Origin: Acidobacteriota bacterium
GTDB taxonomy: Bacteria > Acidobacteriota > Terriglobia > Acidiferrales > UBA7541
Direction of reading: 5' to 3'
Assembly (NCBI GenBank): GCA_003225315.1
Contig: QHZD01000017.1
Coordinates: 62,001 to 126,000, forward strand
Length of the DNA: 64,000 bases
The notes under the pieces were generated by a model that made no database searches, was not told the origin of the DNA, and worked only from the letters and a program-made list of their open reading frames with translations. Shown here piece after piece: positions 1 to 64,000 of the stretch (position 1 is its first letter; each line of letters opens with the position of its first letter). Position numbers and translations under genes: made by a program.

Positions 1-3
1 GCC

Positions 4-30
4 AGCAGGGAAGTCTGGCTTCCCTGCTTT
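4..30 (+). terminator. Hairpin at window edge, possible terminator
   Basis: A perfect 10-bp inverted repeat (AGCAGGGAAG, 5-nt loop, CTTCCCTGCT) is followed by only a short T run. It could end a plus-strand gene lying left of the window, but that gene is not visible, so the call is tentative. Confidence 0.3.
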
Positions 31-201
31 AGCGCCGCCACGTTCGCTGTTTCAAGAACTTGAGAAGGAGTCCAGTTAGCCCGATTTTCGCGCAGCCCGC
101 AAAGACTCACCCCAAAATTTAAGACCCTGGCCTTCAATCTAGAAAAAACGTGCGCCGGTCACCCCGCAACTGAATAGCGCGAAACCGAAACTCAACCCCT
201 T

Positions 202-236
202 CTTCCGGCTGGCGCACCCCCCGCGCCAGCCGGAAG
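202..236. repeat. Perfect 14-bp inverted repeat in a gene-free stretch
   Basis: The arms CTTCCGGCTGGCGC (202-215) and GCGCCAGCCGGAAG (223-236) pair perfectly around a C-rich 7-nt loop. There is no T run on either strand, so it is more like a REP-type palindrome than an intrinsic terminator. The stretch 1-443 holds no convincing gene: it contains only this palindrome, the hairpin at 4-30 and the promoter-like site at 340-368. Confidence 0.5.
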
Positions 237-339
237 GAACACCTCAGAAGGAGCGCCTTAGCCCTAGAAAGGGCGAAGGCCCTTAAATAAGGACAAGCCC
301 GATTTCCACAGAAAACCCATAGCCGGTCTGAGATTCCTC

Positions 340-368
340 TTGACATCACGTCCTATAAGTAATATTAT
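340..368 (+). promoter_or_regulatory. Near-consensus sigma-70 promoter reading into the 3' end of the DsbA-like gene
   Basis: TTGACA (340-345), a 17-nt spacer and TATTAT (363-368) are seen directly. The start point would be near 375. No plus-strand gene follows: the next 1 kb is antisense to the DsbA-like gene. A 7-bp hairpin (GCTGGAA/TTCCAGC, 413-430) lies just downstream. Confidence 0.5.
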
Positions 369-443
369 GTTAACTACGAAATCGGTCTGAAAAACAGATG
401 AGTTTGGGCGATGCTGGAACGGATTCCAGCCTCCTGCCCTCTC

Positions 444-1355
444 TTATTTCTTCTGAGCGGCTGTTCCGGATTTTTGTTGGGCGAGTTCGTAGTTGATGTA
501 CTGCTCCAGCAGATGCGCGTCGGCGCCTACCATGCGCCGGCCGTTCACAAACACCGTCGGCGTGCTGTTTACGTCGAGCAGTTGACCATTCGCACGGCTC
601 GCATTGACGGCTGCGCCAGCTTCCGGGCTGGCCATGCAGCTCTTGAACGCCTCGGCATCCAACCCGGACTGACCAGCGTAATCCATCATTTTTGTCCAGG
701 AGTTCGATGCCGAGATGATCTCCTGATTGTCGTAAATGAAGTCATACATCTTCCAAAAAGTCTTGGGGTCCTGCTGGTAAGCGCATCGCCCGGCGAGGGC
801 CGCGGTTCTTGCCCAGGGATGAAGCTGCTCGATTGGGAAATCCTTGAACACCACGCGTACCTTGCCGGTATAGGTCGGGAGCATTTCGCGTAAGGCATCG
901 TGGAGTTTGCGGCACACCGGGCACTCGAAGTCGGAATATTCCACCAGCGTGACTGCGGCGCTCGGGTCGCCGAGTGAAGGTGAGTCCTTCATCTCAATCT
1001 GTGCCAGGTTTTGTGCCAGGGGATCTTTCGTCATGTCCGAGAGCTCGCCCTGAAAGAGGAATCTGCCATCCTTGCTGACGTAGAACTTCACGGTTTGTTT
1101 GTTGCCGTCAATGGTCAGGTCAATATTGGTTTCAAGCAACCCTTCGACCTGTGATGGCTTTGGAGGGGCAACCACTAGCGCGACATTCGGACCGAACGCG
1201 TACAAATGTCGCAGGTAAGCCTCGATAGTCTTCTGTGTTGGCGATGTCGCGGGGGTTGACGTCGCGGCTGCAGCTGACTGTGCTTGTTGCGCCCGCGTTT
1301 GAGGCACCGCCATGCTAAAGGCAAGGATCAGGAAAATTGTAAGCGCTATTTTCAC
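444..1355 (-). CDS. DsbA-family thiol:disulfide oxidoreductase, exported
   Basis: 303 residues with a GTG start preceded by AGAGG. An N-terminal signal peptide (MKIALTIFLILAF..., cleavage expected near AQQ, residue 23) sends it to the periplasm. Residues about 25-120 form an acidobacterial-style N-terminal domain of unknown role. The C-terminal half is a thioredoxin-fold DsbA/Thioredoxin_4 domain with the redox motif CPVC near residue 145 and the cis-Pro segment STPTVFVNG. It probably oxidises or isomerises disulfides in secreted proteins. It starts 15 nt after the NAD synthetase stop, so the two are likely co-transcribed. No CcmG-type thioredoxin is present in the ccm cluster nearby; this protein could help there, but that is only inference. 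Confidence 0.85.
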   Translation of the reverse strand: MKIALTIFLILAFSMAVPQTRAQQAQSAAAATSTPATSPTQKTIEAYLRHLYAFGPNVALVVAPPKPSQVEGLLETNIDLTIDGNKQTVKFYVSKDGRFLFQGELSDMTKDPLAQNLAQIEMKDSPSLGDPSAAVTLVEYSDFECPVCRKLHDALREMLPTYTGKVRVVFKDFPIEQLHPWARTAALAGRCAYQQDPKTFWKMYDFIYDNQEIISASNSWTKMMDYAGQSGLDAEAFKSCMASPEAGAAVNASRANGQLLDVNSTPTVFVNGRRMVGADAHLLEQYINYELAQQKSGTAAQKK

Positions 1356-1370
1356 AAGGACCTCTTAGTT

Positions 1371-3008
1371 TCACGGAATGAATTTCTGTGCGATAGGGAA
1401 CGGCCTGCCAAATCCAAAAGCCCGCGAAGTGATCTTCAGCCCTGGCGCCGACTGCTTGCGCTTGTACTCGTTGCGATCCACCAAAAGCGCTATGTCGCGG
1501 ACCAGTTTTATATCAAAGCCGTAATGATCGGCAATCTCCTGCGGGCTATGTAAGTCCTCGATATAGGCTTTGAGTATGCGGTCCAGGACGTCGTAAGGCG
1601 GTAGGCTGTCCTCGTCCTTCTGGTCGGGACGCAGCTCGGCCGAAGGCGGCTTCTCAATGGTCGAAGCGGGGATCAATTCCCTCTCGCGATTAATCCAGGC
1701 CGCCAGCTCATAAACCATCAATTTCGGGACATCGGAAATCACCGCAAGACCGCCGGCCATGTCTCCGTAAAGAGTGCAGTATCCGACCGCCAGTTCTGAT
1801 TTGTTGCCGGTGCTGATCACCATCGAGCCAAACTTGTTGGAGAGCGCCATCAAATAATTCCCGCGGATTCGTGCCTGAATGTTTTCTTCCGTCACGTCGG
1901 CCGGCCGGTCGCCAAACGCGGGCGCCAGTGCGCGCTTATATTCTTCAAAAACATCTGTGATCGGCAAGCTGATGAACTGAATACCGAGATTCTTCGCCAG
2001 AGTTGCCGCGTCGCTCTTGCTGCCTGCCGAAGAAAACGGTCCTGGCATGGAGACGCCGAGTACGTTTTCCGCTCCCAAGGCATCCACCGCGATCGAAGCA
2101 ACGACAGCCGAATCAATGCCGCCACTCAAGCCGACCAGAACTTTCTTGAAACCGCATTTACGCACGTAATCCGCCGTGCCGGTAAGCAGCGCTTCGTAGG
2201 CATAGGCGATTTCGGTCGGCGGCTGTTTGTGAATCTCGCCCTGCCCCGTAGCCGTGTCAAAGAGTACGAGGTCCTCCTTGAAGGCGAGCGCTTGTGCGGC
2301 CACGCGCCCATCAGCGGTAATCGCCATGCTCGCGCCGTCGAAAATTAGATTGTCGTCGCCGCCGACTTGGTTGACATATACCACGGGTCTCTGCTGCTTG
2401 ATGGCAATGGCACGCAGCATCTCAAAGCGGAGGTTTCTCTTGTCGATCGTGTAGGGTGAAGCGGAAAGATTCAGCAGGACGCTGGTTCCCTGCTTGCTGA
2501 GCTCCACGACCGGATCACGCTCATACAAGCGCGTGGGCCAGAAATTCGGGTCGTTCCACACGTCCTCGCAAATGGTGATGCCGAGCTTTTCGTCCTTGAA
2601 GCTGTAAACCACTTGCTTATCGGCAGGCTGAAAGTAGCGCGACTCGTCGAACACATCGTAAGTGGGCAGCAGCATTTTGCTCTGCTCAAAGACGACGCGC
2701 CCGCCGCACAGCAGCGCCGCTTTGTTGGCCGCGGACTTACCCGCGCTATTCTTCACACGTCCGGCGTAGCCGACTAGCGCCGGCAAAAGAACCTTGCCCG
2801 CGAGAGCTTTCAGTTCGTCTATGTTCCGGTCTAGAAATGCCGGCCGTTCCAGAAGATCCTGTGGAGGATAACCGCAGAGGCAAAGCTCGGTAAAAACGGC
2901 AAGGTCCGCCCCTCGCTGCTTGGATTGTTCCGCCAAGTCCAAAATGCGAGCGGCATTCCCTGCGAAGTCGCCAACGGTGGGATTGAATTGCGCGAGCGCT
3001 ATTTTCAT
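1371..3008 (-). CDS. nadE: Glutamine-dependent NAD+ synthetase
   Basis: 545 residues, normal for the two-domain enzyme. The N-terminal nitrilase-like amidase domain (1-260) shows the Glu-Lys-Cys triad in FTELCLCGYPP, the QSKMLLPTYDVFDE region and ITICEDVW. It releases ammonia from glutamine. The C-terminal synthetase domain carries the PP-loop LSGGIDSAVV near residue 290 and the STGNKSELAVGY segment. It amidates deamido-NAD+ with ATP in the last step of NAD synthesis. The ATG start lies 87 nt after the upstream methyltransferase stop on the same strand; the DsbA-like gene follows. Confidence 0.95.
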   Translation of the reverse strand: MKIALAQFNPTVGDFAGNAARILDLAEQSKQRGADLAVFTELCLCGYPPQDLLERPAFLDRNIDELKALAGKVLLPALVGYAGRVKNSAGKSAANKAALLCGGRVVFEQSKMLLPTYDVFDESRYFQPADKQVVYSFKDEKLGITICEDVWNDPNFWPTRLYERDPVVELSKQGTSVLLNLSASPYTIDKRNLRFEMLRAIAIKQQRPVVYVNQVGGDDNLIFDGASMAITADGRVAAQALAFKEDLVLFDTATGQGEIHKQPPTEIAYAYEALLTGTADYVRKCGFKKVLVGLSGGIDSAVVASIAVDALGAENVLGVSMPGPFSSAGSKSDAATLAKNLGIQFISLPITDVFEEYKRALAPAFGDRPADVTEENIQARIRGNYLMALSNKFGSMVISTGNKSELAVGYCTLYGDMAGGLAVISDVPKLMVYELAAWINRERELIPASTIEKPPSAELRPDQKDEDSLPPYDVLDRILKAYIEDLHSPQEIADHYGFDIKLVRDIALLVDRNEYKRKQSAPGLKITSRAFGFGRPFPIAQKFIP

Positions 3009-3095
3009 GCCCGGATATCTTTAGGATAAGGTTGGAATCCGAAGATTGCAAATTCTGACGCTTCGCGCTGCGACTCGTCCACTGCCAAAATTTCT

Positions 3096-3716
3096 TCAAC
3101 CATGCTTGTCCCGCCTCCTCGCGACCAGGCTGGCGATTCCCTGCCCGGCTCGCAATTCGCGGTAAAACAAGACGCATAAGCTCGGGAATGCTTCCCGCAG
3201 CTCGCCGATTTCGAGAAGGTAAGCTGGATTCCGCGGTCCACCCGGAAATTCAAGTTGCGCGCGTGTGAAAGTCTCGAGCAACAGGACACCATTTGGGCGA
3301 AGGGCGCGAACCATTTGTGGAAAGAGCGACCGTTGCAGAAATTGAATGCACAGAATCAAGTCAAACGCGTGGGCCGGGAGATGTGCGCGCTCTAGATCCG
3401 CATGCAGCAACTCAAGCCCTCGCCGATGAGTTCCGTGAACGTCATGGAGGCTCTTGACGTGTCTCACTGGGAAGTGCATGCCGCGTGCGCGAACTTCAAG
3501 AATGTCCAAAGCAACGCCGGAAAAATCCACCGCCGTGACGTGCTGTCCGCGCCCTGCAAGAAACACCGCATTTCTGCCCGTGCCGCAAGCAATGTCCAGT
3601 GCCGGGCCGGACGGCAGAAGTGGCAACAGTTCGCGGACGATACCCGCGGGCTCCGAGGGCGTCACCTCGGCCGCTAGCCTGTGCCTGGCATCCCACTCCG
3701 CTTGGTTCGAGGGCAT
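3096..3716 (-). CDS. Class I SAM-dependent methyltransferase (TehB-like)
   Basis: 206 residues with a Rossmann-type SAM site: motif I is ALDIACGTGRNAVFLA and the acidic loop after strand 2 is VTAVDFSG. The later LILCIQFLQRSLFPQMVRALRPNGVLLLETF is the usual motif IV/post-IV region. It resembles TehB/tellurite-resistance and UbiE-type small-molecule methyltransferases; the substrate cannot be read from sequence. The only Shine-Dalgarno-like GGAG sits inside the 3' arm of the erpA terminator, 9 nt before the ATG, an unusual overlap described as a finding. Confidence 0.8.
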   Translation of the reverse strand: MPSNQAEWDARHRLAAEVTPSEPAGIVRELLPLLPSGPALDIACGTGRNAVFLAGRGQHVTAVDFSGVALDILEVRARGMHFPVRHVKSLHDVHGTHRRGLELLHADLERAHLPAHAFDLILCIQFLQRSLFPQMVRALRPNGVLLLETFTRAQLEFPGGPRNPAYLLEIGELREAFPSLCVLFYRELRAGQGIASLVARRRDKHG

Positions 3717-3750
3717 AAAAAAGGCTCCTGAACTTACCGCTCAGGAGCCT
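3717..3750 (-). terminator. Intrinsic terminator of the erpA-like gene
   Basis: On the minus strand AGGCTCCTGA and TCAGGAGCCT form a perfect 10-bp stem with a 9-nt loop, followed at once by six T. It is 43 nt past the erpA stop. The U-run abuts the ATG of the next gene, and the stem's 3' arm contains its only GGAG. Confidence 0.85.
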
Positions 3751-3793
3751 GCAGAAAAGTTTGAAAGCGCACCGGGCGCTTCCCTGCTCGGAA

Positions 3794-4117
3794 TTAAACG
3801 CTGAAGGAGCTGCCGCAGCCGCAGGTGCTCTTCACATTGGGATTATTGAACTTGAATCCGGCGCCTTCAATCGTCTCGATATAATCGATCTCAATCCCGT
3901 CCAGATACATGGAGCTCATCTGGTCGACCGCGACCTTCAGCCCGTCGAACTCAAAAACCTGGTCCGCATCGGTGGTCTGGTTTTCAAACGCCATGTGGTA
4001 TTGGAAACCCGAACAGCCGCCACCCACAACGGCCACGCGTAGTGCCGCCGGGACCGGGCTCTGCATATTCATGATTTCCTTCACCTTGCTGCTTGCAACG
4101 GGCGTCAAATTGATCAT
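3794..4117 (-). CDS. erpA: Iron-sulfur cluster insertion protein, ErpA/IscA/SufA family
   Basis: 107 residues, the family's usual size. The three conserved cysteines are visible: GGGCSGFQYH in the middle and the C-terminal CGCGSSFSV. A-type carriers receive Fe-S clusters and pass them to target apoproteins in the cytoplasm. It is a single-gene unit with its own -10 box upstream and a strong terminator downstream. The ErpA assignment over IscA or SufA is by overall style only, as no isc or suf genes are nearby. Confidence 0.88.
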   Translation of the reverse strand: MINLTPVASSKVKEIMNMQSPVPAALRVAVVGGGCSGFQYHMAFENQTTDADQVFEFDGLKVAVDQMSSMYLDGIEIDYIETIEGAGFKFNNPNVKSTCGCGSSFSV

Positions 4118-4170
4118 AAATCCTCTTGGCCTCCGCTCGCGGGCGTACCCGCGAAGCTATCAATACTTAC

Positions 4171-4176
4171 ATTATA
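4171..4176 (-). promoter_or_regulatory. -10 box of the erpA-like gene
   Basis: On the minus strand a perfect TATAAT lies about 54 nt before the erpA ATG. The best -35 match (TTGCGC) has a 19-nt spacer, so only the -10 is convincing. Confidence 0.5.
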
Positions 4177-4240
4177 CCAGAACTCTCAAATGGCTGCGCA
4201 ACCCTGCGTTCCTGTCATGAAACCTTGATTTCGCCGCGTT

Positions 4241-4278
4241 TCGACATGGCTATCCGCTTCGCATACAATAAGATGCAA
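4241..4278 (+). promoter_or_regulatory. Promoter of the isocitrate dehydrogenase gene, probably leaderless
   Basis: TCGACA (4241-4246), a 17-nt spacer and TACAAT (4264-4269) match sigma-70 well. The expected start point is near 4276, two bases before the ATG at 4278. No Shine-Dalgarno is present in that interval. Confidence 0.6.
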
Positions 4279-5288
4279 TGACCAAACACAAAGTTACTCT
4301 CATCCCCGGCGAAGGAATCGGCCCGGAAGTTGCCGTCGCGACGCGCCGCATTCTGGAAGCCACCGGCGTGCAAATCGAGTGGGAAGAGATTGCAGGACGC
4401 TCTGACAATTCCTCCGACCAGGGAAAAAGTGTAAACCAGGCGGCCGTGGAATCGGTGCGCAGGAACCGCGTTGCCCTCAAGGGTCCCATGGCCACGGCCA
4501 TCGCCGGCGGCGCGCCCAGCGTCAACGTGGCGCTGCGCAAAACGCTCGACCTCTATGCCAATTTGCGCCCGGTAAAAAACGTGCCCGGTGTCAAATCGCA
4601 CTTTGAAAATGTGGACTTGATCCTCGTCCGCGAGAACACTGAAGACTTGTATTCCGGCCTCGAGCATGAGGTCGTTCCCGGCGTCGTCGAAAGCCTGAAA
4701 ATCATCACCGAAAAAGCTTCCACGCGCATTGCGAAATTTGCGTTTGAATATGCCAAACGCCACGGCCGAAAAAAGATTCATGCCATACACAAAGCCAACA
4801 TTATGAAGCTTTCAGACGGGTTGTTCTTGAAGTCGGTCCGAGTGGTAGCCGCGAAATTCCCTGCCATCGAGTACAAGGAACTCATCGTCGATAACGCCTG
4901 CATGCAAATCGTCATGGATCCCCTGCAATTTGACATGCTCCTGCTGCCGAACCTTTACGGCGACGTAATGAGCGATCTGGCCGCGGGGCTTGTCGGCGGT
5001 CTGGGCGTCGTGCCCAGCGCGAATATCGGCGAAGAATGCGCCATGTTCGAAGCCGTACATGGTACCGCTCCGGACATCGCTGGCAAAGGGCTCGCCAATC
5101 CCACTGCCCTGCTGATGAGTGCCGCTTTGATGCTCGATCACCTCGGCGAGCAAAAGACGGCGCAGCGCATCCAGAGTGCCCTCGAAAGGGTCTACCGTGA
5201 GGGAAAACGCACAACGCGCGACGTCGGCGGCAAGGCTGGCACTGAGGAATTCGCTGACGCCGTGATTACCGCTCTCAAGCAGAAGTGA
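4278..5288 (+). CDS. NAD-dependent isocitrate dehydrogenase (IDH3-like)
   Basis: 336 residues of the isocitrate/isopropylmalate dehydrogenase family. The N-terminus TLIPGEGIGPEV, the substrate loop SVNVALRKTLDLYANLRPV, the catalytic Lys/Asp segment NLYGDVMSDLAAGLVGG and the GTAPDIAGKGLANPTA cofactor loop are all present. The Ser-Val-Asn before the paired Arg residues and the ANLRP segment favour isocitrate over isopropylmalate. Homoisocitrate dehydrogenase is a less likely alternative. It should oxidise isocitrate to 2-oxoglutarate in the TCA cycle. The gene stands alone, and the promoter geometry suggests a leaderless mRNA. Confidence 0.85.
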   Translation: MTKHKVTLIPGEGIGPEVAVATRRILEATGVQIEWEEIAGRSDNSSDQGKSVNQAAVESVRRNRVALKGPMATAIAGGAPSVNVALRKTLDLYANLRPVKNVPGVKSHFENVDLILVRENTEDLYSGLEHEVVPGVVESLKIITEKASTRIAKFAFEYAKRHGRKKIHAIHKANIMKLSDGLFLKSVRVVAAKFPAIEYKELIVDNACMQIVMDPLQFDMLLLPNLYGDVMSDLAAGLVGGLGVVPSANIGEECAMFEAVHGTAPDIAGKGLANPTALLMSAALMLDHLGEQKTAQRIQSALERVYREGKRTTRDVGGKAGTEEFADAVITALKQK

Positions 5289-5405
5289 TTTTTGACAGAA
5301 TTTCAAAAGTACTAGGAGTTCCAAATCGTTAAAATACTTGTTTTTGGACTCTGAACGTGCCAACATTTCGGCTCGTAGCCTTGAGTGTCCTCCAAGGCCG
5401 AATAA

Positions 5406-5810
5406 ATGCAACGAACGCGATATCCCGAACGTCGGCGTACCACGCGCCTTTCTCTTCAGATACCTCTGACAGTGCGCTGCCGTTTGCCCGAAGGTGAGAC
5501 CATCGACCTGAAGGCCTCGACCTACATCGTCAGCGCACACGGCGCCTTGGTGCTCATGGACACGCCTTTGATCCCCGGCCAGACCGTCAAAGTCTTCAAC
5601 GAACATACTGCTAATTCAGTGGATTGTGTCGTGACTTCCTTGCGGGAAAAGCGCGAAAGACGATTCGTGGGAATTGCATTCGTCAATCCCAATATCGATT
5701 TCTGGCACGTCGTATTCCCGAAGTCCGGCACCCGCCAGGCGATTCGCTCCGCGGTTACTGGAGCGCTGGTGCCTCCCGGATTCCGGCAGGAAAACACTCC
5801 TCAATTCTAA
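5406..5810 (+). CDS. PilZ-domain protein
   Basis: 134 residues forming a single PilZ beta-barrel. The Arg-rich entry (PERRRTTRLSLQIPLTVRC, residues 7-25) and the downstream STYIVSAHGALVLMD correspond to the RxxxR and (D/N)xSxxG c-di-GMP-binding motifs. The second motif lacks the leading Asp/Asn, so ligand binding is plausible but not assured. It probably acts as a cytoplasmic c-di-GMP effector. No secretion signal is seen. It faces the DUF420 gene tail-to-tail and has no clear Shine-Dalgarno. Confidence 0.75.
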   Translation: MQRTRYPERRRTTRLSLQIPLTVRCRLPEGETIDLKASTYIVSAHGALVLMDTPLIPGQTVKVFNEHTANSVDCVVTSLREKRERRFVGIAFVNPNIDFWHVVFPKSGTRQAIRSAVTGALVPPGFRQENTPQF

Positions 5811-5843
5811 CGGGATTTTTTGCGGCGCAAATTTCGCCCAGCT

Positions 5844-6275
5844 TCAACTGCTCTTCCCTGCATAAATCTGGTACACCATCAGATATACGATTACGCCCGT
5901 TACGCAAACATAGAACCACAGGGGAAGTGTCCATCGCGCGATCAGCCTGTGTTTGTCGAATTTTTCCAGCCACGCGCGGCGCAGCGTAATCAGAATCATC
6001 GGCACGATTACGATTGCCAGGATCGTGTGCGAAGTCAGCAACGTGAAGTAGACCGGCCTGATCCAGCCCTGCCCTTGAAAGAGGACCAATTGTTTCACGC
6101 GGATGTGATAAATCACATAGGACGCCAGGAAAATAGTTGAAACGCTGAACGCCGAGATCATGAAGGCCTTGTGCACGTCGCGCTTTCCGGCCCGGATCGC
6201 CGCATAACCTCCTGCCAGGAGCAGCGCGCTGAGCCCGTTCAGAGAAGCATTGAATGCAGGTTGTGAAAACATCAC
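5844..6275 (-). CDS. DUF420 multi-pass membrane protein
   Basis: 143 residues with four predicted membrane helices (LNGLSALLLAGGYA, AFMISAFSVSTIFLASYVIYH, VYFTLLTSHTILAIVIVPMIL and WTLPLWFYVCVTGVIVYLMVY). Conserved His residues in the second and third helices fit the DUF420 family, which is often encoded beside cytochrome oxidase assembly genes. It is the last gene of the heme/cytochrome run, 46 nt after the heme O synthase stop. A role in oxidase assembly is inferred from that position only. Confidence 0.8.
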   Translation of the reverse strand: MMFSQPAFNASLNGLSALLLAGGYAAIRAGKRDVHKAFMISAFSVSTIFLASYVIYHIRVKQLVLFQGQGWIRPVYFTLLTSHTILAIVIVPMILITLRRAWLEKFDKHRLIARWTLPLWFYVCVTGVIVYLMVYQIYAGKSS

Positions 6276-6321
6276 TGTAAGCTTGTCCTTCCCGAAGCAA
6301 CCCTTGCGGATACTGGCTGAT

Positions 6322-7215
6322 TCAGCGCGGGAGCTTGTCGTAGACCATCAAGCCCAGCAACAGTGGGATGTGCAGAACCGTTGCATGCATCAACCATTTG
6401 GCGCGAGCGTTCGTCTTGTTGCTCGCGGCCCACAAGCACACCTGCACCAGGGCGGTGCTGGTAACGAGCGCTCCAAAGAAATACAGTACGCCGGCCAATC
6501 CTAGAATTGCCGGGAGCAGGCTCATCCCGACAAGAGCGACCGCATACAAAATGATCTGCCGGAACGTGCGCGTGCCTTCGCGGTCGACCACCGGCAGCAT
6601 CATGATGCCCGCGCGGGCGTAATCTTCGCGGTACATCCACGAGATGGCATGGAAGTGAGGAAACTGCCAAACAAACAGTATTCCGAACAGTATCCACGCA
6701 CCGCGGTCAAGCGATCCCGTTGCCGCTACCCATCCGATCATTGGTGGAATCGCTCCGGGAAACGCGCCGACGAACGTCGCCCACACAGTGCGTTTTTTCA
6801 GCGGAGTGTACGCCAGCAGGTAACTCAAGCAAGTTGCCACGCCGAGTCCCGACGCCAGCGCGCCTGCCGCCACATACAAATCCACCGCCCCGGCAATTGC
6901 CAGCGCAACGCCAAAGATCAACGCTTCGCGCGGCTGCAGCACGCCGCTGGGCAATGGTCGCAAAGCCGTGCGCCGCATATGGCGGTCGGACTCGCGCTCG
7001 ATGTAGTGATTCAACGCCGCCGTACCCGCCGCGATGAGCATCGTTCCGAAAACCGCGTGGAGCATGTGCGGCCACGCCACAGGGCCGCGCACACCCATGT
7101 AGTAGCCTGCGGCCGTGGTTATGAGCACGAGGAAAGAAACGTCCGGCTTCGTCAGCGCGACGTAGCCATTGGCGCGCGCAGACAGCGTCAGTTCCGTGGT
7201 GCGCGCCGTGCTCAT
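6322..7215 (-). CDS. cyoE: Protoheme IX farnesyltransferase (heme O synthase)
   Basis: 297 residues of the UbiA prenyltransferase superfamily with about eight membrane helices. The first Asp-rich region reads NHYIERESDRHMRRT, followed by RPLPSG. The second cytoplasmic motif is ISWMYREDYARAGIMMLPVVD, typical of CyoE/CtaB. It converts heme B to heme O using farnesyl diphosphate. The start is placed at the ATG that overlaps the ctaA stop as ATGA; a longer frame upstream merely runs through ctaA. The first Asp of the usual N-x3-D motif is Glu here, a conservative change. Confidence 0.92.
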   Translation of the reverse strand: MSTARTTELTLSARANGYVALTKPDVSFLVLITTAAGYYMGVRGPVAWPHMLHAVFGTMLIAAGTAALNHYIERESDRHMRRTALRPLPSGVLQPREALIFGVALAIAGAVDLYVAAGALASGLGVATCLSYLLAYTPLKKRTVWATFVGAFPGAIPPMIGWVAATGSLDRGAWILFGILFVWQFPHFHAISWMYREDYARAGIMMLPVVDREGTRTFRQIILYAVALVGMSLLPAILGLAGVLYFFGALVTSTALVQVCLWAASNKTNARAKWLMHATVLHIPLLLGLMVYDKLPR

Positions 7216-8144
7216 CCGGTAGCCACCTGCCGTGGTGCCCTCGCGGCAACCTCTCTTCCGCGCGGCACCAGCCGGTAACACGCCAGCACAATGAGCACGG
7301 AAAACGCGAAGAGTAGCGCACCTACGACCGTATGAGTCACGGTCAACGTTACCATGACGGGCATCGGCTGCGGAGCATCCGCAGTCGTAAGACGCGACCA
7401 GTAAGCCGCCAGGCCCAGCAGAAATTGCGTGCCAAAGATCGCATGCAGCAAAATCCGCGCCCGCGTTAGTTCCCGCGATTGCGCAAACCGCTTGCGCAAC
7501 GCGACCGCCGTCCAAATCACCATTCCGAGCACCAACATAGCTCCGGCCATGTGCGGCCAAATCGGAATTTCCTTGTGACGGAAGCCGGCCCCGAGAATCA
7601 CCTGCACGTAAATGACGGCGGCATTGAGGATCGCCAGCGAATGGATCGAAGGAGTCCCACTATCCTCCAGTTGCGGCTGATCGGAAACCCACCACTTGCT
7701 GGTGAACACCGCAATGCCCACGACCGCGCCAAAAACGATTTGCGCGAAGCACGCGTGGATCACCGGCAGCCAGTAATGCAGCAGCCGTATCACGACCTGG
7801 CCGCCCAGAACGGCTTGTACGGCCACTCCAAGCACCGCAATCAAGCCAAGCCAGCGCAGCCACGGCCGTTTTTCCTTCAGCCAAAGAAGCGCGGCCAGCG
7901 CAAGCGTCAAAAACCCCAGGCCGCCTGCGAAAACGCGATGCGAAAACTCAAATAGGTCGCCGCCCTGAAGCGACGAAAGTGCGGGAACCAGCGCGCCGTG
8001 GGAAGTCGGCCAGTCCGGCACAGAAAGTGCCGCATCCTTCGACGTCACCAGGGCGCCGGCAACGAACAGGAGAATCGTCCAGCACACCGTGAACACGGCA
8101 AGTCTGTGCACAGCAGGATTGTAAGTAGAAGTCATTTCCCCCAT
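7212..8144 (-). CDS. ctaA: Heme A synthase (COX15/CtaA)
   Basis: 310 residues with eight membrane helices in two four-helix bundles. Heme-ligand histidines fall in FEFSHRVFAGG, VIHACFAQI, IWPHMAGAM and TVTHTVVGA, as in COX15/CtaA. It oxidises the methyl group of heme O to give heme A for aa3-type oxidases. Its stop codon overlaps the cyoE start (ATGA), which supports translational coupling of the two consecutive steps. Ferrochelatase lies just upstream. Confidence 0.92.
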   Translation of the reverse strand: MGEMTSTYNPAVHRLAVFTVCWTILLFVAGALVTSKDAALSVPDWPTSHGALVPALSSLQGGDLFEFSHRVFAGGLGFLTLALAALLWLKEKRPWLRWLGLIAVLGVAVQAVLGGQVVIRLLHYWLPVIHACFAQIVFGAVVGIAVFTSKWWVSDQPQLEDSGTPSIHSLAILNAAVIYVQVILGAGFRHKEIPIWPHMAGAMLVLGMVIWTAVALRKRFAQSRELTRARILLHAIFGTQFLLGLAAYWSRLTTADAPQPMPVMVTLTVTHTVVGALLFAFSVLIVLACYRLVPRGREVAARAPRQVATG

Positions 8145-8164
8145 GCCAGCCGCGGATTATACCT

Positions 8165-9214
8165 TCAACTCGCTACGCTGGAAAGCCGCGCGGAAGGCTC
8201 TCCGGCATCGATTCCCACGGCTCGCAGAACAAGATCCTTCAGTGCGGCAATAAATAGTGGTGAATCGCCCAAGGCGGGCATCATGCGAAATTTTTCGACG
8301 CCCACTTTTTCCGATTCCTCGCGGGCTTCGATATTAATTTCGTGGAGCGTCTCGATGTGTTCGGTAACGAACGAAATAGGCGCCACGAGCATCTCTTTCA
8401 CACCTTCGTGTCCTAGCCGCTCGATCGTACCTGTCAACGGAGGCTGGAGCCACTTCGTGGGGCCTACGCGGCTCTGGTAGCACAGCAGGTGTGTCTGGGG
8501 CCAGCCAGCATATTTCTTCGCGCCCAATTCGTTGACCAGGCCCACTGTCGTCTCGATCTGTTTAGGATACGGGTCGCCCTTCTCGACCAAACTCATTGGC
8601 AGACCATGAGCGCTGAATACCAGATGAATTCGCGAACTGTCCGGAAATTGCCGCAATACGGATCCGATTCTCTGAACCAGCGCCTGAATATAGAGTGGAT
8701 GATCGTGAAAATTGTCGATGGTGCGCTCAGGTGCTCGCCCTGTGGACGGTCCCCAGTTTGCCTGATTCGCGACCCGCGCCCATTCCTTCAAGCTGCTCAA
8801 TGTCGTAGCGTAGGAATAGTGCGGATACAGCGGCAACAAGACGATTTCATCCAGCGGCGCAGCCTTTCGTAGAGCGTCAACCGCCTCCGAAGTGAACGGA
8901 TGCCAGTAGCGCATCGCTATTACGGCCACGGGATCGATGTATGTCGAAACGGCCTCCACTAGCCGTGCGCGCTGGCGTTCGGTGAGTGTCCCGATCGGCG
9001 AACGCCGGCCGATTTCCGCGTAGCGCTGAGCGACGGGAACCGCCCTCCGCGAAGAAATGAGCTTCGCAATCGGGCCCCGCAGTAGTCCGAAGGGACCGAG
9101 CGGAATAATGTCGGGGTCCAGAAACAAATTCAGCAGAAACGGCTCGACGGCCTCCAGCGAATCCGGCCCGCCGAGCTGAAACAGTACAATCCCGACTCGC
9201 TTCTTCACTGCCAA
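8165..9214 (-). CDS. hemH: Ferrochelatase
   Basis: 349 residues. The active-site His lies in AMRYWHPFTSEAV and the conserved acidic face in FVTEHIETLHEINIEARE. It inserts Fe2+ into protoporphyrin IX to make heme B, membrane-associated in the cytoplasm. The chosen start is TTG with GGAG 8 nt upstream; a GTG two codons downstream is the alternative. It follows the ccmD stop directly, so heme synthesis is wired into the heme-export operon. Confidence 0.92.
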   Translation of the reverse strand: MAVKKRVGIVLFQLGGPDSLEAVEPFLLNLFLDPDIIPLGPFGLLRGPIAKLISSRRAVPVAQRYAEIGRRSPIGTLTERQRARLVEAVSTYIDPVAVIAMRYWHPFTSEAVDALRKAAPLDEIVLLPLYPHYSYATTLSSLKEWARVANQANWGPSTGRAPERTIDNFHDHPLYIQALVQRIGSVLRQFPDSSRIHLVFSAHGLPMSLVEKGDPYPKQIETTVGLVNELGAKKYAGWPQTHLLCYQSRVGPTKWLQPPLTGTIERLGHEGVKEMLVAPISFVTEHIETLHEINIEAREESEKVGVEKFRMMPALGDSPLFIAALKDLVLRAVGIDAGEPSARLSSVAS

Positions 9215-9215
9215 G

Positions 9216-9359
9216 CTACTTGCTCCGGTTCAGCGTATTCTTCAAGCGTTCAATTTGTTCGCCTAGCGCCGCCGTCCGCCGCGCCACCGTAATGTAGTAA
9301 ATGAAAAAGATTCCCCAGCCGATCATATAGGCTGCAAACACGCTTCCGAGATTCTTCAT
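9216..9359 (-). CDS. ccmD: CcmD-like small membrane protein
   Basis: 47 residues. One N-terminal membrane helix (VFAAYMIGWGIFFIYYI) is followed by a basic, coiled-coil-prone tail (RRTAALGEQIERLKN). Size, topology and position right after ccmC match CcmD, which stabilises the CcmABC-heme-CcmE complex. The ATG overlaps the ccmC stop as ATGA, supporting a real, coupled gene. CcmD sequences are poorly conserved, so the assignment is mainly by topology and context. Confidence 0.8.
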   Translation of the reverse strand: MKNLGSVFAAYMIGWGIFFIYYITVARRTAALGEQIERLKNTLNRSK

Positions 9360-10033
9360 GCCGCCTCCGCTTCGCGTTCAATGGACTGCACTTCCCCGCG
9401 CATCGCTTCGAGCGCGTACCGCTCATGAATGAGAAAAATCATCAGTATCACGAGGTTTAGAAACCAGAACCAGAAAACCATCGCCATCGTCGGTTCGAGG
9501 CCAGAGCCCGAGCCGCCCATAATCACCGGCTGCGGATGTTGCGTGCGCCACCAGCGGATCGAGCCGTACACCAGCGGCACATCGAGGAATGCAAAAATTC
9601 CGTAAATCGCGCTGATCAGCGCCCGGCGATCGGGATCTTCGACCAGAGTTCGCAGTAGCAAATAGGATGTGTACAAGAGCCACAGCACAAAGGTAAGCGT
9701 CAGTCGCGCGTCCCAGGTCCACCAAATTCCCCAGACTGGATGCGCCCAAATGGGCCCCGTAAGAATCAATACGGTGCAAAACGCCATTCCTACTTCCGCG
9801 GCCGAAACGCCGAGCCAATCCCACTTGGGTTTTCGCGTGAAGACGTAAGCCAAATTCCCGACGAAACCCACGAAAAAGGAGAGGAGCGCCACCATTCCTG
9901 ACGGCGCGTGGAGATAAAAAATTCGCTGGATGGTTCCCATTTTGCTCTCGGTAGGCGCGACAAATAGAGCCGCATACGCCGCAAGACTCATCAGTATGAC
10001 CACCACGGCGGCAATCAGGATTCTTTTCTTCAA
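9356..10033 (-). CDS. ccmC: Heme exporter/heme-handling protein CcmC
   Basis: 225 residues with six membrane helices. The periplasmic WWTWDARLT segment is the Trp-rich (WWD) heme-binding signature of the CcmC/CcmF/CcsA family, flanked by conserved histidines (YLHAPSGM and YGSIRWWRTQHPQ). It loads heme onto CcmE in the inner membrane. It sits 36 nt after ccmB and overlaps ccmD by 4 nt. Confidence 0.92.
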   Translation of the reverse strand: MKKRILIAAVVVILMSLAAYAALFVAPTESKMGTIQRIFYLHAPSGMVALLSFFVGFVGNLAYVFTRKPKWDWLGVSAAEVGMAFCTVLILTGPIWAHPVWGIWWTWDARLTLTFVLWLLYTSYLLLRTLVEDPDRRALISAIYGIFAFLDVPLVYGSIRWWRTQHPQPVIMGGSGSGLEPTMAMVFWFWFLNLVILMIFLIHERYALEAMRGEVQSIEREAEAA

Positions 10034-10069
10034 CCCGATACCTCCATCAATCAGGAAGCATATCTTCAG

Positions 10070-10744
10070 TTATTCTTCCAGAAGATACTCTCCGAAGAGC
10101 CATAGCGCCGTCAAAAAAACCACGTCAAATCCTAATAAGAAACCCAGCCACTTCCACGGCATGATCGGATTCAGTACGAGCAACGAGGCGGTCGCTTCCG
10201 TGCTAGCGATCAACACAGGGGTTAGTAGCGGCAAGAGCAGCAGCGGCAGCAGCAACTCGCGCATTCTGGCCTGCGCGGAAATCGCGGACAGAGCTGTTCC
10301 CGTTACGGAAAGCCCCAGGCTCCCCATGAACATGACCAGCACCAACTGCGGAAATGCCGCCAATACAGGCACGTTGTACAGAATGGAGAATACTGGCAGA
10401 AGCAGAATTTGGGTAAATAACATGAAAAGAGTATTCGCGGCCAGCTTGGCAAGAAAAATGGCAAAAGGATCATTCACTGAGAGGCGCAGCGCGCTTAGCG
10501 TGTCGTTCGTCTGCTCGCGCAAGAAGCACGGTTGCAGCATCAGCGAAGCTGCAAAAAGAAACGCCAGCCATAACAGTCCCGGCCCAAAGCGGCGCGATTC
10601 GTTGACCGATGGATCGAATGTGAAACTGAAGAGCACCACAATCGTGAGAATGAAGACCACTGTTGTGGTGAGAAGCTCGCGTGAGCGAAACTCCGTGCGA
10701 AGTTCCTTGCCAAGCAGCACCGCCGTATTTGAGAGCAGCGCCAT
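10070..10744 (-). CDS. ccmB: Heme ABC transporter permease CcmB
   Basis: 224 residues with six membrane helices. The opening KELRTEFRSRELLTT is the cytoplasmic coupling region typical of CcmB. With CcmA it forms the ABC unit that releases heme-loaded CcmE from CcmC. Its ATG immediately follows the ccmA stop codon with no spacer, so the two subunits are co-translated. Confidence 0.9.
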   Translation of the reverse strand: MALLSNTAVLLGKELRTEFRSRELLTTTVVFILTIVVLFSFTFDPSVNESRRFGPGLLWLAFLFAASLMLQPCFLREQTNDTLSALRLSVNDPFAIFLAKLAANTLFMLFTQILLLPVFSILYNVPVLAAFPQLVLVMFMGSLGLSVTGTALSAISAQARMRELLLPLLLLPLLTPVLIASTEATASLLVLNPIMPWKWLGFLLGFDVVFLTALWLFGEYLLEE

Positions 10745-11449
10745 TTACGCGTTCGTAAAAGCGAGGATCGAACGGAAGTTCGCGCCGGTTTGCGTGTCGG
10801 CGACTACCGCACCCGCATCCAGCCGTATCGCTCGCGTCGCCAGGGTGGAGACTTCGGACTCGCCGTGCAGGCTCATCAAGATCGTACGTCCCGAATCTCG
10901 CAATTGACGCACCGTCTGCGCAAACCAGCGCGCGCCCTGCGGATCTAGACCGGTTGTCGGTTCGTCGAGAAGGACCACGGGCGGCTCACTCAATAGCGCG
11001 CGCGCAATGGCGACGCGCTGGCGCATCCCGCGGGAAAACGTGCGCACCAGAGAGTTTCGCCGTTCCAGAAGGCCCACCTCTCCGAGCAGCGCTTCGGCAC
11101 GCGCGGCGGGCTGATCGATTCCTTGTAGTCGAGCAAAGAGCAGCAGATTTTCTTCCGCCGTCAGCTCGTCATAAACCATCGTGGCGTGTGCTACAAAACC
11201 TGCCCCGGGTGGCGTCGCGAGTTTTTCCCCGCTTTCGTCTAGGAAATTAACCGCGCCCGACGACAGCCTCGCCAGCCGCGCCGCGATTCGCAGCAGCGTC
11301 GTTTTGCCCGACCCGTTCCGTCCGGCAAACGCCACGCATTCTCCCGCGGGAATCTCCAGAGAGACACGCCGCAGGGCGTAGAGCGCGCCGTACCGTTTGT
11401 CGATGTTTTCAAAGCGGATTCCCGTGGGAGAAAAACTCGCCGTCTTCAC
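10745..11449 (-). CDS. ccmA: Heme ABC transporter ATPase CcmA
   Basis: 234 residues from the GTG at 11449, chosen because GAGG lies 7 nt upstream; an in-frame start 15 codons earlier exists. Walker A is GRNGSGKTTLL, the signature reads FSRGMRQRVAIARAL (Arg-Gly where most ABC proteins have Gly-Gly), Walker B is VVLLDEPTTGLD, and the H-loop is MSLHGES. It hydrolyses ATP in the CcmAB complex on the cytoplasmic face. The altered LSGGQ is common in CcmA-type proteins and not a sign of decay. Confidence 0.9.
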   Translation of the reverse strand: MKTASFSPTGIRFENIDKRYGALYALRRVSLEIPAGECVAFAGRNGSGKTTLLRIAARLARLSSGAVNFLDESGEKLATPPGAGFVAHATMVYDELTAEENLLLFARLQGIDQPAARAEALLGEVGLLERRNSLVRTFSRGMRQRVAIARALLSEPPVVLLDEPTTGLDPQGARWFAQTVRQLRDSGRTILMSLHGESEVSTLATRAIRLDAGAVVADTQTGANFRSILAFTNA

Positions 11450-11597
11450 GGAACGGCCTCGGAGATAGGCAGATCGCTCCTGATGCCGTTCCAACTAGTT
11501 CGAGCAAATCCTCTCGGAAATCCTCTTTCCATGCTCGCATCCGATTCTTGGATTGTCATCTGTCCTAAAAACTTGGAACGGCACTGGTCTTCAACGC

Positions 11598-12893
11598 TCA
11601 GCCTCGCACGAGGTCGCGCAGCACTTTCTCCGCCCGCGCGCGCTCCTGTGCATACTCGTCTTCAGAGATAGTCCCTGCTTGATGGCGCAGCTCCAGCCGG
11701 AACAGGCGCTCTTTCAGCGCATCCAGGCTGCTGCCGATGGCGGCATCCACCTCGGCAAGACTGGCGGCCCCATTTGTTGGAGCAATCGGCGCGGTTGGCG
11801 CCGCCGTGGCAGTCACTTTGGGTTTCTTCTGAGTCTCCGGCGCAACTGCCGCTACTGCTACGACAGGCTTGCGAGCGAGCAGAATCGCACCCAGCGCGAA
11901 TACGCAAACAAACCCCGCTATCAACGGCCATTTCAAAACGTCCAGCCGTCCGGGAACCGCCTGGATACTAACTCCGGCGGATTCGCTGCCTTGCTGCGCG
12001 TCTCGGCCCTGTTGGCCCCCTTGCTGACCTTGATCCGTCCCGGCGTTCGTGTCGGGCGCCGTACCGGACACACTCACGGCCATAATCGTACCGGCGGCAA
12101 CGCCCTGGTGGCTGTACAGATTCATGCCCTGTTCTTGCCCGTCCGGCGTCAGACCATCACCGCTAATCTTCACGCTCGGCGGCGCCGCGATCAGCAACCG
12201 GCTGCCAGCATAAATCGCGGGGATTTTTATTGTCGCGGCGTTTCCCGGATAGGGCAGCTCGTAAGAATACCGCACCGAATTCGCCCCCGGCCGAAACGCG
12301 AACGCAATCGAATAGCGATTGCGCTTTTTGTCGATCGGCACCTGCACCACCGGCATTCCAGCCGGCCCGGCAGCGGATACTTGTTGAAGCTGGCCCTTCT
12401 CCGGCAATGCGAAATCAAAACTTCCTTTGCTTCGGTAGAAGGCCACCGGCGGCTGAGACTTGTTCTCGATCTGATACTCTTCCCCGACGATCATCGTCGC
12501 GCTCTTGGGTTGAAAGATCACCACATGCAAAGGAACGTCGATCGTCTTGGCATCCTCGGATGGCTCATAAATATCCACCTGCGTCGTGGTCGTGCCCGGC
12601 GGCAAGGCCTTGTTGAAATTGACCCCGTGATACACTGCCCGTACCAGCATTGGCTGGGCGCCAATTCCAGGGTGGTCAAACGTGAATTCCCCCTGTGCGC
12701 CGCTCTTGGAATGCGCGACTTCCTGCATTCCTCCTTGAAGCTGAATCAATACAAGTTCAATTCCAGCCGTTGCCTTGCCGGTGGTTCCGTTCATCACGGT
12801 GCCGTGCACCGCTCCTGCCTCAGCGATTGCCGCCAACGGAGCCAGAATGAGCCCGGCGACGAAACCCAAGCGCGCCATGCAAGAGAGCCTCAT
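11598..12893 (-). CDS. Exported membrane-anchored protein with carboxypeptidase-regulatory-like domain, in ccm operon
   Basis: 431 residues. There is a signal peptide (1-26), then a Cna-B/carboxypeptidase-regulatory-like fold (about 27-115, beginning GAVHGTVMNGTTGKATAG). A beta-rich central region of unknown fold follows. A membrane helix lies near 315-340 (WPLIAGFVCVFALGAILL), then a Pro/Ala linker and a SHOCT-like coiled C-terminus (LKERLFRLELRHQAGTIS...). Its start overlaps the stop of the upstream CcmI-like gene (ATGA), and ccmA follows after 148 nt. I know no standard Ccm component with this architecture. A periplasmic assembly or chaperone role is inferred only from the operon. Confidence 0.7.
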   Translation of the reverse strand: MRLSCMARLGFVAGLILAPLAAIAEAGAVHGTVMNGTTGKATAGIELVLIQLQGGMQEVAHSKSGAQGEFTFDHPGIGAQPMLVRAVYHGVNFNKALPPGTTTTQVDIYEPSEDAKTIDVPLHVVIFQPKSATMIVGEEYQIENKSQPPVAFYRSKGSFDFALPEKGQLQQVSAAGPAGMPVVQVPIDKKRNRYSIAFAFRPGANSVRYSYELPYPGNAATIKIPAIYAGSRLLIAAPPSVKISGDGLTPDGQEQGMNLYSHQGVAAGTIMAVSVSGTAPDTNAGTDQGQQGGQQGRDAQQGSESAGVSIQAVPGRLDVLKWPLIAGFVCVFALGAILLARKPVVAVAAVAPETQKKPKVTATAAPTAPIAPTNGAASLAEVDAAIGSSLDALKERLFRLELRHQAGTISEDEYAQERARAEKVLRDLVRG

Positions 12894-13258
12894 TGCGCGC
12901 CCCCATCGGCGGGACGCGTCCCGCGCGGACGCCGTACCTGCGCATCGGTCACTTGATCGATTTCCGCGAGTACCAGCGCCGCCTCATTCTCAAGGGCCGT
13001 CTTCATCGCTTCAAAGTCGCCTTCCGAATATTTTCCGGAACGATACTCAAATCGCAAGTCTCGCAAATTGTCGTAGATCGTATCGCGGCGCTCCAGCAGT
13101 TGATCCAGCCTGGTCCGGTGTGGCGCAAGATCCGAAGCATCCGGCTGAATGTAAAAAATGAATAGCACGGTGGCCACGGCCAGCGCCAGGCATGCGCCCA
13201 GCACGGCCAAATCCGCCGAGGCAATCTCGAAGCTCGCAAATGTCAAAAGACCTGTCAC
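12890..13258 (-). CDS. CcmI-like short membrane protein
   Basis: 122 residues with a GTG start and AGGA 8 nt upstream. One membrane helix (LAVLGACLALAVATVLFIFYI) is followed by a cytoplasmic helical segment with RRDTIYDNLRDLRFEYRSGK and the EGDFEAMKTALENE motif. This resembles the N-terminal part of CcmI/CycH without the TPR domain. It starts 3 nt after the ccmH stop and overlaps the next gene. It probably takes part in apocytochrome handling in the CcmF-CcmH complex; confidence is limited by the low complexity of the match. Confidence 0.6.
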   Translation of the reverse strand: MTGLLTFASFEIASADLAVLGACLALAVATVLFIFYIQPDASDLAPHRTRLDQLLERRDTIYDNLRDLRFEYRSGKYSEGDFEAMKTALENEAALVLAEIDQVTDAQVRRPRGTRPADGGAQ

Positions 13259-13261
13259 CGT

Positions 13262-13783
13262 TCAGTCCTGAGTCTCGCGTGAGACCTTTGCTCTGGCACG
13301 CTCTAGTGACTCTGGCGAAATGCCTAGCGCGCCAGCCGCGGATGTTGCCGTGAGCGGCTCCGATCGCTTTCGCCAGCGCGCGATGACAAAAATCACCACT
13401 CCAGCCCCCACGAAAAGGTAAACGCTCGGCAATATCCAGGCAACCAGGCTGAAGCCCGACTTCGGCGGCTCCGTATACACTTGCGGCCCATACTTCTGCA
13501 CGAACGCCTGCAAAATCTGCTCATCGGTCTCGCCTTTGGCGATGTGCTGGGCGGCTTCCCCCAGCATCATTTTGGCTGTCCCGCACGGACCGGAGAACTC
13601 TCCGCCCGGATGCGAACAAATTGCCGCAGCCATGTCGCACGTTCCGCACATGCATTTGATTTTCACGCCTATTTGTTTTGCGCGGTCAGAAGGTTGTTGC
13701 GCTCCAACAGACGTGATCAGCAGCGATGCCATCGCGAAAATCGCCAGCATCGCGCTCGCGCCAATGGGGCGAACTTTAGTCAT
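13262..13783 (-). CDS. ccmH: CcmH-family cytochrome c maturation protein, variant Cys motif
   Basis: 173 residues. There is a signal peptide (ending near VGAQQ), a thiol domain containing IKCMCGTCDMAAAIC near residues 40-55, the ETDEQILQAFVQKYGPQV helix typical of CcmH, and a C-terminal membrane anchor (LVAWILPSVYLFVGAGVVIFVIA). CcmH reduces apocytochrome thiols before heme ligation. The usual LRCxxCQ is replaced by C-x-C-x2-C. The ATG lies inside the end of ccmF (8-nt overlap), and the upstream extension of the frame is ccmF shadow. Confidence 0.85.
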   Translation of the reverse strand: MTKVRPIGASAMLAIFAMASLLITSVGAQQPSDRAKQIGVKIKCMCGTCDMAAAICSHPGGEFSGPCGTAKMMLGEAAQHIAKGETDEQILQAFVQKYGPQVYTEPPKSGFSLVAWILPSVYLFVGAGVVIFVIARWRKRSEPLTATSAAGALGISPESLERARAKVSRETQD

Positions 13784-15839
13784 GGCCCTCTCGCATCGTA
13801 GCGGACGGCGCAAGCCCATGCGCCATCGGTTGTGCCACAGGCTGCTGGACCCCCGCGAGCACCAGCACCGCGCGCCGATTCGGCAGCAGCGCCACAAGTG
13901 TCCCAAGCACCACCACCGCTCCGCCAAGCCAGATCCATTTCACCAGCGGATTCAAGTACGCATGCACCACGGGAAGTTCCGTCTCAGGGCTATTTCCGGC
14001 ATAGACCACATACAAATCTTCCTTCAGCGTCGAATAGATCGCCACCATCGTGCCATTCTCCGTGGTGGTCTCGAAGCGCCGCTTCTCCGGATACAGCATC
14101 ATAATTGGCTTCTTGTCGCGCAGCACTTCGACCAGCAGCCGTTGCGCGGTGTAGTTCTTTTCCGGTTTGGTGTCGAAGCCCTGCAGAACCAAAGTGTATG
14201 GCCCGATCTGCATGCTGTCGCCCTGCCGCATGTCTTTCTGCAGATCGCGGTTGAACGCCGCTCCGGCCAGCCCGATGAAAACAAACACCATACCCATATG
14301 AACGATGTATCCGCCGTAACGTCGCGTGTTGCGCATCGTAAGTTCCACCGCCGATGCCACAAACGAGGCGCCCGACCGCGCGCGAATCACTTTCGCGCCG
14401 CGATAAAACTCCAGGCCCACAGTCGAGGCGACAAATACGCACAGCAGCAGGCAAACCCACGAATAGATTTCCCGGAAGCCAAACACCAGTGCAATCACGC
14501 CTGCGACCAGCCCGATTGCCAGCGGCCAGCCAAAATTCCGTTTCAAACTTTCCGTGGAAGTCTTCCGCCACGCCAGCAGCGGACCGACGCCCGTCAAAAA
14601 CAGAAGCAATAGCCCGATGGGAATGTTCACCTTGTTAAAGAACGGCGCGCCCACGCTGATGCGGTCCCCAGTGATCCACTCGGAAAAAACCGGAAATAGA
14701 GTTCCCGAAAGTATGGCGACGCACGAAACTAGCAGAATCAAATTGTTGAACAGAAAACTTGATTCGCGCGAAACGATGGAATCCAGCTGATTCTCGCTCT
14801 TCAGGTAGTCGCGATTCTTCAGATACGCTCCGAAGCACACCGCGATAATCAACACAAGAAAGCCGACGAACCAGCTGCCGATGCTCGATTGCGCGAATGC
14901 ATGCACAGAACTAACCACGCCACTGCGCGTCAGGAACGTTCCCAGGATGCAAAGCAAGAACGTGATGAACACCAGCCACACGTTCCATACCTTCATCATC
15001 CCGCGCTTTTCCTGCATCATCACCGAGTGCAGGAACGCCGTGCCCGTCAGCCACGGTAAGAACGACGCGTTCTCGACCGGATCCCAGCCCCAGTAACCGC
15101 CCCAGCCGAGTACCGCGTAAGCCCAGTGAGCGCCTAGCAGAATCCCCACGGACTGAAACATCCACGCAATCATGGTCCACTTGCGCGTCAGGTGAATCCA
15201 TTTCTCGCCCGGGTAACGGGCCAGCAGTGCGCCCAGCGCAAAGGCAAACGGAATCGTGAATCCCGTGTATCCCGAGTACAGGTTCGGCGGATGGATCACC
15301 ATTTCCGGGTATTGCAACAGCGGAGTCAATCCGTTTCCATCCGCGCGCGCGACGTAATTCATCACTCCGTCCGCTCCTGGCGACGCCAGCGCCTTGAACG
15401 GGCTGGCAACGAAGTTATTCAGCGTCAGGAAGAAAATCTGCACGCCGGCCATTACCACGCCGACGTACGGCATCAATTCGCCGTTCTTATTTCGGTAAGC
15501 GAGCAATACTGAAAAAACATAAATCGCCAGCAGGAAGCTCCAGAACAGCAGCGAGCCTTCCTGTCCCGACCACAGCGCGGCTATTTTATAAAATGTCGCG
15601 AGGTCCCGATTGCTGTGCGACACCACGTACGCGATTGAAAAATTATCGCTGAAGAATAGATATTCGAGGCTGAACGTGGCGAGGAAAATCAGGCAGCAAG
15701 TGGCCATCCCGGCTTGCCGCGTACTTTTGATCAGCAGCGGGTGGCGCGTGATAATCGCCGCAATGCCCCCGCCGAACGCGTAAACCGCGCAGACAAACGC
15801 CAGGACGAGTGCAAAGGAACCGAATACATCCACGGGCAA
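13776..15839 (-). CDS. ccmF: Cytochrome c heme lyase subunit CcmF
   Basis: 687 residues with about 15 membrane helices, the usual CcmF size. The WWD-type periplasmic motif is visible as GWGGYWGWDPVENASFLPW, with heme-ligand histidines in MVIHPPNLYSGY, GAHWAYAVLG and YIVHMGMVF. CcmF takes heme from CcmE and joins it to CxxCH apocytochromes with CcmH. It lies 31 nt after ccmE. The start could be TTG at 15839 or the GTG two codons on; the Shine-Dalgarno spacing does not decide. Confidence 0.93.
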   Translation of the reverse strand: MPVDVFGSFALVLAFVCAVYAFGGGIAAIITRHPLLIKSTRQAGMATCCLIFLATFSLEYLFFSDNFSIAYVVSHSNRDLATFYKIAALWSGQEGSLLFWSFLLAIYVFSVLLAYRNKNGELMPYVGVVMAGVQIFFLTLNNFVASPFKALASPGADGVMNYVARADGNGLTPLLQYPEMVIHPPNLYSGYTGFTIPFAFALGALLARYPGEKWIHLTRKWTMIAWMFQSVGILLGAHWAYAVLGWGGYWGWDPVENASFLPWLTGTAFLHSVMMQEKRGMMKVWNVWLVFITFLLCILGTFLTRSGVVSSVHAFAQSSIGSWFVGFLVLIIAVCFGAYLKNRDYLKSENQLDSIVSRESSFLFNNLILLVSCVAILSGTLFPVFSEWITGDRISVGAPFFNKVNIPIGLLLLFLTGVGPLLAWRKTSTESLKRNFGWPLAIGLVAGVIALVFGFREIYSWVCLLLCVFVASTVGLEFYRGAKVIRARSGASFVASAVELTMRNTRRYGGYIVHMGMVFVFIGLAGAAFNRDLQKDMRQGDSMQIGPYTLVLQGFDTKPEKNYTAQRLLVEVLRDKKPIMMLYPEKRRFETTTENGTMVAIYSTLKEDLYVVYAGNSPETELPVVHAYLNPLVKWIWLGGAVVVLGTLVALLPNRRAVLVLAGVQQPVAQPMAHGLAPSATMREGHD

Positions 15840-15870
15840 TTCCGCCTATCCCCCGGAGTTCCCGGGCGCC

Positions 15871-16308
15871 CTACATGCCACTTTTCTCTGTGGGGCTGGG
15901 CGCGGCGCCACCTTTGCCCCCAGGCGCTGCCTCATACTTGGAAGCACATTTCGCCTGCACCACCTCGGCGACAAAGCGTCCCTCCGGACCGGGCCGGCCC
16001 TCGACGAGAGCTTGGGATTTGTCCACAAATGTGTCCGGCAGAGGGTCGGTGCCAATGTAACTGACCGGGAGCGTCTTCCCTTCACCCTCCAGCACAAAAT
16101 CAACGCGTCCTGCGAGGTGTCGAATACTTCCTACTGCCACGGTGCCGCCGATCCGCATGCGTTGGCTCACTGCCGAGCCCTTCAAAGTTTCAAGCTCGGC
16201 TATGGTGTGGTAATACGTCTTGCTTTCTCCATACCCAAGCCACGCCAGAAATCCCATCGCGGCTACGATGACTCCGATTCCCACGCCAAACTTTGCTTGT
16301 TTTTTCAT
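15871..16308 (-). CDS. ccmE: Periplasmic heme chaperone CcmE
   Basis: 145 residues. An N-terminal membrane anchor (FGVGIGVIVAAMGFLAWLGY) is followed by an OB-fold. The conserved segments MRIGGTVAVGSI, LPVSYIGTDPLPDTF and FVAEVVQAKCASKYE are seen. In classical CcmE the heme-binding His lies in a (V/L)LAKHDE motif; here the equivalent position reads QAKCASKYE, so this is the Cys-type (CxxxY) CcmE variant. It is the first gene of the cytochrome/heme run, with AAGGG 7 nt before the ATG. Confidence 0.88.
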   Translation of the reverse strand: MKKQAKFGVGIGVIVAAMGFLAWLGYGESKTYYHTIAELETLKGSAVSQRMRIGGTVAVGSIRHLAGRVDFVLEGEGKTLPVSYIGTDPLPDTFVDKSQALVEGRPGPEGRFVAEVVQAKCASKYEAAPGGKGGAAPSPTEKSGM

Positions 16309-16348
16309 GGCGGTACCCTTGCAGCGTTTCTATTTGGCTATGCGCCTG

Positions 16349-16357
16349 ATTCTACCA
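16349..16357 (-). promoter_or_regulatory. Extended -10 promoter of the ccm/heme operon
   Basis: On the minus strand TGG-TAGAAT forms an extended -10; the -35 region is weak. The start point would be about 34 nt before the ccmE ATG. No other convincing promoter was found inside the 10.5-kb run, so it may drive all 13 genes. Confidence 0.45.
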
Positions 16358-16430
16358 TAGTTAACAAAACGTTCGGCCGTTCTCCCTGAGGTGCGCCAGC
16401 CGACGTTTGCCAGTTGCGACATGTTTAGCC

Positions 16431-17000
16431 TTAGCCTGCTGCAGCCAGCGCCTCTCGCAAACGCGCAGCGCCATTCTCGCTTTCCAGAAGGAACGGTTTT
16501 CCGTGATCCAGCAGCACCGGGCATCCCAAATCCATCGCCACAATATCATCCAAGACGACCGCGAGTTCTTCTGTGATGGCCATTACACGCTTTGGTTTGA
16601 GCGACCGTCGGATCCGTGCGGCCACCGCCGCCAGCCGCTTCTTCAAAGCGGCCTGTATACCCCCTTTCAAGTTTCGCTCATCTTCGAGTGGGCACTCCGA
16701 TACATGCGTCAGGAAAAACCCCGCCCGCTGAAACTCTGCGTGCACCGCGTCCCGTGTCTTCCCCGCGGGCGAAATTCCCACAGCATCAAGGATTTGTGCT
16801 GCTTCCCCGCAGAACTCGCCGCCGCTGGCGTATAGAGATTCTTCATCCCGCAATGGAGAAAACGCTCCCAGAAGGAGCGTGTGGATGTGCACTGGCCGGC
16901 AACGCGTTGTCCATTCCAAGCGCTGCAGCCGCCGCGTGATATGTTCCGCCGTCGCGGCCTGTCCGCAACCGTCACACACCAAAGTGATTGAGTTCGTCAT
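16431..17000 (-). CDS. Conserved-looking protein of unknown function
   Basis: 189 residues from the ATG at 17000; a longer frame would translate the palindrome at 17020-17041 and is less likely. Near the N-terminus a CDGCG pair suggests a possible metal site. The middle has HIHTLLLGAFSP and FFLTHVSECPLE, and the C-terminal half reads AARIRRSLKPKRVMAITEEL then CPVLLDHGKPF. The arrangement vaguely recalls uracil-DNA-glycosylase-fold proteins, but I do not recognise the family. It stands alone between the ccm operon and the ferredoxin-like gene. No signal peptide or membrane helix is present. Confidence 0.6.
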   Translation of the reverse strand: MTNSITLVCDGCGQAATAEHITRRLQRLEWTTRCRPVHIHTLLLGAFSPLRDEESLYASGGEFCGEAAQILDAVGISPAGKTRDAVHAEFQRAGFFLTHVSECPLEDERNLKGGIQAALKKRLAAVAARIRRSLKPKRVMAITEELAVVLDDIVAMDLGCPVLLDHGKPFLLESENGAARLREALAAAG

Positions 17001-17019
17001 GATTGGCAAGATTTTGTAG

Positions 17020-17041
17020 GGGCCGGACTTTAGCCCGGCCC
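17020..17041. repeat. REP-like palindrome
   Basis: GGGCCGG (17020-17026) and CCGGCCC (17035-17041) flank the loop ACTTTAGC. The GTAGGGGCCGGACTTTAGCC style recurs loosely at 43.3 kb (gccgggctt/aaagcccggc...gtagggcc). It lies 20 bp upstream of a gene start with no obvious Shine-Dalgarno. Confidence 0.5.
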
Positions 17042-17067
17042 TCATTCAGAATGTAGTGGAATGGTGC

Positions 17068-17125
17068 GACGACTGCAAATCCAGGCGTGATGGTCTTTAC
17101 TTCTTACTGACCACTGAGGACTGAC
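17068..17125. repeat. Short degenerate tandem of ACTGACNA units
   Basis: The stretch ACTGACCACTGAGGACTGAC followed by AACTG repeats a 7-10-nt word imperfectly. It looks like a remnant of an intergenic repeat; no function is suggested. Confidence 0.3.
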
Positions 17126-17135
17126 AACTGCAAAC

Positions 17136-17456
17136 TTAGGAAGTAACCGGCGTGTCCGCCGGCAGCTTCGCGCGCAGGCACCACTTCAGCTCCTGGCTCA
17201 TTTCCGTGATTTCCATCCCCGGCATCACGATGAACTTGCAGCTCAGCATCTCACGCGGCTCGTCCTCGTCCGGCAGTTGGCAGGTCACGCGGCAATACTG
17301 ACAATCCTGATTCCAGCAGAAGCGCCCGTATGGGATCGTTTCCGGGCTAATGAATTGAAAGCACCGCAAGAGCGAATTCCGCTCCGGGACTTGAAACTTT
17401 TTGCCAAAGACTGTGATCGCCACCAGCTTTTCATAAGGACGGAAGGGTTCCGACAT
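17136..17456 (-). CDS. 2Fe-2S ferredoxin-like protein
   Basis: 106 residues. The pattern is that of a plant-type/NuoG N-terminal 2Fe-2S domain: a beta-hairpin with ITVFGKKFQVPERNSLL, then the Cys cluster RFCWNQDCQYCRVTC (C-x4-C-x2-C) near residues 47-58, and the fourth Cys in MLSCKFIVMPGMEI. It is probably a small electron carrier or a cluster-binding subunit of unknown partner. AGGA lies 7 nt before the ATG; a longer frame to 17591 has no better start. No neighbouring redox enzyme reveals its partner. Confidence 0.65.
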   Translation of the reverse strand: MSEPFRPYEKLVAITVFGKKFQVPERNSLLRCFQFISPETIPYGRFCWNQDCQYCRVTCQLPDEDEPREMLSCKFIVMPGMEITEMSQELKWCLRAKLPADTPVTS

Positions 17457-17667
17457 AATGAATCCTGTTCTCCGTGACCCGGTCCTGCGTCCTCGCGGGA
17501 CTTTCCCGAACCGGAACACCAGGTTGAGTGCCTCATCAGAGTAGACCGCGAATTTCACCCGCACAACGCCGCGTCTTGCCCGCGTTCCCAATCTGCCACG
17601 GGGTACTCTCCCGCCTTCGCAGGTCTGTCCACGCGCGACTCAATTTACGTTTGGATAGAAGAAGGAA

Positions 17668-17703
17668 ATGCCCAGGCCGCGCACCGTGCCGCGACCTGGG
17701 CAT
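17668..17703 (-). terminator. Hairpin after the sialidase-like gene
   Basis: ATGCCCAGG and CCTGGGCAT pair perfectly, with an inner GC-rich stem, five bases past the stop. On the minus strand it is followed by TTTCCTTCTTC, a weak pyrimidine run. It is probably the terminator of the large secreted-protein gene. Confidence 0.5.
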
Positions 17704-17707
17704 CGCT

Positions 17708-20371
17708 CTAGTGTTGCGGCCGGTGCTGGTCCTTCTGCCGGTCTGACTTCCGTTCCGATTCTCTGTCCGACTTGCGGTCCGAGTCTCGATCCGAGTCCCG
17801 GTCCCAGCGCGGTCTCGTCCCATTTGTTGTCTGGCTCCCCACCGAAACCTGGGCCGAAGCCGAGCTCTGGTTGCCGGAGGCATCCCGAGCCATATAGGTG
17901 ACGGTGTAGATGCGGCCAGTTCCCATTCCGGAGCGCTCTGCGCGCAAGAGGAACGACCGCACATCCGTCCCGAACGGGATTGGTCCGCCGCCTATTGCCT
18001 GGATGTCACTCGGCTGATCTCCATCGCCCAGGCCTTCGTCTGGCTCATTGCTGGTAATCGACACAAGAGCGACCGTCGGATTCGCATCGCAACTGTCGTT
18101 TGCATTGACTGTTGCATTGATTTGCATCAGCCTGTGGTTCGGCGGCCAGAGAGCGTTCGGAGACAACGCAACGTGCAGGGAAGGCGCGGTCGTGTCTCGA
18201 ACAGTTACGTGCGTTGTCGCCATGGAGCTGAGGCCCCCCGTGTCAGTGACGGTCAATGTAAACGTGTGCGTACCCATCGCCGGTGTCAACTGAACAACGG
18301 CCGTGGTACCTACCACACTGCCCGACTCATTCTTCCAAACGAAGCTGAGCGCATCACCGTCGGGATCGCTGGACTTAGACCCGTCCAATATCACACGCAT
18401 GCCCTGCCCTGTGCATTCCAGGGTTTGGTCAGCGCTTGCGATTGCGACTGGCGGGTGGTTTACCGCCACTACCGTGACGACTGTGCCAGCCGTGGAACTG
18501 AGGCCTCCGGGATCGGTGACCGTCAGCGTAAAGGTGTGCGCGCCCACCGGCAGCGTCAACTGAACAACGGCCGTGGTGCCTACCACATTGCCCGCCCCAT
18601 CTTTCCAGACAGAGCTGAGCACATCTCCGTCGGGATCGCTGGACTTGGATCCATCCAATTGCACGGATGTCCCGCCCGGTCCGGTGGCGTTAACCGTTTG
18701 GTTCGGACCGGCGTTTGCCATTGGCGGGTGGTTTACTGCCACTACAGTGATAACGGTGCTCGCCATGGAACTGAGGCCCCCTGGATCGGTGACCGTCAGC
18801 GTAAATGTGTGCATGCCCACCGGCAGCGTCAACTGAACAACGGCCGTGGTGCCCACCACATTGCCCGCCTCATCCTTCCAAACAAAGCTGAGCACATCCT
18901 GGTCAGGATCGCTGGACTTGGATCCGTCCAACTGCACGGATGTCCCGCCTGGGCCGGTGGAGTCAACCGTTTGGTCCATACCTGCGTCGGCCACTGGCGG
19001 ACGATTGGTCACTATGTTACCCGTCATTCGGCTGAAAAGGATTTGTGACACGCCGGGCGTGCTGTCCTGCCAGGCCACGTTAATGTCGCCGCTCTTGTCC
19101 GCAGCGATCTGTGCGGCCGTAGATAGGCCCGAGTTGTTGGAAAGGTTGAGCGGCACGGAAAGAAACGTCGCGCCTGAATCTGTCGAACGGGTGAAGAGGA
19201 TGTCGCGATTGCCTGGAGTGGTGTCTTCCCAAGCCACGTTGATATTGGCGCCGGCATCGACAGTTAGCCATGCGTTGGAAGAAGACCCTGTGTTATGCGA
19301 CAGATTCTGCGCGCTGGAGAACGTCGCGCCCGCATCGCCCGAACGAACGAAGTAGATGTCTGCGGGACTGCTTTCTTCCCAAACGACGTTAATGTTGCCC
19401 GCGGCATCCACAAAGAGTTGTGGGCTCCCAGATGAGCCAGGAGTCCCGGACAGATTCTTAGGGGACGAGAAGGTCGTGCCGTTATCTACCGAACGGCTGA
19501 GGAAAATGTCGAAATTGCCTCCGCAATCGTTCGACCAGACTACGTTGATATTGGCGCCAAGATCTACACCGATCCTCGGACTGTTGGAGTTAGCAATACA
19601 ATTACCAAGCGGGTTTGAGAGATTCACGGGTGGCGAGAAGGTCGTGCCATTATCAGTCGAGCGGCTGAAGGAAATGTCCGAGTGGCTGGCAATATCATCT
19701 TCCCAAACCACGTTGATGTTGCCGCTCTTATCCACGGCGATTTGCGGACCCATCGACCCGCTAGGGTTGGTTGACACCATCTTCGGCGCCGAAAACGTAT
19801 TCCCTCCGTCGCTCGAGCCGCTGAACCAGACGGCGAGATTGCCAGTGTCGCTCTCCCAGACGACGTTGATGTTGCCTGCCGTATCCACGGCGATCTGTGG
19901 AACGGAAAACAAAGCAGTGTTCATTGTCGCGGAGAGATTCGTTGGCGCGGAGAAAGTCATGCCCCCATCGGATGAGCGGCTGAAAAAGATATTGGAGGTA
20001 CCAAAACTGCAGTCGGGACTGTCCTCCCACACTATATTGATGTTGGCGCCCGCGTCCACGGCCATGACCGGACTGAAGGAGCATCCCAGGCTATTGGAGA
20101 CCTGCTTTGCCGCCGGGGTCGGAAGGAAGGTCGCTCCCCCATCGGTAGAATGGCTGAACAGGATGTTAGAGTTGTTGGCAGTGTCATCCTCCCAAGCCAT
20201 GTAGATGTTCCCAGCAGCATCCACGGCGATCTGCGGGGTGAATGAATAATCCGCATTGTTCGACACATTCTTCGGCGTGGAAAACTGTTGCGACCGTGCA
20301 GGACTGCACAGTACTGACAATCCGAGCATCAAAATTGCGGCGGTGTGACCCCAACGCTTGGAGTAAACCAT
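17708..20371 (-). CDS. Large secreted sialidase-like (BNR/Asp-box) protein with three PKD-type repeats
   Basis: 887 residues. The start is fixed by AAGGAGG 6 nt before the ATG at 20371. A signal peptide ends near ARSQQ (residue 29). Residues about 30-460 contain nine to ten propeller repeats of about 48 residues with cores such as GNINVVWED and DISFSRSTDNGTTFSPP, the Asp-box style of sialidases. The Arg triad of true sialidases is not evident, so binding rather than hydrolysis is likely. Three near-identical PKD/REJ domains of about 91 residues follow (RPPVADAGMDQTV... and HPPMANAGPNQTV...). Next is a beta domain beginning DTTAPSLHVALSPNALWPP and a 35-residue tail rich in DRDSDRKSD. It is probably a cell-surface or extracellular protein. 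Confidence 0.8.
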   Translation of the reverse strand: MVYSKRWGHTAAILMLGLSVLCSPARSQQFSTPKNVSNNADYSFTPQIAVDAAGNIYMAWEDDTANNSNILFSHSTDGGATFLPTPAAKQVSNSLGCSFSPVMAVDAGANINIVWEDSPDCSFGTSNIFFSRSSDGGMTFSAPTNLSATMNTALFSVPQIAVDTAGNINVVWESDTGNLAVWFSGSSDGGNTFSAPKMVSTNPSGSMGPQIAVDKSGNINVVWEDDIASHSDISFSRSTDNGTTFSPPVNLSNPLGNCIANSNSPRIGVDLGANINVVWSNDCGGNFDIFLSRSVDNGTTFSSPKNLSGTPGSSGSPQLFVDAAGNINVVWEESSPADIYFVRSGDAGATFSSAQNLSHNTGSSSNAWLTVDAGANINVAWEDTTPGNRDILFTRSTDSGATFLSVPLNLSNNSGLSTAAQIAADKSGDINVAWQDSTPGVSQILFSRMTGNIVTNRPPVADAGMDQTVDSTGPGGTSVQLDGSKSSDPDQDVLSFVWKDEAGNVVGTTAVVQLTLPVGMHTFTLTVTDPGGLSSMASTVITVVAVNHPPMANAGPNQTVNATGPGGTSVQLDGSKSSDPDGDVLSSVWKDGAGNVVGTTAVVQLTLPVGAHTFTLTVTDPGGLSSTAGTVVTVVAVNHPPVAIASADQTLECTGQGMRVILDGSKSSDPDGDALSFVWKNESGSVVGTTAVVQLTPAMGTHTFTLTVTDTGGLSSMATTHVTVRDTTAPSLHVALSPNALWPPNHRLMQINATVNANDSCDANPTVALVSITSNEPDEGLGDGDQPSDIQAIGGGPIPFGTDVRSFLLRAERSGMGTGRIYTVTYMARDASGNQSSASAQVSVGSQTTNGTRPRWDRDSDRDSDRKSDRESERKSDRQKDQHRPQH
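18215..18990. repeat. Three tandem copies of a ~270-273-bp unit encoding PKD domains
   Basis: The words CTGAACAACGGCCGTGGT, CGGGATCGCTGGACTTGGA and GGCGGGTGGTTTAC recur at about 270-273-bp spacing. The middle and right copies are the closest. This is in-frame domain duplication inside the secreted protein, not a mobile element. It could recombine and change domain number. Confidence 0.85.
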
Positions 20372-20742
20372 GGCTGGCCTCCTTGTCGGCGAGCGGCGAC
20401 CTAAACGGGCGACACAGACACCAATCCGACCATCGGAATGCAAGAGAAATTGCCCCTGGCCAGCCCTGCGGGGAACTTCTGAACTGGCCCTTCTGTGGGG
20501 CTACTTTGGATAGGCTCGCCCTCCCAGCCCAGGGAGAAACGAGCGTGATTTCTACACTCAGTATACAGAAATGGGGACGAATGAAAAGGGAAAACAGGTT
20601 GGCTATGTGTCTATTCAGCCAATAGAGTCTCCGGTTCGCTCCCGCGGGATACTCGCTCCAAGTAAGGCCTATCGTTTCAAAGTAAGCCCTTTAAAATGAA
20701 TGTCTTAAAAACACCGCGGCATCACCTTATTTCAATTCTTCC

Positions 20743-20770
20743 TTGAATTTTCTTTGCTGTGTGGTATACT
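20743..20770 (+). promoter_or_regulatory. Promoter-like site upstream of repeat element copy A
   Basis: TTGAAT (20743-20748), a 16-nt spacer and TATACT (20765-20770) read toward the repeat element. No gene follows on this strand for more than 1.5 kb, so a non-coding transcript is the simplest product if the site is active. Confidence 0.5.
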
Positions 20771-20842
20771 AGCTTTTAGGTAATTCCGTGCACCGCGTCG
20801 GTTCCGACCTTTCCAGTCACCAAGCATATTTGATCTAAGCCG

Positions 20843-21000
20843 TTTAGAATCAACACTTGTGAAAGAGTCCGATGGAACTCAGTGTAACCCCTTTCAGAAT
20901 CAACACTTATGGATGTGCCCCGTAAGTGTTGATTCTAAACCACTTACTTAGACTCTAAGTCCTTTAGATGCAACACTTACAAAAAACATAGAGCGGGTGG
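20843..21000 (+). repeat. Composite repeat element, copy A (possible structured RNA)
   Basis: Four copies of a ~20-bp unit (consensus CCTTTAGAATCAACACTTAC) lie in the order forward (20843-20859), forward (20892-20909), inverted (20923-20939), forward with tail (20958-21000). Units two and three make a perfect 14-bp hairpin (AGAATCAACACTTA/TAAGTGTTGATTCT) with a 13-nt loop. The last unit, with GATGC in place of GAATC, and its tail (ACAAAAAACATAGAG then CGGGTGG) recur almost unchanged in copy B at 39362-39404. Confidence 0.8.
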
Positions 21001-21048
21001 GGTTGTTATGGTTAACCAGATACCGCGATAAACCGTGCCTTACCCGAC

Positions 21049-22575
21049 TCACGGACTCTTCGGTGCCAACTGATAGCTCACAAACGCAAACTGCTTCCCG
21101 TCCGGCGACCAGGAAGGAACGTTCATCGTTCCCTGCCCGCCAAACAATTTCGCCAGCACGGTGATCTTCTTGTCTCTCAGCGTCATCATGCGCAGCATCA
21201 CGTCTTTGTTCTCGGGATGGCCCTTGACGCTCGCGTCATACGTCAGGAACACCATCTTTTCACCGTCCGGCGAAAGGTGTGGAAACCAGTCGTTCTCTTC
21301 GCCAAACGTAATCTGTTCTTGTTCGCTTCCATCCGCGCGCATCCGCCAGATCTGCATACGCCCCGTGCGCTCAGAGTTGAAGTAAATGTACTTCCCGTCC
21401 GGAGAATATTCCGGACCATCGTCCAGCCCCTTGGCGGTCGTCAGTTGCTTCTCCTCGCCGCCCGCCACGGGAATCGCGTAGATATCGAAATCGCCGTTCC
21501 GCTCGCCGACGAACGCAAGGGTCTTTCCATCCGGAGACCAGCCATGCCAATACGAAGGAGATTTTTGCGTGATGCGTCGCGGCGCGCCGCCGCTGATCGG
21601 CACAATGTAAACGAGTGATCGATGCTCCTCCTGCGAGTTGTCGCTGATCGCCAACTGCGTGCCGTCCGGCGAAATACCGTGGTCGTTGTTGCATCTCGTC
21701 GCGAATCCTGTGGCCAAGACTTGCGGAATCCCGCCCGTAACAGGAATCTTCTCGATCCGCCCGTTTCGGTTGAAGAGCAGGTTTTTGCCATCGGGCATCC
21801 AGTTGGGCGCCTCGAACCTCTCCGGTGCAACGTAAATCGCGCGCCGGTCCGTGGAGGCCACGTTGATGATTTCGAGCGTGCTGTACAGCGTGGAAGAAGC
21901 GGGGGCCACCGGCTCTGCCGCCTTCAACTCGACGTTCGAGAACACCGCTTTTTCCACCACGTTTTTATCATGGCTGCAAACGCCAATGCCCACGTAAAAC
22001 GGCTCTTTCAGCGCGATTCGCATGGACCCGCTCGCCAAATGGAATTCGCCCTTTTCATCCGCGAGCCACATCGAAAAGTACGCGCCGCGTTTTTCAATCC
22101 GCAAACGCTTGGGTGCGGAAAAATTGGCCTGGATTTCGCGCGTGGCGGCAGCTTTCTCTTCGCGGTATTGCAGTGAAGTCAAACCGCTGCCATGCAGTGC
22201 GACGTCAGCGTACGGAGAATCCATGTCCAGGCTCTGGCGGATCATCAGGACTGCTTTGCGGTGCTCGTTCACGCCCTTGCCCAGAAATGTAATGTCTGCC
22301 ATCAGCGTCACGTCGCCGGACATTTTCTTCCACACGAATTGGAACGCATCGCTCTCGGACCACATGTTCTCGCCGCTACCGGCAATCGTGTAACTGTGTT
22401 TCACCGCGTCGTATTCCGCGGAACCGGGATGCAGAACAGTTCCAATATCTCCATGACTTTCAAAAATACCCACGGGCGCGCCAGATTGCTCCGCCACAAC
22501 GTCATTTCTGGAGGTGAATACCAACACCAATGTGAAAGCGAGCGCCGTAAATGAATCCATTTTCTTTCCAAACAC
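21049..22575 (-). CDS. Exported TolB-like beta-propeller protein with laminin-G/DUF1349-like N-domain
   Basis: 508 residues from the GTG at 22575, chosen because GGAGG lies 8 nt upstream; an ATG 5 codons later is also possible. A signal peptide ([14 protein letters not shown]) is followed by a jelly-roll domain of about 190 residues ([19 protein letters not shown]..., [15 protein letters not shown]). A TolB/WD40-like propeller comes next with repeats of [26 protein letters not shown] and SPDGEKMVF. Such proteins bind polymers or act as oligomeric scaffolds in the periplasm. No catalytic peptidase domain follows, so it is not an S9 peptidase. Confidence 0.75.
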
Positions 22576-22753
22576 GATGGATTCCTCCACCCTGAAAAAC
22601 GAAAGGGGAACGTTAGGATGCTCACTAACAATTGTCAATTCTTTGTGTGTCCGCGTAGGCCGCCAGAAGTCTCCGTCGATCGATTCCCCGGGTGGCCGTC
22701 ATTTCCCTTTTCTTCGCTCGCGTGTTATCTTCGCCGTCTCAGGGGGAATTTTC

Positions 22754-23230
22754 ATGTCTGTGAATAAAGTCATTCTCGTCGGCCGTCTGGGCCGCGATCC
22801 CGAAACGCGCTATACGGGCGGCGGCCAGGCCGTCGCAAATTTCTCCGTCGCCACCGACGAATCGTACAAAGACAAAAATGGCGAGCGTCAGAAGCGCACC
22901 GAATGGCATCGCATCACTGCCTGGGGCAAGCTTGCGGAGATCTGCCAGCAGTACCTCAAAAAGGGGACCATGGTCTATATCGAGGGCCGCATCCAATCCC
23001 GCGAATGGCAGGACAAGGAAGGCCAAAAGCGAACCAGCTTCGATATCGTGGCAAACACTATGAAGATGTTAAGCTCGCGAGCCGAAGGCGCTGCAGCGGG
23101 AGGTGGTGGCGTGCGCCCCAGTAGTGGCGACGACTTTGAGCCGCACGCTGCACCTGCTGACGATTCTTACGGCGGCAGTGCCGCTCCTGCTGGCGGTCCT
23201 GAGATTTCCGACGAAGATATTCCCTTCTAA
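22754..23230 (+). CDS. ssb: Single-stranded DNA-binding protein
   Basis: 158 residues with AGGGGG 7 nt before the ATG. The OB-fold begins [19 protein letters not shown] and contains [15 protein letters not shown] and [16 protein letters not shown] Gly/Ala-rich linker leads to the acidic tip ISDEDIPF that recruits replication and repair proteins. It acts as a tetramer on ssDNA. The longer upstream frame has no signal and would begin inside the neighbouring promoter region. Confidence 0.95.
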
Positions 23231-23232
23231 GT

Positions 23233-23259
23233 AGCACAGCCACTCTTGGCTGTGCTTTC
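23233..23259 (+). terminator. Hairpin after ssb
   Basis: AGCACAGCC and GGCTGTGCT form a 9-bp stem with loop ACTCTT, three bases past the ssb stop, followed by a short TTTC. It may be a weak terminator or a dispersed palindrome. Confidence 0.5.
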
Positions 23260-23323
23260 AGTAGAAAGCAATAGAGTGCAATTAGCGTCAGTTCGTGAGA
23301 ACGAAAGAGTAGGCCCCTCGTCG

Positions 23324-24325
23324 ATGCATACTACCAATCGTCAGCTTCGGCTGCAATCGCGCCCCAAAGGCCTGCTTGCTCCGGGCGATCTTCAATTAGT
23401 CGAATCTCCAGTGCCGGAACTGAAAGATGGCCAAGCGTTGGCCCGCCTAAAGTATCTTTCTATCGACCCCACCATGCGCGTCTGGATGGCCGCGGATACC
23501 TATCTTCCCGCTGTGCCCATTGGCGAAGTCATGCGCGCCTTGGGCTTCGCGGAAATCATCGAGTCACGCCACCCCGGTTACAAGAAGGGCGACCGCGTCA
23601 CGGGCCTAACAGGCCTGCAAGACTACGTTATCATCGACGCATCTGCGAAACAGTTCTTCCAAAAAGTTCCGAAGATTCCTTTCGTTTCCGACACCGTCTT
23701 CCTCGGCGTCCTCGGCATGAACGGCCTCACCGCTTTTTTCGGTATGGAAATCGCGGCGCCGAAGAAGGGTGAAACCCTTGTCGTCTCCGCCGCTGCAGGC
23801 GCCACTGGCAGCATCGCCGGGCAAATTGCGAAAATTCACGGCTGCCGCGTCGTTGGGATTGCCGGCACGGATGACAAGTGCGCCTGGATCACCAAAGAGC
23901 TTGGATTCGACGCCGCGATCAACTACAAGCATCCGGATTGGAAAGAAAAACTCGCTGCCGCGACTCCCAACGGAATCGACATCGATTTTGAAAATGTCGG
24001 CGGCGAAATTATGCAGGAGGTCTTGAACCGTATGAATCTCCACGGCCGCGTGGTGGTCTGCGGTTTAATCTCCGGCTATACCAAGGAAGATCCCGCTCTC
24101 GTCAGTCTTGGCAACATTCTGGTGAGGCGTCTGCGCGTTCGGGGCTTCATCATACTGGATTATGCTTCGCGCTTTATGGAAGCCGCAACGCAGCTGGGTC
24201 AGTGGAAAATGTTCGGTAAGCTGAAGGACCGCGAGACGATCGTGGAAGGACTCGAGAAAGCGCCCGACGCCGTCAACATGCTCTTCACCGGCAGCAACAT
24301 CGGCAAACTAATCGTAAAAGTCTGA
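23324..24325 (+). CDS. Zinc-independent MDR-family NADP-dependent oxidoreductase
   Basis: 333 residues from the ATG at 23324; a TTG start further upstream lies in the ssb terminator. It has the GroES-like N-domain and the Rossmann site AAAGATGSIAGQIAKIHGCRVVGIAG, split here as AAAGATGSIAG and IHGCRVVGIAG. The family motifs KYLSIDPTMRVWM, GLTAFFGM and FENVGGEIMQEVLNRM place it with leukotriene B4 12-hydroxydehydrogenase/CurA-type enone reductases. It likely reduces alpha,beta-unsaturated carbonyls with NADPH in the cytoplasm. The natural substrate is unknown. Confidence 0.85.
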   Translation: MHTTNRQLRLQSRPKGLLAPGDLQLVESPVPELKDGQALARLKYLSIDPTMRVWMAADTYLPAVPIGEVMRALGFAEIIESRHPGYKKGDRVTGLTGLQDYVIIDASAKQFFQKVPKIPFVSDTVFLGVLGMNGLTAFFGMEIAAPKKGETLVVSAAAGATGSIAGQIAKIHGCRVVGIAGTDDKCAWITKELGFDAAINYKHPDWKEKLAAATPNGIDIDFENVGGEIMQEVLNRMNLHGRVVVCGLISGYTKEDPALVSLGNILVRRLRVRGFIILDYASRFMEAATQLGQWKMFGKLKDRETIVEGLEKAPDAVNMLFTGSNIGKLIVKV

Positions 24326-24348
24326 TAGCCTCGCTAAATTGCGGCAGT

Positions 24349-24750
24349 TTACTTCGAGGAATTGCGCTTTTTTTGCTGGTCGAGGCTTTTCAAAAACTCT
24401 TCAAACTTGGGTTTTTGCTCTGGCGTAAGGACCGCGCGGAGCTGGTCGCGCCCTTTTTGACGGATCTGCTCGAACTGCGCGTCCGTCTGATCGTGGAGGG
24501 CCTTCGCCTCGCCATGCTTCTGCAGCAGAATAGCATCCACTTGCTGGCTTTGAGCGCTCGTCAAGCCCAGCGCCTCAGTGAGTTCACGCACCCTATGCGC
24601 CCGTCGCTCCGGCTCCGGCAAAGGACTGCTTGCCGCTGACACCGAGCGGTGCGCGAAACCGTAACCGATCACCCCGCCTAGAGCCGCACCCAGAAGAAAC
24701 ACGATGCCGACCCAGAGGGCCGCCTTCCGGGTTGCCGACATTTCGCTCAT
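24349..24750 (-). CDS. Periplasmic CpxP/Spy-like heavy-metal-sensor-type protein
   Basis: 133 residues. An N-terminal membrane segment (ALWVGIVFLLGAALGGVIGYG) is followed by a helical domain with RVRELTEALGLTSAQSQQVD and LRAVLTPEQKPKFEEFLKSL. These two LTxxQ-type repeats are typical of the CpxP/Spy/CnrX/ZraP group. It probably senses or buffers envelope stress. Its ATG overlaps the anti-sigma stop (ATGA), forming a sigma/anti-sigma/sensor operon. Confidence 0.75.
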   Translation of the reverse strand: MSEMSATRKAALWVGIVFLLGAALGGVIGYGFAHRSVSAASSPLPEPERRAHRVRELTEALGLTSAQSQQVDAILLQKHGEAKALHDQTDAQFEQIRQKGRDQLRAVLTPEQKPKFEEFLKSLDQQKKRNSSK

Positions 24751-25259
24751 CGATTGTTCTCCTGTGCCGGGACGAGCACATCGTCCAGATTCACGGGAGG
24801 CGGTGTCTCGAAAAGTGATTCCTGCGCTGCCAACGAGGCGGCCTGCTGGTTCGGTACTCGGAGTGGCCTTTCGTACAACCACGTGCTTGTCAAAAGCAGC
24901 AGCGCTGCTGAAGCGAATGCGAGCCTCGAAGCAAATTTTGGCACCGCGAGCCACGTGCTCGCCGCTTCCGCCAATTCTCTCTCGCGTGCGGCAATGGCTG
25001 CGATCACCCGTGTCGAAAACCACGGTCTCGATTGCCCTGCACTGGAACTAACGCCCTTGAAGATCTCTCGTGTCGTGAGAATATCCTGCGCCGCGGCCTG
25101 GCAACCCTCGCATGCGGCGACGTGGTGGCGCTGCGCCGCGGACCAGCCCTCGCTCAATTCTTCAATACGCGCAGCCGCAGGACGAGCCGCTGCGCAATCC
25201 TCCAACAAGTCCCGCAACTTCGCGCACTCGTCATTGTTCCGCTTCAGCAGGTTCCACAT
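24747..25259 (-). CDS. Membrane-anchored anti-sigma factor (zinc-finger type)
   Basis: 170 residues. The N-terminal cytoplasmic region has CAKLRDLLEDCAAARP and RHHVAACEGCQAAAQD, an HxxxCxxC ZAS motif near residue 45. A membrane helix (FASRLAFASAALLLLTSTWLY) lies near residue 115, and a short periplasmic tail follows. It should hold the adjacent ECF sigma factor inactive until an envelope signal. It starts 31 nt after the sigma gene and is translationally coupled to the CpxP-like gene. Confidence 0.8.
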   Translation of the reverse strand: MWNLLKRNNDECAKLRDLLEDCAAARPAAARIEELSEGWSAAQRHHVAACEGCQAAAQDILTTREIFKGVSSSAGQSRPWFSTRVIAAIAARERELAEAASTWLAVPKFASRLAFASAALLLLTSTWLYERPLRVPNQQAASLAAQESLFETPPPVNLDDVLVPAQENNR

Positions 25260-25290
25260 ACCCGCCTCCTTACCGCTCTTGCTTTCAGCA

Positions 25291-25980
25291 TCAATCTCCG
25301 CGCTTCTTTGCCTGACTTACCACCCGGCGCCGGGCCCGAAAGAGTCTCACTTTCACCGTGTTGCCATTTAGGTTCAAAACTTCCGCAATCTCCTCGATCG
25401 AATATCCTTCCACTTCCTTCAGGATTAGCATGAGCCGGTCGCGTTCATCCAACCCTTCGAGCAACCGCTCCACGTGCTCCCGCGCTTCCATCTTCTCGCT
25501 GATATCCGGTCCGGGATTCTCTTTTTCCCCGGACGTGATGACCTGCCTGGCTTGTTCCTCGCTCAAGTCGGATTCATATACCAGGGGCCGAACCTTCTTC
25601 TTTCTCAACAAATCCCAGCATTCATTCACCGTGATCTTATACAACCATGTGCTGAATGCCGCCCGCTGATCAAACCGCTTCAGCGAAAAATAAGCCTTCA
25701 CAAAGACCTGCTGCGCGATGTCCTCCACGTCCTCGCGCCTTCGCAGAATCCCGCCCGCCACGGCAAATACGCGGTGCTGATGACGCCGGACAAGTTCCTC
25801 AAACGCCTCCTTGTCCTCTCGCTGCGCCCGGCGAACCAGTTCGCGATCGTGCGTCGCGGCGGCGGCCTTCGAGCTAGGCCCCTGCGCGGCTGTCACCGCC
25901 GGGGGTGTCTCGAAGGGCTCCACTTTTGGGACGCGCGCCATACGCTTTTGGTTACGGCCGTTCTCTCCGGGTTGCTCCAA
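25291..25980 (-). CDS. ECF RNA polymerase sigma factor (RpoE-like)
   Basis: 229 residues. A 50-residue basic and Ala-rich extension precedes region 2 (LVRRHQHRVFAVAGGIL, DVEDIAQQVFVKAYFSL, FSTWLYKITVNECWDLL). Region 4 reads LDERDRLMLILKEVEGYSIE... with the helix-turn-helix LNGNTVKVRLFRARRRV. It directs polymerase to stress promoters and is probably autoregulated with its anti-sigma. The start could be the first or the 14th codon (MARVPKVEPF). Confidence 0.88.
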   Translation of the reverse strand: MEQPGENGRNQKRMARVPKVEPFETPPAVTAAQGPSSKAAAATHDRELVRRAQREDKEAFEELVRRHQHRVFAVAGGILRRREDVEDIAQQVFVKAYFSLKRFDQRAAFSTWLYKITVNECWDLLRKKKVRPLVYESDLSEEQARQVITSGEKENPGPDISEKMEAREHVERLLEGLDERDRLMLILKEVEGYSIEEIAEVLNLNGNTVKVRLFRARRRVVSQAKKRGD

Positions 25981-26010
25981 CCTGCATCAAATGTTTCACT
26001 TTCCACTCGG

Positions 26011-26051
26011 CAAGTTTGTACTTGCTTCCTATCTTACCTACATGGAATAAT
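26011..26051 (+). promoter_or_regulatory. Promoter and palindrome upstream of the XRE regulator
   Basis: CAAGT-TTGT-ACTTG (26011-26024) is a perfect palindrome overlapping two possible -35 boxes: TTGTAC with TACATG 17 nt on, or TTGCTT with AATAAT 18 nt on. In the second case the start point coincides with the ATG at 26058. The palindrome is a good candidate for autoregulation by the XRE protein. Confidence 0.45.
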
Positions 26052-26057
26052 ACCCGC

Positions 26058-26429
26058 ATGATTATTGGTGACCGCCTTCGCGCACTCCGCGAAGAAAAGA
26101 AACTCTCCCAGGGCGACATCGAAAAGCGAACGGGGTTGCTTCGTTGCTACATTTCCCGCGTAGAGAACGGCCACACTGTTCCGGCCATCGAAACGCTGGA
26201 AAAGCTCGCTCGCGCTCTCGAGTGCCCACTCTATCAACTCTTTTATGACGGTGAGGAACCGCCGCAGTTGCCGAATCTTCCCAAGCGCAAGTCGTCTGAC
26301 GACATCGCCTGGGGCAGCGTCGGCAAAGATGCACGCTTTCTTAACAAGCTTCGCCGCTTGCTGAGCAAAGTGGAAGAAGGGGACCGCAAACTTATTCTCT
26401 ACATGGCCCAGAAAATGGCTAACCGCTAG
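26058..26429 (+). CDS. XRE-family transcriptional regulator
   Basis: 123 residues. The N-terminal helix-turn-helix (IGDRLRALREEKKLSQGDIE, then RTGLLRCYISRVENGHTVP) is of the Cro/CI/SinR type. The C-terminal half (PNLPKRKSSDDIAWG and FLNKLRRLLSKVEEGDRKLI) is a helical region probably for dimerisation. From memory this C-terminal style is common in Acidobacteriota; I could not check that. It is a single-gene unit with a strong terminator. Target genes are unknown. Confidence 0.85.
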   Translation: MIIGDRLRALREEKKLSQGDIEKRTGLLRCYISRVENGHTVPAIETLEKLARALECPLYQLFYDGEEPPQLPNLPKRKSSDDIAWGSVGKDARFLNKLRRLLSKVEEGDRKLILYMAQKMANR

Positions 26430-26487
26430 TCCCGCAATCGGACTTCTCCGGTTGTCGCTGTTCTGTATCATTGGAACTTTTGGGAGA

Positions 26488-26521
26488 GGCCGCGCACACC
26501 CGCTGCGCGGCCAGTTTTTTT
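26488..26521 (+). terminator. Intrinsic terminator of the XRE gene
   Basis: GGCCGCGCA and TGCGCGGCC form a 9-bp GC-rich stem with loop CACCCGC, followed by AG and seven T. It is 59 nt past the stop codon. The remainder of the gap to guaA (26522-26600) shows nothing. Confidence 0.9.
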
Positions 26522-26600
26522 GCAGGCCTCAAAGTACTGGCAAGGATTCCCTCCGGATTTCGCAAGTCTGCTTTCTGGCACAGCAAGCCCCCAGGCAGGA

Positions 26601-28232
26601 CTATTCCCACTCAATCGTGCTTGGTGGTTTGGAACTAATGTCATACACCACCCGCGTAACCCCTGCTACTTCGTTGACGATCCGCGTGGAGATCCGTTCC
26701 AGTACTTCGCCCGGCAGCCGTACCCAATCCGCTGTCATCGCATCGTCAGATTCCACGACTCTGACCGCCACGGTCAGCCCATAGGTTCGCCCGTCTCCCA
26801 TGACCCCTACGCTCCGCACCGGGAGCAATACCGCAAATGCTTGCCACACTCTCTCATACAGCCCGGCGCGGCGAATTTCCTCAACCACGATCGCGTCGGC
26901 GTCCTGCAGCGTCGCCAAATGTGGGCGGGTTATTTCCCCGAGGAGCCGCACGGCCAGTCCCGGCCCGGGAAACGGGTGCTTTACCAGTATTTCCTGCGGC
27001 AGGCCCAGATCCTTGCCAATCCGGCGGACCTCGTCCTTGAACAGGTCCCGCAGCGGCTCGATTAGCGCGAAGGGGATTTTCTCTGGCAATCCGCCAACGT
27101 TATGGTGCGTCTTGATGGTGGCCGAGGGACCTTTTACCGAAACCGACTCGATGACGTCAGGATAAAGCGTGCCTTGAACTAGAAAACCAATCTCGCCGTG
27201 GGCCTCCCCTGCCTGCAGCTTCTGCGCTTCCTCCGCAAAGACGGCGATGAATTCCCTACCAATGCGCTTTCGCTTTTCTTCGGGGTCCGTGACGCCTTTC
27301 AGTTGCGCAAGAAAGCGATCCGAAGCATCCACGCCGATAACGTGGAGCTTCAATCGGTCCCGCAGCATCTCCAGCGTTTGCTCAAACTCGTTCTTCCTTA
27401 ACATCCCCGTGTTTACGAAAATGTTCGTCAGCCGTGCGCCCATCGCGCGTTGCACCAGCACAGCCGCCACCGTGGAATCCACTCCACCACTAAGCCCGCA
27501 GATCGCCCACTTGTTTCCCACCTTTTCGCGGATTGCGTCGGTTGTCTCTTCGATGAACGCGGCTCCACTCCACTTCGGTTCGGCCATGCAAACGCGAAAC
27601 AGAAAATTCCGCAGCAACTCCGTCCCTCGCTCCGTGTGGTTCACTTCCACATGGAATTGCACTGCGTAAATCTTCCTTGCTGCATCCTCCAGCGACGCGA
27701 TGGCATTGTCCGTGTGTCCCGTGGCGCAAAATCCCGGCGGCAGCGTTCGAACGTGGTCGCCATGGCTGTTCCAGATGCGCAGCGATTCCGGCACGCCGGA
27801 GAACAGCGCGGATTTTTGTGCCTGGCCCTGACATTCGACTTTCAAGTGCGCGCGGCCATATTCGCGGCGCGCCGCTTTCTCGACCTTGCCGCCCAGGGTG
27901 TGCGTAATCCACTGCATCCCGTAGCAAATCCCGAGTATGGGAATCCCCAGCGCCAGCACTTTCGGATCGCACTTCGGCGCCTGTGGGTCATAGACGGAGC
28001 TTGGACCGCCGGACAAAACGATTCCCGCAGGGGCGAACTTGCGGATTTCCTCAATCGAGGACGTACACGGCAAGACGGCGGAAAAAACCTGTTGCTCGCG
28101 AATCCGGCGCGCAATAAGCTGAGTATACTGTCCGCCGAAGTCGAGAACCACCACGCCCCCGAGTTCCGCCTTCATCCTGCCTCCCTGCTCTCGCGCTTGC
28201 TCCGTAGCCTGTTTTGCCGCGCTCTCCATCAT
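26601..28232 (-). CDS. guaA: GMP synthase (glutamine-hydrolysing)
   Basis: 543 residues. There is an N-terminal class I amidotransferase with ILGICYGMQWITHTLGG (catalytic Cys) and VQFHVEVNHTERG (His, Glu). The ATP pyrophosphatase domain has the P-loop LSGGVDSTVAA near residue 245, and the C-terminal dimerisation domain ends SKPPSTIEWE. It converts XMP to GMP. The first 20 residues before KAELGGVVVLDFGGQYTQ are a non-conserved extension, so the start may be the ATG at residue 20. It lies 10 nt after leuS. Confidence 0.95.
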   Translation of the reverse strand: MMESAAKQATEQAREQGGRMKAELGGVVVLDFGGQYTQLIARRIREQQVFSAVLPCTSSIEEIRKFAPAGIVLSGGPSSVYDPQAPKCDPKVLALGIPILGICYGMQWITHTLGGKVEKAARREYGRAHLKVECQGQAQKSALFSGVPESLRIWNSHGDHVRTLPPGFCATGHTDNAIASLEDAARKIYAVQFHVEVNHTERGTELLRNFLFRVCMAEPKWSGAAFIEETTDAIREKVGNKWAICGLSGGVDSTVAAVLVQRAMGARLTNIFVNTGMLRKNEFEQTLEMLRDRLKLHVIGVDASDRFLAQLKGVTDPEEKRKRIGREFIAVFAEEAQKLQAGEAHGEIGFLVQGTLYPDVIESVSVKGPSATIKTHHNVGGLPEKIPFALIEPLRDLFKDEVRRIGKDLGLPQEILVKHPFPGPGLAVRLLGEITRPHLATLQDADAIVVEEIRRAGLYERVWQAFAVLLPVRSVGVMGDGRTYGLTVAVRVVESDDAMTADWVRLPGEVLERISTRIVNEVAGVTRVVYDISSKPPSTIEWE

Positions 28233-28242
28233 GCCATCCCCC

Positions 28243-30771
28243 TCACGCCACGACGAGATTCAATAACTTGTCAGGCACGAATATGCGCTTCACGACAGCT
28301 TTGCCTGCCAGATGTGGCGCAATTGCCGCGTCCGCTCGCGCCAGCTTTTCAACTTCGTCTGCGTTGGCCCCTACGGCTACTTTCACTTTGCCGCGCAGCC
28401 GCCCATTCACCTGCACGGGGATTTCGACTTCGTCCTCGCGCGTCAACGCCTCATCAAACGCCGGCCAGCTCGCCTTCCACAATCCGCCGCTGTATCCCAG
28501 CATTTCCCAGAGCTCTTCCGCGAGATGTGGCGTCATCGGCGCCAGCATCAGCGTCAACAGCTCCAGCACTTCCTTGCGAACCTCCGGCCGCACCTCTTTT
28601 TCCAGCGGCTCCTGCAAATAAATCTCGTTGGTCATCTCCATAACCAGCGCGATCGCCGAATTGAAGTGCCAGCGTGTCTCGAAGTCCTGCGTCACGCGCC
28701 GCAGCGTCTGATGCGCTTTGCGCAGCAGGAGTTTTTCCTTTGGAGAAGCAGCTGCATCGCCGTTTCCGCCTTTCACTCCCTTTATCGCCGGCGCGTGGCG
28801 CTCCACCAGCCGGTACACGCGGTTCAGAAATCTCCACGAGCCTTCAATGCTCTCTTCGCTCCACTCCAGATCCTTTTCAGGTGGCGCAGCGAACAGTGTG
28901 TAGAGACGCCCCGTGTCTGCTCCGTACTTTTGCGCCATCTCTTCCGCGCCAACAACGTTACCTCTCGACTTCGACATGGCCACGCCGCCCTTTTGCACCA
29001 TGCCCTGTGTAAAGAGCCGGGCAATAGGCTCGTTGTGCGTGATTAAACCCAGGTCGCGCATCACCTTGCACCAAAAACGCGAATACAGCAGGTGCAGAAT
29101 GGCGTGCGTAATTCCGCCGATGTATTGGTCGATTTGAAACCAGTAAACGATCTTCGTCGAATCGTAAGGCCGTTTTTCATTGCGCGGATCGCAGTAGCGG
29201 TAGAAATACCAGGACGAATCGACAAACGTGTCCATCGTGTCCGTCTCGCGCCGCGCCGGCCCACCGCATTTCGGGCAAGTCGTATTCACAAACTCCGGCG
29301 TCGCCGCCAAGGGAGATCCACCCTCTCCGGTCAGTTTGACTTTGTCTGGAAGTACCACCGGCAGTTCGCTGTCGGGAATCGGCACGATTCCATCCTTCTC
29401 GCAATACACGACTGGAATGGGCGTGCCCCAATATCGTTGCCGTGAAATGCCCCAATCCTTCAGCCGAAAGACCGTCTCGGCGCGCCCGAATCCTTTTTGT
29501 TCCGCGAACGCCGCCATCTTCGCAATGGCCGTTTCACTCTCCATACTGCTGTACGGCCCAGAATTCACGCTTACTCCATATTCGGTGAACGCCCCTTCCA
29601 CGGCCTTTGGGCTCTCGACTTCTTTCGGCTGCACCACCACGCGCACGGGCAATGCATACTTCCGGCAGAATCCCAGGTCGCGTTGATCGTGCGCCGGAAC
29701 CGCCATGATGGCGCCCGTTCCGTATTCCATCAGCACGAAATTCCCGACCCAGATGGGGATCTTCTCGCCGCTGAAGGGATTGACAGCGTATCTTCCCGTG
29801 AAAAAGCCTTCTTTCTCCATCGTTGCCAGATCCTCGGTTTTCACCGAGGTCTGGAGCATCTTGCCCAGCTTGGCCTCCGCTTCCCCGCGCGCCGGTGAAT
29901 CTTTCAGCAGCTTCGGCAGCAACGGATGCCCCGGCGCAAGGATCACCGCGGTCGCGCCATAAATCGTGTCGATGCGCGTGGTAAAAACTTCGATCGGCTC
30001 AGCGCCCGCCAGGTCCGCCACGGCAAACTTCACTTTCGCGCCTTGCGACTTCCCGATCCAATTCCGCTGCATCAGGATGACGCGCTCCGGCCATCCGCCT
30101 TCCAGTTCTTTCAGATCATCCAGCAGTTGCTCCGCGTACGCCGTGGTTTTCAGGAACCATTGTTCGATTTCGCGCGACTCCACGAGCGTGTCTTCGTGCC
30201 GCCAGCAGTAACCGCCGTTTATCACCTGTTCGTTGGCCAGTACGGTGCAGCACTTCGGACACCAGTTCACGCGGCTCTTTTTTCGATAAGCTAGTCCGCG
30301 CTCCAGCATGCGCAAGAAGAACCACTGGTTCCAGCGGTAATATTCCGGCTCGCAAGTGGAAATCTCCCGCCGCCAGTCGTAGCTGAACCCAAAGCGCCGC
30401 AGCACGCGCTGAAATTCTGCAATGTTTTTGTTGGTCCACTCGCGCGGGTGAGTGTTATTTTTGATCGCCGCGTTTTCCGCCGGCAGGCCGAAGGCGTCCC
30501 AGCCCATCGGGTGCAACACGTTGAATCCGCGCATCCGTTTGACGCGCGCTACGACGTCTCCGATCGCGTAGTTGCGCATGTGGCCCATGTGCATCGTGCC
30601 GCTCGGGTAAGGCAGCATTTCCAGCACGTAATACTTCGGCTTTGACGGGTCCGCCTCCGTTTCGAATACGCGCGCTTCGGCCCAGCGTTTCTGCCACTTC
30701 TCCTCGATCTTCTGCGGGTCGTACGCCGGCCCAGCCGCTGTTACGCCGCCCGCGATGTTCTGCTCCGCCAC
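28243..30771 (-). CDS. leuS: Leucyl-tRNA synthetase
   Basis: 842 residues with a GTG start. The class I HIGH motif appears as [19 protein letters not shown] (residues about 55-73), the zinc-ribbon insert as [15 protein letters not shown], the CP1 editing domain with [15 protein letters not shown], and KMSKS as [11 protein letters not shown]. The C-terminal anticodon-binding domain ends NLVVA. It charges tRNA-Leu and edits mischarged norvaline and isoleucine. It follows nfo by 6 nt and precedes guaA. Confidence 0.97.
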
Positions 30772-30777
30772 GCCGCG

Positions 30778-31950
30778 TTATCTCCTCTTTCTTTTCTTCG
30801 CCGTCTTCATTGCCATGCTTCCCTTCGTCCCACTTTTCTTCCGCGGAGTCTTCTTCTCTGCTTTCTGCGTTCTCCGCGTCTCTGCCTTATCTTTTCTCCT
30901 ATTCTCCGAAATCTTTTTTTTCAGCGCCGGCGTCAGCATCGAGAATCCCTTCTCGGCTTCCGGCGCTTGCTCCTTCAATCCCGCCAACTCCCACAGTGCC
31001 GCCACGTTCCGCCGGTCATCGCCCGGATCGTCAATCGGCGTCTCTGCCACGAAGGCCCGTCCCATCAACCCTTCCGGCGGCGCCGCGCCAAATCGCGGAT
31101 GCCGCAAAATTCTTGCGAACGCCTGCGCTCCAATCTTTCCTTTTCCAATGTGTTCGTGACGGTCCACTCGCCCGCCCAGCGGAACCTTCGAATCGTTCAC
31201 GTGAAATACCGGCACGTTCTCGAGCCCGATCGCGCCGTCAATCTGCCCGATTGTCGAAGCCAGCCCGCCCTCGCTCCTGATATCGTATCCCGCAGCAAAC
31301 AGGTGTGCCGTATCCAGGCATGCTCCGGCAGGCACGTCACGCAGCCCCGCCAAAATTTCTCCCACTTCTTCCAGCCGCGCGCCAACCGCCGAGCCCATCC
31401 CCGCGGTGTTCTCAATCAGGATTCGTAGATTGCCCATGGGCACGCGCTTCGACGCCTGCTTCACCGACTCCACGATCGTCGAGACTGCATGCTCGGTTTT
31501 CGACTCGCCGCGAGCGCCCGGGTGGACCACCAGAAAATCCGCTCCGAGAGCCACGGCGCGCACGATCTCATCATGGAATGCCTGGATCGACCGCGTCCGC
31601 AACATCGGCTGGGAAGCCGCCAGATTGATCAGGTAATTTGCATGAACGACCAACGGTCCGAGCCGCAGCTCGTCCCGCCGCGCCCGAAACGCCTGCGCGT
31701 CCACGTCCGGAATGCGCGCCGGGCCGCCCTGCCACATGCGCGGGCTGGCAGAAAAAATTTGGAGCGCGTTGCAGCCCAGTTTGCGAGCGGATTCCAGCGC
31801 GTTCAGGTAGCTTCCGGCGATGGAAGTGTGAATCCCAATCCGCAAGCTCCCATCCATCCACGATGGCGGCAGCGGTTCAGGCTCGGGTTCAGGGCGATAT
31901 TCGTCTTCGGGGTCAAATTCAGTAACTGGAGTGATCGGCTGTTCAGGCAT
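30778..31950 (-). CDS. nfo: Endonuclease IV (AP endonuclease) with basic C-terminal tail
   Basis: 390 residues from the ATG at 31950; a TTG two codons earlier is possible. The TIM-barrel carries the trinuclear zinc ligands in LVVHPGA, ILIENTAGMGS, ACLDTAHLFAAGYD and FHVNDSKVPLGGRVDRHEHIG. It nicks DNA 5' of abasic sites in base-excision repair. Two features are odd: a 35-residue acidic/Pro-rich N-terminal extension, and a C-terminal tail of about 60 residues made almost entirely of Lys, Arg, Thr and Ala, which could bind DNA. Confidence 0.92.
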   Translation of the reverse strand: MPEQPITPVTEFDPEDEYRPEPEPEPLPPSWMDGSLRIGIHTSIAGSYLNALESARKLGCNALQIFSASPRMWQGGPARIPDVDAQAFRARRDELRLGPLVVHANYLINLAASQPMLRTRSIQAFHDEIVRAVALGADFLVVHPGARGESKTEHAVSTIVESVKQASKRVPMGNLRILIENTAGMGSAVGARLEEVGEILAGLRDVPAGACLDTAHLFAAGYDIRSEGGLASTIGQIDGAIGLENVPVFHVNDSKVPLGGRVDRHEHIGKGKIGAQAFARILRHPRFGAAPPEGLMGRAFVAETPIDDPGDDRRNVAALWELAGLKEQAPEAEKGFSMLTPALKKKISENRRKDKAETRRTQKAEKKTPRKKSGTKGSMAMKTAKKRKRR

Positions 31951-31986
31951 GCTCAATGAGAATTTGCGCTCCGTCTTAAACTCCCT

Positions 31987-32020
31987 ATTCTAGCACAGGC
32001 TGGAGGATGCATTTCCTCCA
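31987..32020 (-). promoter_or_regulatory. Extended -10 promoter of nfo-leuS-guaA with an upstream inverted repeat
   Basis: On the minus strand TGC-TAGAAT (31992-31987 plus the adjoining bases) is an extended -10 about 30 nt before the nfo start. A 20-bp inverted repeat TGGAGGA-TGCATT-TCCTCCA (32001-32020) sits where a -35 box would be, a candidate operator for this DNA-repair/translation unit. Confidence 0.5.
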
Positions 32021-32090
32021 CCCGGATATTCCACGATTCGCGTTCTGTGGCGGTGGTTTTGCGCGATGTCCAGTTCCAGGTTCCCCACGC

Positions 32091-32125
32091 TTGCCTTTCG
32101 TATACTGTGCGTATACACTATACGC
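32091..32125 (+). promoter_or_regulatory. higBA promoter and HigA-type operator
   Basis: TTGCCT (32091-32096), a 17-nt spacer and TACACT (32114-32119) place the start point at the GTG of higB. The perfect inverted repeat GCGTATA-CAC-TATACGC (32109-32125) overlaps the -10, and a further CGTATAC half-site lies just upstream. This is the expected layout for repression by the antitoxin. Confidence 0.7.
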
Positions 32126-32404
32126 GTGATCAAGGGCTTCCGGAACAAAGGACTGAAGCTCTTCGCCGAAACCGGCTCCAAGACCGGTATTCAACCGGCA
32201 CATGCTGCAAGGTTGCGAAGGCTCCTGACCGCATTAAACGTGGCCAGCCGGCCCAGTGACATGGATGCGCCGGGGAGCAACCTTCATCCATGGAGAGCGG
32301 AACTCGCTGGTCACTGGACCGTCAAAGTAAGCGGTAATTGGTGGCTTACGTTTTCTTTCGAAGGGGAAGACGTCATCCTTGTCGACTATCGGGACTATCA
32401 TTGA
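32126..32404 (+). CDS. higB: HigB-type mRNA interferase toxin (RelE superfamily)
   Basis: 92 residues from the GTG at 32126; the frame continues upstream but only through the promoter. IKGFRNKGLKLFAETGSKTG at the start, the central HAARLRRLLTALNVA and the C-terminal GHWTVKVSGNWWLTFSFEGED then VDYRDYH are typical of the short HigB (PF05015) family. It cleaves mRNA at the ribosome when free. The toxin-first order with the antitoxin 10 nt downstream is characteristic of HigBA. No Shine-Dalgarno precedes the GTG, consistent with a leaderless mRNA. Confidence 0.9.
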   Translation: MIKGFRNKGLKLFAETGSKTGIQPAHAARLRRLLTALNVASRPSDMDAPGSNLHPWRAELAGHWTVKVSGNWWLTFSFEGEDVILVDYRDYH

Positions 32405-32414
32405 GCGAGGACTT

Positions 32415-32714
32415 ATGATTTTCAATCCCGCGCATCCGGGCGAAGTTTTAAGAGATTACTTGGGGGATATGAGCGTCAGCGAAGCCGCGTCTCGTTTGGG
32501 CGTTACGCGTGCCCATTTATCGCGAATCCTCAATGGGCATACTGGTGTGACCGCGGCGATGTCCCTCCGGTTGTCGGCGGCACTTGGCACTTCGCCTGAG
32601 TTCTGGCTCCGAATGCAAGTTCAGTATGACTTATGGCAAGCGCAAAGGGCTAAGCCGCCAAGAGTGCGCCGCTTCCCTCGTGTTCCGAAAAACAAGGAAC
32701 TCATTCTCGCGTAA
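32415..32714 (+). CDS. higA: HigA-type antitoxin (XRE family)
   Basis: 99 residues with GCGAGGA before the ATG. It opens FNPAHPGEVLRDYLGDMSVS, followed by the helix-turn-helix AASRLGVTRAHLSRILNGHTG and the SPEFWLRMQVQYDLWQA segment diagnostic of HigA/VapI antitoxins. It neutralises HigB and, as a complex, represses the shared promoter. The basic tail (PRVRRFPRVPKNKE) is longer than in some homologues. Confidence 0.92.
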   Translation: MIFNPAHPGEVLRDYLGDMSVSEAASRLGVTRAHLSRILNGHTGVTAAMSLRLSAALGTSPEFWLRMQVQYDLWQAQRAKPPRVRRFPRVPKNKELILA

Positions 32715-32788
32715 ACCCTTGCAGTGGTTTGCGCCGGCACACTAGCCCTTGCGCACGCATAAGTCCACTGCTTTCCCGTTCCTACTTC

Positions 32789-33220
32789 TTATCGCCCGAA
32801 CATGGAGAGCGGAATCCGTCCCCCAGTCGATTCGTCGGTTTCTCTGCTGGGGGCGGCAATATACTGATCCACAGGTCGATTCGAGATGCGATCCAGCGCA
32901 TCCGCGATCCGCGACAGCTCATAGACAAGCTGGTCGCTCACCATGGACCTCTCCAAAACGACGGCACGCCTCCGTCGAAACTGTTGCACCGCCCAGGCTG
33001 TCACCGCCACGACGAGAACCACAATCGCCAGAAACTCTTCCTTGCCTGTGATGGTGATCGTACGGCCAAAGAGATGAAAGATATGATCCGAGAGCAATTG
33101 TTCCTCCCGGCTGGGGCTAAAGTGGACAACTACCGTATTGGATGCCTTTTCACCCGCCATCGTCAATGAAATTCGTAACGCCAGCTTGCTCGAAGTCTCG
33201 CCATTCCGCTGGCGGTTCAT
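32789..33220 (-). CDS. Single-pass membrane protein coupled to the diguanylate cyclase gene
   Basis: 143 residues; the ATG overlaps the upstream stop (ATGA). One membrane helix (EFLAIVVLVVAVTAWAVQQF) lies near residue 75 and is followed by RRRR and a coiled-coil stretch (VSDQLVYELSRIADALDRIS). The N-terminal 55 residues contain VVVHFSPSREEQLL. I do not recognise the family. The strict coupling to the receiver-GGDEF gene suggests that it anchors or senses for that protein, which is inference. Confidence 0.6.
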   Translation of the reverse strand: MNRQRNGETSSKLALRISLTMAGEKASNTVVVHFSPSREEQLLSDHIFHLFGRTITITGKEEFLAIVVLVVAVTAWAVQQFRRRRAVVLERSMVSDQLVYELSRIADALDRISNRPVDQYIAAPSRETDESTGGRIPLSMFGR

Positions 33221-34155
33221 TTCACCGCTTGACCGGCTTCACCCAGCGGGGTTTGTGCGGTCCGCTTGGCCTCCAGCAAAGCCGCATCCGCCTGTTGCAA
33301 CATCGCGCGCAGTTGCAGCTGCTCGCCGCCTTCAGAGCCGGCCATGCCGAAATTCGCGAATAAAGGAAGGGCGGTGTCATGGAAGGAAAAATCATAGTTA
33401 GCGATTTTCTCGCGCAGCCGATTCAATACCAGGTTCATGTTCTCCCTGGTGACATGGGAAATGACAAGGATGAACTGGTCACCACCCATATGGCCGCACA
33501 GATCGGAAACCCGCGTATTCTTTTTTAGGATCTCGCTGAACGCCTGCAGCATGGAATCTCCTGCGCCGTGGCCAAATAAGTCGGTAGCAGGCTTGTAGGA
33601 ATCGAGGTCGGAAAGCACCACCCAAATGGGATACCCGTGTCGAACCGCGCCGGAGATTTGCTTCACCGACCATTCCTCGACGGCGCGGCGATTGGCCAAG
33701 CCCGTCAGTGGATCAGTGCGCGCATCGAGGGCCAGCGCCTTGGTCTTTGCTTCGATCTCGCGATGCATTTCGATTACTCTTCGGCCGACGCCAACCCGCG
33801 CGCGCAGTTCGTCGCTATCAAATGGCTTGGTGAGGTAATCGTCCGCGCCGGCAGCCAGCCCTTCGGCAATGCTCTTTTTATCCGAGTTGCCCGTGAGCAG
33901 CATTAGGTACGTGTAGGCGCTTGCGAACTGCTTCCGAACTATGCGGCACAGCTCGGGACCGGAAATATCCGGCAATTGCCAATCGGCGATGACCAGATCG
34001 GGAAGACGTTCGCCAAAGAGCCGCAACGCGTCCGATCCTTCCTTGGCAAAACCGAGGGTATAAGGAGCTTCGGCCAGGGCGTGCTCGAGGAGTTTACGGG
34101 AAACCGGTGAGTCGTCCACCACAAGAACACGGATTTCCTGTGACGTCTGTGTCAT
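33217..34155 (-). CDS. Response regulator with GGDEF (diguanylate cyclase-type) output
   Basis: 312 residues. The receiver domain (8-125) has VLVVDDSPVSR, the phospho-acceptor Asp in VIADWQLPD, Thr in LLTGN and Lys in LTKPF. The GGDEF domain (145-300) begins DPLTGLANRR and contains GHMGGDQFILVI: the catalytic loop reads GGDQF instead of GGDEF. The inhibitory-site RxxD (RVSD) is present 5 residues before it. It should make c-di-GMP when phosphorylated, unless the Glu-to-Gln change abolishes activity. The partner histidine kinase is not in the window. Confidence 0.85.
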   Translation of the reverse strand: MTQTSQEIRVLVVDDSPVSRKLLEHALAEAPYTLGFAKEGSDALRLFGERLPDLVIADWQLPDISGPELCRIVRKQFASAYTYLMLLTGNSDKKSIAEGLAAGADDYLTKPFDSDELRARVGVGRRVIEMHREIEAKTKALALDARTDPLTGLANRRAVEEWSVKQISGAVRHGYPIWVVLSDLDSYKPATDLFGHGAGDSMLQAFSEILKKNTRVSDLCGHMGGDQFILVISHVTRENMNLVLNRLREKIANYDFSFHDTALPLFANFGMAGSEGGEQLQLRAMLQQADAALLEAKRTAQTPLGEAGQAVK

Positions 34156-34375
34156 GGTTTTTCTCGCAGATTGTCGTGTAGGCGGGAGCGCCGCTCTCGC
34201 GGACGCTTGGGGGGGCCTTGTAGTTATCGTAGCACGTCTGACGTGAAAAATTCCGCGCGTACTCCTATCCGCTACCCTGCCGCCTCCTCGTCAGCGGGCA
34301 CACCCGTTCTCTTGGCAAGGACCAGTTATGGAAGTCGGGTTACCGGAGACTGACCAGCCAGAGGATGCCCCGCAT

Positions 34376-34405
34376 TTGCGGCTCTCCGCCAGCTTGCCGT
34401 AAACT
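34376..34405 (+). promoter_or_regulatory. Possible promoter of the DAHP synthase gene
   Basis: TTGCGG (34376-34381) and TAAACT (34400-34405) are separated by 18 nt, about 33 nt before the ATG. The match is moderate. The rest of the 282-bp divergent gap (34156-34437) shows no riboswitch-like or attenuator fold that I could recognise. Confidence 0.35.
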
Positions 34406-34437
34406 CAAGCCTTACTCACCAACCGGGGGAACCCTTC

Positions 34438-35466
34438 ATGCTTGTCGTTATGCAGTCTCACGCTACTGAAGAACAGGTACGCGAAGTCTGCAAGCGCATC
34501 GAGAGCCTGGGGCTCAAAGCGCACCCCATCCCAGGGTCAATTCGAACAGCGATTGGCATCACTGGAAACAAAGGCGCTGTGGACCTCGGCGTCCTCGAAT
34601 CCATGCCCGGTGTCGGGGAATGCATCCCCGTCAGCAAGCCTTATAAGCTCGTCAGCCGTGACGCCAAGGAAGAAGACAGTATCTTTCGAATCCCGACACC
34701 CTCTGGAGACGTCATCGTCGGCGGTCAGCACATTGCCCTGGTCGCCGGTCCTTGTGCGGTCGAAACCGAAGAGCAATGCCTGGCCATCGCCGAACGCGTC
34801 AAGAAATCCGGCGCGCGGCTTTTCCGCGGCGGCGCTTACAAGCCCCGCACTTCCCCGTACAGCTTTCAAGGCCTCGGCGAAGATGGCCTGAAAATCCTTT
34901 CGAAAGTTCGCGCCAAGTATGGCTTCGGCATCGTCACGGAGGCGATTGACAACGAATCGCTCGACCTCGTCGAGGAGTACGCCGACGTAATCCAGATCGG
35001 CGCGCGCAACATGCAGAATTTTTCTTTGCTGAAGCGCGCAGGCCGCGCCAAGAAACCCATTCTTCTAAAGCGCGGCATGTCCGCCACTCTGGATGAATTC
35101 CTCATGGCCGCCGAGTACGTGCTGTCCGAGGGCAATTACAACGTCATGCTCTGCGAGCGCGGCGTTCGAACGTTCTCCGATTTTTCTCGCAACACGCTCG
35201 ACCTTGCCGTTGTTCCCGCAGTAAAAAAACGCAGCCATCTTCCCATTTTCGTCGATCCCAGCCACGGCACCGGCAAACGCCACAAAGTCTTGCCGCTTTC
35301 TCGCGCAGCAGTCGCCGTAGGCGCCGATGGCCTTCTCATCGAAGTCCATCACGAACCGGACAAAGCTCTGTCCGACGGCATGCAGTCTCTTCTGCCTGAG
35401 GAATTCATCGCCCTCGCCGACGAAATGCGCCAAATCGCCGCTGTCCTCCACCGCTCCATCAACTAG
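34438..35466 (+). CDS. aroF: 3-deoxy-7-phosphoheptulonate (DAHP) synthase with N-terminal ferredoxin-like domain
   Basis: 342 residues with GGGGGAA 8 nt before the ATG. The N-terminal 90 residues ([18 protein letters not shown]...) are the ferredoxin-like regulatory domain found in the Thermotoga-type enzyme. The barrel domain has [45 protein letters not shown] and [15 protein letters not shown]. It joins PEP and erythrose-4-phosphate at the entry to the shikimate pathway. The N-domain suggests feedback control by an aromatic amino acid. Confidence 0.93.
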
Positions 35467-35526
35467 GCGTCTGGCAATCAGCATTTTCGTGAAAGACGAT
35501 TCTTGCGGGCCTTTCGCCTGTTCCGG

Positions 35527-36234
35527 TCATCCTTCCGTCGCATTCTTCTTGGTAGCAAGCTGCTCCTGAGCTCTCAGCCACACCTCGAGATGTTCGCGGC
35601 CCGTTCCGCGAAAAGTTTGCAAAATGATTCCTGCCATTCCGTCCGTGTTGGTCCACGCCACTTGGCCCCGCCCTATAACGCTTGCTCCCGGAGTAAGATC
35701 AAATGCAAAATCGATCATCGAAGTATGCTTCAGAGTTTTCGCCGTGCGCACTGCCATGCCGCCTTCGCTCACGTTGGTCATCCGCGCATGTTGTCCCGCT
35801 TCCCCATCGTTTAAGGTCACGGGGAGATTTACGGCATGCCGAAAGTAGCGCCGCCGCTCGCGCTCGAGCAGCTCCTTCGCAATCGTGATGTGCAGCGCGA
35901 TGCTGTCCTCGTTCAAGGGTTTCCGTAGGAGAAAGTTCGCGCCCGCGCTTAACGCGCCTGTGTATTCTTTTGCGTGCAGCACGCACGCAAAAATCACCGC
36001 CTTGGCATTGGAAGTCCCTTTGCGGATCGATTCCATCACGCCCAGGGCCCCCGGAACTTCCAGGTCCACAAAGACGCCGTCAATCTTCCGCCGGTTCAGG
36101 CAATCGCGCGCGGCTTCCGCCGTGGGAACAAGAATGAACTTGGCCCCATATTTTTTCACGCCCCCGGACACGGCGTTCATCGTGGTATAGTCGCTGGACA
36201 CGAGCACGAATTCGAGCTCTAACGGATTGGACAT
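35527..36234 (-). CDS. Receiver-like domain fused to PilZ domain
   Basis: 235 residues from the ATG at 36234. Residues 1-120 form a CheY-like fold (LEFVLVSSDYTTMNAV, DGVFVDLEVPG, LLRKPLNED) whose acidic pocket is incomplete, so phosphorylation is uncertain. The PilZ domain (about 125-225) has RERRRYFRHAVNLPV and TNVSEGGMAV, both c-di-GMP motifs intact. It is probably a cytoplasmic c-di-GMP effector. It lies 60 nt from the DAHP synthase gene, tail to tail, and near the GGDEF gene. Confidence 0.8.
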   Translation of the reverse strand: MSNPLELEFVLVSSDYTTMNAVSGGVKKYGAKFILVPTAEAARDCLNRRKIDGVFVDLEVPGALGVMESIRKGTSNAKAVIFACVLHAKEYTGALSAGANFLLRKPLNEDSIALHITIAKELLERERRRYFRHAVNLPVTLNDGEAGQHARMTNVSEGGMAVRTAKTLKHTSMIDFAFDLTPGASVIGRGQVAWTNTDGMAGIILQTFRGTGREHLEVWLRAQEQLATKKNATEG

Positions 36235-36624
36235 TGTGGATGGGTTCTCCGTTGATCTGTGAGGGTCTGCTTGTGCGGTCTTTACGGCTACTACTGCCGA
36301 CAATAATGTGAAAGCCGCGCTTCTGTCGAGCGGTTTTGATTCCGCTCATGACCCAATTTCACGCCATTGCAAAATCTCGAACGATGATCGCTTTTTGGTT
36401 GACGCAAATTCCCCTGTCCGGGCGCGCAGCTGCCTAAATAAGCCCTTGTCCTATGAAATTCCACATAGCCTCAAATTAGGGTTTTTACCTGATTGTTAAG
36501 AATTCCGCCCGGTGCTAACTAAATGTAGATTTAAATCGCATCAGCTTGCTCGCCAGCGGCTCCCACCAGCTCATTGCCGCCGGGTCCGGGTTCCGTTCCT
36601 AGGCTAGGCCGATGCCAGGCCTGT
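36235..36624. other. 390-bp divergent intergenic region
   Basis: This AT-richer stretch separates two divergent PilZ genes. TTGTTA and TAACTA 17 nt apart (36493-36521) read toward the plus-strand gene but match consensus only weakly. No repeat, ORF or stable hairpin stands out. Confidence 0.5.
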
Positions 36625-36945
36625 ATGCGTACTTTAAATGGACGCACCGATAAACGTTTTCCCATAGCCGTTGTGGTGTACCTCGGGCAGGTGCAGGATC
36701 GTACCGCTAAAGAGCCTGAATTGACTTGTACGGACAACATCAGCGTCAACGGCGCTCGCGTAATTTCCCGTCGTCCTTGGCAACCCGGCGAATTAGTACA
36801 GCTCACTCCTTTGAAGGATGAAGACTCCATCCGCGGAAAAGTCGTCCATTGCCAGAAGCTTGAGGACGACCGCTACCTCATCGGAGTGAATATTCAGGGG
36901 CTCAGCGCTAAATGGCCCTCGTTTCGGATTTACAGCGGCGCCTGA
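36625..36945 (+). CDS. PilZ-domain protein
   Basis: 106 residues from the ATG at 36625; the frame runs 17 codons further upstream without a better start signal. The RxxxR motif is GRTDKRFP and the second motif is DNISVNGARVIS, so both c-di-GMP contacts are present. It consists of the beta-barrel only. It is followed 64 nt later by another PilZ-like gene, apparently in tandem. Confidence 0.75.
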   Translation: MRTLNGRTDKRFPIAVVVYLGQVQDRTAKEPELTCTDNISVNGARVISRRPWQPGELVQLTPLKDEDSIRGKVVHCQKLEDDRYLIGVNIQGLSAKWPSFRIYSGA

Positions 36946-37009
36946 CGGCCGCCTTCGGGTGGCTGGCGCAGCCTGGCAGGCTGTTGTCTTTCGCAGGGAG
37001 AAGAAATCC

Positions 37010-37321
37010 ATGACAAATCCATTTCCGCCGGTCCGGACCGAAGGGCGCATTCCAGAAGAGATGTTGGTCGAACTCTGCAGTCTTGAGAGCGCCGCACACG
37101 AAATTGCTTCCACCGTCAACGTCAGCTATCACGGTGTCCGCATTTTGACGAAAGGGCCGTGGGAGCCCAATCAGGATGTTTCGCTGCGAACCATCTCCGG
37201 TAGTTTTTATTCGCGCGCGCACGTCGTTTACTGCAAAGCCCTTCCGAACCATTCCTTCTCCATCGGGTTGGAACTGCTTCAACCAATGAGCAAACCTTCC
37301 GAGCCGCCGCAAACCCATTGA
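37010..37321 (+). CDS. PilZ-like domain protein
   Basis: 103 residues with GGGAG 8 nt before the ATG. It has RTEGRIPEEMLVEL and TVNVSYHGVRIL, the PilZ motifs, then GPWEPNQDVSL and AHVVYCKALPNHSFSIGLEL, closely parallel to the preceding gene. The two look like an ancient tandem duplication. Function: c-di-GMP binding is plausible, with target unknown. Confidence 0.72.
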   Translation: MTNPFPPVRTEGRIPEEMLVELCSLESAAHEIASTVNVSYHGVRILTKGPWEPNQDVSLRTISGSFYSRAHVVYCKALPNHSFSIGLELLQPMSKPSEPPQTH

Positions 37322-37356
37322 TTCCTCATCGACCCCGCACTTTGTCTCTCGCTTCC

Positions 37357-39234
37357 TTAGTGCATGACCGGCAAAACTACGTGCGAAGGCATCGCCGGTG
37401 AACAATAAATCCGCTGCGTCGCGGAAGTGAAGTCGGACGCAACTGCTTTGTAAATACTGGGCACAAATTTTTGCGGATTTCGGTCAATCAAGGGGAACCA
37501 TGTGGACTGAATCTGCACCATGATGCGATGCCCTTTCAGAAAAACGTGATCGTGGTCGCGCAGGGGAACATTCCATTCGAGCGGTTGATTTGGCGCAAGT
37601 GCGTGCGGAGTCTCAAAACTTTGCAGATAGCGGCCGCGCCGCACTTCCATGGCGATCGGCAATTCGTATCCGTTCAGGGATTGCGCGAACTGGCCGGGCT
37701 TGGGGCCGTCTTCGGGAGCCCAACTATTTTTCTGCGCATTGTCGGGATAAACGTCGATGAGCTTCACCACGAAATCGCTGTCTGTTCCGGAGGTGGAAGC
37801 GAACAACGCGGCCGCCAACGGTCCGGTAACGGTGATGTCATGATCCAGTGGCGCGCTCACGAATGACAAAACATCGGGACGGCCATCCACAAAACGCTGG
37901 TCAGCCGCTTCCCAGGTGCGCCAATCCCCTGCTGGATATGTTGGCGAAATGGGCCGCTGCCGGTACGGCACGGGATTGGCGGGATCGGAAACATATTCGC
38001 GATAGGCTTTCGCGCTTTCCGCGGCGGTGGGGGCTGTGAAGGAAAGCGTGCCATCGGCGTGCAAATATAAATTTGTCGGTTGAGCTTCTTTCGGCGGCCA
38101 AACCGCGTAAGTGTGCCAACTATTCGAGCCACTCTGAAACGTGCTGGCTTGCCACTTCGGCTTCTCGCCTTTGCCGTGCAAGTAGTAACCGAAAAAGGGC
38201 GCCTCGATGTTTTCGCGGAACTCGCGCGCCGTTTCATGTCCCGCAAACGGAATCAGGCCGATGCTGTCCGCTTTCGGCGTTTGCCACTGGCCGTGAAACC
38301 ACGGACCGGCAATCATAAAATTCGTGTGGTCGGGATCGTGTTCTTCTGCGTGGCGAAAAATCTGCCACGGTCCCCAGGGATCTTCCTGATCCCAGAATCC
38401 AGCTACGTTCAAGTTCGGAACTGTGGAAGCGTGAAGTTGCCGCACCCACGCCTCTTTTTTCCAGAACTCGTCGTAGTCCGGATGATCGATTGTGGAATTC
38501 CAATAAGGAATTTTGCCGTGAAGGTATTTCGCGTTGATATTCGAGAGCGGGCCCAAATCCAGATACCACTGATAGGTGTCGTAAGTCTCGAATTCAAAGT
38601 GGGTGTTGGAGTTTTTGTCGGCTTGCTCCATCACCGCATATTCAAAGTTGTAGCTTTCGCGGAGCGCGCCGTAGCGGTGATCGTCATCATTCATCCACTG
38701 ATCGACGGGCGAAGCTTGTTCGCTCATGGCCTTCAGCGCGGGATGCGGATGCAGCAGCGCCAGCGCGGTGGTCAGGCCGTCGTAGGAGACTCCGTACATC
38801 CCCACTTTGCCGCTGTTGTTGGGGACGTTTTTCACCAGCCACTCGATGCTGTCGTACGCGTCGGTCGTTTCGTTGGTGGACTTCGGGTTCGTCAGATCCA
38901 CATGGGAAGTCAGGTCGAACACGCCTTCGGACTTGAAGCGGCCGCGCAGATTTTGGATGACGAAAATGTAGCCATCCTGAGCAAGCTCTTTCCAGGACGC
39001 CGGCATCTGCTGTGGCGGATTTTCGGGAACGCCGTACGGAGTGCGCCGAAAAAGAATCGGGAGCGGTCCATGCTGATCGGCCGGTGTCAGGATCACCGTT
39101 TGCAGCTTCACGCCATCGCGCATTGGAATCATCACTTCTTGCAGCTTGAAAATCGGCTGGCTCGCGGGCTCTTGCGCCTGCGCGGGAATCGCCAGCAATC
39201 CTGCAAGAATGGCAAGCACTACTGTTGAGCGCAC
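37357..39234 (-). CDS. Secreted CocE/NonD-family hydrolase
   Basis: 625 residues. A signal peptide ends near PAQAQ (residue 20). The alpha/beta-hydrolase domain has the nucleophile elbow VGMYGVSYDGLTTAL (Ser near residue 150) and the opening MIPMRDGVKLQTVILTP. The C-terminal jelly-roll domain (from about 430, WRTWEAADQRFVDGRPDVL) is the X-Pro dipeptidyl-peptidase/CocE type. It hydrolyses esters or amides, perhaps acyl-capped substrates, in the periplasm or outside. Its upstream region carries repeat element copy B. Confidence 0.88.
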   Translation of the reverse strand: MRSTVVLAILAGLLAIPAQAQEPASQPIFKLQEVMIPMRDGVKLQTVILTPADQHGPLPILFRRTPYGVPENPPQQMPASWKELAQDGYIFVIQNLRGRFKSEGVFDLTSHVDLTNPKSTNETTDAYDSIEWLVKNVPNNSGKVGMYGVSYDGLTTALALLHPHPALKAMSEQASPVDQWMNDDDHRYGALRESYNFEYAVMEQADKNSNTHFEFETYDTYQWYLDLGPLSNINAKYLHGKIPYWNSTIDHPDYDEFWKKEAWVRQLHASTVPNLNVAGFWDQEDPWGPWQIFRHAEEHDPDHTNFMIAGPWFHGQWQTPKADSIGLIPFAGHETAREFRENIEAPFFGYYLHGKGEKPKWQASTFQSGSNSWHTYAVWPPKEAQPTNLYLHADGTLSFTAPTAAESAKAYREYVSDPANPVPYRQRPISPTYPAGDWRTWEAADQRFVDGRPDVLSFVSAPLDHDITVTGPLAAALFASTSGTDSDFVVKLIDVYPDNAQKNSWAPEDGPKPGQFAQSLNGYELPIAMEVRRGRYLQSFETPHALAPNQPLEWNVPLRDHDHVFLKGHRIMVQIQSTWFPLIDRNPQKFVPSIYKAVASDFTSATQRIYCSPAMPSHVVLPVMH

Positions 39235-39361
39235 GGGGTTTCCTCCACTCCATTCTTTCTAATCAATTGAATATCGCCGCGCGAGTATACCAGCAGACTC
39301 TTCGCTGGAGGCCAAGACGCCTCGAGCCTGGGACTTGTGGTAGACGCCTGAAAGCTTAGGG

Positions 39362-39540
39362 CCCACCCCCTGTGGTTTTTGTAAATGTTGCATCTAAAGG
39401 ACTTAAGTATTTCGCAAGTTCTTTGTTTGCAACACATAGGAGGGGCCTCATAGGTGTTGCATCTAAAGGACTTAGACTGCACCAAAATTGTGCAAGATTC
39501 ACCCCATGTTTCTGTGTTGCGGACGTCCTTTCTAAATGGG
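39362..39540 (-). repeat. Composite repeat element, copy B (possible structured RNA)
   Basis: Read on the minus strand, the unit order matches copy A: a degenerate forward unit with a tail-like end (39532-39498), a forward unit (39476-39454), an inverted unit (39440-39426) and a forward unit with tail (39404-39362). Units two and three pair through TGCAACAC/GTGTTGCA plus GAGG/CCTC. The tail AACCACAGGGGGTGGG matches copy A's tail closely, and TGTTGCATCTAAAGGACTTA is shared by both loci. Confidence 0.8.
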
Positions 39541-39618
39541 TTGCCTGATGACGCATAACTGCGAAAGGACCGCAGAAGGCTTGGAAGCGGGCGGGTTGTA
39601 GCGTCGAGTTCAAAAAAG

Positions 39619-39647
39619 ATAGTAGTATGAAATTCAGCAGATGTCAA
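39619..39647 (-). promoter_or_regulatory. Strong promoter upstream of repeat element copy B
   Basis: On the minus strand TTGACA (39647-39642), a 17-nt spacer and TACTAT (39624-39619) read into copy B. The start point would be near 39612. The transcript would either be a separate RNA or give the secreted-hydrolase mRNA a leader of about 380 nt. Confidence 0.6.
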
Positions 39648-39769
39648 GTTATTCTTTGTGTACCATTCGGACGGAGCGGGAAGATGTTGAAACCTTGAAA
39701 GTTAAGAGGTTTCAAGGTTGAAGGGGGATACTCCGCCTGTGGGCTCCATAGAGAGGCCCGAGGCTGGAG

Positions 39770-39994
39770 TCATAGGAGTTTCTCCAAGTCCTCGGTACTT
39801 ATTCCCGCATCCCGCATGATGCTTTTCAGAACCTTGGGGTGAAGAACTCTTGCAGCGTGAAATGGGACAGTGGCGCGCTTGCCTTCGGCATTCTTATAAA
39901 TCATGTGGCTGCCACTCTGACGCGTGATTGAAAACCCGAGCTTTTCGAGTACTGAACAGATTTCGCGCGCAGTAAGGCGTGGAAGCTTGGGCAT
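39770..39994 (-). CDS. hicA: HicA-type mRNA interferase toxin
   Basis: 74 residues. LTAREICSVLEKLGFSITRQ followed by SGSHMIYKNAEGKRATVPFH (catalytic His in the GSH motif) and the LHPKVLKSIMRDAGISTEDL end are the HicA double-stranded-RNA-binding fold. It cleaves mRNA when unbound. Its ATG shares one base with the hicB stop (TGATG). Confidence 0.93.
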   Translation of the reverse strand: MPKLPRLTAREICSVLEKLGFSITRQSGSHMIYKNAEGKRATVPFHAARVLHPKVLKSIMRDAGISTEDLEKLL

Positions 39995-40215
39995 CAGACA
40001 GCAATTTCAACGGTAGACAGGCTCACGGAAACTTGAGGAATCTCTTCGCCGTCCGCCAATCGGTCTGCAATGTGCAGCTTAATGGCGTCCTTGATGTTCT
40101 CTACAGCTTCCTCGTACGTATCGCCTTGGCTGTAGCAGCCTTGGAGCGTGGGGCAGGAAACGAAAAAGCCATCGGAATCCGCTTCGACGATGATGGGAAG
40201 AGTAATGTTCTTCAT
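39994..40215 (-). CDS. hicB: HicB-type antitoxin
   Basis: 73 residues. The partial RNase-H fold core PIIVEADSDGFFVSCPTLQG and the segment CYSQGDTYEEAVENIKDAIK define HicB. It lacks a C-terminal DNA-binding domain (the end is EEIPQVSVSLSTVEIAV), so it is the short, non-ribbon form and autoregulation may be absent or weak. A TATAAT box (40226-40231, minus strand) ends 10 nt before the ATG, with no Shine-Dalgarno between. The antitoxin-first order is the less usual one for HicAB. Confidence 0.9.
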   Translation of the reverse strand: MKNITLPIIVEADSDGFFVSCPTLQGCYSQGDTYEEAVENIKDAIKLHIADRLADGEEIPQVSVSLSTVEIAV

Positions 40216-40316
40216 GACTTAAAGCATTATAGGCCGGCCTCAAACGATGCCATAGCACATTATTTGCCCAAGAATGCGAAAGCGACGACAGGGAGGCAGG
40301 CATGCTCGCGTATCGC

Positions 40317-40961
40317 CTAGCCAGTCCAGGTGGGGAGATCGAGGGCGCGCTCGAAGGCGGCGCGGGTGTGGACAGGCTCGCCGTGGGAAACGATGATGCG
40401 CTCGAACGGAAGGTCCAGGAGGGCGCGCAGCGCGGGTAGCGCGCGTTCTTGATGCGCAGGCGATGCCCAAACGCGCAGCTCGCCTCCCTCCGCGGTCAGC
40501 GCGTCGGCGAAAACGAGGGTGCGCTGCTCGGGGAGCCACAGCGGCGTCTCGTTGCGGCCACGTCCATCGTAGAGGGCGAGGAGTCCTCCCGGAAGCTGGC
40601 TGCCAGGCTCGATGAACTGCAGGTCAGTCTTGGGAATGTCCTCGCGAAAGAAGAGGCGCGGGCCGAACGCGCGGGCATTATAGCGGCGTGCGAAGAGATC
40701 AACGTCGCGAACGTGATCGGGCTTGAGAACGACGACGGCAGTCGGCGGGCGCGCGTCGAGCCGCTTCCAGAACTCGGCAGTATCTTCGGGCGGAGCAAGC
40801 GGATCGAGAAGCAGAGTCTCGCCACGGGACTCAACGCAGGTCGAGGCCACGATTGGCTCCCATCCCTGCCCTGGCTTCCAGCGAGGATGTTCGAGACGCC
40901 AAATCCACAGGCTCGGCGCTACATCGCGGAGTTCTACTTGAGGTTGTGGGGTTGGCTTCAT
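40317..40961 (-). CDS. Metallo-beta-lactamase-fold protein, degenerate metal site
   Basis: 214 residues. Strand patterns STCVESRGETLLLDPLAPP and TAVVVLKPDHVRDVDLFARR follow the MBL fold, but the HxHxDH motif is reduced to LKPDHVRDVD. Later GLLALYDGRGRNETPLWLPEQ, TLVFADALT and IIVSHGEPV parallel the second half of the fold. It could be a hydrolase with an altered metal centre or an inactive homologue. It stands alone, with HicAB on its left and the truncated antitoxin on its right. Confidence 0.65.
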   Translation of the reverse strand: MKPTPQPQVELRDVAPSLWIWRLEHPRWKPGQGWEPIVASTCVESRGETLLLDPLAPPEDTAEFWKRLDARPPTAVVVLKPDHVRDVDLFARRYNARAFGPRLFFREDIPKTDLQFIEPGSQLPGGLLALYDGRGRNETPLWLPEQRTLVFADALTAEGGELRVWASPAHQERALPALRALLDLPFERIIVSHGEPVHTRAAFERALDLPTWTG

Positions 40962-41065
40962 CTGGCATACCTACCTGCTTACGAATTTCGCTCAACCGCG
41001 GCAGCGTAACGCAAAGGAAATAGCGTTGCAAGACGGCAGTCGGTAAGAAGCGTTCAGAAGAATCG

Positions 41066-41093
41066 TTGGCAACGGTTCAAACCATGTTACTTT
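41066..41093 (+). promoter_or_regulatory. Possible promoter of the small antitoxin-like gene
   Basis: TTGGCA (41066-41071), a 16-nt spacer and TACTTT (41088-41093) lie about 28 nt before the ATG. GAGGG 7 nt before the ATG gives a proper ribosome site. Confidence 0.35.
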
Positions 41094-41120
41094 TGAAGAA
41101 GAAAGAGAAGAGGGACGAAA

Positions 41121-41309
41121 ATGGTCTTGACGAGAGATTTTAGGGAGACAGTTCAAGCGGATGCCAAACGTAATCCGATTTTTCGAAGAGGGTTGTTGAG
41201 CGATGCTCTAAAAAGCCTTCTCTCCGGCGAAGTGACACTCGGCAAAGAGATGTTGCGCGACTACATCATTTCGCGCAAACAACTGAGGCCGAACCGTTTG
41301 AAAAACTGA
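41121..41309 (+). CDS. Truncated antitoxin-like protein
   Basis: 62 residues. LTRDFRETVQADAKRNPIF and LLSDALKSLLSGEVTLGKEMLRDYI match the N-terminal half of a family of ~100-residue HTH antitoxins/addiction-module regulators. In that family the segment after RDYI continues into a helix-turn-helix. Here the protein ends after SRKQLRPNRLKN, so the DNA-binding half is missing. No toxin gene adjoins it. The good ribosome site suggests that it may still be made. It may be a decaying remnant of a toxin-antitoxin locus. Confidence 0.5.
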   Translation: MVLTRDFRETVQADAKRNPIFRRGLLSDALKSLLSGEVTLGKEMLRDYIISRKQLRPNRLKN

Positions 41310-41356
41310 AACGCAAAGGTAGCGTTGCCCTTCCATTTGGTGCCAGTCGGCCCACG

Positions 41357-42151
41357 CTAAGCGAGGAGAAGCTTGTCCGGGAGCTTTTCGCGAATTCCTT
41401 TTGAACCCAAATCAGTCAAGCGGTACTTTTTAGATGGCAACTGTACAACCTTGCGGCTCGACGGACGAGTTAGCTTCTGCAGCGCTAGAGTCACAGACGC
41501 CGCGCTCACCAGAGCATACTTGCCTAGCTCCGTGCGTGTGAACCCTTGCTCCCCGGCGTAGTGCAATAGTACAAGCAACTCCTCCTCGGCCGTGAGGTCG
41601 GTCCGTTGAACCATGACAATGTCCTCGAACTTGCCGATGCACGGCACGTCAAACTGCAGCAACTCCCGAATTGCCTTAGCGACCTGCTCCCGATCACTAC
41701 TTTTCCAAAATAGGCGCAGCGTTTCGGCGAAACACCACCTAGCCATCTCTATGATGACCTTCGAGTCCATATGGTTCGGCTTGTACGTGGGCGAGATGTG
41801 CACGCCGCCTCGCTGACTCCGAAATTTGTACGTGGTTCGCAGAACCTTGACGAGGTGCAAGGCATCGTGTCGCGGACTCATTGCGTGCGAGTGCTGGTTC
41901 TTCTCGTCCTCGATGTACTTCGCACAATCATCGAATTGTTTGGTGGGATTCAAGATGCTTGAATCTTGGTGGTGGATGTTTCGTGCTAGGATTTCGCAGA
42001 ATTGTCCGGCGTCCAGTTGCGCAGGTTCCCAATCCCGCTGAATATAGCGGCGCTCGAGGGAGATGAACTCATCCACGAGCGCCTCAGTTAGTGCTTTATC
42101 AAGCGGCGGAGACACTGCCGCAATGAGAGTGGCTTTGTCGACCAAAGGCAT
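41357..42151 (-). CDS. Unrecognised protein with Abi-like segment and C-terminal winged helix (module gene 2)
   Basis: 264 residues. An N-terminal helical part (LIAAVSPPLDKALTEALVDEF) precedes HAMSPRHDALHLVKVLRTTY and RGGVHISPTYKPNHMDSKVI, a pattern that recalls the RGVGHV...PNxMDA core of abortive-infection C-terminal-type proteins. The C-terminal 80 residues look like a winged helix: LVLLHYAGEQGFTRTELGKY then VTLALQKLTRPSSRKVVQL. No nuclease motif is evident. The ATG lies 2 nt after the partner gene's stop. A defence or signalling role is a guess from architecture. Confidence 0.6.
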   Translation of the reverse strand: MPLVDKATLIAAVSPPLDKALTEALVDEFISLERRYIQRDWEPAQLDAGQFCEILARNIHHQDSSILNPTKQFDDCAKYIEDEKNQHSHAMSPRHDALHLVKVLRTTYKFRSQRGGVHISPTYKPNHMDSKVIIEMARWCFAETLRLFWKSSDREQVAKAIRELLQFDVPCIGKFEDIVMVQRTDLTAEEELLVLLHYAGEQGFTRTELGKYALVSAASVTLALQKLTRPSSRKVVQLPSKKYRLTDLGSKGIREKLPDKLLLA

Positions 42152-42153
42152 TG

Positions 42154-42744
42154 CTAGTCTGCACCAGCCGCCCTCGCGGAATCGTCTCCGGCAATCAACT
42201 TCTTTGCCAGAGCGCTACCGGCATCGGTCAGGAAGTACTTCGTCGTACCGTCGCTGATCTCGGCGCCAACAGGTGCTTCTTTTCCTTTCAACTTTTCCTT
42301 GTCCAGGTCTCTGGCGACGTTCTGTCTCCTGAGTGGGCCGGCCGCCCTGAACTGCGCGTTGAAGGCCTTTTCTATCGAGTAAGAGCTAAGTGCCTTACCC
42401 GCGACGTGCAAGAGCCAAATAGACTTTTGGACCCCGTTCCACGTCTGGCGCGGAGAGCCATGCTTTGCAGGGTCAATGGAAAGATCGATTTCCTCAGCCG
42501 GAGTTCTCCGTCCACTGCCACCACCGACTCTCCTTCTTCGAGTTTTTCCTTGCTCCGAGAGCGCCCGGTCGTCCCCATTGGAATCAACGGGCCTACTGCT
42601 TTCACCTTCGAGCAATAGGGCGGGCTGAACCAAACTTCCGATCTGTTCTCCAACTTTTTGCGCTAGCCGAGGGACGTCTTCTCTGCTGCCTTCGACTTCA
42701 ATCTTAAGACCTTGAAGTTCAACCTTGATCGTGAGTTTCGACAT
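42154..42744 (-). CDS. Unrecognised two-domain protein (module gene 1)
   Basis: 196 residues with AGGAG 7 nt before the ATG. The N-terminus LTIKVELQGLKIEVEGSRED is a beta-alpha unit, then VPRLAQKVGEQIGSLV. A charged low-complexity linker (GKTRRRRVGGGSGRRTPAEE) leads to a C-terminal domain with WLLHVAGKALSSYSIEKAFN and KYFLTDAGSALAKKLIAGDD, a winged-helix-like layout ending like that of its partner. I know no family name. It is transcribed from an extended -10 promoter with a ~230-nt leader. Confidence 0.6.
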   Translation of the reverse strand: MSKLTIKVELQGLKIEVEGSREDVPRLAQKVGEQIGSLVQPALLLEGESSRPVDSNGDDRALSEQGKTRRRRVGGGSGRRTPAEEIDLSIDPAKHGSPRQTWNGVQKSIWLLHVAGKALSSYSIEKAFNAQFRAAGPLRRQNVARDLDKEKLKGKEAPVGAEISDGTTKYFLTDAGSALAKKLIAGDDSARAAGAD

Positions 42745-42980
42745 AATCGACTCCTAATCCAATTAAAGGAAGGAAACGCATCTCCTTTTTCCGAAGGAGA
42801 ATTCTGAGGTAGGAGCCGAGGGAGTTTGTCCCGCGGGAAAGGGACTTCTCTAGCAGACTGCCTCTTGCGTTTCTTGGAGGTGAATTCTCTTGAGACGGGA
42901 GCTACTAAGCCTTCGGCTGATAGCTAGCGTGCCCCAGGGCTTAAGCGTTGCGCTCTCTCCTGAGACTCACGACCGCTTGC

Positions 42981-42989
42981 ATTATAGCA
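42981..42989 (-). promoter_or_regulatory. Extended -10 promoter of the two-gene module
   Basis: On the minus strand TGC-TATAAT is a perfect extended -10; TTGTCA lies 15 nt further up. The start point would be near 42975, giving a leader of about 230 nt. Confidence 0.55.
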
Positions 42990-43009
42990 CCAATTTGACA
43001 CTGACAATC

Positions 43010-43320
43010 ACTCAATGCCTGTGAAAATCTCGATGGCCTGTGCAAATTTTGGGTTTGCTTCTTCTTCCCGCTCTTGCTGACTTTCACGGGCCAATGCAAG
43101 AGGAAGAGAGATTTCTCTCTGCGCAGGCCCACGCATTCGGGGGAGCGAAAGCGGCAGGAAAAGCGTCGGCCCGCTGCGCTCGAAATGACGAGTCGTGGGC
43201 GCCGCTTTAAAAAAAGCGATCCCGTAGCGGGTTAGGCAACGAAGACGAGATGCCGGGCTTCCCGACCAACATCGTCGGGCCCCCACAACTCAGGGGAAAG
43301 CCCGGCGCTACGTAGGGCCC
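43010..43320. repeat. Dispersed intergenic repeat tract with branched palindrome
   Basis: It includes the perfect palindrome AGAGAGA-TT-TCTCTCT (43105-43120), the word CGCTCGAAATGAC near 43183, a CGCTTT/AAAGCG hairpin and a three-armed structure at about 43252-43310 (GCCGGGCTTCCC with GGGAAAGCCCGGC enclosing two smaller stems). The frame across it translates to FERSGPTLF- and REISL-like words. From memory these resemble a repeat class common in environmental genomes; this is not verified. Confidence 0.6.
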
Positions 43321-43449
43321 TTACCTTCGTTGTGTCAAGCAACAGGACGGCTGGCCCTAAACTGGCCTTCCGTACAGGTGGCAGTGCCCGCTCCGCGGAC
43401 TACTCTGGCGATACACAGCCCTATCTAAAGGTCGATGTGTGGAGGCCCA

Positions 43450-45135
43450 ATGCGCAGCCGCAAGATCCTGCCTGCAATTCTCGCGCTAAGCGCGATGTCC
43501 ATCGTCGCAAGGGCCCAGCAACCCACTACAGTAAGCGAAGTGGTCGATAAGGTCGTGCGGCAGGAGCAAGCCGAAGTGGAGCTGCTTCGCCAATATTCAC
43601 CGCTGGTGGAAACGTACATCCAGAATCTGCGCGCGGATAAGCAGTTGGGGGCGGTACCGGACGGCGACAAGTACTTCCTGGGGCGGGCGGAGCTGGCGAA
43701 GGGCGTGGACCTTGAGCCGCTGGAGCATGAGACGGGAATGAAGCAGAAGATTTTGGGCGAATTTGCCGGCTTTTTCTCCACGGAATTTGTCCCGCGCGGT
43801 TTCCTGCAGATGATCTTCCTGGACACGAATGGCTTCGACCGCCAACACTACAAGATTGAGTATGTGCGCCGCGAGTTCTTGGGCGAGGTGCGTTGCCTGG
43901 TTTTTGACGTCGATCCATTGCCGAAGGCGGGCAAGGGGCGATTTGTCGGGCGCATCTGGGTGGAGGATCAGGATTTCCACATTGTGCGCATCAACGGCGC
44001 GTATGGTGGCTCATCGATGACCAGCCACTACTTCAACTTCGATAGCTGGCGCGTGAACGCCGGAAAGAACCAATGGCTCCCGGCATTTGTTTTCACCGAA
44101 CAGGGCAGCGTGCGAGACGAGCAGACGAAAAGGATGAGGTTCAAGGCCTTCCGAGCGCAGACGCGGTTATGGGGCTACAACATTGGCAGAGTGCAGGGAG
44201 AGCAAGAGCTGAGCAAGATCCTGGTGGAGGGACTGAATCCCGCCAATGACCAGTCAGAAGGGGCCAATGACAATTCGCCATTTCAAGCGGAGCGTGCCTG
44301 GGCCCGGCAGGCGGAAGAAAACGTCATGGAACGACTGGAGCGGCAAGGCTTGATAGCGCCTCGTGGGGAAGTCGATAAAGTTCTGGAGACGGTGATCAAC
44401 AACCTGGAGGTGACCAACAATCTCGACATCCAGCCGGAAGTCCGCTGCCGCGTGTTGATGACCTCAACGCTGGAGTCGTTTACCATTGGCCACACTATCG
44501 TGCTGAGCCGCGGGTTGGTTGACGTGCTTCCTGACGAGGCCAGCCTCGCGGCTATCCTGGCGCACGAACTGGGCCACGTGGTACTCGGGCATCGCATGGA
44601 TACGCAATTTGCGTTCTTCGACAGCGTGCGATTCAACGAGAAGGAGACGTTCCGGCACTTTGACTTTGCGCGAACGCCGGAAGAGGAAGAGGCCGCCAAG
44701 CAAAAGGGCAACGAATTGCTGAACAACTCGCCCTACAAGGAGCAGTCCGGCACGGCGCAACTGTTCCTCCAGGCGCTCAAAAATCGGGCGAAGGAAATCC
44801 CCAACCTGATCAGCCCACACCTGGGGGACAGAGTCTCCACAAGCTTGACGATTGTTGCGGCGGTGTCCTCCGCGCAGCCGTCTGCCGCGGAAGCGAAGCC
44901 GGCCGCGGCTAACGGGATTGCGGCTTTGCCGCTCGGCGGACGCATCAAGGTCGATCCTTGGAACGACCAGTTGAGGATGCTTAAGTCCAAACCAGCGGGC
45001 ATTCTGGCTGAATCCGAAAAAAGGCCCTTTGAGCTTACTCCGTTTGTGCTTTATCTCACGCGCCAGGGGGAGCACCCGTCGGCGGAAGCTCCCGGCGCCG
45101 TTGCAGCGAAGGCAGATTCGGAAACAAAACCCTAG
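43450..45135 (+). CDS. Exported M48-family metallopeptidase
   Basis: 561 residues with GGAGG 5 nt before the ATG at 43450. A signal peptide ends near ARAQQ (residue 21). Residues 25-250 form a non-catalytic domain (YIQNLRADKQLG..., FVGRIWVEDQDFHIVRI). The peptidase domain has LAAILAHELGHVVLGHRMD (zinc site HELGH near residue 375) and a downstream Glu-rich helix (TPEEEEAAKQKGN) that may give the third zinc ligand. The C-terminus is Ala/Pro-rich. It probably acts in envelope proteolysis or quality control. Confidence 0.82.
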   Translation: MRSRKILPAILALSAMSIVARAQQPTTVSEVVDKVVRQEQAEVELLRQYSPLVETYIQNLRADKQLGAVPDGDKYFLGRAELAKGVDLEPLEHETGMKQKILGEFAGFFSTEFVPRGFLQMIFLDTNGFDRQHYKIEYVRREFLGEVRCLVFDVDPLPKAGKGRFVGRIWVEDQDFHIVRINGAYGGSSMTSHYFNFDSWRVNAGKNQWLPAFVFTEQGSVRDEQTKRMRFKAFRAQTRLWGYNIGRVQGEQELSKILVEGLNPANDQSEGANDNSPFQAERAWARQAEENVMERLERQGLIAPRGEVDKVLETVINNLEVTNNLDIQPEVRCRVLMTSTLESFTIGHTIVLSRGLVDVLPDEASLAAILAHELGHVVLGHRMDTQFAFFDSVRFNEKETFRHFDFARTPEEEEAAKQKGNELLNNSPYKEQSGTAQLFLQALKNRAKEIPNLISPHLGDRVSTSLTIVAAVSSAQPSAAEAKPAAANGIAALPLGGRIKVDPWNDQLRMLKSKPAGILAESEKRPFELTPFVLYLTRQGEHPSAEAPGAVAAKADSETKP

Positions 45136-45217
45136 CCGGGCTAGAAAGAATCCCTCCAGAAACTTGCCAGCAGCGTCTTAAAGCGTGCAACGCATTTGGG
45201 TTTGAAGTGCGCGCCGT

Positions 45218-45257
45218 TTGACCTTTCGTCGAACCGTGGGACAATTTCCTCCCGTAC
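45218..45257 (+). promoter_or_regulatory. Promoter of the YVTN propeller gene
   Basis: TTGACC (45218-45223), a 16-nt spacer and GACAAT (45240-45245) put the start point near 45252, only about 6 nt before the ATG. There is no Shine-Dalgarno in that interval. Confidence 0.5.
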
Positions 45258-46406
45258 ATGAACCGGCCTAAGAACTTGCGTGCCTACTTCCTGCTGGCTG
45301 CTCTTGGTATCGGTGGACTGGTATTGCTGCTGCGCGAGCACCGGCCTTCGTTTCTCCGGCCGGACTTGCATCTTTTGGCGTATGTCTCTACGGCAGATGG
45401 CAATGTAACTGTCGTGGACCTGGTGAGGCTCAAAGCTGTGGGGCGCATCGCGGTCGGGCCGGGGCTTTCCGGGATGCGCGAGCATCCTACACGGCCGGAG
45501 ATTTTTGGCGTCAGCGCGGCGGGCGGGTACGTGTGGATCGTCGATCCACGCGCCAATCACACCGCTGGGCAGGTGATAGCGCGAATCACGATAGGGCCAC
45601 TTCCCTTCGCGCTGGATTTTTCGCCGGACGGTAACCGCGTCTACACGACGGCATCCGGAAATAATACGCTCGTCGCGATTGACGTTAAATCGCGGGCCGT
45701 CATTGGGCGCGCGGCGACCGGGCGCGAACCCGTGCTCGCGCGTGCAACGCCGGACGGAAAGACCGTACTGGTCGTGAATCGCCGCGAGGGGACGCTGGGC
45801 ATCCATGACGCTGCGACGCTGGGGCTGCGCGGCAGTGTCGCCGTGGTTCCGCAACCGGAGGACGTTGCGGTCCTGCCAGACAGTTCCTTGGCGTTTGTGC
45901 TGAGCCGGTCCGAGAGGCGCATGTCCGTGGTAGACCTGCGCCGCGGCGTGCTAGTCACCAACCTCGAACTGGCCGGCAAGCCGGCAGACATGCTGCTGAA
46001 ACCTGATGGGGGCGAACTCTACGTGATTTCCCCGGAGGCTCACGGGCTCCAAGCCATCAACACCTGGACGCACGAGGTAGGCGACTACATGGTGCTCGGG
46101 TCGACACCAACGCGCGGCGTGCTAAGCAACGATGGAAGCCTGATGTATGTCTCGGACACAGCAGGCGACCGGGTCACACCGGTGGACATTTTGAACCGGC
46201 GCATCATTCGCGACCCGGGGAAAGGCTTTCCTGTTCCTGCGGGTGACGAGCCAACCGCGTTGCGATTCGATCCCAATGAGAATCTGCTCCTGGTGGTGAG
46301 CCATGGCTCGGGGGACCTGGCGGTGATCCGGGTGCGGACGAATTTTCTGGTGACAATGATTCCGGTGGGCGATCATCCGCAGGAACTGGCGGTGAAACTG
46401 TTTTAG
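45258..46406 (+). CDS. YVTN-type beta-propeller protein, membrane-anchored or exported
   Basis: 382 residues. An N-terminal hydrophobic segment (AYFLLAALGIGGLVLLL) is followed by seven 40-45-residue repeats with the signatures ADGNVTVVDLVRLK, ALDFSPDGNRVYTTASGNN, SRAVIGRAATG and PTALRFDPNENLLLVVSHGSG. Repeats of this kind form a seven-bladed propeller for protein or polymer binding. No catalytic motif is seen. It follows the M48 gene by 122 nt with its own promoter. Confidence 0.78.
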   Translation: MNRPKNLRAYFLLAALGIGGLVLLLREHRPSFLRPDLHLLAYVSTADGNVTVVDLVRLKAVGRIAVGPGLSGMREHPTRPEIFGVSAAGGYVWIVDPRANHTAGQVIARITIGPLPFALDFSPDGNRVYTTASGNNTLVAIDVKSRAVIGRAATGREPVLARATPDGKTVLVVNRREGTLGIHDAATLGLRGSVAVVPQPEDVAVLPDSSLAFVLSRSERRMSVVDLRRGVLVTNLELAGKPADMLLKPDGGELYVISPEAHGLQAINTWTHEVGDYMVLGSTPTRGVLSNDGSLMYVSDTAGDRVTPVDILNRRIIRDPGKGFPVPAGDEPTALRFDPNENLLLVVSHGSGDLAVIRVRTNFLVTMIPVGDHPQELAVKLF

Positions 46407-46425
46407 GGAGCGGGCAGAGAGCAAC

Positions 46426-46442
46426 TTAAAGTAAGACTTCGA
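46426..46442. promoter_or_regulatory. Imperfect TTCAAGTNNNACTTGAA-like palindrome
   Basis: TTAAAGTAAGACTTCGA matches the palindrome at 57052-57068 in 11 of 14 fixed positions. It lies between the convergent YVTN and GH57 genes. Confidence 0.2.
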
Positions 46443-46530
46443 TAGCCCGGCGGAGGGCGATCGAAGGTGCAACCGACGAGGGGCGCAAGCACTTCAAGAA
46501 AAACTTTAACTACTGCGTAGCGCGAACTGA

Positions 46531-48723
46531 TTATTCCGGTGGCCAAGCAGAGTGGTCTTCGCCAAGGTCGACGTTGAGGAAGCCTTCGGCGGGCAAGACG
46601 TCGACGGGCAAACCGCCGTGCCAGAGCGCGACGCCGAGGCGCAGCTTGGTCTGACCTTTGAGATTGATCTGGTCCCTATTGATGGCAACTTCCAGGACGC
46701 GCTCGAAGGTAGCTTCGGCGACGAGTTTGGAATTGAGCAGGCAGACAAGGTCCTTTTCAACGGCGAAGCCCTGAACGTGGCCACGCTGGAGATTCACGAC
46801 GATGGTCAGATCCTCGGCGCCGCCGATGGTGATGCGAAACTCGGGGTCTTCCAGTTCGGCGAGAGCTTCGGGGAACGGATCTATGCGCACGCAGAAGCGA
46901 TCCTTTTCGAAGCCGTAACGCAGCTCGTGCAGATAGAAGACGCGGCCGTGCATGGAGCCGCCGCGGCGTTCCGGTGAATAGAGGCCGGCGCCGAGCCATT
47001 CGAAATAGGAAGTGTCCCGGCCGTCGACCGTGATATTGAGCCAGCCGGTCGGAGCAAGCTGCAGTGCGTGTTCGGGCCTGCGCTTGATGGGCTTGGCCAG
47101 CTCTTCGGGTGCCACCTGGCCCACCGCAAGATAAATGGCTGTCAGGTGCTTGCGATAGAGCGCATCGAATTCAGCATCGTTCGCGGTGCTGTGCTCCGGG
47201 CCAAACCACCAGCACCAGTCGCTGCCCTCTGCGGCGAGAAGCGATTCGCGGGCTTCCATGAGGGCAGTCTGGGAGGGAGCGTCCGTTCTTCCCTGCTTGC
47301 GGGCTTCGAAGGCGCGAGCGTAGGCTTCACGGGCGTCCCAGAGTAACTCCCAGGCGGCGACGTCTTCAGCGTGACCGATCCAGACGTCGAAATTGGCGTT
47401 GATCCACGACGCGGGGAAAATTCCAGGTGTGACGGGAATTTCACCGGCGGCGGCGATGGCTTCGCTGGCGGTGAGCGCCCGGAAATCCTGGTCGCCTTGG
47501 ATGCGCCCGTAAAACTCGCGGAGAAACGCGCGGCCGTTGCCCGGATAGTATTCCCAGGCGTTTTCGCCGTCGAGAAAAAGACAAATCGTAAGCGGCTGAT
47601 TGCTCTGAACGGTTTCTCCGACGTGGCGCATGCGATTGTGGAGATCCGCCGCGGCGGCTTTGGCGTCCATGCGGCTATAAACGAAGCCGATGAGATCGGA
47701 AAGGTGGTGGTCACGGAACAAACCGGTAATTCCGTTAGGGGCGAGTTGCACTTGCCAGGGTCTGTAGAGCCGATCGGCGTTGGCGGGAATGCCATTGCCG
47801 TCGCGGAAGAATCCGACGTTGAGCGTGCGGCCAAGGACTCCTTCATCGGTTCCAAACCAGCGAAAGCCCTCTTCGGCGGCGATGGTAAGCGCTTGATCGG
47901 AAACCGAACCTTCGGAAGGCCACAGGCCGGCGGGCTTCGCGCCAAAAACTCGCTCGTGATACTCGCGCGCAAGACGCAATTGTTCGCGCGCATCTTCTGG
48001 ACGGCGGTAGGCGCGGCGCGGGAGAGGCGTCCCGGGATTGGCGACTCGCGCGATGTCGGAATCACAGATCAGGGGAAGGATGGGGTGATAGAACGGAGTG
48101 GTGCTGAGCTCGATCTGGCCGCTCTGCGCGGCGTCACGGTATGCCGGGAGCACGAGGCCCAGGAATTCGAGCTGCTTTTTGCGCAGCGCGGATTTCTCTT
48201 GCTCCGTATAGTCCTTCCCTTTCGTGGCCAGACGGCTGACGAGGTCGTCCTTCTCGAACCAGGACTCTTCCATCCAAGCCAACTGAGAGAGCAGTTGCAG
48301 GTCGCGCCAGTCGCGCGCGGTGAAAGAGACCAGCGCCTGCGCGCCGCCAGCGGGACGCGACCATTCAAATAGCTCAACGAAACGCTGCCAGCGGGACATC
48401 AGATGCTCATGATTCACTTGAAACGCGCGCGCGAGGATTTCCGCTTTGTCTTCGCGAGTTAGTTCGTCGGCATTCTTGAACGCCAGCGAAAACCAGGGTT
48501 CCTTGAAACTGCAACTGGCGTACTCCTCGAGTTGCATGCCAAGGGAAGGCACGACGTTGAAGGTGGCGTGAAAGTCGGGGAATTCGCGAAGCACGTCGAC
48601 CATGCCCCAGTAGTCTTTCAGGGCGTGCAGGCGAGTCCACGGGAGGACGTATCGCCCATTCTCCGGATCGCGGTACTGCGGCTGGTGCATGTGCCACAAC
48701 ACAACCAGATGGACCCGCTTCAT
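46531..48723 (-). CDS. Glycoside hydrolase family 57 protein
   Basis: 730 residues from the ATG at 48723, with GGGAGAGA about 8 nt upstream. GH57 signatures are visible: VVLWHMHQPQYRD at the start, GLWPSEGSVSDQALTIAAEE (nucleophile Glu region), FRWFGTDEGVLGRT, and CLFLDGENAWEYYPGNG (acid/base Asp region). The C-terminal part (DTSYFEWLGAGLYSPERRGG onward) is the extension common in bacterial GH57 proteins annotated as alpha-amylase/alpha-mannosidase. It probably acts on alpha-glucans such as glycogen in the cytoplasm; no signal peptide is present. Confidence 0.88.
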   Translation of the reverse strand: MKRVHLVVLWHMHQPQYRDPENGRYVLPWTRLHALKDYWGMVDVLREFPDFHATFNVVPSLGMQLEEYASCSFKEPWFSLAFKNADELTREDKAEILARAFQVNHEHLMSRWQRFVELFEWSRPAGGAQALVSFTARDWRDLQLLSQLAWMEESWFEKDDLVSRLATKGKDYTEQEKSALRKKQLEFLGLVLPAYRDAAQSGQIELSTTPFYHPILPLICDSDIARVANPGTPLPRRAYRRPEDAREQLRLAREYHERVFGAKPAGLWPSEGSVSDQALTIAAEEGFRWFGTDEGVLGRTLNVGFFRDGNGIPANADRLYRPWQVQLAPNGITGLFRDHHLSDLIGFVYSRMDAKAAAADLHNRMRHVGETVQSNQPLTICLFLDGENAWEYYPGNGRAFLREFYGRIQGDQDFRALTASEAIAAAGEIPVTPGIFPASWINANFDVWIGHAEDVAAWELLWDAREAYARAFEARKQGRTDAPSQTALMEARESLLAAEGSDWCWWFGPEHSTANDAEFDALYRKHLTAIYLAVGQVAPEELAKPIKRRPEHALQLAPTGWLNITVDGRDTSYFEWLGAGLYSPERRGGSMHGRVFYLHELRYGFEKDRFCVRIDPFPEALAELEDPEFRITIGGAEDLTIVVNLQRGHVQGFAVEKDLVCLLNSKLVAEATFERVLEVAINRDQINLKGQTKLRLGVALWHGGLPVDVLPAEGFLNVDLGEDHSAWPPE

Positions 48724-49062
48724 CGCTCGCGTCTCTCCCGTGTTAATCCGGTGACCGGAGTCTGTCCGGCTGGTATTTGAAGATGCAAGCAGTCGTGCGG
48801 GCTCGATTTGATACACTCGGGCCCGCGAATCGTGACTGCGAAAAGAACCACTGTAAGAAAAACTATCATGTAACCGGGGGTAAGAGAAACAGATGGGCCA
48901 CGCGCGCTGAACACTAGTGTCAGGGCGAGGGCTAGTATAGAATCCGCGACAGGCAGCAGGATTTTTTCCAGAGTTTGAAGAGTGCAAGAGGGCGGAGTAT
49001 ACCGCCAACGCAGCGCGCCGGCGGCGAACGGATTATTTGACCGGCAGAAACGATCATCGGCG
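48724..49062. other. 339-bp divergent region between GH57 and the fusion gene
   Basis: No gene is supported. On the plus strand TTGAAG (48975-48980), a 17-nt spacer and TATACC (48998-49003) form a good promoter with a start point near 49010 for the aminotransferase-oxidoreductase gene. No comparably clear minus-strand promoter for GH57 was found. Confidence 0.5.
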
Positions 49063-51678
49063 ATGACACTTTTACCGCGGCTGAGAATGTATCCCCGAAA
49101 GCAACTGGATATCCGGTGGCGCGATCTTGCGTGCGCGGCGTTTCACTGTGTTTTCCGCAGGAGCATTCGCGCCAAAGAAGCCGAGGTCGAAGGCATGTTT
49201 GCTCCGGGTTATCCAGTGCTTTCAGCGTTCACGGTTCGAACCGGGTTCGATCTGCTTCTGGGTGCGCTGGAGTTCCCGGCGGGCAGCGAAATCCTCATGA
49301 CCGCGCTGACGATCCCCGAAATGGTGAACATCGCGAAGCACCATGGGTTGGTTCCGATTCCTCTGGATATCGAAAGCGGCACGATGGGGCCAGAAATTTC
49401 AACGATCGAATTGGCGATTACGGAGCGGACCCGAGCGATTGTGGTGGCGCACCTTTTTGGCACGCGTGTGCCGATGGGACCGGTGATCGAATTGGCGAAA
49501 AAGCGCGGCCTTGTGATGATTGAAGACTGCGCGCAGGCGTTTACGGGACCGGACTACACGGGACATCCCGAGACGAATGTGGCGATGTTCAGCTTCGGTT
49601 CGATTAAGACGATGACAGCCCTGGGAGGGGCTCTTTTGCGCGTAAAGGATGCAGATTTGCTGCGCAAAATGCGGACGATCCAACGGACGCTTCCGATGCA
49701 GACGCGGAAAGAATTTGCAGGCGTCGTGCTGACGCATGCGATCCTGAAACTGTTTACGCTGCCGCTGATGTTTGGGCTGTTCTATCGCGGATGCCAAATT
49801 CTCGGAGCGGATTTCGAGAGCGTCATCGCAAAAATGCGAGGATTGGATGAGAAGGATTGGCTGAAGGAGATCCAGTGGCAGTGTTCCTACCCGATGTTGG
49901 CCCTGCTGGCATACCGGCTGCGGAGGTTCGACGCGGCGCGGCTGAAGCAGCGAATCTCGGCGGGCGAGGAGTTTGCGAAATCGCTGCCGCGGGAGGTTTC
50001 GTATCCCGGTAATCGCGCGGAGTTTCATAGTTTTTGGATCTTTCCGATTCTGGCGGAAGCGCGGGAGCGGTTAATGGACGAACTGCACCGGCGGGGATTC
50101 GACGGTACCGCAGCCGGTTCAGCGCTAGCGGTCATCGAGCCGCCGGTCGGGAGCGAGAATCGGGAGCCTGTAAAGACGCGGGAGATTTACCGACAACTGC
50201 TCTACCTGCCGGTGGATCCGAAAGTTCCGCCGCGGGAACGCCAGCGCCTGAGCAATGCGATTGGAGAGATCCTCAAAGAGTCCTCGCACCTGCGGTTGAC
50301 GGATGCGCGGCGCGTATATTCTGCCGTTGCGCGAACAATTGAAGTGCCGAGGAGCGTTGCGGACATCCGGAGCGCCCTGCAACGCGCGCGACGTGACGGC
50401 GTGCCCATTTGCATGATGGGAACCGGCCACAACCTGGGCGGACACGCTTTTGTGAACGGCGCAATGGTTCTGGACATGCGGCAATTCAACCGCGTGCTTT
50501 CCATTGAAGCGGAACAGAAGCGCATCACCGTGGAAAGTGGAATTACTTGGGACAAGATCCAGGAGGCGGTGAGCCCAGCGCGCCTGGCGTTAAAATCCAT
50601 GCAATCTGACAACATTTTTACCGTGGGAGGCTCGCTCGCGGCCAATGCTCATGGGCGTGACACGCGCTTCCCCGCCTTGGTCGACAGCGTGCTTGGATTC
50701 CGGATCCTGCTGGCGGACGGATCGGTGAAGTCCGTAAGCAGAATGGAGAATCCGGACCTGTTCCGGAACGCGATCGGCGGGTACGGGTTGTTCGGAATCA
50801 TCCTCGATGTAGACCTGGAGCTCGTGGAAGATTGTGTCTACGAGCAAAGTTCTGCCGTCATTCCGTTGAGTGGCTTGGTTGAATATCTTGAAATCGACGT
50901 CCGCGCGAATCCTCTGACCGAGCTTTTTCTGGCGCGGCCGTCGATTTCGCGGGCAAGTTTTCTAAACGACACGATCGTGACGGTGTGGCGAAGGACGGAG
51001 CGAACTCGCAAAGGGATTTTCCAATTGGACCATGAACGCAACGTGGCGCGCGACGGCTTCTTATTCGGATTATCGCGTAAATACGAATGGGGCAAAACGC
51101 TCCGGTGGCATGCGGAAAAATTCATTGCCGGGGGCGCATCGCGGAAAACGATGGTGTCGAGAAATAATGCCATGCGGCCGCCGGTGTCATCGGTGAAGAT
51201 GCTGGAGCATAATTCGCGGGAAGATGCGGATGTGATCCAGGAATTCTTCATTCCAATTCCGCAATTCATGACTTTCACGGACGGCATGCGGCGAATCCTG
51301 CTGGAAGACGGAACCAATCTCCTCGGAGTGACGCTGCGGTATGTGAAGGCCAACAACGAAACCGCCCTTTCGTATGCGCCGAAAGAAGACGCGATAGCGG
51401 TGATTCTTTACTTTAACGAAGTGTGTTCGATGGAGGGCCGCGCCAAGGGAGATGAGCTGATCAAACGGCTGAACCACCTGACCCTGGAAAACGAAGGAAC
51501 GTCTTATTTGACCTACCTACGGGACGTTGACAAAGATAGCTTGAGGCAAGCCTATCGTGGGATTGACGCGTTTTTTCAGAAGAAGAATGCCGTTGACCCG
51601 GAGGGCCGCTTTACCAGCAGATTTTTTGAAATGCATGGAAAGCGGGAATTGGCGAGGGCAGCCGCAAGCAGAAGGTGA
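49063..51678 (+). CDS. DegT-family aminotransferase fused to an FAD-binding oxidoreductase
   Basis: 871 residues from the ATG at 49063; a longer frame to 48982 lacks start signals. Residues about 15-400 are a DegT/DnrJ/EryC1 PLP fold (LMTALTIPEMVNIAK, MIEDCAQAFTGPDY, MFSFGSIKTMTALGG with the likely PLP Lys at 182). Residues about 415-855 are a PCMH-type FAD oxidoreductase (MMGTGHNLGGHAFVNG, TVGGSLAANAHGRDT, LFRNAIGGYGLFGIILDVD), akin to DprE1 and sugar-alcohol oxidases. A linked oxidation-transamination of a sugar or polyol is a natural idea but not proven. It lies 153 nt before the lptFG fusion, suggesting envelope glycan/lipid chemistry. Confidence 0.85.
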   Translation: MTLLPRLRMYPRKQLDIRWRDLACAAFHCVFRRSIRAKEAEVEGMFAPGYPVLSAFTVRTGFDLLLGALEFPAGSEILMTALTIPEMVNIAKHHGLVPIPLDIESGTMGPEISTIELAITERTRAIVVAHLFGTRVPMGPVIELAKKRGLVMIEDCAQAFTGPDYTGHPETNVAMFSFGSIKTMTALGGALLRVKDADLLRKMRTIQRTLPMQTRKEFAGVVLTHAILKLFTLPLMFGLFYRGCQILGADFESVIAKMRGLDEKDWLKEIQWQCSYPMLALLAYRLRRFDAARLKQRISAGEEFAKSLPREVSYPGNRAEFHSFWIFPILAEARERLMDELHRRGFDGTAAGSALAVIEPPVGSENREPVKTREIYRQLLYLPVDPKVPPRERQRLSNAIGEILKESSHLRLTDARRVYSAVARTIEVPRSVADIRSALQRARRDGVPICMMGTGHNLGGHAFVNGAMVLDMRQFNRVLSIEAEQKRITVESGITWDKIQEAVSPARLALKSMQSDNIFTVGGSLAANAHGRDTRFPALVDSVLGFRILLADGSVKSVSRMENPDLFRNAIGGYGLFGIILDVDLELVEDCVYEQSSAVIPLSGLVEYLEIDVRANPLTELFLARPSISRASFLNDTIVTVWRRTERTRKGIFQLDHERNVARDGFLFGLSRKYEWGKTLRWHAEKFIAGGASRKTMVSRNNAMRPPVSSVKMLEHNSREDADVIQEFFIPIPQFMTFTDGMRRILLEDGTNLLGVTLRYVKANNETALSYAPKEDAIAVILYFNEVCSMEGRAKGDELIKRLNHLTLENEGTSYLTYLRDVDKDSLRQAYRGIDAFFQKKNAVDPEGRFTSRFFEMHGKRELARAAASRR

Positions 51679-51830
51679 AAGAAGCGCGGGCACCGCGAAG
51701 CTGTGGCCCCTACCACGCGGCCCAGGCTCGAGAGCCTACAGACAGCGGCTGCGGGCATTCACCAGTCAGACGCAGAACGTCGCCGCAAAGCGAACCCTGG
51801 TGCGACCGTGTTACACTCACCGTTCGCGTC

Positions 51831-54161
51831 ATGCGCATCCTGGACCGGTATATCGTCCGCGAAGTTTTCCGTCACGCACTCCTTGGACTCGTCGTCTTCA
51901 CCTTCGTTTTTTTCGTGCCAAAACTGGTGCAGTTGATGGAGCTTTTTGTGCGCCACAGCGGCTCCGGCGTACAGGTTCTGACGCTCTTTCTGTGCATCTT
52001 TCCGGCAGTGCTCGTGTTCACCGTGCCGATGGCTACGCTAATCGGCGCGCTGCTGGGGCTCGGGCGAATGTCCGCGGATAGCGAGATCATCGCGCTTACG
52101 GCGCTCGGCATCGGCCGTCGCCGGATTCTGCGCCCTGTTGGTGTGCTGGCGCTTACCGGCGCGGTCGTAACTCTGATCATGACAACCTGGCTGGGGCCGC
52201 TGGCGCTGCGGACGTTCCGTTCGCTACAAGCTGACTTGATCAGTTCCCAGATTTCCTTCCAGTTGCAGCCGCGGGTATTCGATGAACGCTTTCCACGCAT
52301 GGTTCTTTACGTCAACGATGTGACTGCGGCGGGCACGCAATGGCACGGCGTGTTCCTCGCGCAGACTGGAGCAGAGGGCGGTTCAAGCGTAACTCTGGCG
52401 GAGAAAGCTATTGTGATTGCCGAGCCGAAGCAGGGCAAGTTAGAGCTTCATCTGCAGGGCGGTACCACGCACGAATTCTCCCGCGTGGATGCCGACCATT
52501 ACTCGGTGACGGCGTTTGGACAAAGCGACTGGCCGATTGAGTTCAGCGGCCTGACAGCCGCCGAGCCACGGCAGCTCAACAATCCCGAACGCTCGATTCG
52601 CGACCTTTATAACGATCACGGCCCAGGCTGGCGCGAAGCGCGCGTGGAACTTCACCGCCGGTTTGCATTTCCGATTGCTTGCCTGGCCTTCGCGTTGATT
52701 GCCGTACCGCTCGGCGCACAACCGCGGCGCGGAGGCCGGGCGGCGGGTTCGTTGCTCGCGATAATTTTGATTTCTTCCTATTACTTGTTATCGGGATTGG
52801 GGGCGAACCTCGCGCGGGAAGGCAAGCTGACTCCGGCTGCGGGAATCTGGATTGCAAATGTATTTCTTATCGCACTAGGGCTGGCACTTTTGCCACGTAT
52901 GGAGCAATTTAGAGGCGAAGGCCAGTGGATGCGGCCGATCGCCTACTTCAAATCCATAAAGCGTTTGCTGCGCCGCCGCAGAGCGCAAGCCCGCGCAAGG
53001 GCCGCCACGGCAAACGGAGTGAATGGCGAACGCGTATCGCAGGAAATCTTGACGCGGTCCAGCGGAAGCTTTCCGCAATTGATCGATATCTACGTCTTGC
53101 GGCGGTTCCTTTATTATTTCGCGCTCCTGATGGCTACGTTCGTTTTTCTGTTTGAGACATTCACGTTCTTCGAGCTGCTGGACGACATAGCCCGCCATCG
53201 CGTCCCTTTTTTGATTGTGGTCGATTATTTCCGCTACCTTGCTCCTTATCTGCTCTACCAGCTCGCGCCCCTGGGCGCGCTGGTGGCCGTTCTCGTGACG
53301 CTGGGGATCATGAGCAAGAACAATGAAATCGTGGCCATCAAAGCCAGCGGGATTAGCATGTACCGGCTGGCTGCGCCCCTGCTCCTTGCCGGTTTGGCGC
53401 TAGCCGTGACTATGATCGCGCTCGACGACACGTATCTGCCTTATGCAAACCAGCGGCAGGACGCGCTTCATAATCTGATCAAAGGCCGCCCGCCGCAGAC
53501 GTACACTCATCCGCAGCGCTGGATTTTCGGAGAGAGCTCGAAGATTTATAACTACGATCTCTTCGACCCCACGCAGAACCTCTTTGGCGGACTCACGGTG
53601 CTTGAACTCGATCCGGCTAGCTTTCAGGTGCGTCGGCGCGTCTTTGCCGCGCGCGCGCGATGGTCGGAGACGCAGAAAGTTTGGATCCTCGAAGGGAGCT
53701 GGGTACGGGATTTTGCTGATGGCTCGATCGTCCGCTACGAGCACTTGCCCCCGGTTACTTCGCTGCCGGAGCTCACCGAGCCGCCCAGTTACTTCAACCG
53801 CGAAGTCAAACAGGCTTTCCAGATGAGCTGGCGGGAACTGCGGAGTTACATTGAGGGACTGCATCGGGCGGGATTCGACGTCGCGACCTTGACGGTGCAA
53901 TGGCACAAGAAGATAGGCTATCCGCTGATGGCGCCTGTGAGCATGCTGCTGGCGATGCCCTTCGCCTTCTTGGTCGGAACGCGCGGTGCGCTCGGCGGTG
54001 TGGCTCTGGGGGTGGGGATCGGAGTTGCCTATTGGGCGATCGCGGCGCTGCTGGAAACCATGGGTGCCGTAGGGCAGCTTCCGCCATTTTTGGCAGGATG
54101 GTCGCCGGACATCATTTTCTTTTTCCTAGGCATGTACTTTTTTTTCAAAATGCCGACGTAA
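51831..54161 (+). CDS. LptF-LptG fused lipopolysaccharide export permease
   Basis: 776 residues, about twice a normal LptF or LptG. Residues 1-385 form one YjgP/YjgQ unit (MRILDRYIVREVFRHALLGL, ATLIGALLGLGRMSADSEII, LHRRFAFPIACLAFALIAVP). After a basic linker (RRRRAQARARAATANG) a second complete unit starts near 415 (IDIYVLRRFLYYFALLMATF, LVTLGIMSKNNEIVAIKASG) and ends with three helices. Each half has six membrane helices and a periplasmic beta-jellyroll. With an LptB ATPase encoded elsewhere it should extract LPS from the inner membrane. The ATG has no good Shine-Dalgarno. Confidence 0.88.
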   Translation: MRILDRYIVREVFRHALLGLVVFTFVFFVPKLVQLMELFVRHSGSGVQVLTLFLCIFPAVLVFTVPMATLIGALLGLGRMSADSEIIALTALGIGRRRILRPVGVLALTGAVVTLIMTTWLGPLALRTFRSLQADLISSQISFQLQPRVFDERFPRMVLYVNDVTAAGTQWHGVFLAQTGAEGGSSVTLAEKAIVIAEPKQGKLELHLQGGTTHEFSRVDADHYSVTAFGQSDWPIEFSGLTAAEPRQLNNPERSIRDLYNDHGPGWREARVELHRRFAFPIACLAFALIAVPLGAQPRRGGRAAGSLLAIILISSYYLLSGLGANLAREGKLTPAAGIWIANVFLIALGLALLPRMEQFRGEGQWMRPIAYFKSIKRLLRRRRAQARARAATANGVNGERVSQEILTRSSGSFPQLIDIYVLRRFLYYFALLMATFVFLFETFTFFELLDDIARHRVPFLIVVDYFRYLAPYLLYQLAPLGALVAVLVTLGIMSKNNEIVAIKASGISMYRLAAPLLLAGLALAVTMIALDDTYLPYANQRQDALHNLIKGRPPQTYTHPQRWIFGESSKIYNYDLFDPTQNLFGGLTVLELDPASFQVRRRVFAARARWSETQKVWILEGSWVRDFADGSIVRYEHLPPVTSLPELTEPPSYFNREVKQAFQMSWRELRSYIEGLHRAGFDVATLTVQWHKKIGYPLMAPVSMLLAMPFAFLVGTRGALGGVALGVGIGVAYWAIAALLETMGAVGQLPPFLAGWSPDIIFFFLGMYFFFKMPT

Positions 54162-54211
54162 AAAAGTCGCGGCGAGCAGCGTTTTGCAAAATGTCTGCGC
54201 GCCGACGACTT
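54160..54211 (-). terminator. Terminator of the PPDK gene
   Basis: On the minus strand AAGTCG-GGCG-GCAG type arms pair across a TTTTGCAAAA-containing loop and are followed by six T (plus-strand A run 54160-54165). It lies 42 nt past the PPDK stop and touches the lptFG stop codon. Confidence 0.7.
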
Positions 54212-54226
54212 CAAGTACTACTTTCG
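54210..54226. promoter_or_regulatory. Imperfect TTCAAGTNNNACTTGAA palindrome
   Basis: TTCAAGTACTACTTTCG carries the core AAGTA-C-TACTT, in the convergent gap between lptFG and PPDK. It matches 11 of 14 fixed positions of the perfect site at 57052-57068. Confidence 0.25.
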
Positions 54227-54252
54227 ATCGCGCTCCGCCAAAGTTTCCTTCC

Positions 54253-56949
54253 CTATTTCCGCTTCTTTTTGCGTGATTCCTTTTCTTCAACTATTACTTG
54301 AGCTGCGGCCAGACGCGCAATGGGCACGCGAAACGGAGAAGCGCTGACGTAGTCCATGCCAACTTGGTGACAAAACTTTACGCTGTCCGCGTCGCCGCCA
54401 TGTTCGCCACAGATCCCGATCTTGAGCTTAGGACGAGTTCTGCGGCCGTGTTCGATGCCCCAGCGCATCAGCATCCCGACGCCCTTAGTATCGAGGGTTT
54501 GGAAGGGATCCGCGGCAAAAACACCGGCTTTCTTCTCGTCCACGTAGTCCGGCAGGAAGCGCCCAGCGTCGTCGCGGGAGAGCCCCATCGTGGTTTGCGT
54601 CAGGTCGTTGGTGCCGAAGGAGAAAAATTCCGCTACTTCAGCGATTTCTCCGGCCATCAACGCCGCCCGAGGCAACTCAATCATCGTCCCCACGAGATAA
54701 TTCAGTTTCACGCCGGACTTCTTGATCAAATCTTCAGCAACGCGCCGCGTGGCTTGTTCGAGTATAGAGAGTTCCTTACGGTCCAAAGTGAGTGGATGCA
54801 TGATCTCAGGTAATACTTTAATTCCTGATTTTTGGCATTCGATGGCTGCTTCGATGATCGCGCGCACTTGCATCTCGAGGATTTCGGGATAAGTGATCGC
54901 CAGGCGGCAGCCACGATGGCCCAGCATGGGGTTGGCTTCGTGCAATTGCTCGACGCGACGGGCGACGACCTCGACATCGATCTTCAAATCGCGCGCAAGC
55001 TCTTCCTGTTTGACGCGTTCGTGCGGAACAAATTCGTGGAGCGGGGGGTCAATCAGTCGGATCGTGACTGGAAAGCCGTCCATGGCTTTGAAGATGCCAA
55101 TGAAATCGCGGCGTTGGAACGGCAGCAACTTGTCGAGGGCCTTGACGCGTGCTTCCCTGTTGTCGGCCAGGATCATTTCCTGGATAGCGCGCTGGCGCTC
55201 ATGGCTTCTCTCCGGCTGCTCGAAGTCGGTAAAGAACATGTGCTCCGTTCGGCACAGGCCGATACCCTCCGCGCCGAACTCGATGGCTTTGCGCGCGTCT
55301 TGCGGAGTGTCAACGTTCGTACGGACGCGCAGACGCCGCGTTTCATCGGCCCACTTCATTAGTGTTTCGTAGGACTTTGGAAGCTGTGGGACGACCAGCG
55401 GCATCGCTTCGGTGTAGACCACTCCTTCGCTGCCATCGAGTGTGATCCATTCGCCTTCCTTCACAACTCTGCCGTTGGTGGACATCGCTAGCGCTTTGTA
55501 GTCGATGTTCAGTTTTTCCGCGCCGACCACGCAGCACTTGCCCCAGCCGCGCGCGACAACCGCGGCGTGACTGGTCTTGCCACCAGTTGCCGTAAGAATC
55601 CCTTGCGCCACGGCCATGCCGCCTACGTCTTCAGGACTGGTCTCCCGACGCACCAGGATCACTTTCTCGCCGCGCTCGGCCCACTCTTCCGCCCGTTGCG
55701 CCGAGAAGACAACTTTGCCAACCGCAGCGCCGGGAACCGCATTGATACCGGTCGCCAGGACTTTCGACGCCAGGGACTTCCTGTCCACTTTGACATCGAT
55801 CACCGGATAGAAGAGGCGCTCGATATCTTCCGGCTTGATGCGCAGAATGGCTTCTTCTTTGGTGATGAGCTTCTCGTTAGCCATGTCTACCGCGATGCGG
55901 AACGCGGCGGCGGGCGTGCGTTTGCCGGTGCGTGTCTGCAGCATGTAGAGCTTCCCGTCCTCGACAGTGAACTCCATATCCTGCATGTCGCGATAGTGCT
56001 TCTCAAGCTTTACTCGAACTTTCTCGAGCTGCCCATAAACCTTGGGCATGGTCTTCTGCATTTCGCGCAAAGGCATGGGAGTTCGAATGCCAGCGACAAC
56101 GTCTTCGCCCTGAGCGTTCACCAGGTAATCGCCATAGAAGATTTTCTCGCCGGAACTAGGGTCGCGCGTAAAGCAGACGCCCGTGCCGGAAGTATCGCCG
56201 GTATTCCCGAAGACCATTTGCACGACGTTGACGGCCGTACCGAGGAGACCGGTGATTTTCTCCACGCGCCGGTACGTGACTGCCTTCTCCGCCATCCAGG
56301 AACCGAAGACCGCACCGATTGCTCCCCACAGTTGGTCGATCGGATCGTCCGGGAAATCCTTCCCTGATTCTTCGCGGAAGTAGGCCTTGTATTCCACGAC
56401 GAGCTCTCTCCAACCGCTTGCAGGCACTGCGGTATCTTCCTTGACGCCCAGCCGGTCTTTTAGCGCACGCAGGCGGTGTTCGAGATCTTCCTTTGACATG
56501 CCCATGACAACAGTCGAATACATCTGCACGAAGCGCCGGTAAGCGTCATAAGCGAAACGTTCGTTCCTGGTTGTGGAGGCGAGGCCTGCGACAGACCGGT
56601 CGTTCAGCCCGAGGTTGAGAATCGTCTCCATCATTCCAGGCATGGAGCGGGCAGAACCGGAACGAACGCTCACTAAGAGTGGATTCTTCGGGTCACCGAG
56701 CTTCTTTTTTGTCGTGCGTTCGAGCTTGGCGACGTTATCGGCGACTTGTTTTTTCAATTCCTGAGGATGCTTCTTGCCGTTATTGTCAAAGTAATCGCAG
56801 GCTTCCGTGGAGATGGTAAAGCCCGCGGGGACCGGCAACCCGATCTTCGTCATCTCGGCAAGACCTGCGCCTTTGCCGCCGAGCAGGTCGCGCCAGGTTC
56901 CATCACCTTCCGCTTTGCCAGCACCGAAAAAATACACCCATTTTTTCAC
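54253..56949 (-). CDS. ppdK: Pyruvate, phosphate dikinase
   Basis: 898 residues from the GTG at 56949 (GAGG 7 nt upstream); the longer frame begins in the promoter region. The ATP-grasp domain opens DLLGGKGAGLAEMTKIG, the phosphohistidine swivel domain has GGKTSHAAVVARGWGKC, and the PEP/pyruvate barrel ends GICGEHGGDADSVKFC with the catalytic Cys. It interconverts pyruvate + ATP + Pi and PEP + AMP + PPi, for gluconeogenesis or reversible glycolysis. The basic tail EEKESRKKKRK is non-conserved. No regulatory PDRP gene is nearby. Confidence 0.95.
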   Translation of the reverse strand: MKKWVYFFGAGKAEGDGTWRDLLGGKGAGLAEMTKIGLPVPAGFTISTEACDYFDNNGKKHPQELKKQVADNVAKLERTTKKKLGDPKNPLLVSVRSGSARSMPGMMETILNLGLNDRSVAGLASTTRNERFAYDAYRRFVQMYSTVVMGMSKEDLEHRLRALKDRLGVKEDTAVPASGWRELVVEYKAYFREESGKDFPDDPIDQLWGAIGAVFGSWMAEKAVTYRRVEKITGLLGTAVNVVQMVFGNTGDTSGTGVCFTRDPSSGEKIFYGDYLVNAQGEDVVAGIRTPMPLREMQKTMPKVYGQLEKVRVKLEKHYRDMQDMEFTVEDGKLYMLQTRTGKRTPAAAFRIAVDMANEKLITKEEAILRIKPEDIERLFYPVIDVKVDRKSLASKVLATGINAVPGAAVGKVVFSAQRAEEWAERGEKVILVRRETSPEDVGGMAVAQGILTATGGKTSHAAVVARGWGKCCVVGAEKLNIDYKALAMSTNGRVVKEGEWITLDGSEGVVYTEAMPLVVPQLPKSYETLMKWADETRRLRVRTNVDTPQDARKAIEFGAEGIGLCRTEHMFFTDFEQPERSHERQRAIQEMILADNREARVKALDKLLPFQRRDFIGIFKAMDGFPVTIRLIDPPLHEFVPHERVKQEELARDLKIDVEVVARRVEQLHEANPMLGHRGCRLAITYPEILEMQVRAIIEAAIECQKSGIKVLPEIMHPLTLDRKELSILEQATRRVAEDLIKKSGVKLNYLVGTMIELPRAALMAGEIAEVAEFFSFGTNDLTQTTMGLSRDDAGRFLPDYVDEKKAGVFAADPFQTLDTKGVGMLMRWGIEHGRRTRPKLKIGICGEHGGDADSVKFCHQVGMDYVSASPFRVPIARLAAAQVIVEEKESRKKKRK

Positions 56950-57020
56950 TGTACGCCTCGCTGTCCATAATTGGAGTTGTGGAACGCTCGCTGCTAGCGT
57001 CATTCCGCAGCGGCGGCCGG

Positions 57021-57041
57021 AAAAATTGTCGGCACGCCGAC
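57021..57041 (-). terminator. Possible terminator of glyS
   Basis: GTCGG-CACG-CCGAC forms a 5-bp stem followed on the minus strand by AATTTTT, 32 nt past the glyS stop. The short stem makes it weak. The same palindrome type recurs at 58934, 59937 and 60901. Confidence 0.4.
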
Positions 57042-57051
57042 TTTTACTTAA

Positions 57052-57068
57052 TTCAAGTGATACTTGAA
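57052..57068. promoter_or_regulatory. Perfect 17-bp palindrome upstream of PPDK
   Basis: TTCAAGT-GAT-ACTTGAA is a perfect inverted repeat lying about 105-120 bp upstream of the PPDK start codon. Its form fits a dimeric repressor site. Related imperfect copies are at 46426, 54210, 54286, 60135 and 61934. Confidence 0.45.
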
Positions 57069-57072
57069 ATTG

Positions 57073-59217
57073 TTAATGCCGCTCTTCACCACCGATTTCA
57101 GAAAAATCAGCGACCGTCGTAAACTCGCGAAGCAATTCCGCAAGCAACGCCAGGCGATTATTTCGAACCGCTTCGTTTTCCGCCATCACCATCACGCCAT
57201 CGAAGAAATGGTCGACGGCTTTTCGTAAGCCGGCAATGGTTTCCAGCGCCTCTTGAAACTTCCCTGCGCGTTTTTGCCCCTGCACTTTTGAGGCGGCATC
57301 CCGAACTGCGGTGTGCAGCCCGCGTTCCGCGGCATTCTCAAACAGCTCCGGATTCACATGCAGAGAATTGCCCGGCGCCACGTTGGCTTTTTCAAGAATC
57401 TTGCGAATGCGCTTGAAGGAAACAGCGAGCGGCTCGAAGTTTTTGGACTTGCGAATGGCCTTCAGAGCAACCAGACGTTTCTGTACGTCCACCAGGTCGT
57501 CGGCTCCGGCACGGAAAACGGCGCTGACTTCGTCGTAACCGAAGCCTTCCCGTTCACGGAAGACGAATTTGGCGCGGTCCAGAATGAAGTCCAAGATCTG
57601 CGTCTCCTGATCCGGTGTTACGCCGCGCTTGGGCTTGTGGGTCAGGAGTGCCTTTGACGCCGCGCCAATGGCCAGGGACAGCGACACCGGTAGCTTCTTC
57701 TCCAGAATAATCTTGACGATCCCCAGGGCAGCGCGGCGCAAAGCGTATGGATCGCTCGAACCAGTGGGGATCACTCCCACGCCGAAGCAGCCGACCACGG
57801 AATCCAGTTTATCCGCGAGCGCGACAGCGCAGCCAGTCAAATTTCGCGGGATGGGATCATCCAGCCCGACGGGACGATAGTGATCGTAGATAGCGTCAGC
57901 GATTTCGTCGGATTCGCCCTGGGCGCGTGCGTACAGCCCCCCAACAATGCCCTGAAGCTCGGTGAACTCACGCACCATTTCGGTCGCCAGATCACACTTG
58001 GCGAGTTCCGCGGCGCGATCGGCCTCCGCGACGTGGGCAAGGACCATGCCCAGATTGAACCAGTTCTCCGTCAACCACCGGCCAATGGTGCGGATACGTT
58101 CCACTTTGTCGCGGTAACTGCCGAGCCGAGATTCGTATGTAACGCGTTCCAGTTTCGGCAAATAGTCGGCGAGCCGACATTTCTGGTCTGCCTGCCAAAA
58201 GAACTGCGCGTCGGCAAATCGCGCGCGAAGAACACGCTCGTGTCCGGCACGGATCAGGCCCTTGGAATCCTTACCGACGTTGATAACCGCCAGGAAGTGC
58301 GGCGTCAGTTCTCCGCTCTTGTTCTCCACGGCGAAATACTTCTGGTGATCACGCATGACGGTGATCAGGATCTCGTCCGGCAAGCTAAGAAAAGCCGGAT
58401 CGAAATTGCCCTGAATGACTGTGGGGTATTCGTTGAGATAAGCGACCAGCTTTCGAAGTGATGCGTCTTCGTGGATGCTATAGCTCCCCTTCTTGGCATG
58501 GGCATCGAGTTCCGCCGCGATTTTGTCCTGGCGCTTTGTGGGGCGGATGATTACCCCGTTTTGCTGGAGGCGCTTCTCGTAGTCCAGGAAGTTGCTGACG
58601 TTAACGGCGCTCGAACCGAGGAACCGGTGGCCGCGTGTAGTGCGTCCTGCAGCGATACCGGCAACGGAAACTTGCAACGACTTCCCGTCGAGTACCGCGA
58701 CGATCCAGCGGATCGGTCGAATGAAACGCGGGCCATCGAGGCCGGTCCAAGTCATGGAACGCGGCCATGTCAGATCGTGCACAGCGCGAGGGAGAATGCC
58801 AATGAGGATTTGCTCGGCAGTTCTTCCCAGCTTGACCTGTTTGGCCGCCAGGTACTCGCCCTTGGCTGTCTGGACCAGATACAGATCGCTGACGTGAACG
58901 CGCTGCTTCTCAGCGAAGCTCTGCGCGGCCCGTGTCGGCGCGCCGACGGAATCGTACGCCACGGACTTGGGCGGGCCGGTCACTTCCGTCTCGATGTCCG
59001 CCTGCTTAACGGGCAGTCCGCGAACCCAGGCAGTCAGGCGCCGAGGCGCGCTGAAGGTTTCCACTGATACGCCATCCGAGAGGCTCTCGGCGGTCAGGAG
59101 TTTCTCGATGTTCGTCCGAAACTCTTCCTCGGCTTTGGGGAGCATCCCGGCGGGAATCTCTTCGCAGCCGACTTCAAACAGGAGTTCCACACGCTTATCT
59201 GCCACGGGTGCCTTCAT
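57073..59217 (-). CDS. glyS: Glycyl-tRNA synthetase beta subunit
   Basis: 714 residues, the normal beta-subunit size. The start ELLFEVGCEEIPAGMLPKAE, then FSAPRRLTAWVRGLP, TWPRSMTWTGLDGPRFIRPI, ITVMRDHQKYFAVENKSGEL and FTELQGIVGGLYARAQGESD are strongly conserved GlyS blocks. The C-terminal part binds the tRNA anticodon. With GlyQ it forms the alpha2beta2 enzyme charging tRNA-Gly. Its ATG overlaps the glyQ stop (ATGA). Confidence 0.96.
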   Translation of the reverse strand: MKAPVADKRVELLFEVGCEEIPAGMLPKAEEEFRTNIEKLLTAESLSDGVSVETFSAPRRLTAWVRGLPVKQADIETEVTGPPKSVAYDSVGAPTRAAQSFAEKQRVHVSDLYLVQTAKGEYLAAKQVKLGRTAEQILIGILPRAVHDLTWPRSMTWTGLDGPRFIRPIRWIVAVLDGKSLQVSVAGIAAGRTTRGHRFLGSSAVNVSNFLDYEKRLQQNGVIIRPTKRQDKIAAELDAHAKKGSYSIHEDASLRKLVAYLNEYPTVIQGNFDPAFLSLPDEILITVMRDHQKYFAVENKSGELTPHFLAVINVGKDSKGLIRAGHERVLRARFADAQFFWQADQKCRLADYLPKLERVTYESRLGSYRDKVERIRTIGRWLTENWFNLGMVLAHVAEADRAAELAKCDLATEMVREFTELQGIVGGLYARAQGESDEIADAIYDHYRPVGLDDPIPRNLTGCAVALADKLDSVVGCFGVGVIPTGSSDPYALRRAALGIVKIILEKKLPVSLSLAIGAASKALLTHKPKRGVTPDQETQILDFILDRAKFVFREREGFGYDEVSAVFRAGADDLVDVQKRLVALKAIRKSKNFEPLAVSFKRIRKILEKANVAPGNSLHVNPELFENAAERGLHTAVRDAASKVQGQKRAGKFQEALETIAGLRKAVDHFFDGVMVMAENEAVRNNRLALLAELLREFTTVADFSEIGGEERH

Positions 59218-60158
59218 GCCCGTGCCTCGCGCTGGACGGAAGCCCCGCCAATTTGCGAAAGATAGGCTGCAGCGGTTCGGCAGGCAATGGTTCGCACTCG
59301 GGCCATCAGCGCAGCCCGTTCCGTGGTGGAGATTACGCCGCGTGCGTCCAGCAGGTTAAAGAGCTGCGAACATTTGAGGCAGTGATCGTAAGCGGCAAGC
59401 AGCGGATAACGAACGCGCTCCTTCCCTTCCACGCCTTTGAAACCGTCGAGAAGTTCCTTGGCTTGCTTCTCGTGCAATTCGAATTCGGACCGGATCGCGG
59501 GCGCGTCGCTGCGATCGAAGCTGTATTCTGAGAATTGCTGCTCTTCCATCAGGCGGATGTCCCCGTAAGTCTTGTCTTCGGACCAGCGGAGGCTGTAGAC
59601 GCTCTCCACACCTTGAAGAAACGCGCAGATGCGTTCGAGCCCGTAGGTGAGTTCCACGGATATGGGGTCCAGGTCAATCCCGCCGCTCTGCTGGAAATAG
59701 GTGAACTGCGTGATCTCCAGGCCGTCAAGAAGAACTTGCCAGCCGATACCCCATGCGCCGAGCGTTGGCGATTCCCAGTTGTCCTCTTCAAACCGAATGT
59801 CGTGCTCCTTCAGGTTGATGCCGATGGCTCCCAAGCTCTTGAGGTAGATGTCCTGCACATCGACCGGCGACGGCTTGAGGATCACCTGAAACTGGGAATG
59901 CTTGTACAGGCGGTTGGGATTCTCTCCGTAGCGACCGTCGGCGGGCCGACGACTGGGCTGAACGTATCCGACGCGATAAGAATTCGGTCCGAGCACGCGC
60001 AGAAACGTTTCCGGGTGCATTGTGCCTGCGCCCACTTCCACGTCGTACGGTTGTTGCAATACACAGCCTTGCTTCACCCAAAAGTGTGAGAGATGTAAAA
60101 TCAAGTCCTGGAAGTTAAGCCCTTTAGACCGTTTCTCAAGTTTTACTTTAGATTTCAA
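59214..60158 (-). CDS. glyQ: Glycyl-tRNA synthetase alpha subunit
   Basis: 314 residues from the TTG at 60158, chosen because GGAG lies 5 nt upstream and the codon overlaps the recO stop; an ATG 19 codons further up inside recO is possible. The catalytic class II core begins LNFQDLILHLSHFWVKQGC and includes GAGTMHPETFLRVLGP, PADGRYGENPNRLYKH, SPTLGAWGIGWQVLLDGLEI and LTYGLERICAFLQGV. It forms the aminoacylation active site with the beta subunit. Confidence 0.95.
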   Translation of the reverse strand: MKSKVKLEKRSKGLNFQDLILHLSHFWVKQGCVLQQPYDVEVGAGTMHPETFLRVLGPNSYRVGYVQPSRRPADGRYGENPNRLYKHSQFQVILKPSPVDVQDIYLKSLGAIGINLKEHDIRFEEDNWESPTLGAWGIGWQVLLDGLEITQFTYFQQSGGIDLDPISVELTYGLERICAFLQGVESVYSLRWSEDKTYGDIRLMEEQQFSEYSFDRSDAPAIRSEFELHEKQAKELLDGFKGVEGKERVRYPLLAAYDHCLKCSQLFNLLDARGVISTTERAALMARVRTIACRTAAAYLSQIGGASVQREARA

Positions 60159-60895
60159 GTCGTCTCCAAAAGTTCGCACGTGGTCAGCCGTCGCTCTACA
60201 TGGTTTTCGATCCAAGCCAGCCCGGCCTCACGCAACTCCCTGACGCTGGCTTGCATGGACTTCTCGTACGCAATGCGATCCAACCGCTCGCCCGTGAAGC
60301 GTTCGGCAAGGTTCCTTGCTTCCAGGTGCAAAGGCTTCATTCCGGGGCGGCGGCACTTCTCGCAAAACAGGCCGCCCAGGTGCGCGTCGTAAAAGGCGGC
60401 CTTCGAGCCGAAGGGCGTGTTGCAGACGACGCACCGATCGAAACGTGCCAGCCACCCACCTAGCCGCACCGTCCAGAACACGAAGTAGCTCAGCGGCAAG
60501 GCCCAATCGCCGGTGCGCTCCACTTCGCGCGTGGCCAGCAGGATCAGCCGGAACATCGCCTCGGAAACTTCGTGCTCTGGCAGAATCAGCTCCGAAATCT
60601 CACTGATCACCGCCAGTCCCGTGCTGAGGCTGTAATTGCTTTGAGCCTTATGAAAAGACTCGAGCAATTCCGCCTGTTGGATACGCACCAGTTCGCGCGT
60701 TTCCCTCTCGACGTACCATATCTGGACGTGAGAGAGCACCTCGAGCGTGGAGCCGTAGCGGTTCTTCAACCGCCGCGCGCCTGCCGCTACCCCGCGCACG
60801 CGCCCCGAGGAGCGCCCCAGAAAGCTCACCAGGCGATCCGCCTCGCCCAGGGGAAATGTTTTCAGGATGATGGCTTCCGTTTCCCGCGCAGGCAT
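60155..60895 (-). CDS. recO: DNA repair protein RecO
   Basis: 246 residues from the ATG at 60895. The N-terminal OB-fold reads ETEAIILKTFPLGEADRLVSF; a helical region with SNYSLSTGLAVISEISELIL follows. The zinc finger CVVCNTPFGSKAAF...LFCEKC (two CxxC pairs) lies near residues 155-185. RecO anneals ssDNA and helps RecR load RecA in the RecFOR pathway. It is the first gene of recO-glyQ-glyS. Confidence 0.92.
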   Translation of the reverse strand: MPARETEAIILKTFPLGEADRLVSFLGRSSGRVRGVAAGARRLKNRYGSTLEVLSHVQIWYVERETRELVRIQQAELLESFHKAQSNYSLSTGLAVISEISELILPEHEVSEAMFRLILLATREVERTGDWALPLSYFVFWTVRLGGWLARFDRCVVCNTPFGSKAAFYDAHLGGLFCEKCRRPGMKPLHLEARNLAERFTGERLDRIAYEKSMQASVRELREAGLAWIENHVERRLTTCELLETT

Positions 60896-61248
60896 GAGCA
60901 GTCGGCGCGCCGACGCTGCGCCGGGCACACTGGAACATTGCGTCCGACGCGCGCACACGCAGAGCTATTGTAATTACCACACGCGCACCCATCGCGCAAT
61001 GTTTCGGTGCAAGATTTCTCGCGAACTCGAGCGGAAACCTGCGCCGGATTTGAATTTTATCTTCGTGGCTTCTATCCAATTTTTCCACACAAGAACGATG
61101 CAAGGCCTGCAAATGGAGGCGATTACAGCCGCGGAATCATTCTGTTAACCAGCAGATCTCTCGAGCAAACATTATCGGACGCTGTAAGCCGTTCATCGGC
61201 CCTTTCCATTTCCCGCGCGTTTCGCTACTCTGCTGCGGACCTCAACCT
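60896..61248. other. 353-bp divergent region between recO and the rhomboid gene
   Basis: GTCGGCGCGCCGAC (60901-60914) is a perfect 14-bp palindrome 5 bp upstream of the recO ATG, where it could occlude the ribosome site. A TACAAT box on the minus strand (near 60970) has no clear -35. Nothing else was recognised. Confidence 0.5.
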
Positions 61249-61917
61249 ATGTTCATCCCCCTCAAGGACCTCAATCCCTCGCGCACGTATCCTTTCGTGA
61301 ATCTCACCCTGATCCTCGGCAACATCGTTACGTTTCTCTACCAGATCGGTCTTGAAGCTACACTTCCGCATCGTGCCTTCGACGCCCTGCTCTTGACTTA
61401 TTCCACGGTCCCGGCCCGTTTCCCGGCGTTCCTTGCGGGGCACGCCAGTTTCGAAGTCTCTTTCCTGCCTTTAGTAACCAGCATGTTTCTCCATTCCGGG
61501 TTTCTGCATCTCGCTGGCAACATGCTTTTTCTGTGGATCTTCGGGGACAATGTGGAGGATTTTTTCGGGCACATCGGTTATTTCTTTTTCTATTTGGCCT
61601 GCGGGATCGGCGCGGGGTTGCTGCACGTGGTTTTCAATTTCTACTCCAACATTCCTGCGGTGGGTGCCAGCGGCGCCATTTCGGGTGTGATGGGCGCTTA
61701 CATGCTTCTCTATCCGCGAGCCCGCATCCTTACACTTGTTTTCATTTTTCCCCTGCCGGTGCCAGCCGTAGTTTTCCTGGGCTTGTGGTACGTCATGCAA
61801 TTTCTTGCCGGGCTCAGCACGATCGGCGTCAAGGTTACGGGAGGAGTAGCGGTGTGGGCCCACGTCGGTGGGTTCCTGCTTGGTATGCTGCTAACAACGA
61901 TAGTGAGGCGACGCTAG
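61249..61917 (+). CDS. Rhomboid-family intramembrane serine protease
   Basis: 222 residues with six membrane helices. HSGFLHLAGNMLFLWIFGDN carries the conserved His and Asn, VGASGAISGVMGAYML has the GxSG nucleophile, and AVWAHVGGFLLGM the catalytic His. It opens MFIPLKDLNPSRTYPFVN, as in many environmental rhomboids. It cleaves membrane proteins within the bilayer; the substrate is unknown. The ATG has no strong Shine-Dalgarno. Confidence 0.92.
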   Translation: MFIPLKDLNPSRTYPFVNLTLILGNIVTFLYQIGLEATLPHRAFDALLLTYSTVPARFPAFLAGHASFEVSFLPLVTSMFLHSGFLHLAGNMLFLWIFGDNVEDFFGHIGYFFFYLACGIGAGLLHVVFNFYSNIPAVGASGAISGVMGAYMLLYPRARILTLVFIFPLPVPAVVFLGLWYVMQFLAGLSTIGVKVTGGVAVWAHVGGFLLGMLLTTIVRRR

Positions 61918-61933
61918 GGCGAACGTGAGCAAG

Positions 61934-61950
61934 TTCAAGTATTACTTTAT
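61934..61950. promoter_or_regulatory. Imperfect TTCAAGTNNNACTTGAA palindrome
   Basis: TTCAAGTATTACTTTAT matches 12 of 14 fixed positions of the perfect site at 57052-57068 and contains the exact palindromic core AAGTA-T-TACTT. It lies in the convergent gap between the rhomboid and leuB genes. Confidence 0.3.
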
Positions 61951-62040
61951 ATTGGGTGTTTAAGCTGGGATTAAAAAATGCGATTGCCAAAGCTGAAACT
62001 ACTTGACTGTGCCCAAGAAGTTGAGGCATTGGCTTACGCT

Positions 62041-63138
62041 TTACACAGTCAGAGCCTCCACAGATTTGGCGGCGAGCCAATCGCCCACCTCTGCCGTTCG
62101 CTTATTCCCGCCAAGGTCCGGCGTGACGCAGCTCTCGCGCAAAGCTGCTCTCACGGCAGCACGGAGAGCTGCGGTTTCCGTTTTCCAGCCGAGGAATTCC
62201 AGCATCATCGCCGAAGTGAGGACCGAACCCAATGGATTGGCGATTCCCTTTCCTGCAATATTTGGTGCCGAGCCGTGTACTGGCTCGAACAGAGAAGTCT
62301 TGCCTGGGTGAATGTTTCCTGACGGAGCAAGACCCAGCCCGCCCGCGAGCTGCGCGCCCAAGTCGCTGATGATGTCACCGAAAAGATTGCACGTCACGAT
62401 GACGTCGAACTGGCTGGGGTCGCGCACGATCTCCATCGCCAGCGCATCAATGTACAAGTGGCGCGAATCAACGTCCGCATACTCCTGGCGGACTTGCCTA
62501 AACACCCTCTGCCAGAGGTCGTGGGCGAAAGTCATGGCGTTGGATTTGTCGCTCATGCACACGCGCTTCAGGCCATTCTTACGCGCGTATTCGAACGCAT
62601 AGCGGATGATGCGCTCTACGCCCTTGCGTGAGTTCACGTCCTCCTGAACGGCGATCTCGTCCGGCGTACCCTTCTTAAAGAATCCACCCACGCCAACGTA
62701 AAGGCCCTCCGTGTTCTCCCGGAACACCATCAGGCGAATGTCTTTTTCCGTGCGGTCGCGCAGCGGCGTGAGGCGGTGGTGCAGAAGCTCCACAGGCCTG
62801 GCATTGACGTACAGGTCGAGCTTGAAACGGAGGCCCAGCAGGATGTCGGCAGCATGCTGATTCGAAGGCACCCGCGGGTCGCCAAGCGCGCCAAAAAGGA
62901 TGGCGTCAAACTCGTCGCGCAGCATCTCGACGGCTCCCGGCGGCAATGAAACGCCTTCGCGAAGATACTTGTCCGCGCTCCAATCGAACTCGACGAATTC
63001 AATCGCCAGCTTGGCCGGTGCGGCCACAGCCTTCAGCACCTTGACGGCTTGCGGCGTAACTTCCGGCCCGATACCGTCACCGGGAATGACCGCGATTCGT
63101 GCCGCTGGGCCTCCGCTTCGCAAAGGAACACCGGGCAA
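62041..63138 (-). CDS. leuB: 3-isopropylmalate dehydrogenase-family enzyme
   Basis: 365 residues. The TTG start is supported by AAGGAG 8 nt upstream. IAVIPGDGIGPEVTPQAVKV, RFKLDLYVNARPVELLHHRL, MVFRENTEGLYVGVGG, CNLFGDIISDLGAQLAGGLG and GSAPNIAGKGIANPLGSVL are family blocks. It oxidatively decarboxylates 3-isopropylmalate in leucine synthesis. The KKGTPDEIAVQEDVNSRKG insert also occurs in tartrate/malate-type members of the family, so the substrate is not certain. No leuA, leuC or leuD gene is adjacent. Confidence 0.85.
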   Translation of the reverse strand: MPGVPLRSGGPAARIAVIPGDGIGPEVTPQAVKVLKAVAAPAKLAIEFVEFDWSADKYLREGVSLPPGAVEMLRDEFDAILFGALGDPRVPSNQHAADILLGLRFKLDLYVNARPVELLHHRLTPLRDRTEKDIRLMVFRENTEGLYVGVGGFFKKGTPDEIAVQEDVNSRKGVERIIRYAFEYARKNGLKRVCMSDKSNAMTFAHDLWQRVFRQVRQEYADVDSRHLYIDALAMEIVRDPSQFDVIVTCNLFGDIISDLGAQLAGGLGLAPSGNIHPGKTSLFEPVHGSAPNIAGKGIANPLGSVLTSAMMLEFLGWKTETAALRAAVRAALRESCVTPDLGGNKRTAEVGDWLAAKSVEALTV

Positions 63139-63271
63139 AGTCGTGTCTCCTTAACGGCCGATCTTCGCGCCGTCAGTTGAATAGCTTTTGTGTAAAAGCC
63201 GGGCGCTATTCTTCCATCAAAGCGCGGTTCGCGCCACTATTACCAAATCCGCGTTCGAATGGAAGGGATTG

Positions 63272-64000
63272 CTACTTCAGTTTGGCGAATTCAGCGCGCG
63301 CAGATTTTAGGATGGGCACCTCCGAATCGGCGCTTTTCCAAAGGGAGAAGAACTCCTGGTAAGACGCTCGCGCCGCATTCGTCGATCCTGACTGCGCTTG
63401 AGCGCGGCCCCGCCCCAGGTAGGCCAGTGCGCCGGACCAGCAGTTGCCCACTACTCCCCGGCTATCGACCAACTTCTGGAATTCCGCCGCGGCTTGCGGG
63501 CCTCGTTTCGCCCCCAGGTATGCTTCGGCGCGCAGGTAGACCGGGATCATGCAGGAATAACTCAAATTCCCAATAAGCTGCCCACGCTCGTAGGGCTTCA
63601 CAACATCGAGCAGCTCCAAGGCTCTTAATGGTTTTTGGCCTGCCATCTCGGCCTGCGCGCGAATCGCGGGCACCCAGGCGGATTGCACAATGGTATTCGT
63701 GATATTGCTGGCAGCCAGATCGTCGAGCATGGTTTGCGCGCGGCGCAAATCGCCAACGCGGGTCAGCACAAGAATTGCCAGAATCTGCGCGTCGCGGCTC
63801 TTCGGCGCAAGATCGAGAACCTTGTCCGCGCCCTTGCGAGCTTCCTCAACATTGCCGTACACCGCTTCGCGCAACCCAGCCATTCCCTGCCAGATGGCTG
63901 CCGGTTCGTTGAGCTGCGCGTTCTGCGCGGCCTCGACAGCCCGTCGGGAGAGCTCGCGCGCTTTTTTCAAATGTCCCCCGTACGCTTCCGTGTCTGCCTG
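63272..64000 (-). CDS. C-terminal part of a TPR protein, 5' end beyond the window
   Basis: At least 242 residues; the frame stays open to the window edge (QADTEAYGGHLKKARELSRR...). Repeats of about 34-40 residues such as AVYGNVEEARKGADKVLDLA, DLRRAQTMLDDLAASNITN and NAARASYQEFFSLWKSAD are TPR-like. The end VPILKSARAEFAKLK is typical of the C-terminal TPR region of acidobacterial Ser/Thr kinases or winged-helix regulators. Which N-terminal domain it carries cannot be seen. Confidence 0.75.
   Translation of the reverse strand, partial: QADTEAYGGHLKKARELSRRAVEAAQNAQLNEPAAIWQGMAGLREAVYGNVEEARKGADKVLDLAPKSRDAQILAILVLTRVGDLRRAQTMLDDLAASNITNTIVQSAWVPAIRAQAEMAGQKPLRALELLDVVKPYERGQLIGNLSYSCMIPVYLRAEAYLGAKRGPQAAAEFQKLVDSRGVVGNCWSGALAYLGRGRAQAQSGSTNAARASYQEFFSLWKSADSEVPILKSARAEFAKLK

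Follow-up and report, generated by a model that had tools for sequence, protein, structure and literature searches.

A dispersed hairpin element of Acidobacteria with gene order broken almost only on its promoter side

In integron cassettes, a promoter precedes genes that are exchangeable and mostly co-oriented and that have a hairpin (attC) at their 3′ end, and the R″ and R′ boxes of attC read RYYYAAC and GTTRRRY. Smaller repeats are also relevant here. Correia elements and other promoter-bearing MITEs are described as small, mostly intergenic, multicopy sequences with sigma-70-like promoters and inverted repeats (PMC10969869). BOX elements of Streptococcus pneumoniae are composite repeats of modular build, in which one part varies and RNA stem-loops are predicted (PMC3049150). 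REP, BIME and REPIN sequences combine forward and inverted short hairpin units in families restricted to species groups, and the study that describes them also reports a RAYT group from Acidobacteria (PMC3733652).

We analyzed a window of 64,000 nucleotides (G000:C1:62001–126000) from a 4.98 Mb draft genome of an Acidobacteriota bacterium (G000) and found two copies, A and B, of a composite element that resembles each of these systems in part. The element has small size, dispersal, built-in sigma-70-like promoters and inverted repeats in common with Correia elements and MITEs (PMC10969869); unlike them, it has no common terminal inverted repeats and no target duplication that we could find, the breaks in gene order beside it are one-sided, and its core has three units. 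The likeness to BOX elements, compared by description and not by sequence, lies in the modular composite build, the variable part and the predicted stem-loops (PMC3049150), but many copies of our element have their own promoter and mark a border between accessory and native DNA. Alternating forward and inverted hairpin units and a group-restricted family recall REP and BIME sequences (PMC3733652), whereas the element is a fixed 118-nt three-unit core with a tail, and the GTAG/CGTC tag beside the hairpin that belongs to the REP definition in that study is not conserved in our 35-copy alignment. By analogy, the element may be likened to an integron cassette in its arrangement of a promoter, exchangeable and mostly co-oriented genes, and a hairpin that closes their 3′ end; unlike cassettes, its copies are dispersed and not arrayed. 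No R″/R′ boxes were seen by eye in the copy alignment. The integron integrase model TIGR02249 gave sub-threshold matches only, in all 36 genomes of the genus and in all 14 control genomes, and we reject integron membership because no integrase exceeded the cut-off in any of the 36.

Membership in the RAYT/REP system was rejected as well, because copy-rich genomes lack any Y1 transposase and the counts of IS200-type transposases are unrelated to copy number. Genome G006 has 35 secure copies and no such transposase and G050 has no secure copies and 15 transposases; Y1_Tnp had no match in G006 or in G041, which has nine secure copies. Among the 5′-side proteins of other genomes, 3 of 94 are Y1_Tnp. 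A REP-type tyrosine transposase gene of 182 aa lies directly 5′ of one core copy (L280:1588–2684, G000:C34), and an IS200-type fragment lies beside another core (L281); these neighbors are not decisive, because copy-rich genomes without a Y1 transposase exist.

Copy B is on the minus strand. Its whole core spans 39475–39359 (positions 1–118 of our R1 covariance model, 107 bits, E=9.9e-28), and the core of copy A spans 20885–21002 on the plus strand (111 bits). These are the two strong matches of the window; three weaker ones are two opposite-strand hairpin echoes and one marginal match at 20780–20882. The sequence TAAGTCCTTTAGATGCAACA occurs exactly three times, at 39386–39405 (−), 39455–39474 (−) and, in copy A, 20956–20975 (+), versus 0 expected from 100 shuffles. 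Read along the minus strand, copy B begins with a −35 box, TTGACA (39642–39647), and, after a 17-nt spacer, a −10 box, TACTAT (39619–39624), as the initial annotation had proposed; the promoter scan places the −35 box at offset −247 from the F2 unit, and such promoters are enriched family-wide. The orthologue of copy B in the related genome G013 has an identical −35 box and a TGCTAGTATC-like −10 box. There follow a degenerate, interrupted forward unit, F0 (CATTTAGAAAGGACGTCCGCAACACAG; 39512–39544, limits approximate), and, directly upstream of F1, a small palindromic box TTGCACAATTTTGGTGCA (39478–39495), which is also present in copies L014 and L041 and in a varied form in L032. The forward unit F1 (39449–39475) is the 5′ arm of the hairpin, delimited by sequence, alignment and the R1 model; the inverted unit R (39416–39439, plus strand) is its 3′ arm, delimited by sequence, alignment and a pairing test. 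The forward unit F2 with its A-rich tail (TAAGTCCTTTAGATGCAACATTTACAAAAACC; 39374–39405, minus strand) is marked out by constraint in orthologues, and the G-rich end of the tail (39359–39373, minus strand) by the R1 match. In copy A, the promoter scan finds TTGAAT (20743–20748) and TATACT (20765–20770) on the plus strand, 16 nt apart.

The order of units (degenerate forward, F1, R, F2 with tail) is the same in both copies, in agreement with the initial annotation. Its description of the two tails as nearly identical is right for the stretch TGCAACAyTTACAAAAAmC and the presence of a G-rich run after it, but the run itself differs. Copies A and B are not special: both are members of a family of 42 full copies in G000. 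Upstream of the copy A promoter, at 20680–20719, there is a degenerate stretch resembling F2 plus tail (AAGTAAGCCCTTTAAAATGAATGTCTTAAAAACACCGCGG), which suggests older elements in tandem. The window also contains three 273-nt imperfect direct repeats (18131–18946) and seven 62-nt ones (19053–20236), probably internal repeats of a large protein gene.

A 16-base probe allowing one mismatch gave 43 matches in G000 and 0 for a reversed control. Of 36 loci fetched for probe matches, one (L030) was dropped as a chance match, and the other 35 are true copies that align over ~118 nt, where column identity averages 75%. At E≤1e-8, the R1 model finds 42 copies in G000, 40 in G014, 39 in G013, 38 in G023, 35 in G006, 30 in G008, 25 in G024, 12 in G044, 10 in G012, 9 each in G041 and G011, 7 in G045, and one to three in nine further genomes; 15 have none, and secure copies are thus present in 21 of the 36 genomes of the genus. 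Of the full copies in G000, 41 have E-values below 1e-21 and the last has 2.5e-9; the remaining matches there are mainly opposite-strand echoes, along with some nine weaker separate places. At the looser level of E≤0.001, which includes opposite-strand hairpin echoes, G000 has 70 matches and 30 of 36 genomes are matched, counts that are too high because the hairpin weakly matches R1 on the opposite strand. The weaker separate matches in G000 include C1:226388, C29:340788, C31:1370, C31:83649, C42:31410 and C47:375, among others; four of them have the same variant tail, ACACTTATGAAAAACAGGGGGAGGG, as a sister subfamily with a shorter core.

Under stricter filters, with few candidates scored per genome, R1 had no match in 296 other genomes of the phylum. 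An exact pattern of the element occurs in 49 stretches of named genomes, all of them Acidobacteria MAGs placed by their labels (16 labelled gp2, one gp1). The family has so far been seen in one group of Acidobacteria only. Rfam 15 covariance models gave no match at gathering thresholds over the whole window, and at E≤5 over 39200–39800 a single miRNA model on the other strand, with E=0.85 and 18 bits where the cut-off is 61. Literature searches, judged from their result listings, showed nothing on such an element in Acidobacteria, and the element is apparently undescribed.

The core of the element, ~118 nt long, is made up of the F1:R hairpin, F2 and the A/G-rich tail. It is usually preceded by a promoter and, between the two, a leader that varies among copies and measures roughly 100–300 nt. 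F1 and R pair in 76.9% of alignment cells versus 30–39% in slid versions, with 15 and 14 compensatory cells at two neighboring base pairs. Two core subtypes differ at those same two pairs, and the independent compensatory events are few because they amount mainly to one two-base switch between the subtypes. The F1:R structure was named by the analyst; RNAalifold alone gave 4 pairs. The pairing pattern marks F1:R as a genuine hairpin, whether of RNA or of single-stranded DNA. Conserved structure with compensatory changes, the hallmark sought in a functional RNA, is present, and this signal is compatible with a hairpin of either kind. F2 is the most uniform unit across the alignment of 35 copies. 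A short conserved peptide in the core was ruled out by eye on the alignment, where frame and length vary.

Strong sigma-70-like promoter scores between −340 and −170 were found in 20 of 37 G000 copies versus 4 of 111 control windows taken from the reverse strand and the 3′ flank (p=4e-11). The promoters fall into a few families, several of which have TTCCTTGACT...CTGGTATACTA followed by a TTAGGTAAA-like start. Terminator-like hairpins stand in the leader, before the core, in 10 of 37 copies, compared with 2 on the leader reverse strand and 4 and 1 in the 3′ flank, and between the core and +120 in 6 of 38 only. Pairwise alignments reach 180 nt or more in 20 of 511 cases, the common part running from about −78/−95 to +40/+62 around F2, and subfamilies with a leader in common exist (for example L126/L148, L132/L133 and L122/L123). 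A few copies begin with half-R units, we saw no terminal inverted repeats that the copies share, and some copies have degenerate extra tails upstream. GC-rich palindromes of the GATCCCGACCCGGTCGGGA type recur in the leaders of L131, L145, L146, L141 and L155; they may belong to a distinct REP-like family that occupies these gaps.

We measured constraint in 15 of the 26 G000/G013 orthologous pairs, chosen for homology through the element, counting gaps as differences. Against a baseline divergence of 10.3% (leader) and 10.5% (3′ flank), F2 diverges more slowly (4.4%, p=3.5e-5; 95.6% identity versus 89.5–89.7% around it), as does F1 (6.2%, p=0.005). The promoter hexamers diverge by 4.5% (p=0.014), a difference that is lost on correction for five tests, and R shows no significant constraint (8.6%, p=0.27). 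These rates suggest selection on F2 and F1, with a weaker indication for the promoter. With gaps counted, the G run exceeds the baseline in divergence (17.8%, p=5e-4); its bases are not individually preserved.

The strongest pattern in the data is that gene order is broken almost only on the promoter side. The comparison rests on draft assemblies and covers 38 G000 loci (L119–L156) with flanks up to 2 kb, that is, all but four of the 42 copies (C2:42917, C26:765, C34:157587 and C45:22679 are omitted from the context and break analyses). We paired 26 loci with G013 orthologues (L123 and L135 were added later). For the 26, we traced homology away from the core in both directions, bridging gaps shorter than 120 nt, and set aside two 5′ pairs and one 3′ pair near contig ends. 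Homology stopped within 600 nt 5′ of the core in 17 of the 24 pairs that could be evaluated, and 3′ of it in one of 25 (Fisher p=8e-7). The 5′ breaks comprise six at the core edge (−71 to −102), ten at −203 to −449, none of them nearer the core than the −35 box or more than 135 nt beyond it, and a single one at −559. The later orthologues, L135 (break at −70) and L123 (−246), are likewise broken 5′ and intact 3′. In 9 of the 26 pairs, there is no 5′ break or the side is not scorable. The expectation of a conserved repeat with a promoter reading into it and non-conserved neighbors is therefore borne out, with the promoter enrichment given above.

Single loci illustrate the replacement. At L124, G013 and G000 have the same flanks, but the core of G013, the closer relative, is of the other subtype, whereas the more distant G041 aligns with G000 throughout; the element was therefore replaced on the lineage of G013. 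At L134, a common terminator hairpin and a common tail bracket four contents: G000 has a 174-aa ORF and G013 other short DNA, while the short spacers of G041 and a named MAG (QHZB) are related to each other; in G041, a foreign module also lies inside the core. At least 28 of the 38 copies are at the same place in G013; the core is therefore not visibly mobile now. We found no clean empty site or target duplication at 16 G041 sites (at three, G041 also has the element or what is left of it), and no clean empty site at four G013-matched sites, two sharing the element and two not, because leader and intergenic DNA is replaced and not simply absent. The end of G000:C40 (L128) and the start of G000:C33 (L143) have 140 nt in common at 99% identity, IS-end-like and beside core copies; the assembly therefore breaks there.

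The two sides also differ in composition. GC content is lower 5′ than 3′ in 27 of 34 G000 loci (p=1e-4), 22 of 29 in G013 (p=0.001) and 16 of 21 in other genomes (p=0.008), and the nearest 5′ gene is in the sense orientation in 25 of 35 G000 cases and 27 of 39 in other genomes. Many 3′ Pfam families, among the first 25 of 92 that our family tables cover, are housekeeping (aconitase, FolD, gyrase, primase, pantoate ligase). The 5′ side has HicA, a C5 methylase, Argonaute, a type II restriction enzyme and Vsr, and also ordinary genes such as gatB. At copy B, HicA (PF07927; 39770–39994, minus strand) lies directly 5′ of the element together with the preceding ORF (39994–40215, minus strand), which we take to be HicB-like. 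Accessory genes lie outside the promoter at L154 and L125 and directly before the core at L134 and L142, and the slot is therefore not one fixed place. Gene calls in the context analysis were simple ORF picks and not those of a trained gene finder. In G000, PADLOC matched 55 families among 75 5′-side proteins and 42 among 69 3′-side proteins, the latter read as housekeeping homologues, and only 7 families in 94 5′-side proteins of other genomes. With matches on both sides and few in other genomes, “accessory” is a safer word than “defence”, and we claim neither a defence function nor a 5′ defence enrichment.

Our tentative reading, to which we give somewhat less than an even chance, is that the element is a long-lived boundary or docking module beside exchangeable DNA. 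It builds on the family and its anatomy, the promoter enrichment, the hairpin, the slower divergence of F2 and F1, the one-sided breaks and the composition. The module would run from an outer edge through a sigma-70 promoter and a leader, with a terminator-like hairpin in part of the copies, to the ~118-nt core. The core and the 3′ gene would stay put and the 5′ DNA, either accessory genes or the leader itself, would be replaced repeatedly, with joints at the 5′ edge of the core or near or outside the promoter. The core may serve as a recombination partner, in homologous exchange between dispersed copies or for an enzyme that recognizes the F units or the hairpin. Homologous recombination between dispersed cores would be the simplest route and would need no new enzyme; a dedicated recombinase or an enzyme acting on single-stranded DNA hairpins is a possible alternative. 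The promoter would make an RNA that takes part in the exchange or serves the docked genes. The search for an enzyme of the module, which covered the integron integrase and IS200-type transposases, identified none.

Two other explanations take in much of the same evidence. The copies may be paralogous genes for small RNAs that act in trans, every one of them with promoter, leader, F1:R and F2, and the change of neighbors would then be incidental, because small-RNA genes sit in gaps where foreign DNA lands. The promoter enrichment (20 of 37 versus 4 of 111), the compensatory changes in F1:R, the slower divergence of F2 and F1 and the long persistence at orthologous places all agree with such genes. 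We consider this reading rather unlikely, given that there is no Rfam match, that terminator-like sites are few between the core and +120 and lie more often in the leader before the core, that outside some subfamilies the core alone aligns between copies, and that the one-sided breaks are left unexplained. A decaying non-autonomous transposon of MITE or BIME type, spread by a transposase and lying beside accessory DNA by chance, would account for the copy number, the dispersal and restriction to one genus, the inverted units and half-R units, the degenerate upstream tails and the subfamilies with a common leader. It is unlikely in our view: common terminal inverted repeats and target duplication were not seen, the number of IS200-type transposases does not track copy number (35 secure copies and 0 transposases in G006, 0 and 15 in G050), and slower divergence of F2 in orthologues is unexpected for dead copies.

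The initial annotation had also suggested that copy B might be a cis-acting 5′ leader of the secreted hydrolase behind it (625 aa, 37357–39234, minus strand), probably the single Peptidase_S15 match of the downstream genes, which were scanned as a set. Its distance estimate of about 130 nt holds, with a GTG start at 39234, ~125 nt past the tail; the promoter does point toward the gene, and the sequence leaves read-through into it possible. Between element and gene, however, the hydrolase has its own extended −10 box (TGGTATACT, TATACT; 39284–39289, minus strand). Hydrolase orthologues in G041, G015, G017 and G048 are 89–93% identical; R1 has no match at E≤1 at these loci (266 nt only in the G048 contig), and the TATACT box is kept there at a similar distance from the start codon. 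The synteny comparison with relatives that lack the element thus speaks against a leader role, as does the strand of the nearest 3′ gene, which is not consistently sense (17 sense and 21 antisense among 38 G000 copies, 24 and 14 in other genomes). Judged from these sequences, the element does not appear to control the hydrolase, and the leader reading, which we hold to be very improbable, fails. In G013, where the hydrolase orthologue is 95% identical, the element is present and the HicA-containing pair of G000 is absent.

Returning to the boundary module, the genus would, if that reading is right, maintain dozens of permanent sites, often behind a promoter of their own, alongside which accessory genes are exchanged, toxin–antitoxin, Argonaute and restriction–modification genes among them, and the native gene opposite would be untouched. 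Gene gain would then be organized independently of integrons, tRNA sites and phage attachment sites, in a phylum whose genetics has received little study. A bolder form, which we regard as quite improbable, is a chromosomal docking platform of a novel type, in which promoter, exchangeable slot and fixed hairpin core would jointly take up foreign genes, retain them and perhaps express them at some forty places in each genome, by a predicted recombinase or RNA-guided step that reads F2; it would work without an integron integrase, tRNA attachment sites or IS ends, and part of its copies would have an attenuator-like terminator. Even as a plain repeat family, this is a well-bounded element with a sharp and testable asymmetry.

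Other repeats lie near the copies. In G041, a second module of ~130 nt (AGGGTCGAAA..., with GGGCCGG...GGCCC near its end), for which Rfam gave no match, stands directly upstream of the shared tail at L211, L213 and L224, just upstream of ACACTTA...GGGGG. At L213, it comes after the CACTTA of an F1 unit, as if inserted into the core. A dispersed repeat, TACTTACAAACCCTGAGCAAACG, is found in the 3′ flank of L152 (~+390 to +425 from F2) and on C59, C74, C123 and C171 of G013.
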